From contig CALVEG010000013.1 of the NCBI GenBank assembly GCA_944326525.1, forward strand, positions 1 through 51,619: DNA of 51,619 nucleotides. Direction: 5' to 3'. This document shows positions 1-51,619 of this stretch, in pieces. A model generated the notes under the pieces. The model saw only the letters and a list, made by a program, of their open reading frames with translations. It searched no databases and was not told the origin of the DNA. The position numbers were made by a program, and so were the translations under genes. Numbering within the stretch: position 1 is the stretch's first letter; every line of letters starts with the position of its first letter. Origin of the DNA: Candidatus Gastranaerophilales bacterium. GTDB lineage: Bacteria > Cyanobacteriota > Vampirovibrionia > Gastranaerophilales > Gastranaerophilaceae.

Positions 1-176
1 TGTACGGATAGATTGATATTTTTGGAAAGCCCGCTTTGTGTGGGCTTTTTTAGGTCGGAATTTTAAGTATTCCAAAAAAATCAAACTGCCGAACTGGACT
101 TTTTTCGGACTGTACGGATAGATTGAGATTTTCTTAATATAGCTGAATTACGCACCAATTTTGAAGTGTACGGATA
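1..176 (+). repeat. Three direct copies of TGTACGGATA, probable transposable-phage end
   Basis: TGTACGGATA starts at 1, 111 and 167; the first two copies extend to TGTACGGATAGATTGA. The repeats start with TG, lie upstream of and in the same direction as a MuA-like transposase relic at 593, and are unevenly spaced. That arrangement matches the multiple transposase-binding sites found at the left end of Mu-like phages. That they are binding sites is inference. The window may begin at or very near the element terminus. Confidence 0.5.
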
Positions 177-463
177 AAATGATTATTTTGGTAAAGTCCA
201 GTTCCGCAAATAATTAAAATTTTGGTTCCTCCTTTTTAAGGAATTTATATTTTTCCGTCCGGTTTGAGAAAAACAGCCAGTTTGAGATTTTTCACCGAAA
301 GGCTTGATTTTATTGAATTTTAAAGTCGGAAAAATCGTGAATAAAAAATTCTCAAACTGCTCACACTCGGACTTTATCTTCCTATTATTCTCCACACTTT
401 AAATCGTTGTTGTATAAGGAATTACACCCAGTGTGAGAAATAACAGCTAGTTTGAGATTTTTG
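61..463. repeat. Cluster of paired CAGTTTGAGA-type half-site repeats
   Basis: Related 30-40 bp units occur here in both orientations: around 81-110 (minus), 261-292 (plus), 343-372 (minus) and 431-463 (plus). The plus-strand units read as a GTTTGAGA half-site, a short spacer containing ACAGC, then AGTTTGAGATTTTT. Further copies lie at 1990-2032 and 5886-5936. The alternating orientation and dispersed placement suggest protein-binding sites or small non-autonomous repeats linked to the Mu-like relic. No credible gene is seen in 1-592. Confidence 0.5.
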
Positions 464-592
464 GAATTTTTCTCGAAGTCGGAAATTTAATTTTTTTAAG
501 TTGGTAGTGAAAATTTTTTTGATAATAATTTCCTGTTAGCATAAATTAGCAAAAGGCTTAAATCTTTCTGCATATGCGCCATAATAACAATA

Positions 593-1201
593 ATGGAACT
601 GAATAAGAGGTCAAAAATGGCGGCAGAAAAGAATTTAAGTCTTAATAAATATATTAGTATAGATAAAATTGCAGAATTAAAAGGTCTAAAAAGCAACCGT
701 TCAATAAGAATAGAAATAAACAAACCCGACAGCAAATATGTTTCAAGAAAAATTAAGGTCAAAGGCGGTTTTACTTATGAAGTCCTTGTTTCAAGTCTAG
801 AACCGGATCTCCAATCAAAATTGCTTGATGAAAGTATAAAATCAACGCAGCTTATTCCTTTAAATACAGGTGCCACCACTTTTGCCTCAGAAAAATCAAA
901 ACTTGAGGCTCTTGCAAAGATTGATTTAATACATGCATTGTATAAATTCAGAGAAAAATTTAAAACAAAACAAGAAGCAGACAAACAATTTTTAGAATTG
1001 TATAACTCGGGAGAATATTTAAAAAAGATTTTTCAGACTCTCGGCAGTATTTCAAAATCAACACTATATAGATATATAGGCTTTTACATCTTTTTCTTTA
1101 TCCAAGACCTGTTCGCCCAAGTCTTTTGCGGCAACATTAAACAAGTTCGCCCATATTTTACAATAGTCAATGTACTCACGAGCGGCGGATTCATCGGCTG
1201 A
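593..1201 (+). pseudogene. Truncated MuA-like transposase (N-terminal DNA-binding part)
   Basis: Residues about 18-80 look like the winged-helix Mu transposase DNA-binding domain: a short helix-turn-helix start (SIDKIAELKGLKSNRSIRIE), then KYVSRKIKVKGGFTYEVLVS and SSLEPDLQSKL, which parallel the Y-I-T-R / GGK-YEI / SSLPEEIQ pattern of Mu-like transposases. Residues to about 162 (KSTLYRYIG) still look like transposase linker. From about 1080 the frame runs antisense through a terminase gene, giving a nonsense tail (FYIFFFIQDLF onward). The DDE catalytic domain is absent, so the product cannot transpose. It is the first gene after the end-like repeats, as expected for a Mu-type layout. Confidence 0.7.
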
Positions 1202-1375
1202 TGAAAACCATACAGCAGGAACTGTTTTTTTGACGCAATCCCGTACATCTTCATAGCTTTGAACGTAGGTTGCACCAATTCTTCGGGTTTTCTCCCATAT
1301 TTTTACTTTTGAATTGTCGTTCAGCCATCTTAATTGATATGGCAGAAAAAACGGGGTTTTATTCTTGTTCGGCAT
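1064..1375 (-). pseudogene. Mu-like phage large terminase (gp28-type), N-terminal fragment
   Basis: The protein starts with FFLPYQLRWLNDNSKVKIWE, followed by KTRRIGATYVQSYEDV. This is the characteristic start of Mu-type large terminases and includes the ATPase-site-like R-R-I-G-A-T segment. Homology stops near DKEKDVKAY at about 1081, where the sequence joins the transposase relic, so most of the ATPase and all of the nuclease domain are missing. The start overlaps the end of the preceding gp27-like gene by 17 bp, the gene order of Mu-like packaging operons. It cannot encode a working packaging motor. Confidence 0.75.
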
Positions 1376-1691
1376 TTGAATGTTTTATTCCGAGTATTTC
1401 TTCTTCAATTTGAGAAATAAGTTCAGGAGTCAAGCCTTTTGGCTTGTTAGGTTCATCTTTTTTTGCAACAACATCTTCATAGTCTTTGACTTTGGTAAAC
1501 ATTGGAATAATTCTGCAAAACGCATACATTCTGCCTGGATCTATTTTTTCTCCGTTATCCATATCACAGGAGATATCTTTCATTAGCTTGCGTGCAAACT
1601 CGTAGAGTTCTTCGTGGAAAGATTGTTTTGATTTTAAGAAATCTTTGCGTTTTTTATCCCAATCACCTTGCTCTTTCCAAAGCCAAGCATT
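1359..1691 (-). pseudogene. Mu gp27-like (DUF3486 family) protein, C-terminal fragment
   Basis: Reading in from 1691 without a start codon, the frame begins NAWLWKEQGDWDKKRKDF and continues to a C-terminus containing KGLTPELISQIEEEILGI. The end resembles DUF3486 proteins (Mu gp27), the gene directly upstream of the large terminase in Mu-like phages. An in-frame ATG exists at 1583 but the homologous-looking sequence extends further upstream, so this is the tail of a longer gene cut near 1690. The 17-bp overlap with the terminase fragment is preserved. Family assignment rests on the short C-terminal motif and on synteny. Confidence 0.55.
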
Positions 1692-1852
1692 TCAGTTGCA
1701 AAACTAATGGCTTCATTTAAATCTGTAATTACAGAGGTTTCATTTGAATCATTTTGCTGAATTTCTGTATTTACCCACTTTATAAGACCTTTTTCTGTAA
1801 AAAGTCTATATTCGTAAATACCGTCAATATCCGTTTTTAAATAACATTTCAT
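1634..1852 (-). CDS. Small hypothetical protein, probable phage relic gene
   Basis: This 72-residue protein (start MKCYLKTDIDGIYEYRLFTE) has a strong ribosome site, AAAGGAG, about 9 nt before ATG, so it was probably a translated gene. It has no signal peptide or membrane segment. I do not recognise the family. Its last 19 or so codons overlap the gp27-like fragment in another frame, which suggests that its 3' end was created by the same deletion that removed the start of the gp27 gene. Confidence 0.45.
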   Translation of the reverse strand: MKCYLKTDIDGIYEYRLFTEKGLIKWVNTEIQQNDSNETSVITDLNEAISFATEMLGFGKSKVIGIKNAKIS

Positions 1853-1989
1853 ATATTTTTTACTCCTTTAAAAAGTTTCCTTTAATATTATGAAATGTCG
1901 AATATAAAAAATAAGCCGTTTGCTAACTTTCGCAAACGTAAATTTTATAAAATTATTCAGAAAATTTTTAAATTTTTCAGTGAAAGCGT

Positions 1990-2032
1990 ACCAAAATTCT
2001 CAAACCGGCTGTGATAATTTCTCAAACTAGGT
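1990..2032 (-). repeat. Paired half-site repeat, inverted copy
   Basis: On the minus strand this reads CCTAGTTTGAGAAATTATCA followed by CAGCCGGTTTGAGAATTTTGG. It matches the units at 261-292 and 431-463 in reverse orientation, so the Mu-like relic is bracketed by inverted members of the family. The rest of 1853-2346 has no gene that I can support. Confidence 0.5.
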
Positions 2033-2132
2033 GTTATTTTACACTAAATTCAGGACATTTATGCTTTGACAGACATTGCAGGAATTTGATTTTTTTGAAC
2101 TAATAGGGGTGTGGTTCTCAAAATTTCCGTTA

Positions 2133-2200
2133 TGCAGGATTTATTTCAGCATCTAATAAGATAAAAAGATTCTGAAACAAGTTCAGAATGACGGTGGAGA
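2133..2200. repeat. Palindromic intergenic repeat
   Basis: ATTCTGAA (2169-2176) and TTCAGAAT (2182-2189) form an 8-bp hairpin with a 5-nt loop, followed by GACGG. A related half, TTATTTCAGCATCT, lies upstream at about 2139-2152. The form resembles the CTGAA...TTCAG palindromic repeats scattered between genes in several host-associated bacteria (recalled, not searched). It may act in RNA processing or termination. Confidence 0.45.
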
Positions 2201-2346
2201 GTTTTTCAAAAATACTGTCGTGCTGAATTTACAATTTCTTTTAATTTATTGCTTAGTGTTTTATGAGAAATTATTTTTAAATATTTTTTTACTAGCAAAA
2301 AAATATTTTCAGGGTTTAGTAAGTTTGAAAGGAGAATTAATTTCAT

Positions 2347-2739
2347 ATGGATATACAAAATCGTTCTTCTATTAATTTTAAGGCCAATGTTTCGCAATCA
2401 GTGATGTATCAACTACAGAAACAAGTTAAAAATTGTCATAGTAGGAAAAAATGTTCTGCACTAGTCAAACAAAAGGTAGAAAATCTAAAGAGTTGGGGTA
2501 GTCCGGATTCTAATATAGTTATTGCAAAAGATCATAATGGTAAATATCTTTTAGGGGTCGAATGTACTGTAGATAAAGGCTTGAGATTACCTTGGGCTAT
2601 AAGAAATCTTGTAGCTAAAACTGAATTGTCTCAGTTTCTATCATTGAAGAAATCTAATATTGAGGAAACGGAAGACTCTATTAAATTTATGTATAAAAAA
2701 TATGGGCTCAAATTTTTTAAAAAGCATCAAGATTTATGA
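2347..2739 (+). CDS. Hypothetical protein with N-terminal INFKA motif
   Basis: This 130-residue, Lys-rich soluble protein has AAAGGAG about 12 nt before ATG. The N-terminus MDIQNRSSINFKANVSQ carries a short (I/V)xFK/FG motif shared with other unrelated proteins in the window (4206, 18278, 38582). There is no signal peptide or membrane helix. I do not recognise the family. The middle part, NIVIAKDHNGKYLLGVE, looks like beta strands. A strong bidirectional terminator lies downstream at 2811-2846. Confidence 0.6.
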   Translation: MDIQNRSSINFKANVSQSVMYQLQKQVKNCHSRKKCSALVKQKVENLKSWGSPDSNIVIAKDHNGKYLLGVECTVDKGLRLPWAIRNLVAKTELSQFLSLKKSNIEETEDSIKFMYKKYGLKFFKKHQDL

Positions 2740-2810
2740 TAATTTGTGTTTAATTTATTGAATTTTTACTATTATTTAAACATAATAATCTGATATACAT
2801 ATTGAAATAG

Positions 2811-2846
2811 AATGCTGTATTATTACAAAATAATACAGCATTTTAG
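2811..2846. terminator. Bidirectional Rho-independent terminator
   Basis: AATGCTGTATTATT (2811-2824), loop ACAA, AATAATACAGCATT (2829-2842) form a perfect 14-bp stem followed by TTAG on the plus strand. It sits between the convergent genes ending at 2739 and 2870 and can serve both. Confidence 0.8.
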
Positions 2847-2869
2847 TTCTTGAATGTTTTTATGTAAAT

Positions 2870-3610
2870 TTATGCATTTGTATCTAATCCATAGTTCAAA
2901 CAATGTTGAATATTTTCTTTAGGTAAATACATTGTTGCGGAATTTGTAGGGGCGTTATATCTTTTACCTCCTTCTGCCAGCCATTTTGCACAACGGTTAT
3001 TTGTCTCTGGGTCTGTTGCTCTAAAACCTAATTTATAATAAAATCCAACAGGTGATGTTCTTCCGTCTATGCTGCAAGCCTCAAGCATTACTCTGCCTTG
3101 TGTGTCTATATCATTTACACTATGCAATACTACATCTTTAATTGCATTAGTTCCGGTATTTTTTCCTGTTGACCATAATTCATCAATATAATAGTGAGGT
3201 CTTAATTGTGGACCTTTTAAATACAAGTGCGGTGGCGTTATCAGTTCTCCGATTTTAACTTTTAAATCTCTAAAACGATTCCCAAATTCAGGTTTTATAG
3301 CATTTTTTGCAATTGTTAATATAAGATCTTTTTTTGTTTCCCTATTACAAAATCCCAGTCCCATATCTTTTGTATAGCCGTCAGGTATAGGATGAAGAAG
3401 GGTATCACAGTCGATTTCTTTATGATATTGTATGCGTGCTTGATTGTATGAATTCAAGAACGGATTTTGGGGAATTTTTATATTCATTCCTGAAGGTGTG
3501 GGATAAATTGCTTTTCCTTTTGTGACAGTAGTTTTCCCCAGTTGCAAACCATTTAATATAATTTCTTGCATTGCCTGTTTTAAATATGGTTGATTTATTC
3601 TAATTATCAT
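2870..3610 (-). CDS. GNAT-fold-like protein of unknown substrate
   Basis: This 246-residue protein has no signal peptide. Near the C-terminus, GRVMLEACSIDGRTSPVGFY followed by YKLGFRA resembles the last strand and helix of GCN5-type acetyltransferases, whose motif B commonly reads F-Y-x-K-L-G-F. The upstream segment GTNAIKDVVLHSVNDIDTQG would correspond to the acetyl-CoA-binding helix region, although the usual Q/RxxGxG/A loop is not clear. It could be an acetyltransferase acting on host or bacterial protein, or a degenerate relative. It is convergent with the INFKA gene and shares its terminator. Confidence 0.5.
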   Translation of the reverse strand: MIIRINQPYLKQAMQEIILNGLQLGKTTVTKGKAIYPTPSGMNIKIPQNPFLNSYNQARIQYHKEIDCDTLLHPIPDGYTKDMGLGFCNRETKKDLILTIAKNAIKPEFGNRFRDLKVKIGELITPPHLYLKGPQLRPHYYIDELWSTGKNTGTNAIKDVVLHSVNDIDTQGRVMLEACSIDGRTSPVGFYYKLGFRATDPETNNRCAKWLAEGGKRYNAPTNSATMYLPKENIQHCLNYGLDTNA

Positions 3611-3833
3611 AGATATAATCCTTCTTACACATTTTGAGGTAAATTATTTCAGGTAATTTGTATTTTTATCTTCCCCTATATTAATATAAAGTATTTACTT
3701 TTGAAAAAATTGTCTGTGTTATAAGTTTTATTAAATATATAAAAACTGTGTTTTTATTCATAATATAAATATAGTTTAGCACTAAAATTCTGTGGTAATC
3801 TTTAGTGGTATATAGGGGAAAATGTTTTTAAGG

Positions 3834-3839
3834 TATAAT
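3834..3839 (+). promoter_or_regulatory. -10 box TATAAT placed 6 nt before ATG 3846
   Basis: TATAAT at 3834-3839 is followed by TTTTAT and then ATG. No Shine-Dalgarno sequence is present. A transcript starting 6-7 nt after the box would begin at the start codon, giving a leaderless mRNA. Confidence 0.5.
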
Positions 3840-3845
3840 TTTTAT

Positions 3846-4076
3846 ATGAGAAGATATTTTTTGAAAGAAAACCTTAAGTATTATAATTCTCCGAATATAT
3901 CTATAGTAGATGATACTTTGGAATTTATAACCAAACCAAATACTGATTTATGGCAAAATACTTATTATAATTTTAAGCATGACAATGCGCCTTTTGTTCA
4001 AATGAATATTTGTGAAAAATATTTTTCTTTTACTGTGAAAGTTAAGCAGGTATGCCCAACCTACAGACTGTGTTGA
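3846..4076 (+). pseudogene. DUF1349-like protein, truncated N-terminal part
   Basis: The 76-residue product contains SIVDDTLEFITKPNTDLWQN, then TYYNFKHDNAPF and a K-Y-F-S-F-T-V-K-V strand. This matches the start of DUF1349 proteins (concanavalin-like beta-sandwich, about 190-200 residues), where a T-D-F/L-W-Q-x-T motif is followed by F-T-x-x-V-K-V. After KVKQ the sequence diverges into VCPTYRLC and stops, so about 60 percent of the domain is lost. I chose ATG 3846 because the -10 box overlaps the alternative upstream start. The gene is probably a remnant. Confidence 0.6.
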
Positions 4077-4205
4077 AAAATTTTTCAAAATTTTAAATTT
4101 ATGTGGAAATTTATTTCAATTTACTCTAAAATATAAAAATATTGTGTAAATATGAGCAAATTTTATTTTTAGGTGTGTTAAATATTACATAGGGAGTATT
4201 TTATA

Positions 4206-5858
4206 ATGCGCATACAATATAATATTAATAATAATTATAATCAAAATGTTCAAGTTAGGCAGAGAAATTTGAATAATTCTAATCTAGAATCTAAAAAGTT
4301 AGAAAATAGAACTCAAAAATATTCAACAAATGAAAATATATCGTTTGGAATGGGAACAATTAACCCCCAAAAAGGCAATAATGTACTTGCTAAGATTATA
4401 AGTCGTATAGTTAAGATTGGACAACAAGAAGCAAATGCGAATAGTATAGAGAAAACTGATAATATTGTTAATGAAGTCGTAAAAAAAGTTACTGATAATA
4501 GTTCAAACTTCAAGAATGAAATAAAAAAAGTAGATTCTGTCATAGAAAATCAGAATTTAAAAGTGAGCTCAGATAATAACTCTCCAATTGCAAATATAAT
4601 AAAAAATAATACCGAAGTTAATGAGATTATCATGCCTAATTATTCTGAGGAATATAATTTTTTCAAAAATCTTGCAGATAAAGCTCCATACAAAGGCGAT
4701 TGGTATGCAGAAAATGGTATGATTGAAGCATACTACCATGACTCAGGTGCTCTTATGCAGGTATCAGAGCGTGATTCTAAAAACACAAAATGGCTTAACT
4801 TGGCTTTTTTTGATAAAAATGGTAAGTTAGAGTCTGGTGAAAGGACGTATCCTGAAATTATAAAAAGATATTCTTTTTATGGAAATGGTAGATTAAAGCA
4901 AGCTGGCGAGTATAATCCCACAACCAATAAATGTGTTCAATTCCATTCTTTTTATGAAGATGGAACACTAAAATCAATTATAAATTTTGATCCAATAACA
5001 AAGAAAAAACTTAAACAAACATGTTATCTCCCAGATGGTAAGGGTATAGGGTGTATCGTAGAATATGATCCTATAACTGAAAATGAACTAAAAGAAATAG
5101 TTTATCATTCAGATGGGAAGAATATAAAAAAAATTACTAATTATGATCCGAAAAAATTTGGTTGTATTAAAAATGAAAAATATTATCAAGCAGACGGAAT
5201 AACTTTGGAAAGAATTATTGATTATAATACATCGGAAGAATTAGTTATTGGTAAAGTTGAAAAAATGGAAGATTTTTCAAGAGTTTTGAAAGACACGTAT
5301 TATCATGCTGATGGCAAAAATATAAAAAGAGTTATATTTTATCCAAATCGCTACAATAGCGAGTTTGATAAAATACAAACAGATTATCAAATAATCAATG
5401 GTACAAATCGTAAAATTAAAGAAACATTTTTTTGTGATGAAGCTCTGGAGCAGACCATCGAATATGATCCAACTACAGGACATGTAGTTAAAGATATTGA
5501 ATATTATGACGAAGAAATAGAAAGCATTTCTGAATACTGGCCAGCAACAGGAAATAAACTAAAAGACACAGTTTATCCTCGTGGCGGTAAAGCCTATTCT
5601 TTTATAATTGATTATGATTCAAATGGAAATATGTTAAAAGAAACATATTATCACGCAGATGGTCAAACAATAAAAACTATTGCCACACCTGATTATGATC
5701 AAAATGGCAACAAAATAATAAAAGAAATTGAGTATTGCAAAGATGGTAAGACTATAAAATGGATTTTAGAGAAAGAGCCTGAAACAGAAAAAGTATTAAA
5801 ACAAACAAATTATGAGTCGGATGGTAAAACTATAAAAGAGGTTATTGAGTATAGTTAG
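4206..5858 (+). CDS. MORN/YwqK-like repeat protein
   Basis: This 550-residue protein has no signal peptide. The first 130 residues are Asn-rich and low-complexity and contain NISFGMG, the FG-type N-terminal motif seen elsewhere in the window. From about residue 150 to the end it is a run of units of roughly 22-33 residues with the pattern Y-Y-x-x-D-G-K-x-I-K-x-x-x-x-Y-D-P-x-T-x-x-x-L-K-E. Such repeats are found in YwqK-family proteins annotated as toxin-antitoxin antitoxins and in MORN-like beta-hairpin proteins. A scaffold, adhesive or effector role is possible; no catalytic domain is visible. Upstream GGGAG is a plausible ribosome site. Confidence 0.65.
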   Translation: MRIQYNINNNYNQNVQVRQRNLNNSNLESKKLENRTQKYSTNENISFGMGTINPQKGNNVLAKIISRIVKIGQQEANANSIEKTDNIVNEVVKKVTDNSSNFKNEIKKVDSVIENQNLKVSSDNNSPIANIIKNNTEVNEIIMPNYSEEYNFFKNLADKAPYKGDWYAENGMIEAYYHDSGALMQVSERDSKNTKWLNLAFFDKNGKLESGERTYPEIIKRYSFYGNGRLKQAGEYNPTTNKCVQFHSFYEDGTLKSIINFDPITKKKLKQTCYLPDGKGIGCIVEYDPITENELKEIVYHSDGKNIKKITNYDPKKFGCIKNEKYYQADGITLERIIDYNTSEELVIGKVEKMEDFSRVLKDTYYHADGKNIKRVIFYPNRYNSEFDKIQTDYQIINGTNRKIKETFFCDEALEQTIEYDPTTGHVVKDIEYYDEEIESISEYWPATGNKLKDTVYPRGGKAYSFIIDYDSNGNMLKETYYHADGQTIKTIATPDYDQNGNKIIKEIEYCKDGKTIKWILEKEPETEKVLKQTNYESDGKTIKEVIEYS

Positions 5859-5885
5859 TAGAATTAATTTAAATTTCTAAAATTA

Positions 5886-5936
5886 TCTGTCCCAAAATTC
5901 CCGAACTGGCTGTCAAATATTCCTGAACTGGTTGTT
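5886..5936 (-). repeat. Paired half-site repeat, distal copy
   Basis: On the minus strand the unit reads CCAGTTCAGGAATATTTGAC then AGCCAGTTCGGGAATTTTGG. It keeps the spacing and ACAGCC core of the units around the Mu-like relic, with GTTCxGGA in place of GTTTGAGA. It abuts the open end of a gene fragment (5927-6208), which suggests that insertion or recombination at the repeat cut that gene. Confidence 0.5.
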
Positions 5937-6208
5937 CTTTTACAACTGTGTTGGGAAATTTTGATAGTGAGAATGGTAAGCCTTTATTTTTATTATATTG
6001 TGCTGAATTTATTCAGGCTATCAAGCCTTTAACCAAATTAGATTATATTTTATGTGGTAGTAGTAATGGCTCAACTGATTTTACTTGGTTTACTTCTGTT
6101 TCCCATATTGATAATTATATAGCAAAACAATTTAGCAAAAGTGATACTAAAATCGCAAATTTAACTCCTCATACTATGATGAGTTTTGTTCAAATTCCAA
6201 AAGAGTAA
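5927..6208 (+). pseudogene. C-terminal fragment of an unidentified protein
   Basis: The frame is open from the edge of the repeat at 5927 and ends at TAA 6206-6208. The only start is GTG 5948, without a ribosome site. The 86 residues from GTG include LLYCAEFIQAIKPLTKLDYI and FTWFTSVSHIDNYIAKQF. I do not recognise a family. The absence of translation signals and the contact with a repeat argue for a truncated gene. Confidence 0.4.
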
Positions 6209-6262
6209 ACTACAAATCTATTGTACAATTAAGAGTTTAAATATAAAACTCAATCTTTTAAA

Positions 6263-7372
6263 TTAAGTGCCAAATATTCTGTATTTGTCTTGTTTCGTAA
6301 CCGATTGATTTACGATATTGTTTAACAAATTTACACACTTGTCATTAACTTCTGGCAATAAATGGGTGTATAAATCCATTGTCATAGTAATTGAAGCGTG
6401 TCCCAGCTGGGTTTGTACATATTTCATCGGGGCGCCGTTAGCTAACAGTAAACTGGCATAAGTATGCCTTAAATCATGAAATCTGATTAAATCAATACCT
6501 GCACGATTTAATGAAGGTATAAATCTTCTTTTTATCATATTATCTGCACTTTGGTATTTACCCTCACTATTAGGAAATACAAGATTTAATTCGCTATGAG
6601 GGCAAGCAAGACGCCATTCTTTTAATACTCTTGCAAGCTCATCACTCATATCAACATATCTTGTTTTACTTGACTTCGGTGTCCCTAATCTACCGTTGAC
6701 ATAGTTTTTATCGACTGTGATTTTACCTCTAACCCAGTTTATAGAATCCCAAGTAAGAGCTATTAACTCTCCACGCCTCATACCTGTAAACAAAGCTGTA
6801 AATAATAATGGGTAGAAATCTGGATAAACTACCTTTGTTTTAGTTAATAAAGCCTGTACTTCTTCTGTAGATAAAGCTCTAATCTTATCATTTTTTATTT
6901 CTTTTAATGGTTTGATCCTTGCTATAGGATTTCTAGTTATAGCATCGTTGTCAATCATAAAGTTGTAGATTGCACTCAAAAATTTCACATATTTGTTTAT
7001 CGTTGAATTTTGGCGTCCTTTGTCTTGCATTTGTTTTATGAATTCTTTTACAAGTATAGGACTAATTTCATTGATATTAAGCTCGCCAAAGAATGGAACT
7101 AAAAGATTTTCCAAGTATCCACAATAAGTTTTGTAAGTAGAAGGTTTACAATTTGAACTTGCATGAAGTCTTAGATATAACTCGCCAGCTTCTTTTAATG
7201 TGATTTTTGCATTAACTGGATTTAAACCTTTGTTCAAATCTTCAACCATTTTATTATAGGCTTTTTCTGCTTCTGCTTTGGTTTTAAAACCTTTCTTTAT
7301 TCGCCGTTTACCTCTAAGGTCTTTATAATCAAATTCCCAGTTATTTGTTTTCTTATTTTTTCTTATTGACAT
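6263..7372 (-). CDS. Tyrosine recombinase (phage/ICE-type integrase)
   Basis: This 369-residue integrase should catalyse site-specific insertion and excision of the surrounding element. Three parts are visible: an N-terminal arm-binding domain of the AP2-like type (residues 1-50, WEFDYKDLRGKRRIKKGFKT), a SAM-like core-binding domain (about 60-155), and the catalytic domain. The catalytic residues are R in TGMRRGEL (about 199), H-x-x-R in HDLRHTY (about 297-300), H in LGHAS and the nucleophile Y in DLYTHLLPE (about 333). The ribosome site AGGAG precedes ATG. The excisionase-like gene lies 139 bp upstream. The tRNA-fMet fragment at 17220 is the best candidate attachment site for the element. 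Confidence 0.9.
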   Translation of the reverse strand: MSIRKNKKTNNWEFDYKDLRGKRRIKKGFKTKAEAEKAYNKMVEDLNKGLNPVNAKITLKEAGELYLRLHASSNCKPSTYKTYCGYLENLLVPFFGELNINEISPILVKEFIKQMQDKGRQNSTINKYVKFLSAIYNFMIDNDAITRNPIARIKPLKEIKNDKIRALSTEEVQALLTKTKVVYPDFYPLLFTALFTGMRRGELIALTWDSINWVRGKITVDKNYVNGRLGTPKSSKTRYVDMSDELARVLKEWRLACPHSELNLVFPNSEGKYQSADNMIKRRFIPSLNRAGIDLIRFHDLRHTYASLLLANGAPMKYVQTQLGHASITMTMDLYTHLLPEVNDKCVNLLNNIVNQSVTKQDKYRIFGT

Positions 7373-7465
7373 TTTGTATCTCCTAATTTAATTTTGGCGT
7401 ATTTTCAGATATTTGTAAGCCCTTTTGCTAAAATTTACTAACCGGAATTATTTACACTAAATTAA

Positions 7466-7499
7466 TGAGCACCGTACAATTGTGGTAGCACGGTGCTCA
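7466..7499. other. 10-bp hairpin between xis-like gene and integrase gene
   Basis: TGAGCACCGT (7466-7475) and ACGGTGCTCA (7490-7499) are perfect inverted repeats with a 14-nt loop. It lies downstream of the excisionase-like gene and upstream of the integrase gene, both on the minus strand. No T-tract follows on either strand, so it is not a normal intrinsic terminator. A leader hairpin controlling integrase expression or a protein-binding site is possible. Confidence 0.5.
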
Positions 7500-7511
7500 C
7501 AGTGCTTGAAT

Positions 7512-7691
7512 TTATTTGAAGTCAGTTCTGTTACTATTAATAAATTCCTCTATGTCGCTTTGCATAAATATTACTCTAGAACCGATTTTGATATGTTTTA
7601 TTTTCTTCTGATGTACCCAGCGATAAAGTGTACTCTTAGAAATACGTAAATATCTAGCTGTTTCTGAAATATCTAATAAAGTTCTGTGCAT
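7512..7691 (-). CDS. Excisionase-like helix-turn-helix protein
   Basis: This 59-residue protein begins MHRTLLDISETARYLRISKS and continues TLYRWVHQKKIKHIKIGSRV, then IFMQSDIEEFI. It is a MerR-like HTH_17 winged helix, the usual fold of excisionases: ISETARYLRISKSTLYRWV is the helix-turn-helix and KIKHIKIGSRVIF the wing. GAGGG lies about 8 nt before ATG. Such proteins bend DNA at the attachment site and direct the integrase toward excision; the position next to the integrase gene supports this. It could instead be only a regulator. Confidence 0.8.
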   Translation of the reverse strand: MHRTLLDISETARYLRISKSTLYRWVHQKKIKHIKIGSRVIFMQSDIEEFINSNRTDFK

Positions 7692-7702
7692 TTTTATTCC
7701 CT

Positions 7703-7875
7703 CGTAATTTTTAGTAATTGTTTACGTAATTATAAAAGTATTGTTATAACTACGTTTTAAGTATTTTTTATTTTTTATTACGAAATTACGAAAAAATTTA
7801 TTAAAATTTTGTAATATCGTAATTTCGTAGTTTTTAGTTTAAAAGTATTGTTATATATGCGTTTTGGTAATTACG
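7703..7875. repeat. Reiterated CGTAATT / AATTACG repeats plus a long direct repeat
   Basis: CGTAATT or its complement occurs at 7703-7709, 7725-7731, 7784-7790, 7818-7824 and 7869-7875, with degenerate copies between. AAAAGTATTGTTATA occurs at 7734-7748 and again at 7841-7855, and both copies continue into CGTTTT a few bases later. The block fills the gap between the stop of the primase-helicase gene and the start of the excisionase-like gene. Iteron-like repeats next to a primase gene suggest a replication origin of the excised element; binding sites for the small HTH protein are the alternative. Confidence 0.55.
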
Positions 7876-7887
7876 ATAAAATTACAC

Positions 7888-10815
7888 TCAAATTACTTCC
7901 CCTGCCTTGTCTTGCGAATATTGTGTTTGAGCTTTCTTATCATGCTGGTATTCTTGCTCACTCAATTCTTCCTGATGTTTTTGCAACTCATTAAGGATAT
8001 ACAGTAGTTTCGCATTATCTTCCGGCACTTTAATAATTAGTGCTCTTGGAGAATTACCTTTTCTGAAATATTTATTGTTATATTCAATGTAAGGTTCTTT
8101 TGTGGCTTGTGTTCTGATGTCTTTTGCACTCGGTATCGGAATTCCGGTTTCTTCTGATTGTTTGAATTCTTTGCTGAATAGCGGATGTACACCGTCAACA
8201 TATATTGAAATCTCATTCTTTTGAGGATTAAAAACATATTCGCTACCGTATTGAATCTTGTTGCTTTTAGCAAGTATCAAAAATATTGCCATAAACTTTT
8301 CAAAACAATCTTCTGTATGTGTAATATCTTGATATGACTTAATATAGTTTTCAAGATTTTGGTTTAAGGTTTGTATTTCCGTTCCTCCTTTAAAGTCTTT
8401 ACTGAAATTGGCTACCTGATACAGAATATCCATTCCACACATAGCAATAGCAATGTTGTTAACACATCTTAGGTCAAGATTTGAATTGTTTTTTAGCACA
8501 ATTTTAGTATTATTGTCTAACATTTTCAGAATAGTGTCTTTATCTGCATACCATTTCAGTATTTTGGGTAAAACACAAGAAAGGTACTTTTCTCTGATTT
8601 GATTTATTTTGCTTGCCTCTTCAGGACTGAAATCATTTTTATAAAATTCGGTATACATAAGCCTTGTAGCAGTTTGTGGATTACGATGTGCTCTATCATT
8701 ACTTGCAAAATTCAATGTTGCATTAACAGCACGAACATCCTGTTCTTTGCCATAACCTGTCATTCTTTTTCTTGAATTTCTGTCATACACGGCTTTTGTT
8801 GTAGCTTCAAAATTCTTACGCATGTAGCCTTCTACTTCAGCATACAGAATAGGGATATTTTTATAGTATTCCATATTGTGCAATAAGTTCATAGCAGTAT
8901 CATTACCACTACTTAAAAATCTTGTATTGAATCCAAATAAATACGCTATTGTAATTAACAAATTGCTTTTACCACTTGCAGCTTCACCATACATAAAGTT
9001 AACTGGGAATCCCATTGTTTTGCTAAAAATAATATCTACGAACGGACTCATAATAGCTGTTCCAATATTTAAAAGTGGTTCAACCTTATTTCCATATGTA
9101 CGAATTGTGTTAACAAATACACACTTAGCTATAAGCTCCTCGATTGAGGTTGATGTTGCTGAAAACTCTTTTATAAGTTCGTCGTTTTTATTTTGTTCAA
9201 CAAATTCAGAATAAGACATTTCTGGAATGTAAAGCTCTGGAGCATACATATCCCTATCAGTTTTTAGTGTAAATGAGTTATTGTAATCAAGTTGAATTAC
9301 ACCTTTTGAATTTGCCTTTGGAGTTAATATATTGCCATTTTTCAAGTCAATCGCAGCATTTTTATATATCCAAAACGGGTTGTCATTATGAAAAATTAAA
9401 GAAGGATTTTTGAAAATATTTAGTTCTTCAGGTATATTGCTTAATTCTTCAAGTAAAATGTTTTTAAGTTCGGTATCTTTTAAGCAATGTAAATGAATCC
9501 CACCTTCCTTTAACACATCATGCAAGTTTTTCAAATCTAATAATTCTTTTTGGGATAAAATTATGGGCTTTGTTGTTTTGTTTCCAATATTCGTAACAAT
9601 TTCAAGTTGATATTCCTGATGATTTTCAAAACTATATGTATTGACTACAACTGTTTTTGTTACATTAAGAGTAAAATTTGATTTTTTTACATAGGTTAAT
9701 TGTCCAGAATCTGAATCATATTTTACGTAGTAATAACATCCTTTGTACGGATAGATTCCTCTTTCAAAAAATTCCATAATTGCTTTGTGTTCTGCTTTTA
9801 CCTCAACTGTAGCCGGCATATCCATTTTAACATTGGTATGCCTAAGATATAATTTCAAAACGGAATATGGCGATATTTTGATATTATCTTCTAAGATATT
9901 CTCTGTTATTGCATTCTTTTGGATGTACTTGTACAAATCGGTAAAATCATTTATGTAAGCACTAATTCCATTAAGTTTACCTAAATTAAATGAATGAAAA
10001 ACAAGTGGAATTTCTTGTTCTATTTTTTTATATGCTTTTCGACCTGAAATGTCATTATCCATGCAGATAATTATTCTCTCAAACTGCTTCAGGTAATCAA
10101 TATGCGGTTTAAGCGCTTTTGCAGTATTACCTTCACCGTTAGTATTTGTCAAAATTTGATAAAAATCTTGCAGATTAAACCTTTTCAAGTATTCATAAAC
10201 TGCATATCCGTCTTTATAGCCTGCACAAATAAAAGCATTTTGGGGATTGCTCGGATTGTTTATTTTCGATAAACATTTTTCAGGTTTATCCGCATAACCT
10301 TTCGTTTTAGATATAAACTTGAATTTCCCTTTGTGGTTTTCGTGAGTACGAATTTCATAACCTGTAACAGTGTTGTCAAGTGCTATCATTGGTATTAAGA
10401 AAACATCATTTTCTACATCATAACCGATTTTACACTCTTTTATTGTTTCATTTGTTAGGCCTGTATTTTCTTTCACAAGTTCTAACATTTTATTATTGTT
10501 TAATAAATTTGAGCTATATTTTTTCGTGCTATCTGTATCATATTTTGTTTTACTTAATTTTTTGAAAATAGCCTTATTACTATTTTTTGATTTTATAATT
10601 TCTTGCGCAAGTTTTTTGCCGTGTTCATTATTTGCACATGCTCCACAGAAAAAACCCTTATCTGGATTAAAGTTTAAATTATCACCATGCCTGTCATGTC
10701 CTTCTTCTGCACAATAAGGACATTTCCCTTGATATTGATTTATTCCGACTTTTTTCAGTTCAAATCCTAAAAAACTTTCTACTTCTTGAATTTCAAAATT
10801 ATAGTTAGTGCTCAT
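7888..10815 (-). CDS. Primase-helicase of integrative element (zinc ribbon, Toprim, P-loop ATPase)
   Basis: This 975-residue protein probably replicates the excised element. Residues C32, C35, C57 and C60 form a CHC2/DnaG-like zinc ribbon (KCPYC, then FFCGAC). Around residue 250, ERIIICMDNDISGRKAYKKI carries the Toprim D-x-D motif. Near residue 608-615, MYGEAASGKSNLL is a Walker A loop, and the following part, with AEVEGYMRKNFEATTKAVYD and LNFASNDRAHR, resembles DUF927-type helicases. ATG 10815 is chosen because AAAGGAG lies directly upstream; an earlier in-frame codon would add 11 poorly supported residues. The gene ends just before the iteron-like block and the xis-int pair, as in phage satellites and mobilizable elements. 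Confidence 0.8.
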   Translation of the reverse strand: MSTNYNFEIQEVESFLGFELKKVGINQYQGKCPYCAEEGHDRHGDNLNFNPDKGFFCGACANNEHGKKLAQEIIKSKNSNKAIFKKLSKTKYDTDSTKKYSSNLLNNNKMLELVKENTGLTNETIKECKIGYDVENDVFLIPMIALDNTVTGYEIRTHENHKGKFKFISKTKGYADKPEKCLSKINNPSNPQNAFICAGYKDGYAVYEYLKRFNLQDFYQILTNTNGEGNTAKALKPHIDYLKQFERIIICMDNDISGRKAYKKIEQEIPLVFHSFNLGKLNGISAYINDFTDLYKYIQKNAITENILEDNIKISPYSVLKLYLRHTNVKMDMPATVEVKAEHKAIMEFFERGIYPYKGCYYYVKYDSDSGQLTYVKKSNFTLNVTKTVVVNTYSFENHQEYQLEIVTNIGNKTTKPIILSQKELLDLKNLHDVLKEGGIHLHCLKDTELKNILLEELSNIPEELNIFKNPSLIFHNDNPFWIYKNAAIDLKNGNILTPKANSKGVIQLDYNNSFTLKTDRDMYAPELYIPEMSYSEFVEQNKNDELIKEFSATSTSIEELIAKCVFVNTIRTYGNKVEPLLNIGTAIMSPFVDIIFSKTMGFPVNFMYGEAASGKSNLLITIAYLFGFNTRFLSSGNDTAMNLLHNMEYYKNIPILYAEVEGYMRKNFEATTKAVYDRNSRKRMTGYGKEQDVRAVNATLNFASNDRAHRNPQTATRLMYTEFYKNDFSPEEASKINQIREKYLSCVLPKILKWYADKDTILKMLDNNTKIVLKNNSNLDLRCVNNIAIAMCGMDILYQVANFSKDFKGGTEIQTLNQNLENYIKSYQDITHTEDCFEKFMAIFLILAKSNKIQYGSEYVFNPQKNEISIYVDGVHPLFSKEFKQSEETGIPIPSAKDIRTQATKEPYIEYNNKYFRKGNSPRALIIKVPEDNAKLLYILNELQKHQEELSEQEYQHDKKAQTQYSQDKAGEVI

Positions 10816-10917
10816 TTTAGACTCCTTTCTATTTTTAATACTAGTCAACTCTGCAGTGTCAACAAATATATTTCAACAAAAAGTGCTAAAAATCTCACTC
10901 ATCAATTCTGTGACAAA

Positions 10918-11292
10918 TTACCTTGTAGTTGTGACAATAAAATCATCTTGTATAATATCTAAATTAATGCAGTATCCAGATCTGAATTCTTTCTTAACAA
11001 TATTTGTAAAGCCTTCTTTTTTAAAAGCTTTGTTAATTCTTGCAGCAATTTGCCTTTCGTTATCCTCTGCGACATAATTTTCACTAATAATATCAAGTTT
11101 ATGAGTTTTGGATGTATCTTCTGCCATAATGAATAAAGCCTCAAATAGTCTTGGACTTAAGTGAATTTTTTTGTTTTTGTACATACATATTCCTTGATTG
11201 CCTATTTTTCTAAGATACAAGCATTTTTTAAAATAATCTACTGGGTCTGCATAATAATCAAAGATGTCAAATTCATAAGTAGTTTTGTTCAT
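10918..11292 (-). CDS. Winged-helix (OmpR-type C-terminal domain-like) regulator
   Basis: This 124-residue protein has no receiver domain. From about residue 40, KKIHLSPRLFEALFIMAEDT, then NERQIAARINKAFKKEGFTN and VKKEFRSGYCIN follow the Trans_reg_C pattern: LTPxEFxLLxxL, a recognition helix with R-x-I-x-x-R-I-x-K-x-x-K, and a wing ending G-x-G/S-Y-x-I/L. AAGGAT precedes ATG. It sits upstream of the primase gene on the same strand with a 102-bp gap, so it may control element replication genes. Its target is unknown; TATGAGA-like sites lie in its own upstream region. Confidence 0.6.
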   Translation of the reverse strand: MNKTTYEFDIFDYYADPVDYFKKCLYLRKIGNQGICMYKNKKIHLSPRLFEALFIMAEDTSKTHKLDIISENYVAEDNERQIAARINKAFKKEGFTNIVKKEFRSGYCINLDIIQDDFIVTTTR

Positions 11293-11352
11293 AATTTTAT
11301 CCTTTTTTAATTTTTATCATGTTTTATTTTACTCATAACTAACCAACCCTCA

Positions 11353-11424
11353 AAATGAGATTTTAGTATTTGTCTATATCTCATAAAAATTTAAAGCATA
11401 GATATGTATGTCAATATGAGAAAA
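11353..11424. promoter_or_regulatory. Repeated ATGAGA / TCTCAT sites upstream of winged-helix gene
   Basis: AAATGAGATTTT (about 11353-11364), TATCTCATAAAA (about 11376-11387) and ATATGAGAAAAT (about 11414-11425) lie within 75 bp, in alternating orientation, roughly 60-130 bp before the regulator start at 11292. Equal spacing and symmetry suggest operator sites, perhaps autoregulatory. No footprinting-type evidence is available from sequence alone. Confidence 0.35.
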
Positions 11425-11572
11425 TTTTATAAGATTATAAATGTGTCTATATTATTCCAACTACAAGCAAAAACTTTTTAAAATATGCTACAAAATAAAC
11501 CAGTCTTTTTATTTAGATATAGTAGAATAAATGTTTCAGAAAGACGCCGGTACTAAATCGTGGTATTTTTAA

Positions 11573-11731
11573 TTACTCCCAAATATGGTATTCAACTACT
11601 ACAAACACTAATATCTCAAATATTATAATAACTAAGGATATTCTATCATTTACACGATTTTCATGTAGATAACAACAAGTAAAACAAATTGAAGCTAATG
11701 CTAATATTGCAAAACAAAATCTTAGAAACAG
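11573..11731 (-). pseudogene. Possible small two-helix membrane protein without a standard start
   Basis: A frame beginning at CTG 11731 encodes 52 residues: LFLRFCFAILALASICFTCC, a short polar stretch YLHENRVNDR, then ISLVIIIFEILVFVVVEYHI and WE. These look like two membrane helices. A strong GGAGG site (11734-11740 on the minus strand) overlaps the stop of the preceding gene but no ATG, GTG or TTG follows at normal spacing; one extra A would create ATG. It would be the fourth gene of the operon starting at 12700. It may be a CTG-start gene, a decayed gene or a sequence error. Confidence 0.3.
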
Positions 11732-11738
11732 AGTCCTC

Positions 11739-12160
11739 CTATTTTAATCTAAGTCTTACATAAATATTATTTTGAATTGGATCATCTTCGTTATTTAAGT
11801 AATAAGAGTGCATATTTTTCTTTCCAACCCTTTTGGTTAATACTTCGAGAAAGTTATCAATATCGCCTGTTGTATTATTACCCATTTTAATCTTTGTCAT
11901 ATCTAAAACTAAAACAATTTCACCATCTTCAAATAATATAAAACTTGCAGGAATTCCGTTACCAACTATTTGAGGGTAAATTTTTGATTCTTGATATTTC
12001 TCTTTTATTAAATCTGTAAAAGAGGCCATTAGAACTTTATCTTCTGGACTTGTTGCATGCTCTTTCAGTGATTCAAACATTTCAAATCCCAATGTTTCTT
12101 TTGCCCATACAATATTGGTCAATAATGTACAAACAGTAATTAATAACAAAATTTTTTCAT
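11739..12160 (-). pseudogene. Secreted hypothetical protein with one-base frameshift in signal peptide
   Basis: ATG 12160, preceded by AAGGAT, begins ATG AAA AAA TTT TGT TAT TAA and stops at once. One extra base in the A6T4 run would give MKKILLLITVCTLLTNIVWA, a textbook signal peptide, continuous with the rest (KETLGFEMFESLKEHATSPE and so on, about 120 mature residues). The interval is 422 nt, one base short of a multiple of three. TTG 12149 could start a shortened form but has no ribosome site at the right distance. The mature part, with VLMASFTDLIKEKY and VVGNG-like turns, is not recognised. It is the third gene of an operon on the element. Confidence 0.6.
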
Positions 12161-12178
12161 GCTAATATCCTTATAATT

Positions 12179-12589
12179 TTAGTAGAGATTTTTTACTTCA
12201 CAGGTCAATTCCGAAACTTTAACCTGCGTTACAGGTTGCAAGGAATAAAAACGTGTTGTTATATCCAAATAATCGTATTTATTGGTGCCATAAATGGTTG
12301 TTTTATTTGATTCCTGATTGCGTAAAGGAGTGTAGCTAAAACTACCAGCAGTAAAATAATCAAAAGTTGCTGAACAGTTAACGTTGTACTGCAATTTATT
12401 ATATTTTTCTAAATATTGATAATCGTTAATTCGCAATTTGATTTTTAATTTACATTCATCATATCCAATACTTGAAAAACTTTTTTGAAAACATTTCAAA
12501 TTTGTATCTTCAATTTTCAACTCCGGTTTTGCAAGAGCAAATGGAGATGTAATTATAAATAGAAAGCAAATGATAAGCAGTTTTTTCAT
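12179..12589 (-). CDS. Secreted hypothetical protein, 136 residues
   Basis: The N-terminus MKKLLIICFLFIITSPFALA is a clear Sec signal peptide with cleavage after ALA. The mature part has four Cys (in LKCFQKSF, DECKLKI, VNCSATF, LTCEVKN), consistent with two disulphides, and alternates polar and hydrophobic residues as in a small beta protein. No lipobox is present. It follows a 33-residue membrane peptide gene by 9 bp and precedes another exported-protein gene by 18 bp, so the three are one operon. Family not recognised; a periplasmic or surface partner of the small membrane peptide is inference. Confidence 0.65.
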   Translation of the reverse strand: MKKLLIICFLFIITSPFALAKPELKIEDTNLKCFQKSFSSIGYDECKLKIKLRINDYQYLEKYNKLQYNVNCSATFDYFTAGSFSYTPLRNQESNKTTIYGTNKYDYLDITTRFYSLQPVTQVKVSELTCEVKNLY

Positions 12590-12598
12590 ATAATTATT

Positions 12599-12700
12599 TT
12601 AGTCCTTATCTTCAAAAAATAATTTTTGCCAACCAATTTTTATTAAGTTAATAATAAACGAAAGTACAATTACTGCTAAAACTCCAAACAATATTCTCAT
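12599..12700 (-). CDS. 33-residue single-pass membrane peptide
   Basis: ATG 12700 is preceded by AAAGG at about 8 nt. The product is MRILFGVLAVIVLSFIINLI followed by KIGWQKLFFEDKD: one hydrophobic helix (about residues 3-20) and a short charged tail likely in the cytoplasm. It is the first gene of a minus-strand operon of membrane or exported proteins and is divergent from the XRE regulator at 12823. Small hydrophobic peptides in such settings can be toxins, phage-exclusion peptides or membrane anchors; the sequence does not decide. Confidence 0.55.
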   Translation of the reverse strand: MRILFGVLAVIVLSFIINLIKIGWQKLFFEDKD

Positions 12701-12822
12701 ATTTAACCTTTCTTAACTACGCTTAGTATTTATCTCTAAAGTACATATTTATAAAAGATTTGCTTATATAAACGCACTGTCAGTTTGTTTATTTAAATCC
12801 ATATTACCACGAAAATTGCAAT

Positions 12823-13038
12823 ATGAGCAAAAAAGATTTACAAAAATTTGGGAAAAGGTTAAAATCTTTAAGACTTGATAAAGAATTAACACAGCTAGAA
12901 CTTGCTGAAATTCTTGATATGTCGCCTAATTTTATCGGAATGATTGAACGAGGTGAAAGAAATACAACTGTTGAAAATGTCTTTAAAATCGCAAGAGCCT
13001 TAGGAATTAAGCCTTCTATTTTATTTGAAGAACTTTAG
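12823..13038 (+). CDS. XRE-family transcriptional regulator
   Basis: This 71-residue protein is a single HTH_3 domain: RLKSLRLDKELTQLELAEIL followed by DMSPNFIGMIERGERNTTVE and a final helix ending LFEEL. The recognition helix is PNFIGMIERG. It is the lambda Cro/C1-like class and likely represses the divergent membrane-peptide operon (12700 downward) and its own gene from the 122-bp gap, which contains AT-rich symmetric stretches such as TTATATAA. Small regulators of this type are typical of integrative elements. Confidence 0.85.
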   Translation: MSKKDLQKFGKRLKSLRLDKELTQLELAEILDMSPNFIGMIERGERNTTVENVFKIARALGIKPSILFEEL

Positions 13039-13256
13039 GTCTGTAAAATATCTATTGCTTTTTGCAGCTTTTTGTTTAATGTTCTGAAAAGTACGTAATA
13101 GTCATCTTTGTCTTTATTGAATTGCAAGTCTTCATCAATAAGCCCTGAATCAGATACTAGGACGCCTAACTTAATGAACACTTGTAAATCGTATAAAATC
13201 ATTCTTGCGTCAGAAATCTTGTTTTCTAAATTATTTAATGCGTTTTTATCGCACAT
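13035..13256 (-). CDS. Small hypothetical protein on the integrative element
   Basis: This 73-residue protein has an excellent AAGGAG site about 9 nt before ATG. It is largely helical and charged (LENKISDARMILYDLQVFIK, ending LNKKLQKAIDILQT), with no membrane segment. It is convergent with and overlaps the last 4 bp of the XRE gene. Function unknown. Confidence 0.6.
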   Translation of the reverse strand: MCDKNALNNLENKISDARMILYDLQVFIKLGVLVSDSGLIDEDLQFNKDKDDYYVLFRTLNKKLQKAIDILQT

Positions 13257-13479
13257 AAAAATTAACTCCTTTGTATTTGTATGCGTATATCTAGCTGTTT
13301 TATGGCGTTTTTTATAGGTGTCTTGCTAATTCATAATCATACATTAGCGCATAAGTAGTATTTTGTGAATCCAGTTAATTTATTTTAGTTGTAAATGTTA
13401 GTAAATAATTAAGAAAATATTAATATAAATTAAACAAATCAGTTTATAAACTATTATAAATATATAATAAAGGGTAAGT

Positions 13480-16398
13480 ATGTCATTTTTTTTAGATAAT
13501 TTAAAAAACGTAAATCTATATGGAGTTTCAAACGATGGATTGACCTTAAGAGAAGCCCAGATTGGTGCATATATGGCTGTATGTTCACATTTTACTTGTA
13601 GTAATGAAATTGCTACTGTTGTTATTCCTACAGGTGTTGGTAAGACTGCGACAATGGCACTTATTCCATTTGGATTAAAAGCTAACAGAGTTTTAATAAT
13701 AGTTCCTAGTAAAACAATTAGAGGTCAAATATTTGAAGAATTTAGTAATTTTAATATCTTTCACAAATTAAATATTTATACAAAAACTAACAAACCAAAT
13801 GTGTTTGAAGTTAAAAAAAGTATAAACAATGATAGAGAGTGGGAAAATCTTAAAAATTATGAAGTTGTTATAAGTACACCTCATTGTATCAGCTCTAAGT
13901 ATAATTATGTTAAGAATCCCAAAAACTCTATCCGAGAATCTCTTTTTGATGTGATAATTATAGATGAAGCTCATCACATACCTGCAGAGACTTGGAAGCA
14001 TATTTTAAGTCAATTTAAAAATACTAGGAATATTCTGTTTACAGCAACTCCTTTTAGACGAGATAAAAAGATTATGCCTGGATTTCAAGTTTATGCTTAC
14101 CCATTAAAGAGGGCAATTGAAAACGGATATTATGAAGAAATTTCTTATGTTCCGATAGAAATAAATCCTAATGAAGATAAAGATGTTGTTTTAGCAGAAA
14201 AGGCAAAAGAACAACTTCATGTTTTAAAAACAAAAAATCCAGATATAAAAATGTTAATAAAGGTGGAATCAAAAGAAAAGGCAAAAACGATTAAAACGAT
14301 ATATGATAAAATTGGTTTGAATGTAAAAATTGTATCTAGTGATAATTCATATGAAACTAATAAAAAAGCTATTAATGAATTGAAAACCACCAAAGAATTA
14401 GATGGTCTAATATGTATAGATATGCTTGGGGAAGGTTTCGATTTTCCACAAATAAAATTGGCTGTTTTACATACTGCACCTCAAAGTTTATTACCGTTTA
14501 TTCAATTTGTTGGGAGGATTGCGAGAAAAACTGAAGGGGAAAGAATAAAAGGGGTATTAATAGCAGATAAGAATGATTTCTCTAACGAAATAGATAAAAT
14601 TACAGACGACTATAATAAACTTGCACAATTAATACCTAATATTATTGATTCACTTATTCTGGAGCGTAAAGATAAAAGAATTTATTATGATGAATTTGAA
14701 ACGGAAATATTAGGTTTTGATGAACCTATTAATTTAGAAAATATTTGCCCTAGTTTTACAATAAAAATGTATACCATTGGGCAAGAATACTTTTCGTTTG
14801 AACGTAATATAAAACTTACTGGGAATATAAAACTAGAGGAGTATAGAAAAAAAGATAATTTAGCAATATTCATAACCTCTCGGGAATTAAAGCCTAAATG
14901 GACAAAATCTAATTTATTAAAGAGTAAAGAATATCATTTAAATATTTTTTTCTATGATGAAATAAGAAACATTTTATTACATCATTCTACGGATGAAAAT
15001 GTGGGCAATTGTTTATTAGATTCTTTTTGTGAAATTTCTAAGTTACATAAAGCAAAAATGAACTATTTATTTCAACTAATGCAAATTGCCCAAAAAGCTG
15101 AATATCTTAATATTGGAGTAAAAAATCCTTTAAAATTAGTTGGTGGGTCTTATGAAAATTATATGGGTAAAGATGCACAAAATTCTATTAGTATTATACA
15201 AAGTAGTTATCAATGTTTAGGACATGCTTTTGCAAAATTGAAGCTTTCTAATTTAGATGAATATAGAGGTATAAGTCCATTCAATGCTAAAGTATGGAGT
15301 TTTAAAAAGGGTGATATTCAAGCTTTTGCTGAATGGTGTAAACTTATTACTGATAGTATAAATTTAGAAGCCGAACCAAATTTTGAATTGCCAAATTTGT
15401 CTTTAAAGGCAAATTTATTACAAATTTCAGAAATACAAGGAAATGAAATTTTATGCCTTGTACTCAATCAAAATTGTTATAAAGAAAATGTATTGATTAA
15501 AACAAATTCTAATAATATACCATTAGAATTTAATATTTTAGATATTGATTTCAAATTAGAAAAGGTATCAAATAAAATTATAAAAATAAACTTGCTTTAC
15601 AATGAACAACTTTTGACTTCAATATTATATGATTTAAATAATGAAGATACTATTTTTAATAATTTTGACAATAGTAATGAGTTTTATATTTTTACGAATA
15701 ATAAAACATATACATTGCCTGATTTCTTCAATGAGTATCTTCCAATGATAATGACAGATGAAGGTGAAAGCATAATTGGATGTTTATGTTTCAAAGTTGG
15801 AACAGATGATACAGTAAAACTTCCAATCGAGAATATATTTGAGCCTATTGACTTCACCGCTAATAAAATAAATATTAAACAGGAAATTCCATTCAAAGGA
15901 GAAACAAGTGAAAATAAATCAATTTTTACATATTTAAAAGAAAAATTTGAAAATGAAAGCAATAATGAATTTATAATAGAAGATGATGGAAGTGGAGAAA
16001 TTGCAGATTTTATTGTCATTACAAATACAGAAGTGAAGTTCTATCATTGTAAAGCTTCAAGGGAAGATATCTCGGGTTTAAGAATTAAAGAATTTTATGA
16101 AGTTATAGGACAAGCAATCAAATCAAGCAAGTGGATTAGAAATTCTGATATATTTAATCAATTAGCAAAGCGTATTCAAAAAAAACCAGAAAGACTCATA
16201 AAAGGGTGTTTAGATAATTTACAAAATTTAAAGGCTCACAAATATAGTTACAAAATTTATGTTGTCCAACCTGGATTAGATTATGTTCAATTTGTAAATA
16301 AAGAACCTGCCGATATAAAAAAACTGTTAGCTCTTGGTTATGATGTTATAAAATCAAGTGGCGAATTTAAAGTTATCTGTAACGGAAAATTTAATTAA
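13480..16398 (+). CDS. DEAH-box helicase fused to C-terminal nuclease-like domain, probable defence protein
   Basis: This 972-residue protein has AAGGGT before ATG and TATAAT at 13463-13468. Superfamily 2 helicase motifs are complete: Walker A PTGVGKT (about 50-56), DEAH in VIIIDEAHHIP (about 160), FTATPFRR, and motif VI QFVGRIARK (about 344). A long middle region (about 400-820) has no family that I recognise. Residues about 830-890 contain EIADFIVI, KFYHCKAS and FYEVIGQAIKS, fitting the D...x-x-K core of PD-(D/E)xK nucleases with His/Cys before the Lys. Stand-alone helicase-nuclease fusions on mobile elements are usually anti-phage or restriction-like. There is no methylase or specificity gene nearby. 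Confidence 0.75.
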   Translation: MSFFLDNLKNVNLYGVSNDGLTLREAQIGAYMAVCSHFTCSNEIATVVIPTGVGKTATMALIPFGLKANRVLIIVPSKTIRGQIFEEFSNFNIFHKLNIYTKTNKPNVFEVKKSINNDREWENLKNYEVVISTPHCISSKYNYVKNPKNSIRESLFDVIIIDEAHHIPAETWKHILSQFKNTRNILFTATPFRRDKKIMPGFQVYAYPLKRAIENGYYEEISYVPIEINPNEDKDVVLAEKAKEQLHVLKTKNPDIKMLIKVESKEKAKTIKTIYDKIGLNVKIVSSDNSYETNKKAINELKTTKELDGLICIDMLGEGFDFPQIKLAVLHTAPQSLLPFIQFVGRIARKTEGERIKGVLIADKNDFSNEIDKITDDYNKLAQLIPNIIDSLILERKDKRIYYDEFETEILGFDEPINLENICPSFTIKMYTIGQEYFSFERNIKLTGNIKLEEYRKKDNLAIFITSRELKPKWTKSNLLKSKEYHLNIFFYDEIRNILLHHSTDENVGNCLLDSFCEISKLHKAKMNYLFQLMQIAQKAEYLNIGVKNPLKLVGGSYENYMGKDAQNSISIIQSSYQCLGHAFAKLKLSNLDEYRGISPFNAKVWSFKKGDIQAFAEWCKLITDSINLEAEPNFELPNLSLKANLLQISEIQGNEILCLVLNQNCYKENVLIKTNSNNIPLEFNILDIDFKLEKVSNKIIKINLLYNEQLLTSILYDLNNEDTIFNNFDNSNEFYIFTNNKTYTLPDFFNEYLPMIMTDEGESIIGCLCFKVGTDDTVKLPIENIFEPIDFTANKINIKQEIPFKGETSENKSIFTYLKEKFENESNNEFIIEDDGSGEIADFIVITNTEVKFYHCKASREDISGLRIKEFYEVIGQAIKSSKWIRNSDIFNQLAKRIQKKPERLIKGCLDNLQNLKAHKYSYKIYVVQPGLDYVQFVNKEPADIKKLLALGYDVIKSSGEFKVICNGKFN

Positions 16399-16589
16399 AA
16401 TGATGAATTTCAAGAAAATAAACTATTAAAAGACTTATTATAATTAAAGGAAGATATTACCTATCATCAAATTTTTCGTGTCATCTAAACCAATTATTCC
16501 ATTTTAATGGTGGCTCCAACCGAGTAGCGGTTTCCATGCCTATTTCTAAATTTGTATTTTTATCTTTAATTGAATATTGTAAAAAACTT

Positions 16590-16813
16590 TTATACAATTG
16601 CGATATATAATTTTTCTGCCTGTTTATCACTAAGCTTATTTCTTTCAAAGTGATTAGAAGAGCCAACACTTTCAATAGTTGCCACTTTTTACGTGTTTTT
16701 AATTTTTTAGGTGATAATTGTCCTAATGATTTCCAGGAGCCCTTAAATTTATGAAGTTCTGAAATTATTGATAACATTTGATTTGAAGTTTTTATGCTTT
16801 CTTCATTAATCAT
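16590..16813 (-). pseudogene. Remnant of Fic-family protein N-terminus, frameshifted
   Basis: The frame begins MINEESIKTSNQ and contains ISELHKFKGSWKSLGQLSPK, the start of Fic (AMP-transferase) family proteins. At an A5 run the frame breaks; the next frame continues VATIESVGSSNHFERNKLSD then KQAEKLYIAIV and a stop, matching the I-E-S-x-G-S-S-x-x-x-E-x-N-K-L-S motif that follows in intact Fic proteins. The interval is 224 nt, one base short of a multiple of three. The HPFxxGNGR catalytic motif is absent, so this is a dead fragment. The unshifted frame runs on to 16481 but looks like noise. Confidence 0.65.
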
Positions 16814-17219
16814 TTTTTATCCGTTTGTTTATCCATAAATATATTTATAAAATGGCAAAAATAAATCCACCTATATGAGCAAGTGTAAAATTTCAAAAAA
16901 TACGGAATTTTTCTGTGGCTCAGCACGAGGGGGGCTCTTTATATTTTTGCCCCTCCCAACCCCTTAGAAGTAGTATTTAGAATGCAGATGTAAAGGAGGA
17001 GGTTTAACACAAAAGTTTTGTCATTTTACGCCAAGTTAATTTCATTTATACCTTTATCTCAGTTGCAAAAAGGTTGCAAAAATTCTGATAAATCAAAATT
17101 AAATCTGATAAAATCAGAGAATAAATTTAATCCCAAAATCATGCACCGCAACAAACATAGGTAAATTCTGATAAATTGCGGTTACAAGTAAAAATTCTTA
17201 CAAATACATTATTTCACAA
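16814..17219. other. Non-coding end of integrative element
   Basis: No gene is visible in these 400 bases. There is a GC-richer patch near 16921-16980 (CACGAGGGGGGC and CCCCTCCCAACCCC) and a purine-rich AAAGGAGGAGG at about 16994-17004 without a following gene. Direct repeats occur near the right end and are listed separately. Confidence 0.6.
17063..17176 (+). repeat. Direct repeats next to the attachment scar
   Basis: TTGCAAAAA occurs at 17063-17071 and 17074-17082. TCTGATAAA occurs at 17094-17102, 17104-17112 and 17167-17175. They lie within 160 bp of the tRNA fragment. Arm-type integrase sites are short direct repeats at such positions in lambda- and Tn916-like systems; assignment is inference. 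Confidence 0.45.
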
Positions 17220-17264
17220 CTCATAACCCGAAGGTCGTTGGTTCAAATCCAGCTCCCGCAACCA
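17220..17264 (+). other. 3' fragment of initiator tRNA-Met (CAU), probable attachment site
   Basis: The fragment starts in the anticodon loop (CTCATAA), continues CCCGA (3' anticodon strand), AGGTC (variable loop), GTTGG-TTCAAAT-CCAGC (T arm), TCCCGCA (3' acceptor strand), A and CCA. The CCC run next to the loop and the CGCAACCA end are initiator tRNA features. The 5' half is absent: upstream sequence cannot pair as D arm or acceptor strand. A 3' tRNA duplicate is the usual scar of tyrosine-recombinase integration. By polarity the element lies to the left; the complete tRNA gene should be at its other end, which is not in this window. Confidence 0.8.
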
Positions 17265-17350
17265 TTTAAGTGAAGAGGGTTTCAAGAAATTGGACTCTCT
17301 TTTTTAGTAAATATCTGAATGGTTGTTCCTTGAAAAATGAGGTTAGGATT

Positions 17351-18031
17351 ATGTGTATGAAATGTTTTAAAAGAAATTGTTATAATTGTTTTATTTTTGT
17401 TTTTTTATTTTTATTGATTTTGATATTTATATTTGACTATTGTTTTCATAGTTTGATTGAAAATATTATAGGATATTTAAATGTAATAATTGCATTTGTC
17501 TTGTGTTTATTGGCATATGGAGCACGAGATGATTGGCAAAAAGAAATAAAACGTAAAAACTTTGAAAATGCTAAGAAAAACTTAATCAATTCAATTATAG
17601 ATTGTGTGCAAACATTTAGAATGCATTGTTATGAAGATCCTACTTTATCTGCTATAACAGAAATGAATTCAAAAGCTTCTGAAGATGTGTGTTGCGATGA
17701 AAGTTCAAATAGACGCGAAATTTACAATATAGATATTGAATTTACAAGAAAAATACGTGATTTAAACCGAAATTTTGAACTTTTTGAAATTTATTATGAT
17801 AAAGAAAATACTTCAAATGAATTTGTGCAAATACAAGAGTTTAAACAAAAAATTATTAAATGGAGTTTCAATGTAAGAATTTTGGTAGTTGCAAAATTTA
17901 GATTTTATTTGCATTCTTCTGAGGACAATAATTTTGACAAATTCCAAGATAAATTGTTAAAGATGCAACCAGAAGTGAAAGATATTATTGAAGAATATAA
18001 AAATATAAAAAGAATTTTAAAAAGATTATAA
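17351..18031 (+). CDS. Two-helix membrane protein with cytoplasmic helical domain, unknown
   Basis: I chose ATG 17351 (GAGGTTAGG upstream) over an earlier start that would read through the tRNA scar junction. The 226-residue product has a Cys-rich start (MCMKCFKRNCYNC), two membrane helices (FIFVFLFLLILIFIFDY and NIIGYLNVIIAFVLCLLAYG) and a long charged helical domain with coiled-coil character. It resembles in layout the small membrane proteins with a cytoplasmic tail often annotated only as hypothetical. It is the first gene outside the probable island. Confidence 0.5.
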   Translation: MCMKCFKRNCYNCFIFVFLFLLILIFIFDYCFHSLIENIIGYLNVIIAFVLCLLAYGARDDWQKEIKRKNFENAKKNLINSIIDCVQTFRMHCYEDPTLSAITEMNSKASEDVCCDESSNRREIYNIDIEFTRKIRDLNRNFELFEIYYDKENTSNEFVQIQEFKQKIIKWSFNVRILVVAKFRFYLHSSEDNNFDKFQDKLLKMQPEVKDIIEEYKNIKRILKRL

Positions 18032-18149
18032 TGATCCCGTTTAGATTTTGTAAAATTATATTACGATTTTTGTTCATTTTGAAATTCGGGATTTGAAATA
18101 AACTTTATATATATACAGTTAAAAATACTGTTTTTTGTTCATTTAGAAT

Positions 18150-18182
18150 GGAAAGGGGCGATGAGCCCCTTTCCTTCTGTTT
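18150..18182 (+). terminator. Probable intrinsic terminator
   Basis: GGAAAGGGGC (18150-18159), loop GATGA with its flank, and GCCCCTTTCC (18165-18174) form a perfect 10-bp stem followed by TTCTGTTT. The T-tract is short of ideal. It lies downstream of the gene ending at 18031. Confidence 0.6.
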
Positions 18183-18277
18183 ATTATTTTATAAAATCTA
18201 TTTAGATAATTGTAAAGTTTTGTTTTTTAATAGCAAAAAAATCCTTGATTGGTTTTATACCAAAAAAGGAGATCCTT

Positions 18278-18649
18278 ATGCAGGTAAATTTCAATCCTTA
18301 TAATAACAGACAATCATTTGGTGCAAGATTAAGATTTAACTCCAAAGAACTTGAGAATCTTTTTTCGCAAGAGTTGTCGCATGAGAAAGTATACGGAAGT
18401 TTAAGAACAAATATTGAAAAATTTAAAACAATGTACCCTCAACAGATTATTGAAGGAAATTTAGTAAGTAAAGATTCTAAAAAAGTATTAGAACTATACA
18501 ATCCAAGTACAAGATATACAAAATCTTTTGATTGGCCTAAATATCCAACATATCGCAGCGGTTTATTTGGACAAGTTTTCAAATTCCTTACGACTGATGA
18601 ATCTAAAAGATTTTGGACGGATGAAATCGCAAAAGGACTTTTTGTATAA
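18278..18649 (+). CDS. Hypothetical protein with N-terminal SFGA motif
   Basis: ATG 18278 follows AAGGAG by about 7 nt; an earlier in-frame start at 18245 lacks this. The 123-residue product begins MQVNFNPYNNRQSFGARLRF, the short Asn-rich stretch ending SFGA that other proteins here also carry. The rest is soluble and mixed alpha/beta, with no known domain. No signal peptide. It precedes the L,D-transpeptidase gene by 60 bp in the same direction and may be cotranscribed. Confidence 0.55.
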   Translation: MQVNFNPYNNRQSFGARLRFNSKELENLFSQELSHEKVYGSLRTNIEKFKTMYPQQIIEGNLVSKDSKKVLELYNPSTRYTKSFDWPKYPTYRSGLFGQVFKFLTTDESKRFWTDEIAKGLFV

Positions 18650-18709
18650 GTTTATTTGATAAAAAATATAAAAGTTTTAATAATATAATATTTTAGTTTA
18701 GGTATAGAT

Positions 18710-19333
18710 ATGAAAATAACCCCGATTAACAATTTTAGAAAACTTTTTGGAATAACGCTTGCTGCAGGTGCAATAGCGTCCGCTCCGTTAATAACTTCCG
18801 GTTCAAACCAAGTATTAGCCCAAGATACAGTTACTCTTACAACACAAGTTCCTCCTAAAGGTACAACAGATTCCCTGATTTTAAAATCAGCCCCCAGTCC
18901 CGTTGTTTTTGTAACTGGGGAAAGAAAAAATGTAGCTATAGTTGTTGACTTGTCGAAGAATGTTTTATACAAATATGATGAAGATGGTCAACCTGAGATT
19001 GCATACAGAATAGCAAGCGGTAAACCCAGAACTCCGACAGATACAGGATTAAGGGTTGTTTTAGGTGTTGAAAAATATCCATACAAGTCAGCTCCTTCTG
19101 CAACTAAAAGACGCAGAAATCCGAATGACTACGGTCCCAGAATTATTGTTCTGGAAACTCTTGATCCTGTTACAGGAATAAAAGGGTCAACTGGAGAATT
19201 TATTCACGGAAATAATAACCCTTCAAGCATTGGAAAGTACGCTTCTTTAGGTTGTATGAGAATGGATAATGAGGTTATTAAAGAACTTGCCTCTCAGGTT
19301 AAACGTGGCGATCTGGTGCTTATTACGAAGTAG
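18710..19333 (+). CDS. Exported L,D-transpeptidase (YkuD domain)
   Basis: This 207-residue protein has an N-terminal hydrophobic export signal (about residues 10-40, FGITLAAGAIASAPLI). The YkuD domain follows: VAIVVDLSKNVLYKYD, then EFIHGNNNP with H166 and YASLGCMRMDN with the catalytic C182, fitting H-x(14-17)-S/T-x-G-C-x-R. It should make or modify 3-3 peptidoglycan cross-links or anchor proteins to the wall in the periplasm. The very N-terminus MKITPINNFRKLFG also fits the lineage FG-type start. Length is normal for single-domain members. Weak ribosome site; TATAAT near 18684. Confidence 0.85.
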   Translation: MKITPINNFRKLFGITLAAGAIASAPLITSGSNQVLAQDTVTLTTQVPPKGTTDSLILKSAPSPVVFVTGERKNVAIVVDLSKNVLYKYDEDGQPEIAYRIASGKPRTPTDTGLRVVLGVEKYPYKSAPSATKRRRNPNDYGPRIIVLETLDPVTGIKGSTGEFIHGNNNPSSIGKYASLGCMRMDNEVIKELASQVKRGDLVLITK

Positions 19334-19384
19334 TTTTAGGCTTTTGTCATAAGATGGGAAATTAAATGCTTTTGATTGATTAAA

Positions 19385-21457
19385 TTACAACTCAAGCCAC
19401 AAGACTCCGTATGGTGCAATTCTTAAGTGCATGGTTTTGTTCTTTAAGGATAGATTAACTTTTACACTTTCTCCGTTTACAAGGTTTTTAAGGCTTGTTA
19501 TGTGTCCGTCATTTTTAAGAATTACATTCACCGGTAAAGATATATCAGCCACAAGTTTTTCATTTGAAAGGTTGTTTATTACAAGAATTTGTTTGTCTTT
19601 ATCCTTTCTTATATATGAAAAATTGGCAGGTGAATCGGTATTTAGCGGTATAAATTCTCCTCTTGACATTACAGGAAGCGATTTCCTTAAATGAATAAGA
19701 TTTCTAACCTTTTTGTAAACTTTACTGTTAAATTCATAATAATCTTTTGTAGATCCGTAGAAGAGTTTTGAAGGAACCTCGCCTCTATGAATATCTCGCG
19801 AATCAAAATAACTCAAAAGTTTAAATTTACCTGTTTTTTGTTTAATTTTTCTTTCAGCTTCTGATTTTTGTGCATTTTTGAAGTTGTTAGCTACCCCAAC
19901 CTCATCTCCGTAATAGATTATCGGAATTCCAGGAAGTGAAAGTAATATTGAAAATGCCATTTCAATTCTGTCGGGGTTTTTGTTTAGAAAATTAGCTAAG
20001 CGTCCGCTTACTCCAAACCCTTTTCTAAATCCGGCACCTTTAGAAACAAGATTGTTATAAACAATTTCACGCATTTCAGGCGTTGTCATCTCTAAAGTTA
20101 ATTCGTCGTGAACTCTTAAAAACATTGCCCAAGAAGCTGTGTCAGGAATTTTGGGCGTATCCTTCATCGCTTCATAAAAATATTTTTTATCTCCTGTTAT
20201 CAAGCTTGCCCATATTGCAGGCATATAAGGGAAATGATATGCGATTTGTGCTTCGTCTGTTCGTTTAAATTCTTTTTTAACATTATCAATGTCTGTCTGA
20301 ACAGTTCTTTCTTTGCCGAAATATTCTAAGATATCTTTTGGAAGCTGGCAGGCTTCAACCTGAATTACAGATGAGGGGGCTGTTGCTTGAATATAATTGC
20401 TTATAAGCCTAATAATTGCATGTGTTTTGGGTTGATTTTCGGCGTTAGTACCGGCAGGTTTTGAAAGATACGGAATTGCATCCATTCTGAAAATATCTAT
20501 TCCTAAATTGCTCCAGTAGCTTATTGTTTCCAAACTGTAATATAAAACTTCAGAATTTTCCCAGTTTATATCAAGTTGAAAAGGATAAAATGTATGGTAA
20601 AAATAATAATCTTTGCCTTTAACGGTAACTTTTCGCCAGTGGTTTTCGGTGTTTTCCGGGAAAATCAGCCTGCGTTTTGAAATTTTACCGTCTTTTTCAT
20701 AATATTCGACTACTGTGCCTAATTTTTCGTCCTGATATTTTTTATAAACAGGCATATCTTCTCTTACTACAAAGTAATCAAGCTTTGATAAATCACCATT
20801 TTCTATAGCCTTAAACCAGTCATGTTCCTGTGAAAAGTGGTTTAAAACTAAATCAGCCTTGATTTTAAAACCTGCTTTTTTCGCTTCAGAAATAAACTGT
20901 TTAAATTCTTCCATTCCGCCAAGATCTTTTCGGACATCTCTGGGGTCTTTTACATCAAAACCAGCATCTTGCATTGGTGAATCTGCAAACGGAAGCATAT
21001 AAAGAGTTGTTACACCTAAATCCTTAAGATATCCAAACATTTTTTCTGCATCTTTAAAAGTATTCGTACTGTCAGGATTTTTTACTCCAAACTGGTCTAT
21101 ATAAAACATATAAATTATTTCATCTTTATACCAGTCTTCTGTTCTTGAAAGATCTTCTTTTTTAAGGCTTTCGGCTCTTTCTTTAACTGATTTTTCCGCT
21201 ATTTGCATTACGTGTTCAAAAATTTCGTCACTATTGTTTTTGCCGTAAATTTCTATTATAGCTTCTTTAATTTCTTTTTGTAAACGAAGTGGAACATTTT
21301 CAGTTTCTTCATTTGTTGTTAAATCAGATTGCTTAACTTGTGCGGTTTGAGCATTTTGAGAAATTTCTTCTTGCGCAAGCGTAAATCCCGATGGGGTAAT
21401 ACTACATATAGAAAGTGCCAATACTAGGCTTAATAAAGATGTAACTTTTTTATTCAT
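19385..21457 (-). CDS. Exported GH13 enzyme of trehalose synthase (TreS)-like type
   Basis: This 690-residue protein starts MNKKVTSLLSLVLALSICSI, a Sec signal peptide. GH13 regions: DLVLNHF (about 200), DIFRMDAIPYL with the Asp nucleophile (about 324), VIQVEACQ with the acid/base Glu (about 366) and FLRVHDELTLEM (about 450). WYKDEIIYMFYIDQF, LPFADSPMQDAGFDVKD and LLSLPGIPIIYYGDEVG are closest to TreS and sucrose-isomerase-like GH13_16/36 members. It probably rearranges or hydrolyses maltose-type sugars outside the cytoplasm. TreS is normally cytosolic, so the signal peptide is notable. TGTTAAAAT lies 6 nt before ATG and there is no Shine-Dalgarno, so the mRNA is probably leaderless. Confidence 0.8.
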   Translation of the reverse strand: MNKKVTSLLSLVLALSICSITPSGFTLAQEEISQNAQTAQVKQSDLTTNEETENVPLRLQKEIKEAIIEIYGKNNSDEIFEHVMQIAEKSVKERAESLKKEDLSRTEDWYKDEIIYMFYIDQFGVKNPDSTNTFKDAEKMFGYLKDLGVTTLYMLPFADSPMQDAGFDVKDPRDVRKDLGGMEEFKQFISEAKKAGFKIKADLVLNHFSQEHDWFKAIENGDLSKLDYFVVREDMPVYKKYQDEKLGTVVEYYEKDGKISKRRLIFPENTENHWRKVTVKGKDYYFYHTFYPFQLDINWENSEVLYYSLETISYWSNLGIDIFRMDAIPYLSKPAGTNAENQPKTHAIIRLISNYIQATAPSSVIQVEACQLPKDILEYFGKERTVQTDIDNVKKEFKRTDEAQIAYHFPYMPAIWASLITGDKKYFYEAMKDTPKIPDTASWAMFLRVHDELTLEMTTPEMREIVYNNLVSKGAGFRKGFGVSGRLANFLNKNPDRIEMAFSILLSLPGIPIIYYGDEVGVANNFKNAQKSEAERKIKQKTGKFKLLSYFDSRDIHRGEVPSKLFYGSTKDYYEFNSKVYKKVRNLIHLRKSLPVMSRGEFIPLNTDSPANFSYIRKDKDKQILVINNLSNEKLVADISLPVNVILKNDGHITSLKNLVNGESVKVNLSLKNKTMHLRIAPYGVLWLEL

Positions 21458-21463
21458 GATTGA

Positions 21464-21469
21464 ATTTTA
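21464..21469 (-). promoter_or_regulatory. Extended -10 box 6 nt before ATG 21457
   Basis: On the minus strand TGTTAAAAT ends 6 nt (TCAATC) before ATG of the GH13 gene. TGn plus TAAAAT is an extended -10 element. Transcription would start at or next to the start codon. Confidence 0.5.
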
Positions 21470-21567
21470 ACACGCTCTTGATTGTTTTAGTTTAAATATT
21501 AATTATTATTAAGTCACTATAAAATTAATACGTAAATAAGTCAGTTTTGCTATTTAATTGTTTGCAT

Positions 21568-21601
21568 AAAAAAAATCCTGTTGTAAAACAGGATTTTTTT
21601 T
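21568..21601. terminator. Bidirectional intrinsic terminator
   Basis: AAATCCTGTT and AACAGGATTT with a GTAA loop, flanked by A-run and T-run, give a 14-bp stem with T-tract on both strands. It follows the 1056-residue gene (stop at 21615, minus strand). Confidence 0.85.
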
Positions 21602-21614
21602 ATTGAAATGTTGC

Positions 21615-24600
21615 TTATTTTTCCGGAACAGCTTCTCTAATTGCTTTATCAACTTCATTGTCGCTGAGTCCTTGTTTGAGAAGTTCTGTTTTTAGGGCAT
21701 CTTTTACTGCCTTTTCGCTTGTATGACCTTGCGTACTTGCGGTATAGGTTTTATCACCTATTTTAACAGTTATGCTTCCTTTATAAGTTTCTGTTCCTGG
21801 AATTTTAGTAACAGTTACTTTTATATTTGGTTTGGTGTTTCCAATTGTTGGTGCTTTGCCGTCATTCTTATCAACTAAATAGAAATCCAGCGGATTTGCA
21901 AAGGCTTCAGGATTGAAAGTAAGGTTATATTCTTTCTTGGTCTTTGGATCGACATAAGTTATTTCTCTTTCAAAGTGCTGAATTGCGGGACCATTTTTTT
22001 GTGAACCTGTTTCCCAAATATCTTTTCCGCCAAGAAACTCTTTACGGAACCAGTTACGGAAGTTCGCAGAATTTGGTGCACCGTATGCCTTTTGAAGTGT
22101 TTGCCAGCCTTGGTAATATACCTTATTACCTTCTTTTTTAGGTACTGCAACCTCTACAGGTACAGTTTTTACGTCTGAATGAACTTTTTCTTGATCCGGA
22201 GTTTTCTCTTTATCAATTTTGATAGTAGAAGATTGTTCCGGTGTGGTTGGCTGTACCGGCGTTACTGGTTGTGTCGGTGGGGTTGGTTCTGGGTTTCTTA
22301 TGTCTTTTTGTGATACAACTCTCATTACTTGCGCATCACGTCTTAGACCTTCATCTCTGACCTTATTCATAGAAAATAAACCTTTGATAGTGCCTGCTAA
22401 GGCCCCAGCTCCTGCTGCTATACCATAGACGCCAAGACTACTGAATTTTGGACGAAATTTATGCGTTTTCTCTCCTGTTTGTTCATACAATTCTCTGTCG
22501 GCATCAGGGTTTTCAACTTCACCTTTAGCGACACCCTGTTCTTTAACTTTGTGGTCATACTCCCAGTGCCCATCTTTGCCGCTAACGTGTTCAGTCCCAC
22601 TAACATGTTCAGTACCACTGACATGTTCTACACCGCTGACGTGCTCAGTACCGCTAACGTGTTCCACACCGCTAACGTGTTCAGTACCACTGACGTGTTC
22701 AGTGCCACTGACGTGTTCTGTTCCGCTGACGTGTTCTACCCCGCTGTCATACCAAGGTACTTCGGTTGTTTCAGTGTGTGTGCCGGCTAATATACCATTT
22801 TCATAATCATTAACTGTCCATTTATGTGATGTAGAACCACTTGATTCCCACGGGACATCAGCACTCCACGGGACATCAGCACTCCACGGAACATCAGCAC
22901 TCCAAGGAACATCTGCGCTCCAAGGTACATCTGCTTCCCAATTTACATCAGCACTCCAAGGAACATCAGCTTTCCACGGAACATCAGCTTCCCAGTGTAC
23001 ATCTGTGCTCCAAGTTGCATTATCTCCTGATAAATGGTAAGTTTTCTCAAATTCCCATGGTACTTCTACCGGTATCATTTTTGTCAGTGATGCCAGTTCG
23101 AAAATTTTTTCTGTAAACTTACAGGTCCTCATTGTTGCCATAAAGTCGGATACAAATACTGCTCCTGCACCTCCTAAAGCTCCAATACCTGCAGATTTAA
23201 GAACGTGGGCAATTCTCATTTGTATAGTTTTATCAGCTTCAGTTGTTATACCAGCGGCTTCCATTGCTTTCTTTATGACGCTTCGTTTTGTTTTTTGTCC
23301 GTCTGCAAGACCTCCAAATACAACACCTTCAAAACATCGGTCTACTTCTTGTAAATCACAGAAATAATCACAACCATCCTGATTTGTTTGGTTTTCTCCG
23401 GATGTCTTACCAGCTTGTGAATATGCAAGCATTTGTTCTTTATATTTTTGCGGATTGAATACATATTTTTTGCCGCCTTGGGTTGTTACGGTTGCTGCTC
23501 TGTCATCATTCGGATCTGTAATTTCATCACAGAAAAGCGCTGGATTCAATTTAACTAATTCTTGAACATCCGGATCTAAATTAGCAAATTGAGGTGCAGG
23601 CGTTGAATCATATTTATGTTTTTGCATGTCTATTTGTACCTGCGCCAAAGCTGAAACTTCAACCAGTTTTTCAAAATTCTTTTCTCTGAATTCAGCTTCT
23701 TTACTTACTGAATTTTTAGCAGCTTTTTGGGCTTTTTCTTCCAAATCTTTGATTTTCTTTTGGATGTCTTCCGGTAATGCTGCATTACAGTTTTTGTTGT
23801 ATTCTACTGTAAGTTCTAAATGTTGTTTTTCCAGTTCTTTCTTTTTGGTTTCGTCTGTTTCATTTTTTATCTTTTCTTCTAATTCAGCTTTTTGTTTGTT
23901 GTATTTTTCTGTCAACTCAACAATAGCCGGCATTTTGGCGTGTTTTGCTTTTAATTCGCCAATTTCTGCTTGGCATTCCTTAATTTCAGCAACACCTGAG
24001 TTTAAGTTCCTATATTTTATTGCATTAATAGCCATTTCTTCACAGGCATTTGCAATAAATTCAGAATTGTTGCCACCTATCTCATTGACAGCTTTAAATT
24101 GAGCTAAAGCTTTTAAATCATCCATTGTTAATTTTGTTAGGGTGATATCTCTTGTGTTAGATTTCTGCTCTTTTGTTTGAGTTTCTGGCGCAAAAGCTGC
24201 TTTGTAATCACCCAACAAATCAGGATCATCCAGTTTGTCTTTATATTTGTCGATATAAGCTTGAGCAGATGCTTCTACTTGTTTTTGGACTTCCGGGTGG
24301 TCATTAGCGTATTTAAGCTTTAGTCGCATTGCAGAAAGCCTTTTAGCCGGATCTGAAGTATCTGTATTTTTCCACAAATCAACAAAAGTACCTTGAAGTT
24401 GTTTTACCTCTTTATGGCATAACACTCTTATCATGTCATGCATAGCTTCACTTTTATTATTTGAGTATCTTTCACGGAAATAAGCTTTCCATTGGTTAGT
24501 TGTTACTTCTCTGAAGTCTTTATCTCCAAGCAAAGCTGCAGTGTCAACCGGCGGCGGTTTTACTGTCCCGTCATCCTTTTTCTCAACAACTAAGCCTTGA

Positions 24601-24785
24601 ATTGCAACGTTATCTTTATAATAATTGTTAATTTCTTCTGTAGAACGCCCTTTACTTAATGCTCGGGCAATCCCGGCTGCAAATCTGGCATCGTTTGTAC
24701 ACGCTTGTCTAATTGTGGGATCTAAATTCCTCCATTGCCTTTCCGTAAAACCTTGCGGAATTGAAGTCATCATATTACTACCCAT
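21615..24785 (-). CDS. 1056-residue protein with two hexapeptide repeat blocks, unknown
   Basis: AAAGGA precedes ATG. There is no clear signal peptide. Residues about 1-470 are charged and helical, with coiled-coil stretches such as KQKAELEEKIKNETDETKKK. A Gly/Ala-rich hydrophobic segment (GIGALGGAGAVFVSDF) is near 545. Residues about 591-647 are tandem W-S-A-D-V-P units and about 682-737 are tandem E-H-V-S-G-T/V units, together about 18 hexads. A second hydrophobic segment (VYGIAAGAGALAGTIKGLF) follows near 785, then a Pro/Thr-rich linker and a C-terminal domain with VKIGDKTYTASTQGHTSEKA. It may be a membrane-spanning scaffold or surface protein. No family recognised. Divergent from the giant adhesin. 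Confidence 0.7.
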   Translation of the reverse strand: MGSNMMTSIPQGFTERQWRNLDPTIRQACTNDARFAAGIARALSKGRSTEEINNYYKDNVAIQGLVVEKKDDGTVKPPPVDTAALLGDKDFREVTTNQWKAYFRERYSNNKSEAMHDMIRVLCHKEVKQLQGTFVDLWKNTDTSDPAKRLSAMRLKLKYANDHPEVQKQVEASAQAYIDKYKDKLDDPDLLGDYKAAFAPETQTKEQKSNTRDITLTKLTMDDLKALAQFKAVNEIGGNNSEFIANACEEMAINAIKYRNLNSGVAEIKECQAEIGELKAKHAKMPAIVELTEKYNKQKAELEEKIKNETDETKKKELEKQHLELTVEYNKNCNAALPEDIQKKIKDLEEKAQKAAKNSVSKEAEFREKNFEKLVEVSALAQVQIDMQKHKYDSTPAPQFANLDPDVQELVKLNPALFCDEITDPNDDRAATVTTQGGKKYVFNPQKYKEQMLAYSQAGKTSGENQTNQDGCDYFCDLQEVDRCFEGVVFGGLADGQKTKRSVIKKAMEAAGITTEADKTIQMRIAHVLKSAGIGALGGAGAVFVSDFMATMRTCKFTEKIFELASLTKMIPVEVPWEFEKTYHLSGDNATWSTDVHWEADVPWKADVPWSADVNWEADVPWSADVPWSADVPWSADVPWSADVPWESSGSTSHKWTVNDYENGILAGTHTETTEVPWYDSGVEHVSGTEHVSGTEHVSGTEHVSGVEHVSGTEHVSGVEHVSGTEHVSGTEHVSGKDGHWEYDHKVKEQGVAKGEVENPDADRELYEQTGEKTHKFRPKFSSLGVYGIAAGAGALAGTIKGLFSMNKVRDEGLRRDAQVMRVVSQKDIRNPEPTPPTQPVTPVQPTTPEQSSTIKIDKEKTPDQEKVHSDVKTVPVEVAVPKKEGNKVYYQGWQTLQKAYGAPNSANFRNWFRKEFLGGKDIWETGSQKNGPAIQHFEREITYVDPKTKKEYNLTFNPEAFANPLDFYLVDKNDGKAPTIGNTKPNIKVTVTKIPGTETYKGSITVKIGDKTYTASTQGHTSEKAVKDALKTELLKQGLSDNEVDKAIREAVPEK
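22577..22742 (-). repeat. 18-nt tandem repeat coding EHVSG(T/V)
   Basis: About nine to ten copies of an 18-nt unit code for E-H-V-S-G-T or E-H-V-S-G-V. Third positions vary (GTG/GTT/ATG-like changes), so the units are diverged at DNA level but conserved in protein, which suggests selection on the peptide repeat. Confidence 0.8.
22846..23014 (-). repeat. 18-nt tandem repeat coding W(S/E/K)ADVP
   Basis: Nine or so units code for W-x-A-D-V-P with S, E or K at the second position and occasional H or N replacing P. The block lies N-terminal to the EHVSG block, separated by about 35 residues (SSGSTSHKWTVNDYENGILA and following). Confidence 0.8.
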
Positions 24786-25170
24786 AAGTTGTCCTTTCTG
24801 CGTTTTCTCCTACAGTACTCACGCTTTAACTTTTACACAATATGTAATTTCTTATTCGACACATCTTGCGAAAAAGTTTAATGCAATTTTAAGCACAATT
24901 TTTCTTTTTCTTGCTATACGTGGTTTTCAGGGAGAATATTTGGGTTTACATTTCTTAATAATAGTATAATTTGAATATATTTTGGATATATTGGGCATAC
25001 TATATTATATCACTTGCCCAAAAAGAGTCATGTAATTATCAAAATAACAGGAATTGTAAATTTTTGTAAAAAAAAATAAATTTTACTCAAGTTTCAAGTC
25101 ACAAATTACGTTTATATAAATATATAAATTAAGCGAGTGTTATGTGCTAAATATAGATAAGAGGTTAAGT
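24786..25170. promoter_or_regulatory. Divergent intergenic region with inverted repeat
   Basis: This AT-rich gap separates the divergent 1056-residue protein and the adhesin. TTGGGCA (24991-24997) and TGCCCAA (25015-25021) are perfect inverted arms 17 nt apart, a plausible operator or hairpin. I cannot place a convincing promoter for either gene, although AT-rich -10-like stretches are abundant (for example TATAAA around 25113). No gene is supported in the gap. Confidence 0.4.
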
Positions 25171-28100
25171 ATGAGAAAATTACAACCAAACACGAGGAAA
25201 TTAGCTCCATTGATAGTGTGTTCCTTATTGGTATCAGCAATAGGTAATGCGGCGGATGCTTCGACTATTACTGATGGTAATGGTCAAACTATTAATCCGA
25301 TTCAAGACGGACACTATATGATTCGTCCTGATTTATTTAATGATAAAGTAGGCTTTAAAGAATTTCAAAAATTGGAATTGTCCAAAGGAGAAATTCTTGA
25401 TTTTATATTTCAGGCGTACAATATAGGCGGCACCGAAGGTGGCGGTGGAACTGATATAAACCGTTGGGACGTTGATACTTTTGTAAACTTTGTAAGTGAT
25501 CAAATAAAAATTGACGGTATTGTTAATGCAATATCGAATCTTAGCGGCTCACTAAAACAAGACAGTAACTTAATCTTTATATCACCAAATGGAATGGTTG
25601 TTGGTGCAAGTGGTGTACTTAACGTTGGTTCATTAAGCACATTTACACCGACACAAGATGGTTTTAATGCGTTAAGAGAAGGCATGAGAACAGTAGATGT
25701 TTCAGAAGCTGGTTTTGCAAATGCAGAACAAACCTCAAAAGTTTGGAACCCTAATGATGCTGCTTTATTTGCCGGTAATGCTCCTATCACTGTAAACGGT
25801 ATGATAGTGGCAAGAGGTGATGTTGAACTTAACGGCAGCAATGTTAATGTTGGAACAAATCCTGAAGCCGGTGGATATAACGGAGTTATTATTGCCAGTG
25901 TTGCTAATAAATCTGATGTGTTAACCGGACAAAGTGCTGCTGATAGTTTGTTTAATTCATTAGTAAGCGCAGGTGATACAAATTCTGCAAACGCATTTTC
26001 AAGTGCAAATGGCAAAATTATGATCACATCTTCTAAAGGAATTAACGTTGCAGATGGCGCAAAAATTAGAAATAATTCTTCAGTTCTTGGTGACACAAAA
26101 CTTATAAATAATGGAACTGATGGCATAAATATTAACGGTGAAGTTTCAAATGTAAACGGTAATTTAACTATCGAAAATAATGCCGGAGCATTTGATATAG
26201 GAACAGAAGGTCTTGTTAGAAATAACGGGACTATGAACTTGACCAATAAAACTTCGGGCACAGGCTTAACAATAGATGGAACCGTAGAAAATGACGGAAC
26301 TTTAAATATAACTAATGAAAGCGGAAATAACGGACTTAACATCGGAGGAAGCGTAACGAACGATACCGGTGTTGCAACAGTTACAAACAGACTAGGCGGT
26401 TTGAATGTTTCCGGTACGGTAGATTCTAACGGTACAAAACTTGTAATGGATAATTACGGTAAAAATGGAATCGACATTTCCGGAACTGTAAATAACAACG
26501 CTGGTAGCGGTACTATTACTAACCACACAGGCGTTACAGGTGCTTTCGATATTTCAGGAACTGTTTATAATAACGGAACTGATATTACTTTGGACAATTC
26601 AGGTGATGGCGGTTTAAATATTTCAGGACTTGTCGATAATGATAACGGTACCGTAACAATTAATAACCACAAAGGCGGTTTAAATGTAGAAGCCGGCGGT
26701 AGAGTTCTAAATGACGGCACTTCATTATACATGAATAACGAAGGCACAGACGGATTTACAATTGCAGGCCTTGTAGATAACAACAAAGGAACTGCCGAAT
26801 TGATTAATGATGCAGGAAGCCTTAATATTGCATCCGGCGGCGAAGTTGAAAACGACGGCACAAGCCTGTTGATTGAAAACAACGGTAACGGCGGGTTCAG
26901 TATCGCAGGACTTGTAGACAACAACAAAGGATCTGCAACTCTTACAAATAATACCGGTGCACTGAATGTTCAAACCGGCGGAAAAGTAATAAATGACGGT
27001 GACAGCCTAACGATGGAAAATTTTGCAGATGGCGGTTTCAGTATAGCAGGACTTGTTGATAATAATAATGGAACTGCTACTTTGACCAATAATGCAGGTG
27101 ACTTTGATGTTTTAACAGGCGGCGAAGTCAATAACAGCGGCACAAAGCTATCAATGCTAAATAATGGTACAGGCAAATTGCACACCCACAACGGAAGTTC
27201 TGTTGTTAATGATGGTGCAGAACTTGTTATGGAAAATCACGGGGACGGCGGATTTACAATAGCCGGAATCGTAGATAATAACAGTGGAAATGCTACATTG
27301 ACCAATGTGAAAGCTGATTTTGATATTGTAAACGGCGCAAATATTGATAATAGCGGTAATAAATTAAGTATTGATAATAGCGGAGAAGGCAAGCTAAATC
27401 TCGAAACAGGAGCCGAAGTTTATAACAGCGGTACAGCTCTTTCAATGAATAATAGTGGAGCTGGCGGATTTATACTTGCAGGAGATGTAACAAGTACAAA
27501 TGGCGATACAGATTTAACAAATACAAACAATATGTTTGACATATCAGGAACTGTAACAAATTCAGGAAACAGTCTTGATATAACAAACTCTGGCGTTAAT
27601 GGTCTTGATATTTCAGGAACCGTTACAAACCAAAATGCTCAAGCTAATATTACAAATACTGCGGGTGCTTTAAATATTAGCGGTAATGTAAACGGAGAAT
27701 TAAATAATCAAAAAATATCAATTGTAAACAAAGAAAATGGAACAGGTTTAACAATTGCAGAAGGCGGTTCTGTAAATACAATTAATGATTTATATATCGC
27801 AAATGAATCAGGTGCAAATGGATTAAACATAGCCGGTTCTGTTATCAATAGAGGCGATACTGATATTTCAAATAAAGCAGGATTTTTAAATATTTCCGGC
27901 ACAGTATCAAACAGTGGTAATCTTGATATTTACAATCACGATACCGGCACAGGATTTGATATATCAGGAACAGTAAGTAATTCTGAAGGAATTGCAAATT
28001 TAACCAACGAAGCAGGTGATTTTAATATTCTTACAGGTGGAACAGTAAGTTCAACAGGAAAAGAATTAAATATTACAAATGATAGCACCGGCGCTTTGAA

Positions 28101-31100
28101 TATTCACAAAGATGGTCAAGTTGTGAATGATGGTGACAGCCTTACAATGACAAATTATGGAAGAGGCGGTTTCATTGTAGAAGGCCTTGTTGATAATAAT
28201 AAAGGCAATGCAACATTAGCAAATGAAGCAGGCGATTTTGATGTTCTAGCCGGCGGTAAAGTTGATAATGGAACAGCAGCAGGAAGTTTGTCAATGACAA
28301 ATAAAGGAAACGGCAAACTTAACATAGCCGGAACTGTATTAAATGACGGTGCCGAATTAAATATGACAAATGAAGGTCTTGGCGGATTTATTGTTGATGG
28401 TCTAATAGATAACAATAATGGAAATGCTACCCTTACAAATACAGCAGGCAACTTTGATATTAATAACGAAGTAAATAATAGCGGCGATAAACTGGCAATT
28501 AACAACAGTGGTAATGGCGCATTAAATGTTAAAGGCAAAGTAATCAATACAGGTGCCGAGCTTACAATGGATAATTCAGGAGATGATGGATTTTATGTAA
28601 GCGGTCTTGTAGATAATGATAATGGCAATGCTACTTTAACAAACACAAATTCAAACTTTGATATTGTTGATGGTGGCGAAATTAATAATAGCGGCGCACA
28701 ACTTACTGTTAATAACAGCGGCAATGGAAGTTTAAATGTTAATCAAGGTGCTAATGTAATAAATAGCGGATCCGGACTTGCTATGAACAATAGCGGAGAC
28801 GGCGGATTTTTAATCGATGGAAATGTATCAAGTACAAATGGTGATACTGATTTAACAAATTCAAACAATATGTTTGATATAAACGGAACTGTAACAAATT
28901 CAGGAAACAGCCTTGATATAACAAATTCCGGCAATGGCGGACTTGCGATTTCAGGAACAGTTACAAACCAAAAAGGTACAGCAAATATAACAAATACTGA
29001 AGGCGCATTATACATTGACGGTGACATAATCGGCGAAAAAGAAAGTCAAAAGCTTGCTATTACAAACAAAGGTAATGGAACAGGCTTAACAATTGCAGCA
29101 GAAGGCACAGTTAATAATATTAATGATCTTGCTATATCAAACGAATCAGGTACAACAGGTTTGAATATAGCAGGTAAAGTAGTCAATGACGGTAATGCTG
29201 ATATTAAAAACACTGCAAAAGGTGGTTTAAGTGTCAGTGGTACAGGTTCTGTAAATAACAGCAAAGGTTATTTACGAATGACAAATACTCAAGACAGAAT
29301 GCTAGTTGAATCTGGAGCAAACGTAACATCTTCAGGAACTGAACTTAATATGACAAACAGTGGTTCAGATGGAATGCACATACAAGGTCATGTTACAAAC
29401 ACTAATGCGAATGCAAAAGTTGAATTCCATAACAGCAATTCAAATATGGTTATCGGACATGAAGACACCGATGAAAATATTCAATCAAATGCAGATATTC
29501 TGATTGCAATTCAAAACGGTAACCTACGCAACTACTTTGCAGATAAAAATATTAATCCTGAAGATGCGGGCTATAAAGATGCAACCAAAACTCTTATAAC
29601 CACAACAAACGGAGCAGATCTTACAATAAATGCACAGCAAGGTCAAATTGGTACAGATTTAGGACTTTGTGACGGCGGAGTTTGTACAGGTATCGGACCA
29701 AATGAAAGAAACCTTACAAAATCAATTAACACATCAATTGATGGTGCGATAACCGCAGACAGTACAGGTGAAAATGCACTTGTAAATATGGCAAGTTTGG
29801 ATAAAGATATGCACGTTAATAAGATTCACGCAGAAAACGGCAAAGTTATTCTTCTTGCAGACGACAAATACAACAAAGGAGCAACCGCATACAATATAAT
29901 AAACAGTTCAGCAGACAATAACGCAACTCCAAACCTTAAAGGTGACGCAATTTCAGCAATAGCAAGCGGAAGTATCGGTGCAAGCAAAGATGATAGAATC
30001 ACCTTTATTCAAACAGGAGTAGATATTGATATTGCAAATGAAAACGATGAAGCTTCAGATCCTCATAGTGCAGGCTTAAGAGAAGATCCTATACTTTCAT
30101 CAAAAGGCGGCGTTGAATTCCTAGCAATAAAAGATGTAAATATTAAAGGTCTTGATAATGCTGATGCAAGCAAAAATGATACAAGAGTTTGCACAATTTC
30201 ATCAAGAGAAGGTTCAGTAAATGCTGAATTTTCAGGCGAAACCTATATAAAAGATGTTACAGCACAAAATGAAGTTAACATAGTAAACAGAGGACCTGCA
30301 ATATATATCGAAAATCTTGGCGGTGCACCTTCAAGATATGCTTCAACAGGCGACTACTACGGAATGTATGACGGAATAGTTCCCGAAAAGGCAAATATAA
30401 AGGCACTTGATCTTGGAACACCGGATGATCCGCATATATTTGAAAGAGATCACTATCCGAACTCAACAATCGTAATCAAGAACGGTACAATTAACGGTAA
30501 AGGTTCCGTAAGCCATCCTGGAATGGATCAAGATATAACAGTAACAGCAGATAATGCTTATGTTGGCGGCTACTACTTCAATATGGGTAAACATAGATAT
30601 GACGATCCAAACAATCCAAACGGATTATCACAAGTAACAAAAGATCCGACAACTAACCCGATAGTAAATGCAGGCGATCCGGATACTCCGGTATCAATCA
30701 GAGGTAAAGCTGTAAGACCTGATGATGTTACAGACATCGGACAGGATGACGGTTTAAGAAGTTATTATTACTGGGATCAAGATGGTGACGGTGAGCCTGA
30801 AAATAACGATCCAGATCCGGATGGAAGCGGTCAAAAAGATAATGAAGAATTTGAAGAACCATTTGATCCGGATATTGAAAAGGGTGATGACTTAGTTGTC
30901 CCAGAACCAGAACCGGATCCAGACCCAGATCCAGACCCAGATCCAGACCCAGATCCAGATCCAGACCCAGATCCAGACCCAGATCCAGATCCAGATCCAG
31001 ACCCAGATCCAGACCCAGATCCAGACCCAGATCCAGATCCAGACCCAGATCCAGATCCAGATCCAGACCCAGATCCAGACCCAGACCCAGACCCAGATCC

Positions 31101-31608
31101 AGATCCAGATCCGGAACCGGAACCAGATCCAGGCCCAGGTGATGACGACGATGATGACGATGATTTGCCGGCAGAGATGGATGATGCAAAACGTACATGG
31201 AAAAAAGAAATTGACGATAATATTTCTGTAATAGACAAACGTCAATACATAAGATTCGATATTGAAGGAAACCCAAATCCGATAGTATTTGAATCAGCAC
31301 CGGAAGTCGGCGGAATCTTAAACATATCAAGAGGCGGTGTTCTCTTAAGCCACGACAAAACCCTAAAAGTTGGCGATGTCGTTCCGGTTCACCTAAAATA
31401 TGGTGATGTTGAAATAGAAGCTAATGTAAAAATAGTTTCAGCAAACGACAAAACTGCCGGAGGTGAATTCGTAGACCTTGATCTTGCAACAGCTAATAAA
31501 TTGTTATACTTAAGCTTGTTAATGGATGGCAACGGAGACATCAATAAAGATCAAATGTATGCAAACACTCAAAATGGCAATCTTTCAACAACTGGTGTTG
31601 ATGAATAA
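25171..31608 (+). CDS. Giant LktA-type filamentous adhesin with C-terminal PilZ domain
   Basis: ATG 25171 (AAGAGG upstream) gives 2145 residues starting MRKLQPNTRKLAPLIVCSLL, a signal peptide. Residues about 30-200 form a TPS/haemagglutination-type secretion domain (SNLIFISPNGMVVGASGVLN). About 300-1450 is a long beta-helix of diverged units such as GLNISGTVxNxG...LTNxxGxFDI. A region to 1900 is less regular. About 1914-1979 is a near-continuous Asp-Pro run, then an acidic DDDDDD stretch. Residues about 2020-2130 are a PilZ domain with R2024-x-x-x-R2028 and N2051-x-S-x-x-G2056, the c-di-GMP-binding motifs. Such domains are normally cytoplasmic. No TpsB partner is in the window. Confidence 0.85.
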   Translation: MRKLQPNTRKLAPLIVCSLLVSAIGNAADASTITDGNGQTINPIQDGHYMIRPDLFNDKVGFKEFQKLELSKGEILDFIFQAYNIGGTEGGGGTDINRWDVDTFVNFVSDQIKIDGIVNAISNLSGSLKQDSNLIFISPNGMVVGASGVLNVGSLSTFTPTQDGFNALREGMRTVDVSEAGFANAEQTSKVWNPNDAALFAGNAPITVNGMIVARGDVELNGSNVNVGTNPEAGGYNGVIIASVANKSDVLTGQSAADSLFNSLVSAGDTNSANAFSSANGKIMITSSKGINVADGAKIRNNSSVLGDTKLINNGTDGININGEVSNVNGNLTIENNAGAFDIGTEGLVRNNGTMNLTNKTSGTGLTIDGTVENDGTLNITNESGNNGLNIGGSVTNDTGVATVTNRLGGLNVSGTVDSNGTKLVMDNYGKNGIDISGTVNNNAGSGTITNHTGVTGAFDISGTVYNNGTDITLDNSGDGGLNISGLVDNDNGTVTINNHKGGLNVEAGGRVLNDGTSLYMNNEGTDGFTIAGLVDNNKGTAELINDAGSLNIASGGEVENDGTSLLIENNGNGGFSIAGLVDNNKGSATLTNNTGALNVQTGGKVINDGDSLTMENFADGGFSIAGLVDNNNGTATLTNNAGDFDVLTGGEVNNSGTKLSMLNNGTGKLHTHNGSSVVNDGAELVMENHGDGGFTIAGIVDNNSGNATLTNVKADFDIVNGANIDNSGNKLSIDNSGEGKLNLETGAEVYNSGTALSMNNSGAGGFILAGDVTSTNGDTDLTNTNNMFDISGTVTNSGNSLDITNSGVNGLDISGTVTNQNAQANITNTAGALNISGNVNGELNNQKISIVNKENGTGLTIAEGGSVNTINDLYIANESGANGLNIAGSVINRGDTDISNKAGFLNISGTVSNSGNLDIYNHDTGTGFDISGTVSNSEGIANLTNEAGDFNILTGGTVSSTGKELNITNDSTGALNIHKDGQVVNDGDSLTMTNYGRGGFIVEGLVDNNKGNATLANEAGDFDVLAGGKVDNGTAAGSLSMTNKGNGKLNIAGTVLNDGAELNMTNEGLGGFIVDGLIDNNNGNATLTNTAGNFDINNEVNNSGDKLAINNSGNGALNVKGKVINTGAELTMDNSGDDGFYVSGLVDNDNGNATLTNTNSNFDIVDGGEINNSGAQLTVNNSGNGSLNVNQGANVINSGSGLAMNNSGDGGFLIDGNVSSTNGDTDLTNSNNMFDINGTVTNSGNSLDITNSGNGGLAISGTVTNQKGTANITNTEGALYIDGDIIGEKESQKLAITNKGNGTGLTIAAEGTVNNINDLAISNESGTTGLNIAGKVVNDGNADIKNTAKGGLSVSGTGSVNNSKGYLRMTNTQDRMLVESGANVTSSGTELNMTNSGSDGMHIQGHVTNTNANAKVEFHNSNSNMVIGHEDTDENIQSNADILIAIQNGNLRNYFADKNINPEDAGYKDATKTLITTTNGADLTINAQQGQIGTDLGLCDGGVCTGIGPNERNLTKSINTSIDGAITADSTGENALVNMASLDKDMHVNKIHAENGKVILLADDKYNKGATAYNIINSSADNNATPNLKGDAISAIASGSIGASKDDRITFIQTGVDIDIANENDEASDPHSAGLREDPILSSKGGVEFLAIKDVNIKGLDNADASKNDTRVCTISSREGSVNAEFSGETYIKDVTAQNEVNIVNRGPAIYIENLGGAPSRYASTGDYYGMYDGIVPEKANIKALDLGTPDDPHIFERDHYPNSTIVIKNGTINGKGSVSHPGMDQDITVTADNAYVGGYYFNMGKHRYDDPNNPNGLSQVTKDPTTNPIVNAGDPDTPVSIRGKAVRPDDVTDIGQDDGLRSYYYWDQDGDGEPENNDPDPDGSGQKDNEEFEEPFDPDIEKGDDLVVPEPEPDPDPDPDPDPDPDPDPDPDPDPDPDPDPDPDPDPDPDPDPDPDPDPDPDPDPDPDPDPDPDPDPDPEPEPDPGPGDDDDDDDDLPAEMDDAKRTWKKEIDDNISVIDKRQYIRFDIEGNPNPIVFESAPEVGGILNISRGGVLLSHDKTLKVGDVVPVHLKYGDVEIEANVKIVSANDKTAGGEFVDLDLATANKLLYLSLLMDGNGDINKDQMYANTQNGNLSTTGVDE
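30912..31107 (+). repeat. Asp-Pro codon repeat (GAY-CCA)
   Basis: Over 30 consecutive Asp-Pro dipeptides are coded by GATCCA and GACCCA hexamers in irregular order. In other frames this makes artefactual Gly-Ser, Trp-Val and Gln-Ile/Thr repeats. The number of units is likely to vary between strains by slippage. It forms an extended spacer between the beta-helix region and the PilZ domain. Confidence 0.9.
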
Positions 31609-31626
31609 AATAAAATAATAAAGTTA

Positions 31627-31656
31627 AAAGAGTCCGATTATTTCGGACTCTTTTTT
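31627..31656 (+). terminator. Intrinsic terminator of the adhesin gene
   Basis: AAAGAGTCCGA, loop TTAT, TCGGACTCTTT followed by TTT, 19 bp after the adhesin stop. Strong stem and T-tract. Confidence 0.85.
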
Positions 31657-31719
31657 ATATAGATTTTAAATAATATTTGTGATATAAGAATAAGTATAAA
31701 TATATTTATAAACGCTTAT

Positions 31720-31803
31720 GTCGGAGTGGTGGAATGGTAGACACGTACGTTTCAGGTGCGTATGGAGAAATCTGTGTGGGTTCAAGTCCCATCTCCGACA
31801 CCA
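31720..31803 (+). tRNA. tRNA-Leu (CAG)
   Basis: 84 nt with encoded CCA. Acceptor arms GTCGGAG and CTCCGAC pair; the anticodon arm is TACGT-TTCAGGT-GCGTA with anticodon CAG; a variable arm of class II size (TGGAGAAATCTGT) precedes the T arm GTGGG-TTCAAGT-CCCAT. It reads CUG codons. Terminator follows directly. Confidence 0.95.
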
Positions 31804-31804
31804 T

Positions 31805-31838
31805 AAAAAAGATGATGACTTTTGTTATCATCTTTTTT
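31805..31838 (+). terminator. Intrinsic terminator after tRNA-Leu
   Basis: AAAAAAGATGAT and ATCATCTTTTTT form an A/T-flanked stem with a small interior loop, immediately after the tRNA CCA end. Confidence 0.7.
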
Positions 31839-31913
31839 ATTTGAAGAATGATGAGGGCTTTAATCCGTTTTTGTGGGTTCAGTGTGAGCAAGCTGAGACT
31901 GGAGTGTTTTTGT

Positions 31914-31919
31914 TATAAT
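31914..31919 (+). promoter_or_regulatory. Extended -10 box 6 nt before ATG 31926
   Basis: TGTTATAAT ends 6 nt (TTATTT) before ATG. Perfect TATAAT with TGn extension; no Shine-Dalgarno sequence exists in the 6-nt leader. Confidence 0.6.
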
Positions 31920-31925
31920 TTATTT

Positions 31926-32444
31926 ATGGAAAATATCTTTTTAAAAACGAAAAGAATTACTCTAAGATATATAACTCAAAACGATTTCGAAGAATTGAAA
32001 AAAATACTGCAAGACAAAGATGTTATGTATGCTTGGGAATATAATTTTAGCGATGAAGATGTTCAAAATTGGATTAACCAAAATTTAGATCGTTATAAAA
32101 AATATAATTTAGGATTTTTTTTAATTGTTGAAAATAGTTCCGGTACAATCTTGGGACAAGCTGCATTGATGCCAGATTTTATAAATGAACATAAATATTA
32201 TGAAATTGGGTATATTTTGAAGAAAGAATATTGGCATCAAGGGTTTGCATCAGAGGCGGTTAAAGCACTAATACATTATGCGTTTAATACATTAAATTTG
32301 AAAGAAGTAATTTTTGAGATTCGTCCTGAAAATTCACCTTCAAGAAAAGTTGCAGAAAATTTTAATGCTGTGATATGCGGCGATTTTGTAAAAAATGTCA
32401 GAGGTAAAAAAATGGTGCATTTGATTTATAAATTAAATGGTTAA
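31926..32444 (+). CDS. GNAT acetyltransferase, RimJ/RimL-like
   Basis: This 172-residue protein is a single GNAT domain of the Acetyltransf_3 (RimJ/RimL) type: LKTKRITLRYITQNDFEELK at the start, YEIGYILKKEYWHQGFASEA with the acetyl-CoA loop (Q/R-G-x-G/A as HQGFA) and IRPENSPSRKVAENFNA as the C-terminal motif. It likely acetylates a protein N-terminus or a small amine; substrate not predictable. Start chosen at ATG 31926 because an extended -10 box sits 6 nt upstream, implying a leaderless mRNA. Its stop overlaps an alternative upstream start of the TolC gene. Confidence 0.8.
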   Translation: MENIFLKTKRITLRYITQNDFEELKKILQDKDVMYAWEYNFSDEDVQNWINQNLDRYKKYNLGFFLIVENSSGTILGQAALMPDFINEHKYYEIGYILKKEYWHQGFASEAVKALIHYAFNTLNLKEVIFEIRPENSPSRKVAENFNAVICGDFVKNVRGKKMVHLIYKLNG

Positions 32445-32517
32445 TATTTTTTGGTATTTATTTTTAGTTTTTTACAATTTTTGCAACAATTTATTTTTAA
32501 TATATACTTTAAAAAGT

Positions 32518-34047
32518 ATGAAAATTCTGCGTGTTTTAAAAATAACATTTGTGTGTTTTTGTCTGTTTCATTCAATGCAAGTTATGGCGATTGAAGAACC
32601 TACTGTTAAAGAGGGCGATGTTCTTACACTTGACGAATGTGTTGCAGTTGCAATAAACAATAGTCCCGTAATTAAAGGGAAAGCATATAATCTTCAGGTC
32701 GCAATAAGTAATGTTGGAATTGCAAAATCTGCTTATTTCCCTATTTTGGGTTTAGATAGCGGTATTTATCAGGATTACAATTCTAATAAAAATTATAATG
32801 GTTCCTCAAATAGAGAACTGCCGCAGGTTAATGTTTATTTAAGCCAGCTTCTGTGGAACTTTGGGAAATCGAATTCGCTTATTAGAATGGAAAGATTTTA
32901 CAAACTTGCCGCTGAATATGAATTTTTAGACAGTATTTGTAACACTATTTTTGATGTGAAAACAAAATATTATGCACTTTTAAATTCTGCTTCGCTTGTT
33001 GAAATTGCTCAAAACAATGTAATTTTAAACGAAAAAAATCTCGAAAGAGCTGAAAAATTGGCTAAAAAGGATTCCAAATACAAACCTGATTTTACAAATG
33101 CGAAGATGAATTTAAGTGAAGCTAAAATTGCTCTTATTGATGCGCAGAATAATTATAATCAAGCGCTTGCTGATTTAGGAAATTCTATGTATATAGCACC
33201 TGCTCCTGATTTTCAAATTAAAAATACTGAAACATATAATTTTTATGATAGTTATATGCCTCAAAATTTTAAGAACAATTTCGCAAATAAAAAAGATAAA
33301 AATATAGTTGAGGTGGCGCTTAAATCAAGAGTAGAAAAAGGAAATAAATTTAAGAAACTTCCGTATACAATGGCAGAATCATTTGCGGTTGCCGAAAAGA
33401 ATTCACCTGATTTGTGGGTATTAGATGCGACTCTTTCAGCAATGAAACAATCACTTCAATATGTAAAAAGGCAATATTTTCCTGATTTAACAGGAAATGT
33501 GGGGTATGGATTTAATAACACAAGAGAATATTCAAACAGCAGTTTAAGTATGTATCTTAACCTCTCAACAGCTGTAAATATAAAACAGCTTAAGCACGAA
33601 GTAGATAGAGCCCAAGCCGAAGTTGATCTTGCTTCAAATGATATTGATAAATTCAGGCAGGATTTATATTTTATGGTAAAGAAGGCTTACTTAAATGTTT
33701 TAAGGGCAGAAAAACAGGTTGACTCTTCAAAATTGAAATTAGAGCAAGCATTTGAAAATTATGAAATTGTAAATTCTGCGTATGACGCTGGGGAAACAGA
33801 TTATATAGCTTATCAGAGAGCAAGAGAAGATTTGAACAGCACCAAAAAACAATATGCGCAGATGATTTATGAATATAATATTTCACTTGCAAATCTTGAA
33901 ATAGCGATGCACACTCATGTTGATAATTTACACGAAAAGGCAGAACACGCTATGCAGTATCATTACAAGGATCTGCTCCACAAACTGGATGCATCACTAC
34001 AATGTCATGATCATAGTCATGAAAAATCAGAAGAACCTGAGGAATAA
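32518..34047 (+). CDS. TolC-family outer-membrane efflux/secretion channel
   Basis: I prefer ATG 32518, which gives the signal peptide MKILRVLKITFVCFCLFHSM ending before IEEPTVKEGD; a start at 32437 would put 27 extra residues before it. The 509-residue protein has two OEP repeats: the first begins LTLDECVAVAINNSPVIKGK, the second MAESFAVAEKNSPDLWVLDA, each followed by long alpha-hairpin segments (LVEIAQNNVILNEKNLERAE; QVDSSKLKLEQAFENYEIVN). TolC trimers form a barrel and periplasmic tunnel for efflux or type I secretion. A His-rich tail (YHYKDLLHK, HDHSHEK) is unusual and might bind metal. TATACT lies 9 nt before ATG; no partner pump gene is adjacent. Confidence 0.85.
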   Translation: MKILRVLKITFVCFCLFHSMQVMAIEEPTVKEGDVLTLDECVAVAINNSPVIKGKAYNLQVAISNVGIAKSAYFPILGLDSGIYQDYNSNKNYNGSSNRELPQVNVYLSQLLWNFGKSNSLIRMERFYKLAAEYEFLDSICNTIFDVKTKYYALLNSASLVEIAQNNVILNEKNLERAEKLAKKDSKYKPDFTNAKMNLSEAKIALIDAQNNYNQALADLGNSMYIAPAPDFQIKNTETYNFYDSYMPQNFKNNFANKKDKNIVEVALKSRVEKGNKFKKLPYTMAESFAVAEKNSPDLWVLDATLSAMKQSLQYVKRQYFPDLTGNVGYGFNNTREYSNSSLSMYLNLSTAVNIKQLKHEVDRAQAEVDLASNDIDKFRQDLYFMVKKAYLNVLRAEKQVDSSKLKLEQAFENYEIVNSAYDAGETDYIAYQRAREDLNSTKKQYAQMIYEYNISLANLEIAMHTHVDNLHEKAEHAMQYHYKDLLHKLDASLQCHDHSHEKSEEPEE

Positions 34048-34048
34048 T

Positions 34049-34079
34049 AAAAAAGAACGGTTTTTAAGCCGTTCTTTTT
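34049..34079. terminator. Bidirectional intrinsic terminator
   Basis: AAAAAGAACGG, loop TTTTTAAG, CCGTTCTTTTT. It lies between the convergent TolC and Hsp20 genes and can serve both. Confidence 0.85.
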
Positions 34080-34105
34080 ATTGCTATTTTATGTTTTTGC
34101 AGTAA

Positions 34106-34561
34106 TTATTCAACTGTAAGTTTTTTATTTTGAGATTTTTCGGCAGCCATTTTAGGAGCGTTAATCTTTAAGATACCGTGTTCAAGTTTTGCGTTAGTTT
34201 TTTCAACATCAATATCCATCGGGAAGTATACAGATCTTGAAAATTCTCCGTATCTGAACTCTGATTTTCTGTAAGATTTTGTATCTTCTTCTGTATCTTC
34301 TTCTTTTTTTGCATTAATTATAATATGGTTTTTATCAATGTCTATATCGAGGTCTTCTTTTTTTACTCCCGGAAGTTCTGCTTTAACCTGATATTCATTA
34401 TCTTTTTCTTTAATTTCTACAGGGATGGTTAATTTGTCAAAATCTTCTGTAAAAATATATTCAGGAAACAGGCTGTCAAAATTACGGTTCAAAATTGAGC
34501 TGATTTCGTCGTTTACTGATTTAATAAATCCGTCCGGTGATTTTTTAATTAAGAATTTCAT
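34106..34561 (-). CDS. Small heat-shock protein (Hsp20/alpha-crystallin)
   Basis: This 151-residue chaperone has an alpha-crystallin domain: IPVEIKEKDNEYQVKAELPG, VKKEDLDIDIDKNHIIINAK, then FRYGEFSRSVYFPMDIDVEK and the conserved A-x-x-x-x-G-I-L motif as KLEHGILKI. It should bind unfolding proteins in the cytoplasm as oligomers. AAGGAG is 9 nt before ATG 34561, so this start is preferred to the ATG at 34567, which would be only 3 nt from the site. No CIRCE element is seen upstream. Confidence 0.9.
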   Translation of the reverse strand: MKFLIKKSPDGFIKSVNDEISSILNRNFDSLFPEYIFTEDFDKLTIPVEIKEKDNEYQVKAELPGVKKEDLDIDIDKNHIIINAKKEEDTEEDTKSYRKSEFRYGEFSRSVYFPMDIDVEKTNAKLEHGILKINAPKMAAEKSQNKKLTVE

Positions 34562-34759
34562 ATTCATTATCTCCTTTCAGTTTTTATTACTCTCTACACT
34601 TATTATTATCACTCCGGTTTAACTTAAATCTTAATTCTTTAACCAAAAATTAACAATCCACCTGAAAGGTAATCAGAAGTATATTAATGAGTATCTTATG
34701 ATAAGACATAACAAAAAAATAATGGTTAAAACCTCATAAATCAACTTAAAACCAAAATG

Positions 34760-37546
34760 TTATTTTATTCTTTTTAAAGACGAAATAAAGTTGAAATGTT
34801 CTACATCACCGTCAACAGTTGTCAAAAATACTTGGCAGTCTTTATCATCAGCGCTTATTGCCGGAAGCTGTGATAATTCAGCAGCATAATAGTGGCTGTC
34901 GTTTCTGCTGCTTAGAGGAACTCTGTTTGCAAGACTGTTAAGAGATATATTACGTAAAAAGCCTGAAAATCCTTTATCTTTATTGCTTAATTTTGTATAA
35001 ATCCTTAAAGTAGCATCTTTTGTTTCAAGATCATATCTTCCAACGATAAAAGCACTTAATTGTTCAGCTTTAGACTTAATCATTATTTTTTCAACAATAT
35101 TATTTTTAAGTTTAAGCTCACCTGAAATTTTATCGAAATTACCTTCAGGTACATTTATCAAATCCATAAATGTTGTAGGACTAATCATAGCAAGCGGATT
35201 TCTGAAAAGAGCTGCAAACTTTAATACATATTCAACCAAACCGATTTTTTGTATAGTACCGTTATTTACTGCAAATTTAATTTCTCCGTTAAGTTTAAGG
35301 CTGTCATCTGTATTTAAAGAAATTAAACCGCTGGCTTTTCCTGAAATTTCTCTTGGAAGAGCAAGTAAAGAAGTCGCCATTATATCGCTGTTTACATCTT
35401 TAATTCCTAAAATAATTGAATATAAATGATTTTTTAAATCGCATTCAATTTTAGCAGATGAAATGCCCTCAGCTATATCAAAGCGGTTTGAAACAACTTT
35501 AAGCATGTTATTTTCATCAAGAGTCATATTTGCTGCGATATTAGAGAAGTTTATCTCTTTATAAGAACCTTCAACAACGTGGAGTATACATCTTTTAATT
35601 ATTAGCATTCCTGGATTGAAGGCTTCTTGTGTAACATCTCCGTTTTCATCTTCTATATCTGCTTCTGTTGCGGTTGCAAAGGCTTCTTTATTAACTTCGG
35701 TTGATACAGTTTGATTATTAAATGATTTTAATATGCGTTCAATATCAAGCTTATCAATTTTTAAATTGATATTATTAACCACAATCGGGAACACTAAAGC
35801 ATTTCTGAAATCCCCAGTGAAATCATATCCTGCACGTCGGTAGCGTCCGTTTGCTGTGATTTTTACAGATTCTCCTGTTGTTTCAAGAACAGCATGTTTT
35901 ACAGATAATCTTTGAGCCGGAATTCTAATTCCATCAAGCTCCATATTTCCCTCAATTTTTGGTACTTTACCGGTGTTTATGTAATGGAGATTACCTGCAA
36001 TTGTGCCTTTCCTAAAGACTTTCTGCTGAGCAAAAAGATTTAAAAACTCACTAGGCAAGGGTTTTGGAATATTAAATCCAAAATCTTTTATAATCCCTGC
36101 CATTGTAACATTACCTTTAAGGGTAAGTATCGGTTTGATTTTAGAACCTTTTTGAATTGTTTCAGCAATATAATATTCAATTGTTTCAATATTAATGTTG
36201 TCCCCTTTGAAATGCATAATTGCACGTGCGGCACGGTCGTAGCCTGTTGGGCTGAATGACATTCCGTCTACCAGAATATCATCGCCTTTCGGAAGCTTAA
36301 ACAGCACTGTCAAATCCATTTTTTCGCCAAGGGCATCAAAAATAATTCTTGTTCCGCCGCCTTTACCAACTATAGAAAATGGGAAATTAACAACTTTAGA
36401 TAGGTAATTTTCTGCAAATTCGTTAGTTGCAATTGTATCTATTGTGAAGTTAGTTTTTGCGGTTTTGAAATAATCGTATATTCCGCCGTAAATTTTAAGA
36501 GTATTGGCTTTATTTTTACCGTAATAACCTTTTATGTCTGAAAAAATTATGTCTTTGTTATCGATATTAGCAACACCGGATTCAAGTTTTATAGGAAGAT
36601 TGTTGACCGGGGTAAGAGAGCACCCAAAGTTGTTTAAGGTCACTTTACCTTTAATTTTTTTATTATAGAGGATAACATTGGAGTCAAAACTTCCGTTTAA
36701 ATCTTTAAACCCAGCAAGAAGTGTACTTCCGTTACTTATAATCAAATTGGATTCGATAATATCAATAACGTCTTTTATATTAAAGTTCTTTGTTGATAGT
36801 TTCAAAAAATGGTTCTTTTTATTGTCTGCGTAAGCATTTACACTTACGTGCGATTTGTTGATGAAAAATCCAAAATCTTTTATATGAAGTGCATGATCTT
36901 CAATAAAAATTCTATCTCGATCAGCGCTTGCAATGGTTATTCTTTTGTTGTTTTTCAAAAACTCTGTAAAGACTTTAAAATGGATGTAATTTTTTACATC
37001 TTGATTATTTATTTCAAAATCTTTTCCTCTCAAACGGATGAAAGTGTTATCATCGGGCTTGTATGTAAATAAGCTTTCTTTGACAAACATTTTAGCGTTA
37101 AAAAGATCTATATCCCAATCAAATTCTTGTTTTGTTTCTGTTTTTTCCTTTTGCTGCGGAACAAGAGTCATTGCTTTATTTGCATCAACAAAAATATAAT
37201 CTGCGCCAAGTTCATTTATAATTATGTGTTTGTTAAAAATATCTTCAAAAGATAGTTTAATCCCGAAATTTTCAAGATTAACGATTTCAGCGCCGTCTTT
37301 TGTAATCAAAATTTTACCGACATTAAATCCGAGATATGGATTTAAAGCCGTTTTAAGCTCAGGCTTTTCAATCACAAGGTCAAGTCCGGCATGTTTTTTT
37401 AAAGTTTTTGAAACGAAGCTTGTTGTTTTTGGATTAGCGACAACAGACGGGAGAACTTTAACGTAAGTAAACGCAGAAAGTCCGCCAATGACAACTCCTG
37501 CTCCCAAAACTATTGATAATATTTTAACCGCTTTACCAACTTTCAT
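34760..37546 (-). CDS. AsmA-like inter-membrane protein
   Basis: This 928-residue protein has one N-terminal membrane helix (VKILSIVLGAGVVIGGLSAF) followed by a long periplasmic beta-rich region, the layout of AsmA/TamB/YhdP bridge proteins that form hydrophobic grooves for lipid movement between membranes. AsmA-type features include ALNPYLGFNVGKILIT near the start and the C-terminal block KLNGEIKFAVNNGTIQKIGL and LSAFIVGRYDLETKDATLRI. ATG 37546 is used because AGGTGA lies 8 nt upstream. TATAAT at 37564-37569 (minus strand) is a likely -10 box, overlapping the divergent promoter of the WG-repeat gene. Confidence 0.7.
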   Translation of the reverse strand: MKVGKAVKILSIVLGAGVVIGGLSAFTYVKVLPSVVANPKTTSFVSKTLKKHAGLDLVIEKPELKTALNPYLGFNVGKILITKDGAEIVNLENFGIKLSFEDIFNKHIIINELGADYIFVDANKAMTLVPQQKEKTETKQEFDWDIDLFNAKMFVKESLFTYKPDDNTFIRLRGKDFEINNQDVKNYIHFKVFTEFLKNNKRITIASADRDRIFIEDHALHIKDFGFFINKSHVSVNAYADNKKNHFLKLSTKNFNIKDVIDIIESNLIISNGSTLLAGFKDLNGSFDSNVILYNKKIKGKVTLNNFGCSLTPVNNLPIKLESGVANIDNKDIIFSDIKGYYGKNKANTLKIYGGIYDYFKTAKTNFTIDTIATNEFAENYLSKVVNFPFSIVGKGGGTRIIFDALGEKMDLTVLFKLPKGDDILVDGMSFSPTGYDRAARAIMHFKGDNINIETIEYYIAETIQKGSKIKPILTLKGNVTMAGIIKDFGFNIPKPLPSEFLNLFAQQKVFRKGTIAGNLHYINTGKVPKIEGNMELDGIRIPAQRLSVKHAVLETTGESVKITANGRYRRAGYDFTGDFRNALVFPIVVNNINLKIDKLDIERILKSFNNQTVSTEVNKEAFATATEADIEDENGDVTQEAFNPGMLIIKRCILHVVEGSYKEINFSNIAANMTLDENNMLKVVSNRFDIAEGISSAKIECDLKNHLYSIILGIKDVNSDIMATSLLALPREISGKASGLISLNTDDSLKLNGEIKFAVNNGTIQKIGLVEYVLKFAALFRNPLAMISPTTFMDLINVPEGNFDKISGELKLKNNIVEKIMIKSKAEQLSAFIVGRYDLETKDATLRIYTKLSNKDKGFSGFLRNISLNSLANRVPLSSRNDSHYYAAELSQLPAISADDKDCQVFLTTVDGDVEHFNFISSLKRIK

Positions 37547-37563
37547 AATCTTCACCTGGCAAA

Positions 37564-37594
37564 ATTATAGCATGAAAAAATTTTATGCTAGAAT
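37564..37594. promoter_or_regulatory. Divergent promoter pair with shared inverted repeat
   Basis: The minus-strand -10 TATAAT (37564-37569) and plus-strand extended -10 TGCTAGAAT (-10 at 37589-37594) face away from each other. Arms TAGCAT (37568-37573) and ATGCTA (37585-37590) overlap both boxes, so one protein bound there would block both the AsmA-like and the WG-repeat genes. The plus box is 6 nt before ATG 37601. Confidence 0.5.
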
Positions 37595-37600
37595 AAAATT

Positions 37601-38506
37601 ATGAAAAAAGGTTTGTTATTAATTTTGATATGTTTATTAATTCAAGGCGGAGCGTACGCTTTGGAGGGTTATGCTGCAAAGACTTCAATGGCAGATGTTG
37701 AAGTTTACAGTGATGATGGAAAATTTGGGCTTAGAACAAAAACCGAAGAAATAATTACAAATGCTGAATACCAAAAACTAATCAGATTAGGTGAAACTTC
37801 TTGGATTGTCCAAAGGAAGAACAAATTCGGAATTATGGACTGTGACGGGAATTTTATTATAAAGCCTCAATACAGGCATGCAGAAAGACTCTTGGGTAAG
37901 TTCGTAAAACTCGGTAATGATAATGATTACGGGGTATATGATGAAAACGGTGATGTCGTTGTTTCGCCCGAATATTCAAAAATTAACCTTTTATTTGGCG
38001 GAATGTTTTTAACATATAAAAATTATAAGTATGGAGTTGTAGATTTTCAGGGAAATAAGCTTGTTGACAACATCTGTGATGATATTTATATGCCGCAACC
38101 CAATATCATGCGTGTCGAATATCAAGGCAAGTGGTATGAAATTGAACAAGTTTCGGCTGATACCCTAACGCTTCCTGCGGATATAAAAAATATTAAAACA
38201 AATTCTAATTTTAAAATCACGGAACTTATAACAAATCCGGTTCCGGCAGCTGGATATTCTGCAGTTACGGCGACAGATTATTTTTTGAAATTGTTTTCAT
38301 CAATTTCTCCGGCTTACGAAGATACGATTGATGAGCTTATGCTTTCAAAAGGTGCGGATACTGTTAATATTTTTATGAGAGCAAGCTGGATTCCGAAATT
38401 CCCGTTTACCTACGCAAAAAATTATTACCGAAATGTCAGAACTCCGAATAACGGCCCTCTTTCCGATGTTAAAAAAGAGCTTATGCAGCAGATTAACGAA
38501 AATTAA
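37601..38506 (+). CDS. Exported WG-repeat protein
   Basis: This 301-residue protein starts MKKGLLLILICLLIQGGAYA, a Sec signal peptide. Residues about 40-170 hold WG (KWG)-type repeats: GKFGLRTKTEEIITNAEYQK, NKFGIMDCDGNFIIKPQYRH, NDYGVYDENGDVVVSPEYSK and YKYGVVDFQGNKLVDN, each a beta-hairpin unit of G-(V/I/L)-x-D-x-x-G-x-x-(I/V)-x-P-x-Y. The C-terminal 120 residues are not recognised. It probably acts in the periplasm or at the surface as a binding protein. No ribosome site; leaderless initiation is likely from the extended -10 box 6 nt upstream. Confidence 0.75.
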   Translation: MKKGLLLILICLLIQGGAYALEGYAAKTSMADVEVYSDDGKFGLRTKTEEIITNAEYQKLIRLGETSWIVQRKNKFGIMDCDGNFIIKPQYRHAERLLGKFVKLGNDNDYGVYDENGDVVVSPEYSKINLLFGGMFLTYKNYKYGVVDFQGNKLVDNICDDIYMPQPNIMRVEYQGKWYEIEQVSADTLTLPADIKNIKTNSNFKITELITNPVPAAGYSAVTATDYFLKLFSSISPAYEDTIDELMLSKGADTVNIFMRASWIPKFPFTYAKNYYRNVRTPNNGPLSDVKKELMQQINEN

Positions 38507-38581
38507 TTTTTATAACAAAATTTCTTTTTATGGTATTATATCTGTGTAGGATAATTTTGTTTTCTGTAAAGGAGTAATATT

Positions 38582-40495
38582 TTGAGAATTTCACCAATTT
38601 CGCGTGCTGTTGCATTTGGCAGCCGTCCGTTAAACATTGAGGAACAGAAGGAATACGAAAGTATTTTAAAACAGGGTAAGGAGATTATAGGTTTAACAGG
38701 GCATGACATATTTATAATGCCGTCACAAAGTCTTCCGCAAGCACCGGACAAAAACACAGGTATCGGTCATTTGACCTCTAAAACCGAACAGGAATACATT
38801 AAATATATGCACACAATGCTCGGTTTTAATGTTTTGGAGGATTTACCCTCAGGGCAGATTGAACCTTACCCGAACGACTTTTATTGCAATTACAGAAGCA
38901 CCTCAATTGCTCTCGGAGATCATCAAATAAATCCGTTCTTACTGACAACTCCGGAATATTCAAACCTTTTAACCGAAGATGAAGCAGCCGGAATTGTCAA
39001 ATCTAACACTAGAAATAACAACGAACGATTTGCAAATTTCCAAAACATAATGGGCGAAGACGGCGGAATGGATAAAGCGTTAAAAAAAGCTTACGAAAGA
39101 TTTGAACAGCTTGAAGATTCAACACCCTTAAAGCAGGCTTACAAAAAATTTAAAGAACAAAATAGTGAATGGATAGATTTTCTATATAAAGATAAAGGTG
39201 AATTTTTTAAGTTTAAACAATTTTTGGCAGAAAGTCATCTGAAAAAATCAAGAGAATTTTTAAATTCAATTGGAGTAAAATACTGTGGGGACTGTCTTAT
39301 CGGCGCAACAGACGATGAAGTAAAAGCTAAAATGTTAGCGTTTGACCTGGATAATTCATTAGGTTGGGTGCTTCCGATACCGAAATTTAAAGATATAGAA
39401 AATGAAAATACGGATGCACACAGATATTTAAAATACAAAGTGCAAAATATGGCGCGTCGATATGATATGATAAGATTTGATGTAGGCTGGGCATACATAC
39501 AGCCTAGATTAATCAATAATAATGATAATTCAAAAATCGAAAAACCTTATTTCGGTGATAAGATTTTGTCACTTATAGAAGATTGGGTTAAGGAAGTAAA
39601 AGGCGATGATTATGATCCTAAAAACCTAATATGGGAATTTGAAGCCGGTCCTGGAGATTTTGACTGGGAAAAAGATGGAAAAGTTATAGACCCGATTAAC
39701 AAAAGAGTAAAAATTCTGAGCACAATGTATATGTCTGATAATTGGGGGTCAAATAAAGCTTATGCAAAACGTGGATTTGATCCTGAATATTCAGTAGTAG
39801 GTGTCGGAAATCACGATCACCAGCCGCTTGCCGAAATTGCAAATGATATTCCATATCCAATTAAAGATGCAAACGGAAATGTAAGTTATACAAATCCCAA
39901 AGCCGATTCTGTTGAACCTTTGGCAAAATTATTTAATTTAGATAAAGATTTTGTGAATGTTCCGCAAGAGTACGCCAAGGCAAAAGCAGCAGAAGCAATG
40001 ACCGGCAAAAACACAATGGCATTTTTCATGGACACATTCGGCTATAAAGTAAGGTTTGACAAGCATAGTTTTAATTGTGAAGATACTCCGAATGAAAATT
40101 ACGCACATAAAGTTCTTTATGATTTCAAAAAGCAGTATCATGAAGCCGTAGAAAGCGGTTATGGTGCAAATAAAATGGATTCACTTGAAAAAATCTTTAA
40201 AATAAGAGGTTTAGATAAAAAGCATCCTGTTTTATACGCTTCAATAGTCAAATATAGAGATTTCTTATATGAGCAAGAGCCGTCAGTGGAAATTGTTTCA
40301 TTAGAAGAGCTTATAGAAAATAAGGACGAAGCATCCTTAAAACCAAAGATTAAGAACCGATATCTTCTGCCGATAATAGCCGCAGGGGCTGTAATACTCG
40401 GTGCTGGTGCTTATTATTATACAAAATCTCATGAAAAATCAGCTTCTTCAACAGTGTCTAATTCACAAAGACCAAGTCTTGTAAAAACAGCTTGA
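38582..40495 (+). CDS. Divergent GH77-like glucanotransferase with C-terminal membrane tail
   Basis: TTG 38582 follows AAGGAG by 8 nt. The 637-residue protein starts MRISPISRAVAFGSRPLNIE (lineage FG motif, no signal peptide). GH77 landmarks survive in altered form: RFDVGWAY in place of R-I-D-H-x-x-G, LIWEFEAGPG in place of x-E-D-L-G, and VGNHDHQPL in place of x-T-H-D-N-x-P, keeping the D/E/D catalytic residues. NKNTGIGHLTSK matches the GFGSINS region of the MalQ at 47434. A hydrophobic helix (LLPIIAAGAVILGAGAYYYT) near the C-terminus suggests a tail anchor, absent from ordinary MalQ. It may modify glycogen-like glucans at the membrane. Confidence 0.65.
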   Translation: MRISPISRAVAFGSRPLNIEEQKEYESILKQGKEIIGLTGHDIFIMPSQSLPQAPDKNTGIGHLTSKTEQEYIKYMHTMLGFNVLEDLPSGQIEPYPNDFYCNYRSTSIALGDHQINPFLLTTPEYSNLLTEDEAAGIVKSNTRNNNERFANFQNIMGEDGGMDKALKKAYERFEQLEDSTPLKQAYKKFKEQNSEWIDFLYKDKGEFFKFKQFLAESHLKKSREFLNSIGVKYCGDCLIGATDDEVKAKMLAFDLDNSLGWVLPIPKFKDIENENTDAHRYLKYKVQNMARRYDMIRFDVGWAYIQPRLINNNDNSKIEKPYFGDKILSLIEDWVKEVKGDDYDPKNLIWEFEAGPGDFDWEKDGKVIDPINKRVKILSTMYMSDNWGSNKAYAKRGFDPEYSVVGVGNHDHQPLAEIANDIPYPIKDANGNVSYTNPKADSVEPLAKLFNLDKDFVNVPQEYAKAKAAEAMTGKNTMAFFMDTFGYKVRFDKHSFNCEDTPNENYAHKVLYDFKKQYHEAVESGYGANKMDSLEKIFKIRGLDKKHPVLYASIVKYRDFLYEQEPSVEIVSLEELIENKDEASLKPKIKNRYLLPIIAAGAVILGAGAYYYTKSHEKSASSTVSNSQRPSLVKTA

Positions 40496-40556
40496 GAAAA
40501 TTTTAAAGAAAATCTTTTTGTGATATCATAAAGCATAAAGCGGGGGAGTGAAATTT

Positions 40557-41321
40557 ATGAAAAAATTTTTATTTGCAGCATTGTTACTGGCACTTACAGG
40601 TGGAAGTGTTTATGCTTATGAAGTAGATCAAGCGGTGTTAAATACTGTGAAAAATCTTCAAATTATAGACTACAACCCTGCAACAAAAATTTGGTCAAGA
40701 AACCTTGGTTTGGGCCATGAAGTTTTTAAAAAGCACATTTCAATCGGTTCCGGAAGTTATACGGAATTTACATGCGGGGATAAAACATTTGAACTTAACT
40801 CGACATACGAATTTTTATATTATGGTCGTTTATATTCTTATAGTGCTCACCTGCTTAAGTTCTTTGAATTACTTTATGACGGGGAAACAATTAACACAAG
40901 AGAGCTTTCAAAAGAGGAAGTTCAACAGCTGTTCCCTGATGTTAAAATCTTGTTGGTGTCAGAATTTAAAGATAACGAAATAGAAGTTACTTTGCCTATA
41001 TTTAGACGTCGTGCATTTATGATATTAAATGATACTGATAGAGATTTTTACAAGTATCAATTTGAATTCTACAATCCTGAAAACAAACTTTTTAACAACA
41101 TATTTGAGCTTCGCATGCCAAGGATAATGGTTCTTTCGCACTTTAGAAGCAATAATGAATTATTTCCAAAGCTTAGAGTAATTGTAAAACCCGTAATAAA
41201 GGATTTAGAAGCAGAAAAAGAAATTCACGGCAATTATCTTGAAACAACACCTGAAGTTCAAGAAAATACACCTAAAGCCTTGCCGATGGATGATCCTGGG
41301 ATTGATGATAACGATTTTTAA
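40557..41321 (+). CDS. Exported hypothetical protein, 254 residues
   Basis: GGGGGAG lies 8 nt before ATG 40557. The start MKKFLFAALLLALTGGSVYA is a signal peptide. The mature protein is alpha/beta, with VLSHFRSNNELFPKLRVIVK near the end and an acidic Pro-rich tail ending DDPGIDDNDF. No domain is recognised. It follows the GH77-like gene by 61 bp in the same direction without an intervening terminator, so it may be cotranscribed. Confidence 0.6.
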   Translation: MKKFLFAALLLALTGGSVYAYEVDQAVLNTVKNLQIIDYNPATKIWSRNLGLGHEVFKKHISIGSGSYTEFTCGDKTFELNSTYEFLYYGRLYSYSAHLLKFFELLYDGETINTRELSKEEVQQLFPDVKILLVSEFKDNEIEVTLPIFRRRAFMILNDTDRDFYKYQFEFYNPENKLFNNIFELRMPRIMVLSHFRSNNELFPKLRVIVKPVIKDLEAEKEIHGNYLETTPEVQENTPKALPMDDPGIDDNDF

Positions 41322-41363
41322 GCATAAAAATCGTGAGAAAAAGATTTGAAATGGAAAAACTGT

Positions 41364-41828
41364 TTAAGAACCGGATTTCTTATTTAGTTCAATCAATTCT
41401 TCAATAATTTGAGTGGCGTAACCTATAAAATTTTCACAAGGCCGGATTTCGTAATATTCAGGAGTTCTCTTTGTGGGGATTGGAGAATCTTGTTTTTCCT
41501 CAAGTCCAAGTAATTCACGACAAATTATAGTGTCATATTTTTCTTTAAATTTTTCGGCAAGATCTTGAATTCTTTTATAATGTTGTCCTTTAATTTCGTC
41601 ATTATTTGGCGAAGTATATCCATATAGAATACCTGCAATCATAAACATAGCGCTTACAGCCCCGCAGACTTCCCTGAGTCTGCCCATACCACCGCCAAAT
41701 GAAGAAGAAAGTTTAAGAGCATCTTCAAATTTCATGCCAGTTTCCTCGCAAAAAGCGCAAAAAACAGACTGAGCGCAGTTATATCCGCTTCTAAATAATT
41801 CTCTTGCTCTTTTTTCCTTATTACTCAT
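41364..41828 (-). CDS. C_GCAxxG_C_C family protein, probable redox protein
   Basis: The 154-residue protein has the family pattern: GYNCAQSVFCAF near the start, SFGGGMGRLREVCGAVSAMF with the G-C-A/C-G-A core, then ICRELLG and a final RPCENFIGYA Cys. Members are small cytoplasmic proteins with conserved Cys thought to bind metal or take part in electron transfer in anaerobes. TAAAAT lies exactly 6 nt (TTTCTT) before ATG 41828 on the minus strand and no Shine-Dalgarno is present, so initiation is probably leaderless. Confidence 0.85.
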   Translation of the reverse strand: MSNKEKRARELFRSGYNCAQSVFCAFCEETGMKFEDALKLSSSFGGGMGRLREVCGAVSAMFMIAGILYGYTSPNNDEIKGQHYKRIQDLAEKFKEKYDTIICRELLGLEEKQDSPIPTKRTPEYYEIRPCENFIGYATQIIEELIELNKKSGS

Positions 41829-41834
41829 AAGAAA

Positions 41835-41840
41835 ATTTTA
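41835..41840 (-). promoter_or_regulatory. -10 box 6 nt before ATG 41828
   Basis: TAAAAT on the minus strand followed by TTTCTT and ATG. Same geometry as at 3846, 21457, 31926, 37601 and 42057. Confidence 0.45.
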
Positions 41841-42044
41841 CAACAAAAAGAAATGAAAAGAGCCCTTAAACAGAGCTCGTTGGAATTAAGAATAGCTGGA
41901 AGTATGAAAAAGATTTAATTATATTAAACTTTCATGGTAATGGAATTACAATTAGCCACTTGTGTAATATTTCAATGAAAAAAATAATTTGAGTTATTCT
42001 TAAAGTTTTATTTTTTTAATATTTACCAAAACAAATTCTTGGAT

Positions 42045-42050
42045 TATAAT
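42045..42050 (+). promoter_or_regulatory. -10 box TATAAT 6 nt before ATG 42057
   Basis: TATAAT followed by AACGAT and ATG. No Shine-Dalgarno sequence. An earlier in-frame TTG at 42039 overlaps the box and is rejected as start. Confidence 0.55.
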
Positions 42051-42056
42051 AACGAT

Positions 42057-42767
42057 ATGGAAAGAGAACTTGTAAAACTTCAAAATTTGCCAATAGATAC
42101 TTTTACATTTGCTCAGGCGCTTGAATATGCTCAAAAAGGGCAGGTAATTACAATAAATCCAGAGATGATTTTTTATGCTTCAAAGCATCCTGATTTTGCA
42201 GATATTATAAAAGAAGCAGAACTTGTAATTCCTGATGGAATTGGTGTCCAGATAGGATTAAAAATCCTAGGTCATAATGTAAGAAGAATAGCCGGAATAG
42301 AATTCGGAAGAAGAATTTTGGAGAAATACTCAGCCGAAAATAAAACCTGTGCGTTAATAGGTGCAAAACCTGAAGTTATAGAAAAAGCGGTTGAAAATTT
42401 AAAAAAAGAGATTCCAAATATTAATATAGTATATTGGCATGACGGATATTTTAAAGATGACGATGAAATATTAAACAGCATAGAGGCGCTTAAGCCTGAT
42501 GTGGTTTTAACGGCACTTGGTTCACCAAAACAAGAAGAATTTAATTACAAAGCAAAAAAACTTCTTTCAAATACCTTGTTTATTGGTGTTGGTGGAAGTT
42601 TTGATGTTTGGGCAGGGGTTGTCAAAAGAGCACCGAAAATTTATCAAAAGTTAGGGCTTGAGTGGCTTTACAGAACAGTGAAAGAACCGAAACGATTTAA
42701 AAGAATATTTCCTACACTGCCGCTGTTTGTTATAAAGGTTTTGAAAGAAAGAATAATAGGAGTATAA
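42057..42767 (+). CDS. WecG/TagA/CpsF family glycosyltransferase (GT26)
   Basis: This 236-residue protein has the full GT26 pattern: VITINPEMIFYASKHPDFAD, ELVIPDGIGVQIGLKILG, ALIGAKPEVIEKA, VLTALGSPKQEEF and FIGVGGSFDVWAG...RAPKIYQKLGLEWLYR. The family transfers N-acetylmannosamine(-uronate) to lipid-linked GlcNAc during teichoic-acid linkage-unit or surface polysaccharide synthesis at the inner face of the membrane. Length is normal. The transketolase N-half gene starts 3 bp after its stop, with the ribosome site GGAGT inside its last codons, so the two are cotranscribed and perhaps translationally coupled. Confidence 0.9.
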   Translation: MERELVKLQNLPIDTFTFAQALEYAQKGQVITINPEMIFYASKHPDFADIIKEAELVIPDGIGVQIGLKILGHNVRRIAGIEFGRRILEKYSAENKTCALIGAKPEVIEKAVENLKKEIPNINIVYWHDGYFKDDDEILNSIEALKPDVVLTALGSPKQEEFNYKAKKLLSNTLFIGVGGSFDVWAGVVKRAPKIYQKLGLEWLYRTVKEPKRFKRIFPTLPLFVIKVLKERIIGV

Positions 42768-42770
42768 AAT

Positions 42771-43595
42771 ATGCTTACTGATGCAGAAATAAAAGAAATT
42801 AAAGATCTCTGTAAAGAAACCAGACAAAATATTGTGAAGATGGTTTATAATGCGGCATCCGGTCATATAGGAGGCTCGTTATCCGCAGTTGAACTGTTAA
42901 CAGTTCTTTTTCATAAATGTATGAAAAATGTTCCACAGTGGCATAGATCAGAAGATTTTGATAAAAGGGACAGATTTGTTTTGTCTAAAGGACATGTATC
43001 ACCTGCATATTATTCAGTTCTTTCACAGTTAGGTTATTTTGGAAAAGAAGAGCTGCTGACATTCAGAAAGTTCGGAAGTCGTCTTCAAGGGCATCCGACA
43101 CCTTTGTGTCCGGGAGTCGAAGTTGCGACGGGTTCACTTGGTCAGGGACTTTCTATTGCTTGCGGAATTTCACTTGCGCTTAAGCTTAATAAAAACAATG
43201 CAAATGTTTTTGTACTTATGGGAGATGGAGAGCTTCAGGAGGGAAGTGTTTGGGAAGGTTTTATGAATGCTTCGCATCGCAAATTAGACAATCTGGTTGC
43301 AATAATTGACAGAAACAGACTTCAAATTGACGGTGAAACTGAAAAAATTAAATCATTAGATCCGTTAGATGAAAAAATTAAAGCTTTTGGCTGGAATGTA
43401 ATAGAAATTGACGGTCACGATATACAGGCTATTTATGATGCGATTGAAACAGCAAAGAAAAACACTTCTCCGACAGCAATAATAGCAAATACAATTAAGG
43501 GCAGAGGTGTAAGCTTTATGGAAAACAATGCTGGCTGGCATGGAAAAGCTCCTAAAAAAGAAGAGTATGAAAAAGCAATGCAAGAACTTGCCTGA
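42771..43595 (+). CDS. Transketolase, N-terminal (TPP-binding) subunit
   Basis: This 274-residue protein is the N-half of split transketolase: AASGHIGGSLSAVELLTVLF, RDRFVLSKGHVSPAYYSVLS, GSLGQGLSIACGISLAL and the TPP/Mg motif GDGELQEGSVWEGFMNAS ending in IIDRNRLQ. Split transketolases normally have the C-terminal pyrimidine-binding subunit directly downstream; here a YhcH-like gene follows by 11 bp and no C-subunit is in the window. The enzyme may pair with a distant subunit. Placement after the GT26 gene suggests sugar supply for surface polysaccharide, but this is inference. Confidence 0.85.
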   Translation: MLTDAEIKEIKDLCKETRQNIVKMVYNAASGHIGGSLSAVELLTVLFHKCMKNVPQWHRSEDFDKRDRFVLSKGHVSPAYYSVLSQLGYFGKEELLTFRKFGSRLQGHPTPLCPGVEVATGSLGQGLSIACGISLALKLNKNNANVFVLMGDGELQEGSVWEGFMNASHRKLDNLVAIIDRNRLQIDGETEKIKSLDPLDEKIKAFGWNVIEIDGHDIQAIYDAIETAKKNTSPTAIIANTIKGRGVSFMENNAGWHGKAPKKEEYEKAMQELA

Positions 43596-43606
43596 AAAGA
43601 GGAACC

Positions 43607-44047
43607 ATGATTTACGACAAAATAGAGAATATAGATTTGTACAATATAGATAAATCGGCTGTTGATTTTATAAAAAGTTTGACAGGCAACGAGGAATGCA
43701 AACGATACGAAATTTCAGATAATATATACGCAAACATTGAAGAATACCAGACAAAAGATAAAGGGTATTTTGAAGCTCATAAAAAATATATAGATATTCA
43801 GCTTTTATTAGAAGGTGAGGAAATAATTGAATACACGCCCCTTGACGGGTTAAAAGTAAAAGATGAATATGATTCAAAACGGGATATGGCATTTTTCTAT
43901 GACGGAAGTAATCCGATAATAAAATTACCCTTAGAGAAAGGTTATTTTGCTTTATTGAATCCTGAAGATGCTCATAAACCGCAATTAAAAATATCAAATT
44001 CTTGTAAAGTTAAAAAAGTTGTAGTAAAGATTTCCGCTGATAACTAA
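43607..44047 (+). CDS. YhcH/YjgK/YiaL family cupin protein
   Basis: This 146-residue protein has the family hallmarks: EGYxTK-type segment as YQTKDKGYFEAHKKYIDIQL (H and E metal ligands in x-E-x-H-x-x-Y-I-D-I-Q), LLEGEEIIEYTPL, and the C-terminal FALLNPEDAHKPQLKISN with the H ligand. Members are small metal-binding beta-barrels implicated in sugar-acid or sialic-acid handling as anomerases. AGAGGA precedes ATG. Third gene of the operon with GT26 and transketolase N-half. Confidence 0.85.
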   Translation: MIYDKIENIDLYNIDKSAVDFIKSLTGNEECKRYEISDNIYANIEEYQTKDKGYFEAHKKYIDIQLLLEGEEIIEYTPLDGLKVKDEYDSKRDMAFFYDGSNPIIKLPLEKGYFALLNPEDAHKPQLKISNSCKVKKVVVKISADN

Positions 44048-44173
44048 CAAAAATCATAGCGGATATATTTTATTTGGGCTTTAGCTTGATAATAATAAAA
44101 TAACTCTTGACTGATAGCAGCTCTCAAAAGTTATAATTTAAGAGTAGCAAAAAATAATAAGGAGAAGATAGTC

Positions 44174-45922
44174 GTGAAGATATTGAATAATGTAAACTCG
44201 CCGGAAGATATAAAGAGGCTTTCGCCTGAGGAAATGAATAAACTTTCAGAAGAAATTAGAGAAGCAATTTTAAACAGAGTAAACACAATAGGCGGCCACT
44301 TAGGTCCGGATTTAGGTATTGTGGAAGCGACGATAGCTCTTCATTACGTATTTAATTCACCTAAAGATAAGATAGTATTTGATGTGTCGCACCAAATATA
44401 TCCTCATAAAATAATCACTGGCCGCAAAGACGGATTTTTGCATCCGGAGAATACAACAATTTCAGGCTATTCAAACCCTAATGAAAGCGAACATGATAAT
44501 TTTATAATCGGCCATACTTCAACAGCTGCAAGCCTTGCAACAGGGTTAGCAAAAGCAAGAGATTTAAAAGGCGAGAATTATAACGTAATCGCAATAGTTG
44601 GTGACGGTTCAATGAGTGGTGGAGAAGCCTTTGAAGGTTTCAACAATGCTTCTGTTCTTGACAGTAATATAATTTTGGTTGTGAACGACAATGAAATGTC
44701 TATAGCTGAAACCCAAGGCGGATTATATAAAAATTTAAAAGCTTTAAGAGATACAAACGGGAAATCAGAAAATAATATTTTTAAAGCACTGGGTTTTGAT
44801 TACCTTTATGTTGATAACGGCAATGATATTGAGACATTAATAAAAGCCTTTATGGAAGTAAAAGATACAAATCATCCGACAGTAGTTCATATTCACACCC
44901 TAAAAGGTAAAGGATACAAGCAGGCGGAAGAAAACAAAGAGAAATATCACTGGACTGTTCCAGGATTTATGGATGAAAGTTCACAACAGCAAGAACAGGC
45001 AGAAAGCTATGAATCTTTAACAACTGAATATCTTTTAAAGAAACACGAGGAAGATCCGACACTGATTGCGATATCCCCATCAACCCCCGGTGCATACGGA
45101 TTCACGCCTGAATTCAGACAGAAAATGGGCAAGAATTACACCGATCCCGGAATTGCTGAAGAACACGCGGTAGCTTACGCATCAGCACTTGCCAAAAACG
45201 GTGCAAAGCCTGTATTGGCGGTAATCAGTTCATTTATACAAAGAACGTATGATCAATTGTCGCAAGATTTAGCGTTAAATAATTCTCCGGCAACGATTTT
45301 GGTATACTGGGGCGGGCTATCTCCGATGGATGCAACCCATGTCGGCTCATTTGATATTCCGATGATTTCTAATATTCCAAACATAGTCTACCTTGCCCCG
45401 ACGACAAAAGAAGAATATTTAAGAATGCTTGACTGGTCAATTGAACAGAAAGATTATTCTGTTGCAATCAGAGTGCCGTTTGCAAGCTTTGTCACAACCG
45501 GAATAGAAGATAAAACAGATTATTCAATTTTAAACAAGTCAAAATTAGTTAAAAAAGGCAGCAAGATTGCTGTAATAGCTTTGGGCGATTTCTTTAAGCT
45601 GGGATTGGAAACGGTAGAACAGATTAAAGAAAAACTCGGAATTGACGCAACTTTAATCAATCCTGTCTACATAACCGGCTTGGATAAAGAGCTTTTGGAA
45701 AGTCTTAAAAAAGATCATGATATAGTTGTAACTCTGGAAAACGGAGTTTTAGACGGCGGTTATGGCGAAAAAATTTCAAGATTTTATGGAAATTCAGATA
45801 TGAAAGTTTTGAATTTTGGCGGTAAAAAGGAGTTCACAGACAGACTTCCGCTTGCCGAGCAGTTTGTGAGATATCATTTAACAAAGGAACTAATTTTAGA
45901 AGACATTTCAAAAGTATTATAA
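44174..45922 (+). CDS. Short DXS-like thiamine-diphosphate enzyme
   Basis: Start at GTG/ATG region with AAGGAGAAG upstream. The 582-residue protein follows 1-deoxy-D-xylulose-5-phosphate synthase throughout: NTIGGHLGPDLGIVEATIAL, VSHQIYPHKIITGRK, the TPP motif GDGSMSGGEAFEGFNNA...NDNEMSI, IAEEHAVAYASALAKNG with the catalytic Glu, and SPMDATHVGSFDI. The usual D-R-A-G-x-x-G-x-D-G-x-T-H motif is replaced by YWGGLSPMDATH, so the substrate-phosphate Arg is missing, and it is about 40 residues shorter than typical DXS. It may be a paralogue with another donor or acceptor. A canonical DXS is not in the window. Confidence 0.75.
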   Translation: MKILNNVNSPEDIKRLSPEEMNKLSEEIREAILNRVNTIGGHLGPDLGIVEATIALHYVFNSPKDKIVFDVSHQIYPHKIITGRKDGFLHPENTTISGYSNPNESEHDNFIIGHTSTAASLATGLAKARDLKGENYNVIAIVGDGSMSGGEAFEGFNNASVLDSNIILVVNDNEMSIAETQGGLYKNLKALRDTNGKSENNIFKALGFDYLYVDNGNDIETLIKAFMEVKDTNHPTVVHIHTLKGKGYKQAEENKEKYHWTVPGFMDESSQQQEQAESYESLTTEYLLKKHEEDPTLIAISPSTPGAYGFTPEFRQKMGKNYTDPGIAEEHAVAYASALAKNGAKPVLAVISSFIQRTYDQLSQDLALNNSPATILVYWGGLSPMDATHVGSFDIPMISNIPNIVYLAPTTKEEYLRMLDWSIEQKDYSVAIRVPFASFVTTGIEDKTDYSILNKSKLVKKGSKIAVIALGDFFKLGLETVEQIKEKLGIDATLINPVYITGLDKELLESLKKDHDIVVTLENGVLDGGYGEKISRFYGNSDMKVLNFGGKKEFTDRLPLAEQFVRYHLTKELILEDISKVL

Positions 45923-45944
45923 GCTAATACAATACAATAAAAAT

Positions 45945-45979
45945 AAAATCCCATTTTCTTAACAGGATAATGGGATTTT
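45945..45979 (+). terminator. Intrinsic terminator after DXS-like gene
   Basis: AAAATCCCATT (45945-45955) and AATGGGATTTT (45969-45979) form an 11-bp stem with a 13-nt loop and terminal T-run. Confidence 0.75.
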
Positions 45980-46181
45980 GTAATATTTGTGCACAAAAAC
46001 AGAAACAAAAATTAACAAAAAAATATTACAAACGGTTAATAAAGTAATACTAAAGTATTAAGTCGCAGGGATTAGAAACAATATAGCTCAAAAACAGAAT
46101 TGACGAGATTTATAGGGGTAAAATAGGATTAAAAAACGGGCAAAAAATGTAACAATTAAGGGCTTCATACGATTAGAGGAC

Positions 46182-46210
46182 TTGACAATATTGGGATATA
46201 GATATAAAAT
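46182..46210 (+). promoter_or_regulatory. Sigma-70-type promoter of the prepilin leader
   Basis: TTGACA (46182-46187), a 17-nt spacer and TAAAAT (46205-46210): the best consensus promoter in the window. Predicted transcription start about 46217, some 220 nt before the prepilin ATG. A second weaker candidate (TTGACG with TAGGAT, 18-nt spacing) begins near 46102. Confidence 0.7.
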
Positions 46211-46216
46211 GAACAT

Positions 46217-46435
46217 ATAACAAATAGTTTTGAAACACCTGCACCGAATGGGTTTGCCAAATTAACGAGAGTTAAGAGGTGAAAAAGATGGTACAGAAAG
46301 GTACAGGGCGAAATATTTGTACATAGTTGGTTTTCGAGCTATACGTGAAGCTCGGAGGTTATTTGGAACACATCGCATACGGTGAGGTATGAGAGATGCG
46401 GTGTATGTTCACAGTTAAAAAGAAAGGTGAGAATT
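46217..46435 (+). ncRNA. Long structured 5' leader, candidate cis-regulatory RNA
   Basis: The predicted leader folds locally into several hairpins. CACCT (46236-46240) pairs AGGTG (46277-46281), enclosing a small CC-GAAT-GG hairpin and TTAAC-GAGA-GTTAA (46262-46275) with a GNRA tetraloop, a compact three-way junction. TTCGAGCT (46333-46340) pairs AGCTCGGA (46349-46356). ACAC-CGCAT (46368-46378) pairs ATGCG-GTGT (46396-46404). The ribosome site AAAGGTGA follows. It does not match the c-di-GMP-I, cobalamin or other riboswitch consensus that I remember. Regulation of the pilin by ligand or protein is inference. Confidence 0.45.
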
Positions 46436-47233
46436 ATGACAAAATTCAAAGGTTTTACTCTTGCAGAAGTTTTGATCACTTTGGGTATTATTGGTGTCGT
46501 AGCAGCTATGACAATGCCTACATTGATTAACTCAACACAAGGTGCACAGTACAAAACAGCATTCAAAAAATCATTAACAGTTCTTTCACAAGCTGTTGTA
46601 ATGAACATAGCACTTAACGACTATGATTTATCTCAGGTTGTAGCAGGTGATAACGCAACTGGTGGCTCTGATGGTAATGCTGCTGACGGTGCACAATCAC
46701 TTTGGGATGTATATCACAACCGTTTGAATATCGTTAGAGAAGCTGGTGCTGATTTGTTTACAGCTGATGCTGGCGATGCTAACCAATGGATCGTTGTAAG
46801 TAACACAGATAAAGATGAATATGAAGCATATTTTGCAAACCATGATGCTGATAGTTCAAACGCATTTCTAGATTTAGGCGCTGGTGATGAAATTGGTGCT
46901 AATGGTGCATCTACAGTATTGTTTATGAATGATGGTATTGCATTTATCTTTGATAACACTCAATCAAACTGTATTCAAGCAGATGACAGAATCGGTGTAG
47001 AGAATGATAACTATTGCTATGGCTTTATTGATGTAAACGGACAAAAAGCTCCAAACCGTGTTATTCAGTGTGATGGCGGATTTGATGCTGGTACATCTTC
47101 TGTGGGTAACGCTGGTGATGATGATGCAACTTGTACAGTATCAAGCCCAACAGATATCTATCCGATCGCTATGTACAACCAATCAGTTGTTCCGGCTTCA
47201 GCTGCAGCAAGAGCAGTTCTTTACAACAAATAG
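46436..47233 (+). CDS. Type IV prepilin-like protein
   Basis: AAAGGTGA lies about 7 nt before ATG 46436. The 265-residue product starts MTKFKGFTLAEVLITLGIIG followed by VVAAMTMPTLI: a class III-type leader cleaved after Gly6, with Glu5 of the mature protein and a hydrophobic assembly helix. The rest is a globular head with Asp/Gly-rich segments (DGNAADGAQSLWDVYHNRLN) and four Cys (SNCIQADD, NYCYGFID, IQCDGG, ATCTV), likely disulphides. It should be processed by prepilin peptidase and join a pilus or pseudopilus. Codon use is GC-richer than its neighbours, as for a highly expressed gene. Confidence 0.85.
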   Translation: MTKFKGFTLAEVLITLGIIGVVAAMTMPTLINSTQGAQYKTAFKKSLTVLSQAVVMNIALNDYDLSQVVAGDNATGGSDGNAADGAQSLWDVYHNRLNIVREAGADLFTADAGDANQWIVVSNTDKDEYEAYFANHDADSSNAFLDLGAGDEIGANGASTVLFMNDGIAFIFDNTQSNCIQADDRIGVENDNYCYGFIDVNGQKAPNRVIQCDGGFDAGTSSVGNAGDDDATCTVSSPTDIYPIAMYNQSVVPASAAARAVLYNK

Positions 47234-47274
47234 TTAATAAGTATATTGCGTAAATACCTCGCAGTATAAGTTAC

Positions 47275-47316
47275 AAAAACATCGCAGTTTCAGTTTTGAG
47301 ATTGCGATGTTTTTTA
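47275..47316 (+). terminator. Intrinsic terminator of the prepilin gene
   Basis: AAAAACATCGCA (47275-47286) and TGCGATGTTTTTT (47303-47315) pair across a 16-nt loop with a strong T-tract. Confidence 0.8.
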
Positions 47317-47433
47317 TGTGCAAATAATTAAAAATAAAGTTAAATTTTGCGGATATTAAATACGTTTTCGGTTGTAAAAAAAATTTGCTTATGCTACCAT
47401 TTTCTTGTGTTATTAGGGTAAAGGGAGAAATTT

Positions 47434-49290
47434 ATGGTTTGTACACTTAACTATACTGATGTAATACAGAAAGCACTAAAAACTCTTGATAAGAAGAATT
47501 TTGCTTTTATTATACATGGCGGAAGTTTTCCGGCAGCAGCTGGTGAAAACACAGGGTTTGGATCTATAAATTCAACTGGTGGTCGTGAAGTTATTGATTT
47601 TGCAAAAGGAATTTTCAATGCAATTCAGCTTGGACCTGCAGGTAAAACAAAAGGTTGTGATTCATCGCCGTATACAGGAACGATATTTTCAGGCAATCCG
47701 CTATTTATTGATTTAAAACAACTTACAACTGATGAGTGGAACAATATTTTATCTCTCGAAACTTACAATTCTATCGTTGAATGCAATCCGAATAAAAATA
47801 TAAACAAGACAGCTTATTCTTATATTTACAAAAAGCAAAATGAGGCTTTGACGGAGGCTTGGAATAATTTTAAATTAAACGGAAGTGCAGAATTAAAAAA
47901 AGAATTTGAAAGTTATAAGTTGGAAAACGACTACTGGCTTGATAAAGACAGCTTGTATGAAGCGCTTTCAATAGAACATGGCAACGATTACTGGCCTCTA
48001 TGGACGTCAGAAGTCGACAAAAACCTTTTTAATCCGAAGTCAAATGAAGAAAAAATTGAGTACGCAAAGAGAATTAATGAAATTTCTCAGAAATATTCTG
48101 ATGCAATTGAGCAGTATAAATTTGTTCAATTTGTATTAAATAAGCAAAATGAAAAAACGAGAGAATATGCAAAAAAAGCAGGAATAAAAATGATTGCAGA
48201 CCGTCAGGTTGCTTTTTCAGACCGTGACACTTGGGCATATCAATCACTGTTCTTGGATGGTTGGATGTTAGGTTGTCCTCCTGATTACTTCTCAAAAGAC
48301 GGACAAGCTTGGGGATTCCCTGTAATGAATCCTGACAGAATGTATAATGACGACGGTTCTTTGGACGAAGGCGGAATTTTACTTAAAAACTTATACAAAA
48401 AAATGTTTAGAGAAAACCCGGGCGGAGTAAGAATTGACCATATTGTAGGGCTTATTGATCCTTGGGTTTACAAAGCCGGTAAAAAGCCTCGTATTGAACA
48501 AGGCGCAGGTAGATTATATTCTTCTCCGGAGCATCCAGAACTTAAAAAATATGCAATTGCAAGACTAGAAGATTTGGATGAAACCTTAGAAGCGGATAAA
48601 GAAAAACGTGTTAAGACATTGTCTAAAGAGCAAATTCATCTTTACGGAAGGTTAATTGAAAAAATAGTTATAGCAGCAGCTGAAGAAGAAGGACTTGATA
48701 AGGATGCAATTGTTTGCGAAGATTTGGGAACTTTAACAAATCCTGTTGCTGCCGTTATGAAAGAATATGGACTTCAGGGAATGAGATTAACTCAGTTTGT
48801 AGTTCCGGAAAAACCTGAACATCCATATCGTTGCTGTAATATTGATTCTCGCTGCTGGGCAATGGTAGGAACTCACGATAACGAACCTATAGCAATGTGG
48901 GCGGATAAAATGATTAATACTCATGAAGGGTATCTGCACGTTAAAAACCTTGTGGAAGATCTTTTTGCTGAATGTGACAATAAAGACGATTTAATTACAC
49001 AATTAACAAAAGATGCTGATTTCCTAACTCAAACAAAATTAGTAGAGATGTTTGCATCTAAAGCTGAAAATGTACAAATATTTTTCACAGATTTCTTTAA
49101 AATAAAAGATGTCTACAACAGACCAGGAACCTCAGGAGATGAAAACTGGAGTTTAAGACTTCCTGACAACTTTAGAGAACTGTCAACAATAAATTTGGCA
49201 AAAATACTTAAACTGGCAATAATAGCTCGCGGAAAGTCTTTTGCAGAACAAAATCAAGCAGTAATTGATGAGTTGTCAAATATAGAATAA
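47434..49290 (+). CDS. malQ: 4-alpha-glucanotransferase (GH77)
   Basis: This 618-residue protein has AAAGGGAGA before ATG. GH77 catalytic blocks are intact: GGVRIDHIVGLIDPW with the Asp nucleophile, AIVCEDLGTLTNPV with the Glu acid/base, and AMVGTHDNEPI with the third Asp. EYGLQGMRLTQF and KLRxTRQ-type flanks also fit. It transfers maltodextrin segments between glucan chains in the cytoplasm, for glycogen or starch use. The N-terminus (FIIHGGSFPAAAGENTGFGS) parallels that of the divergent GH77 protein at 38582. Length is in the upper normal range. Confidence 0.9.
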   Translation: MVCTLNYTDVIQKALKTLDKKNFAFIIHGGSFPAAAGENTGFGSINSTGGREVIDFAKGIFNAIQLGPAGKTKGCDSSPYTGTIFSGNPLFIDLKQLTTDEWNNILSLETYNSIVECNPNKNINKTAYSYIYKKQNEALTEAWNNFKLNGSAELKKEFESYKLENDYWLDKDSLYEALSIEHGNDYWPLWTSEVDKNLFNPKSNEEKIEYAKRINEISQKYSDAIEQYKFVQFVLNKQNEKTREYAKKAGIKMIADRQVAFSDRDTWAYQSLFLDGWMLGCPPDYFSKDGQAWGFPVMNPDRMYNDDGSLDEGGILLKNLYKKMFRENPGGVRIDHIVGLIDPWVYKAGKKPRIEQGAGRLYSSPEHPELKKYAIARLEDLDETLEADKEKRVKTLSKEQIHLYGRLIEKIVIAAAEEEGLDKDAIVCEDLGTLTNPVAAVMKEYGLQGMRLTQFVVPEKPEHPYRCCNIDSRCWAMVGTHDNEPIAMWADKMINTHEGYLHVKNLVEDLFAECDNKDDLITQLTKDADFLTQTKLVEMFASKAENVQIFFTDFFKIKDVYNRPGTSGDENWSLRLPDNFRELSTINLAKILKLAIIARGKSFAEQNQAVIDELSNIE

Positions 49291-49307
49291 TTTGTTATTA
49301 TGTGTAT

Positions 49308-49338
49308 ACAGCGCCGTGTGCGGTGCACACGGCGCTGT
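49308..49338. other. 12-bp GC-rich hairpin without T-tract
   Basis: ACAGCGCCGTGT (49308-49319) and ACACGGCGCTGT (49327-49338) pair perfectly around GCGGTGC. It is far richer in GC than its surroundings and lies 18 bp after malQ. AATCTT follows, not a T-run. It may be a weak terminator, an mRNA-stabilising hairpin or a repeat. Confidence 0.55.
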
Positions 49339-49381
49339 AATCTTAATGATATAATACAAGTCGGGAGAGTTCAGATAATTT

Positions 49382-50224
49382 ATGAATAAAAAAAGCTTTA
49401 TTGTTTTATTAATGGTTTTAATGCTTGGTTCGGCCGTGTTTGCCGAAGAAATAGGTAATGATGCAAAACTTATCTATAATCAAGGTGTTGAATTTTATAA
49501 GATGGGTGAATATGAAAGATCAATGGAAGCTTTTAATAAAGCAGTGAAGCTTGCACCGAATTATATTGATGCCTATTACAATCTAGGAACTGTTTTAGAA
49601 AAGCTTGAACAGTATGATTCGGCGCTAACTGTGTTTAAGCAAATTATTGTTAGAAAACCTGATGACTATGAAGCAGTATACAAAGCTGCATTATTAAGTT
49701 CAAAACTAGGCGAGAACGATAATGCGAAATCCTATTTATCAATAATTCCGCAAAGCGCGCCAATAGCCCCAAAAGCTCAAGAGCTGGCAAATATGCTTCA
49801 AACAGATATGCAAACGATTAAGGCTCAGGCAAAAGAAAAAGAAGCTGTGAAAACAAATATTTTACAATCAAATAATGTCTATAATGGAATTCCAAGCCCG
49901 ACAGGAATTACTACAGATATTCAGGGCAATGTTTATGTTGCAGGATTTTCGAATAACACAATTTATAAAATAACTCCGCAGGGGCAAAAGATTGTTTATA
50001 TTAAAGATGTTCGCGTGAATGGTCCTATTGGTATGGTTAGCGATACCGACGGAAATATATATATAGCAAATTACAATAATAATAATGTTTTAAAGGTTTC
50101 TACAGCTGGAGAAGTTTCTATTCTTTTAAATAATGTTCAAAAACCTTATGGAATACATCTTGCAGGAAATGTTTTATATGTTTCTTCTCAGGGCAGTAAT
50201 TCTGTTGTGAAATATGTATTGTAG
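49382..50224 (+). CDS. Exported TPR and NHL-repeat protein
   Basis: This 280-residue protein has CGGGAGAG upstream and TATAAT near 49349. The start MNKKSFIVLLMVLMLGSAVF followed by AEE is a signal peptide. Residues about 27-130 hold three TPR units (AKLIYNQGVEFYKMGEYERS; NYIDAYYNLGTVLEKLEQYD; DYEAVYKAALLSSKLGENDN). Residues about 170-280 are NHL beta-propeller blades (GIPSPTGITTDIQGNVYVAG; GPIGMVSDTDGNIYIANYNN; KPYGIHLAGNVLYVSSQGSN). Only three blades remain, fewer than a closed propeller, so it may dimerise. Likely a periplasmic or surface binding protein. Confidence 0.8.
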   Translation: MNKKSFIVLLMVLMLGSAVFAEEIGNDAKLIYNQGVEFYKMGEYERSMEAFNKAVKLAPNYIDAYYNLGTVLEKLEQYDSALTVFKQIIVRKPDDYEAVYKAALLSSKLGENDNAKSYLSIIPQSAPIAPKAQELANMLQTDMQTIKAQAKEKEAVKTNILQSNNVYNGIPSPTGITTDIQGNVYVAGFSNNTIYKITPQGQKIVYIKDVRVNGPIGMVSDTDGNIYIANYNNNNVLKVSTAGEVSILLNNVQKPYGIHLAGNVLYVSSQGSNSVVKYVL

Positions 50225-50472
50225 TTAACTATATTAAAAAGGTATTAAAACAAAAGCTTACTTAAGGCAAATAAAAATAAAAAGATTTTTATCTGTTGAG
50301 CAAGTTAAGAAATCTTACTCAAAGTTGTTAGAAGATTGCAAAAAGTCACACGGTTTAATTTCTTAGTTCCTATTTAGTTTTGCCCAAAATAATCACACCA
50401 GTTGAGCAATCACGCTAATCAAATTAATGCTTATGGTGCGTTTATTTAAGTCTAAAAATAAGATAAAATAAT
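50225..50472. other. Intergenic region, no supported gene
   Basis: About 250 AT-rich bases between the TPR/NHL gene and a terminator. One frame without any start codon reads RFLSVEQVKKSYSKLLEDCK and stops at about 50366; it has protein-like composition and may be a decayed remnant. Nothing else is seen. Confidence 0.4.
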
Positions 50473-50503
50473 AAAAAAGACCTCTATTTCGAGGTCTTTT
50501 TTA
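50473..50503. terminator. Bidirectional intrinsic terminator
   Basis: AAAAAAGACCTC, loop TATTTC, GAGGTCTTTTTT. On the minus strand it directly follows the tRNA-Leu gene at 50504; on the plus strand it can end the TPR/NHL transcript. Confidence 0.9.
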
Positions 50504-50592
50504 TGGTGCCGATGGCCGGAGTCGAACCGGCACGTGGGGTGAACCACACCAGATTTTGAGTCTGGCACGTCTACCAATTTCATCACATCGGC
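50504..50592 (-). tRNA. tRNA-Leu (CAA)
   Basis: 89 nt with encoded CCA. Acceptor arms GCCGATG and CATCGGC pair; anticodon arm CCAGA-CTCAAAA-TCTGG with anticodon CAA; long variable arm (TGGTTCACCCCA) typical of Leu; T arm GCCGG-TTCGACT-CCGGC. Reads UUG codons. Confidence 0.95.
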
Positions 50593-50740
50593 TTAAATTA
50601 GATTGTCATGTACAGTTATATTAGCAGAAACATTTTTTTATTTCAATTGTTTTTTTTATTTACTTCTTTAATATTCTCCGACAGGAGAGTTATTTATTTG
50701 TTGTTATAACTTAAAATAAACCAAAAGTAAGGATTTATAT

Positions 50741-51526
50741 ATGCAAAAAACTTTGATAATTTTGGTAGTTATATTTTTTTGTTTTCAACAAAATGCAATC
50801 AGTGCAACTGTAGAAGGTGGGGTTACAAAAAGCGGAGCCGTTAGCGGAAATAGAGTTATTGATGATAAGACCAAGCAGCCTGTTTCAAATGCTTCAATAA
50901 TTTTTCCAAAACTTCAATATAAGACATTTACCGATGCTGATGGTGCTTTTCATATTGGTGCAGAAATTAACGGGCCTACAATAATGTCGGTTGAAAAAGA
51001 AGGTTATCGACCTTATTCATTGACAATAAACAAAGATTCTGCTGCAAAACCGCTTATTGTCGGAATTCAAAAGAGCAATGCTAATGATATACAACTCGAA
51101 ACCCAAATGATGCACCTAGGTGATAACAATTATTCTAAAAACTCTGCAAATTCAGGTGATTTTAAGATTTCAGCTGCAGGACCGTTTTACACGAAAACAT
51201 TTTTAATGGCAGCAACAGCTCTTAATCGTACAAACTATATTGTTATTGGTTCTATAATAGGCATAGATACTGCAATGGCACGTGCAATGGGGCAAAACAA
51301 TGTTAAAAATTCTTTTTCAAGTCCTCCTGAAGTGTTTTTTAACGGAAATAAAATTGCAGAAATTCACTTAAATGGTGATGGACAAAAAATTAAAATTCCG
51401 CAGAATTTAATTAAGCCTGGGGAAAAAAATGAAATTACGCTCAAAACAGGTAAAAATCTTATGCAATCAGCCTACACTGATTATGATGATATAGAGCTTA
51501 TGAATTTATCTGTTTTCTCAGAATAA
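50741..51526 (+). CDS. Exported protein with carboxypeptidase-regulatory-like domain
   Basis: AAGGAT lies before ATG. The 261-residue protein starts MQKTLIILVVIFFCFQQNAI followed by SA, a signal peptide. Residues about 35-110 form a CarboxypepD_reg-like beta-sandwich (SGNRVIDDKTKQPVSNASII, then FPKLQYKTFTDADGAFHIGA and VEKEGYRPYSLTINKD), which in other proteins binds surfaces or polysaccharides. The C-terminal 120 residues (LIKPGEKNEITLKTGKNLM) look like a second beta domain. Role unknown; probably cell-envelope associated. Confidence 0.7.
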   Translation: MQKTLIILVVIFFCFQQNAISATVEGGVTKSGAVSGNRVIDDKTKQPVSNASIIFPKLQYKTFTDADGAFHIGAEINGPTIMSVEKEGYRPYSLTINKDSAAKPLIVGIQKSNANDIQLETQMMHLGDNNYSKNSANSGDFKISAAGPFYTKTFLMAATALNRTNYIVIGSIIGIDTAMARAMGQNNVKNSFSSPPEVFFNGNKIAEIHLNGDGQKIKIPQNLIKPGEKNEITLKTGKNLMQSAYTDYDDIELMNLSVFSE

Positions 51527-51588
51527 TTTTCAAACAACAGGCAAAAAAAAACGACTAAAAAGCCGTTTAATTAAAGGGAAAAAAGGAA

Positions 51589-51619
51589 ATGAAATTGAAA
51601 ATTAAAAGAAAATCGCAAA
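51589..51619 (+). CDS. Start of a gene cut by the window end
   Basis: AAAGGAA precedes ATG 51589, which opens MKLKIKRKSQ and runs off the end of the window. Only ten codons are visible. An imperfect hairpin (AACGAC / GCCGTT, about 51550-51568) lies just upstream and may end the preceding transcript. Confidence 0.4.
   Translation, partial: MKLKIKRKSQ

Follow-up and report, generated by a model that had tools for sequence, protein, structure and literature searches.

The window, a stretch of 51,619 nucleotides, is the entire contig C13 of a Candidatus Gastranaerophilales genome of 1.95 Mb in 27 contigs. A single uninterrupted ORF on its forward strand encodes a protein of 972 residues, in which an SF2 helicase is followed by a predicted RdgC-like domain, a beta-rich domain and a predicted PD-(D/E)XK nuclease, see Table 1. 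Upstream of this gene lie an integrase, a primase-like gene, an HTH gene and small ORFs, i.e., the gene stands beside regulators on a mobile element, as the initial annotation had proposed.

Table 1. Features of the helicase-nuclease gene and of its island, in coordinates of the window.
Feature	Position	Strand	Evidence
Whole gene (SF2 helicase - RdgC-like - beta - PD-(D/E)XK fusion)	13480..16398	+	972 aa; ORF call and alignment with full-length homologues
Upstream stretch of ~75 bp, shared with orthologue; probable promoter	13403..13479	+	blastn of 12001-18200 against L152
SF2 helicase core, residues 21-350	13540..14529	+	Pfam ResIII 2.5e-28, Helicase_C 1.1e-11
RdgC/RexA/CENP-L/N-like fold, residues 408-640, predicted DNA clamp	14701..15399	+	model pLDDT 88.3; RdgC Z 8.7
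Beta-rich domain, residues 641-785	15400..15834	+	model of 375-972
Predicted PD-(D/E)XK nuclease domain, residues 786-972	15835..16395	+	structure-alignment Z-scores; invariant E802, E840, D843, H856, K858, Q878
Predicted active site E840-x-x-D843 ... H856-x-K858	15997..16053	+	conservation; Q878 at 16111-16113
Tyrosine integrase of island (context)	6263..7372	-	Pfam Phage_integrase 3e-28; PHROG integrase 5.5e-91
Primase/helicase-like gene of mobile element (context)	7888..10848	-	PHROG 239 primase/helicase 1.4e-24; Toprim
HTH regulator (context)	12823..13038	+	Pfam HTH_3 7.9e-16

The integrase and primase context, the start of synteny, a displaced PHP gene and the GC content all place the gene on an inserted stretch. 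The right edge of this island is found at approximately 18038-18046, where synteny with congeners starts (YkuD gene, amylase). In the relatives G010 and G001 a PHP gene lies immediately to the left of this point, and in the host genome a broken copy of it is found on a different contig. The GC content is 25-29% over 11-18 kb of the window. The integrase has a 96% identical copy in another genus, and 1.34 kb of DNA is common to both at 91% identity. The left end of the island is cut off by the end of the contig, and neither its left border nor its att sites were found. No methylase or specificity gene is recognised among the scanned ORFs of the island, which agrees with the initial annotation. 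The HTH gene was considered as an operon partner or controller and rejected, as it has no counterpart beside the orthologue in locus L152, discussed below.

The island had also been described as tRNA-linked. This is not supported in the window, as its tRNAs (31720 and 50504) lie more than 13 kb past the right edge. A former tRNA link is possible, since a tRNA-Leu(CAA) is found near the same YkuD flanking gene in G011 and G001 (L115 and L121). In those two genomes the YkuD gene and the tRNA-Leu(CAA) are neighbours; in the window they are about 32 kb apart on one contig (18046-20252 and 50454-51619), a difference that points to an inversion, or to a contig join, beside the island.

Other parts of the contig have features of their own. 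Positions 1-2043 and 4066-5944 are 100% and 98% identical to contig C16 of genome G006, and the segment between them differs, being 2.0 kb in the window and 2.8 kb in G006. A repeat of about 80 bp (1967-2043, 5863-5945), dispersed in the genus, borders these blocks, and the arrangement looks like a repeat-bounded cassette exchange. The stretches at 1.97, 4.07 and 5.87 kb show no attC-like folding beyond that of shuffled sequences. The stretch shared with G006 includes a 550-aa protein with nine DUF2963 repeat stretches (4206-5858, Pfam 2.6e-65), and a 1056-aa ORF with tandem WSADVPW and TEHVSG repeats occupies a locally GC-rich stretch on the reverse strand (21615-24785).

The helicase is complete, as noted from the start: Walker A (PTGVGKT, 50-56), DEAH (162-165), TATPFR (188-193) and QFVGRIAR (342-349) are all intact, and Pfam also matches DEAD in this region. 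A Pfam scan of the protein gives no significant family beyond residue 350, and residues 390-972 are covered by no Pfam, NCBIfam or PADLOC family. Searches against NCBIfam and the defence-system models of PADLOC give helicase-level matches only, among them mREase_IV (7e-11) and, weakly, typeIV_DinG (1.6e-7) and YoaA. Among PDB sequences the helicase is closest to 7clg (953 aa, annotated "Putative helicase", E 7.6e-10), which we take to be SauUSI.

The region between the helicase and the nuclease, about 400 residues, had been called unrecognised. At the level of sequence families this stands, but residues 408-640 have a recognisable predicted fold. Folded alone they reach a pLDDT of 88.3, and the model aligns to E. 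coli RdgC with a Z-score of 8.7 (rmsd 4.3, 194 of 243 residues). The 14 top rows of the structure alignment are all RdgC, CENP-L/Iml3, CENP-N/Chl4 or RexA, and the next row has a Z-score of 5.2; the RexA row should be treated with caution, because its rmsd is 14.7. The two-part alpha/beta fold of this class is present over the full length of the predicted middle domain. RdgC, RexA and CENP-L/N form one DNA-binding fold class, in which RexA and RdgC align with a DALI Z-score of 4.4 (PMC11077077). From the model, the middle domain is a predicted DNA clamp of this RdgC/RexA/CENP-L/N-like type. It has the same predicted fold as these proteins but differs from them in showing no detectable sequence similarity and in linking a motor to a nuclease within one polypeptide.

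These domains bear on the idea of a Type IV-like enzyme that follows the logic of SauUSI with its parts arranged differently, in which the middle or the beta domain would read modified bases of phage DNA, the motor would translocate and the C-terminal nuclease would cut. Such an enzyme would need no methylase partner, and both the 7clg and the mREase_IV matches point in its direction. However, these matches are confined to the helicase core, no PLD nuclease, DUF3427 or SRA-type family was found, and the middle resembles RdgC and CENP-L/N, not a known base reader. We therefore regard a Type IV-like enzyme as rather unlikely.

Both the predicted fold and the invariant residues point to a PD-(D/E)XK nuclease in the tail of the protein. 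The model of residues 375-972 has a pLDDT of 87.6 and a pTM of 0.84, and the helix/strand order is seen at 441-511 of this model. The last 180 residues align to the small subunit of R.BspD6I (Z 8.2, rmsd 2.8, 121 residues) and to other PD-(D/E)XK proteins, namely CdiA-CT (Z 8.1), FokI (7.7), Upx (6.5) and EndoMS (6.2), with SduA (5.5), LmuA (5.5) and HerA-DUF (5.0) at lower scores; SduA, LmuA and Upx are defence nucleases. The fold calls for both domains are based on VIA-align Z-scores together with the coherence of the top rows, and a Z-score near 8 is to be read as moderate. Foldseek searches with models of the nuclease half and of the middle gave no match at E <= 0.001, and a PDB sequence search with profiles of the nuclease and the middle gave nothing, even at E 10. 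A Pfam scan of 56 nuclease domains returned scattered chance matches only, and the nuclease half is without a Pfam family.

In the alignment of 56 C-terminal regions nine columns are invariant: E802, E840, D843, H856, K858, Q878, G909, Q930 and P931. After D843, the position of the (D/E)xK motif is taken by H856-x-K858, where histidine replaces the acidic residue, and E840 and E802 are invariant in addition. A histidine at this position is unusual among PD-(D/E)XK nucleases; across the 56 sequences, HxK is a hallmark of the family rather than a sign of decay. The proposal of a PD-(D/E)xK-like block with HCK in place of ExK is supported by conservation among the aligned homologues and by the predicted fold. 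The acidic residue is D843 and not D844, as it had been numbered.

A search with the nuclease profile over 299 Pseudomonadota genomes finds four proteins of about 600 aa that contain the middle and the nuclease but not the helicase (L159 2525-4348, L160 2388-4181, L161 2164-4029, L162 1986-3839). Their joint profile matches the middle-plus-nuclease half with a probability of 99.4 over 407 columns. PADLOC labels all four PDC-S71 (E from 2.6e-222 to 3.6e-10). PDC-S71, a single gene of about 590 aa, has the same middle and nuclease module and the same E-x-AD ... HxK ... Q motif, but lacks the SF2 helicase and is itself a computational candidate. The protein of the window has no match to the PDC-S71 profile of PADLOC at E <= 1, i.e., the link is by profile-profile comparison only, and PDC-S71 is not mentioned in the papers searched. 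Since the helicase-less relatives keep both clamp and nuclease, these two appear to be the core module and the motor an added part. The helicase-less protein of L159 adjoins a gene with a PLD domain. Three shorter ORFs in the same 299 genomes have an incomplete nuclease domain and are possibly remnants.

The family is widespread but sporadic. No full-length homologue was found in the 98 other genomes around the host, and the nuclease profile matches 3 of the 289 genomes of the class, the host included. Scanning of genomes yielded about 55 members of nearly full length, from at least eight bacterial phyla; distant yet full-length homologues occur in these phyla and in haloarchaea. At least 80% of the protein is found in one place on 29 plasmids of Bacteroidota, Pseudomonadota and haloarchaea, with 24-30% identity among the matches listed. 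Together, the class genomes and the plasmids show a sporadic distribution, not that of a core housekeeping gene. In a search of 20 genomes, every copy of the nuclease domain is part of the long ORF. The family tree has two well-supported sides, and the protein of the window is in the smaller one, on a long branch that makes its exact place unsure. A scan of IMG/VR with the nuclease profile confirmed no relative, and the phage collection gave nuclease matches in just two records, both named Acinetobacter phage and both with chromosomal metabolic genes around the match.

One relative shows how the gene may move. Genome G156, from another genus of the same family, contains a 969-aa orthologue with 84% identity in locus L152. 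A blastn comparison of 12001-18200 with this locus gives similarity limited to 13403-16404 of the window, i.e., the gene and about 75 bp upstream. The neighbours in G156 are different, with an Eco57I-type methylase, a GHKL-ATPase/Hypoth_Ymh protein and a ParB-methylase. As nothing else is in common, this sequence comparison argues that the single gene is the mobile unit and works alone. The dN/dS ratio between the two orthologues is 0.10 for the whole gene and 0.07-0.15 for the single domains, i.e., each domain is under purifying selection and is kept.

Homologues in other genomes are found in defence-rich neighbourhoods. For 117 genes that adjoin homologues or lie close to them, models of 339 PADLOC families match at 1e-10, compared with 13 for 117 control genes from 20 of the same genomes, taken on the same contig at a distance of about 60 kb or more. 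The family counts are redundant, since many models can match a single protein and related loci recur; they give a direction but no rate. Among the individual neighbours are HsdS, Eco57I methylases, type III Res, a Schlafen-group helicase, patatin, AbiE and an AAA+UvrD pair. The presence of HsdS, Eco57I-type methylase or type III Res genes beside some members, together with ResIII as the top Pfam match, could indicate an orphan restriction subunit that relies on Type I, IIG or III systems close by for its methylases or specificity subunits. This is very improbable, as these neighbours vary between loci and are absent in the window, and the protein has no RE_endonuc or HsdR-specific domain.

A conserved partner gene was also considered and rejected, as only an alphaproteobacterial subgroup has one. 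At L025, L043, L045, L055, L073 and L090 a large gene is located 13-14 bp upstream, often with another large gene before it. In both alphaproteobacterial members scanned the upstream gene is UvrD-PDDEXK (AddA-like), and this clade alone supplies about five of the UvrD neighbours; the arrangement is possibly a lineage-specific multi-gene version. The family as a whole is accessory and mobile; its members sit in defence neighbourhoods and have no constant partner.

The neighbours of some homologues, AddA-like genes 13-14 bp upstream or genes of the umuDC type, could instead speak for a helicase-nuclease that repairs or maintains the mobile elements and plasmids carrying it, without an immune role. 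RdgC acts in recombination, and homologues are often on plasmids. However, there is no constant partner or element type, the neighbours are mostly varied defence genes, and the orthologue travels as a single gene; a pure maintenance role is in our view quite improbable.

We consider it fairly probable that the gene encodes a stand-alone, horizontally mobile anti-phage (or anti-plasmid) helicase-nuclease. One-gene phage defence is made probable by the relatives, which sit among anti-virus genes in many phyla. The suggestion of a single-gene defence candidate, perhaps an unnamed one, gains from the sporadic spread, the transfer of the gene alone, the defence neighbours and the lack of any model for residues 390-972. 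With a slight leaning in favour, we further suggest that the gene belongs to a widespread and unnamed family of one-gene immune systems. In such a family an RdgC/RexA-type clamp would connect the SF2 motor with an HxK-type PD-(D/E)XK nuclease, and the helicase-less cousins would show that clamp and nuclease form the core. The word unnamed refers to Pfam, NCBIfam and PADLOC, and a search of papers by accession gave no match; recent defence screens, e.g. DefensePredictor (PMC13092281), may have named the family.

That the protein cleaves and clamps DNA and protects from phages, and what triggers it, we infer from the architecture, the predicted folds and the context. The SF2 motor would load on DNA and then move along it. 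The RdgC/RexA-like domain, which may dimerise, would hold the DNA with no strong preference for sequence, and cleavage would fall to the HxK-type domain. Self and non-self would be told apart by the state of the DNA, i.e., ends, single-stranded gaps or replication intermediates, by analogy with Hna and Hachiman; such a trigger is the most likely one, because there is no methylase partner. The response could end in abortive infection. If the protein is active in this way, a common one-gene defence system found across phyla would be added to those known. The DNA-binding fold of lambda RexA, RdgC and kinetochore proteins would also become linked with an effector nuclease, and the PDC-S71 group of PADLOC candidates, so far unannotated, would gain a structural reading.

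No known restriction family fits the protein. SauUSI is an SF2 helicase fused to a PLD/HKD nuclease. The likeness to such Type IV enzymes lies in the fusion of an SF2 helicase to a nuclease, with weak similarity at the helicase level, but the C-terminal domain here is PD-(D/E)XK and not PLD. A SauUSI-like assignment was rejected, as the PLD nuclease, the DUF3427 coupler and a modified-base reader are absent in Pfam, NCBIfam and PADLOC searches. PbeA shares the helicase-nuclease plan and likewise differs in carrying a PLD nuclease (PMC10853773). Type I and Type III were rejected too, with no partner methylase or specificity gene in the island and no RE_endonuc or HsdR domain. The helicase-REase related to Type-1 BREX has Swi2/Snf2, TUDOR and inactive-REase domains in multi-gene loci (PMC12839542); it also has an SF2 helicase with a C-terminal PD-(D/E)XK domain, theirs active, whereas the protein of the window is a single gene and not part of a multi-gene Swi2/Snf2 locus.

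Two systems come closer in plan. Hachiman (HamAB) combines a helicase and a nuclease that sense the state of DNA, in two genes (PMC12278908). Here there is one gene, with no HamA neighbour and no match to the HamB profile among the scanned genes of the window, and the assignment to Hachiman was rejected. Hna is an 845-aa single gene with a DinG/XPD-like helicase and a PD-(D/E)XK nuclease, and its action depends on DNA state (PMC13381803). It is like the protein described here in being one gene with an N-terminal SF2 helicase and a C-terminal PD-(D/E)XK nuclease, but the helicase here is ResIII/DEAD with Helicase_C and not DinG/XPD, an RdgC-like middle is added and the active site is of the HxK type. 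By the features compared, the protein resembles Hna and Hachiman in plan but is a member of neither, nor of the SauUSI-type, Type I or Type III systems.
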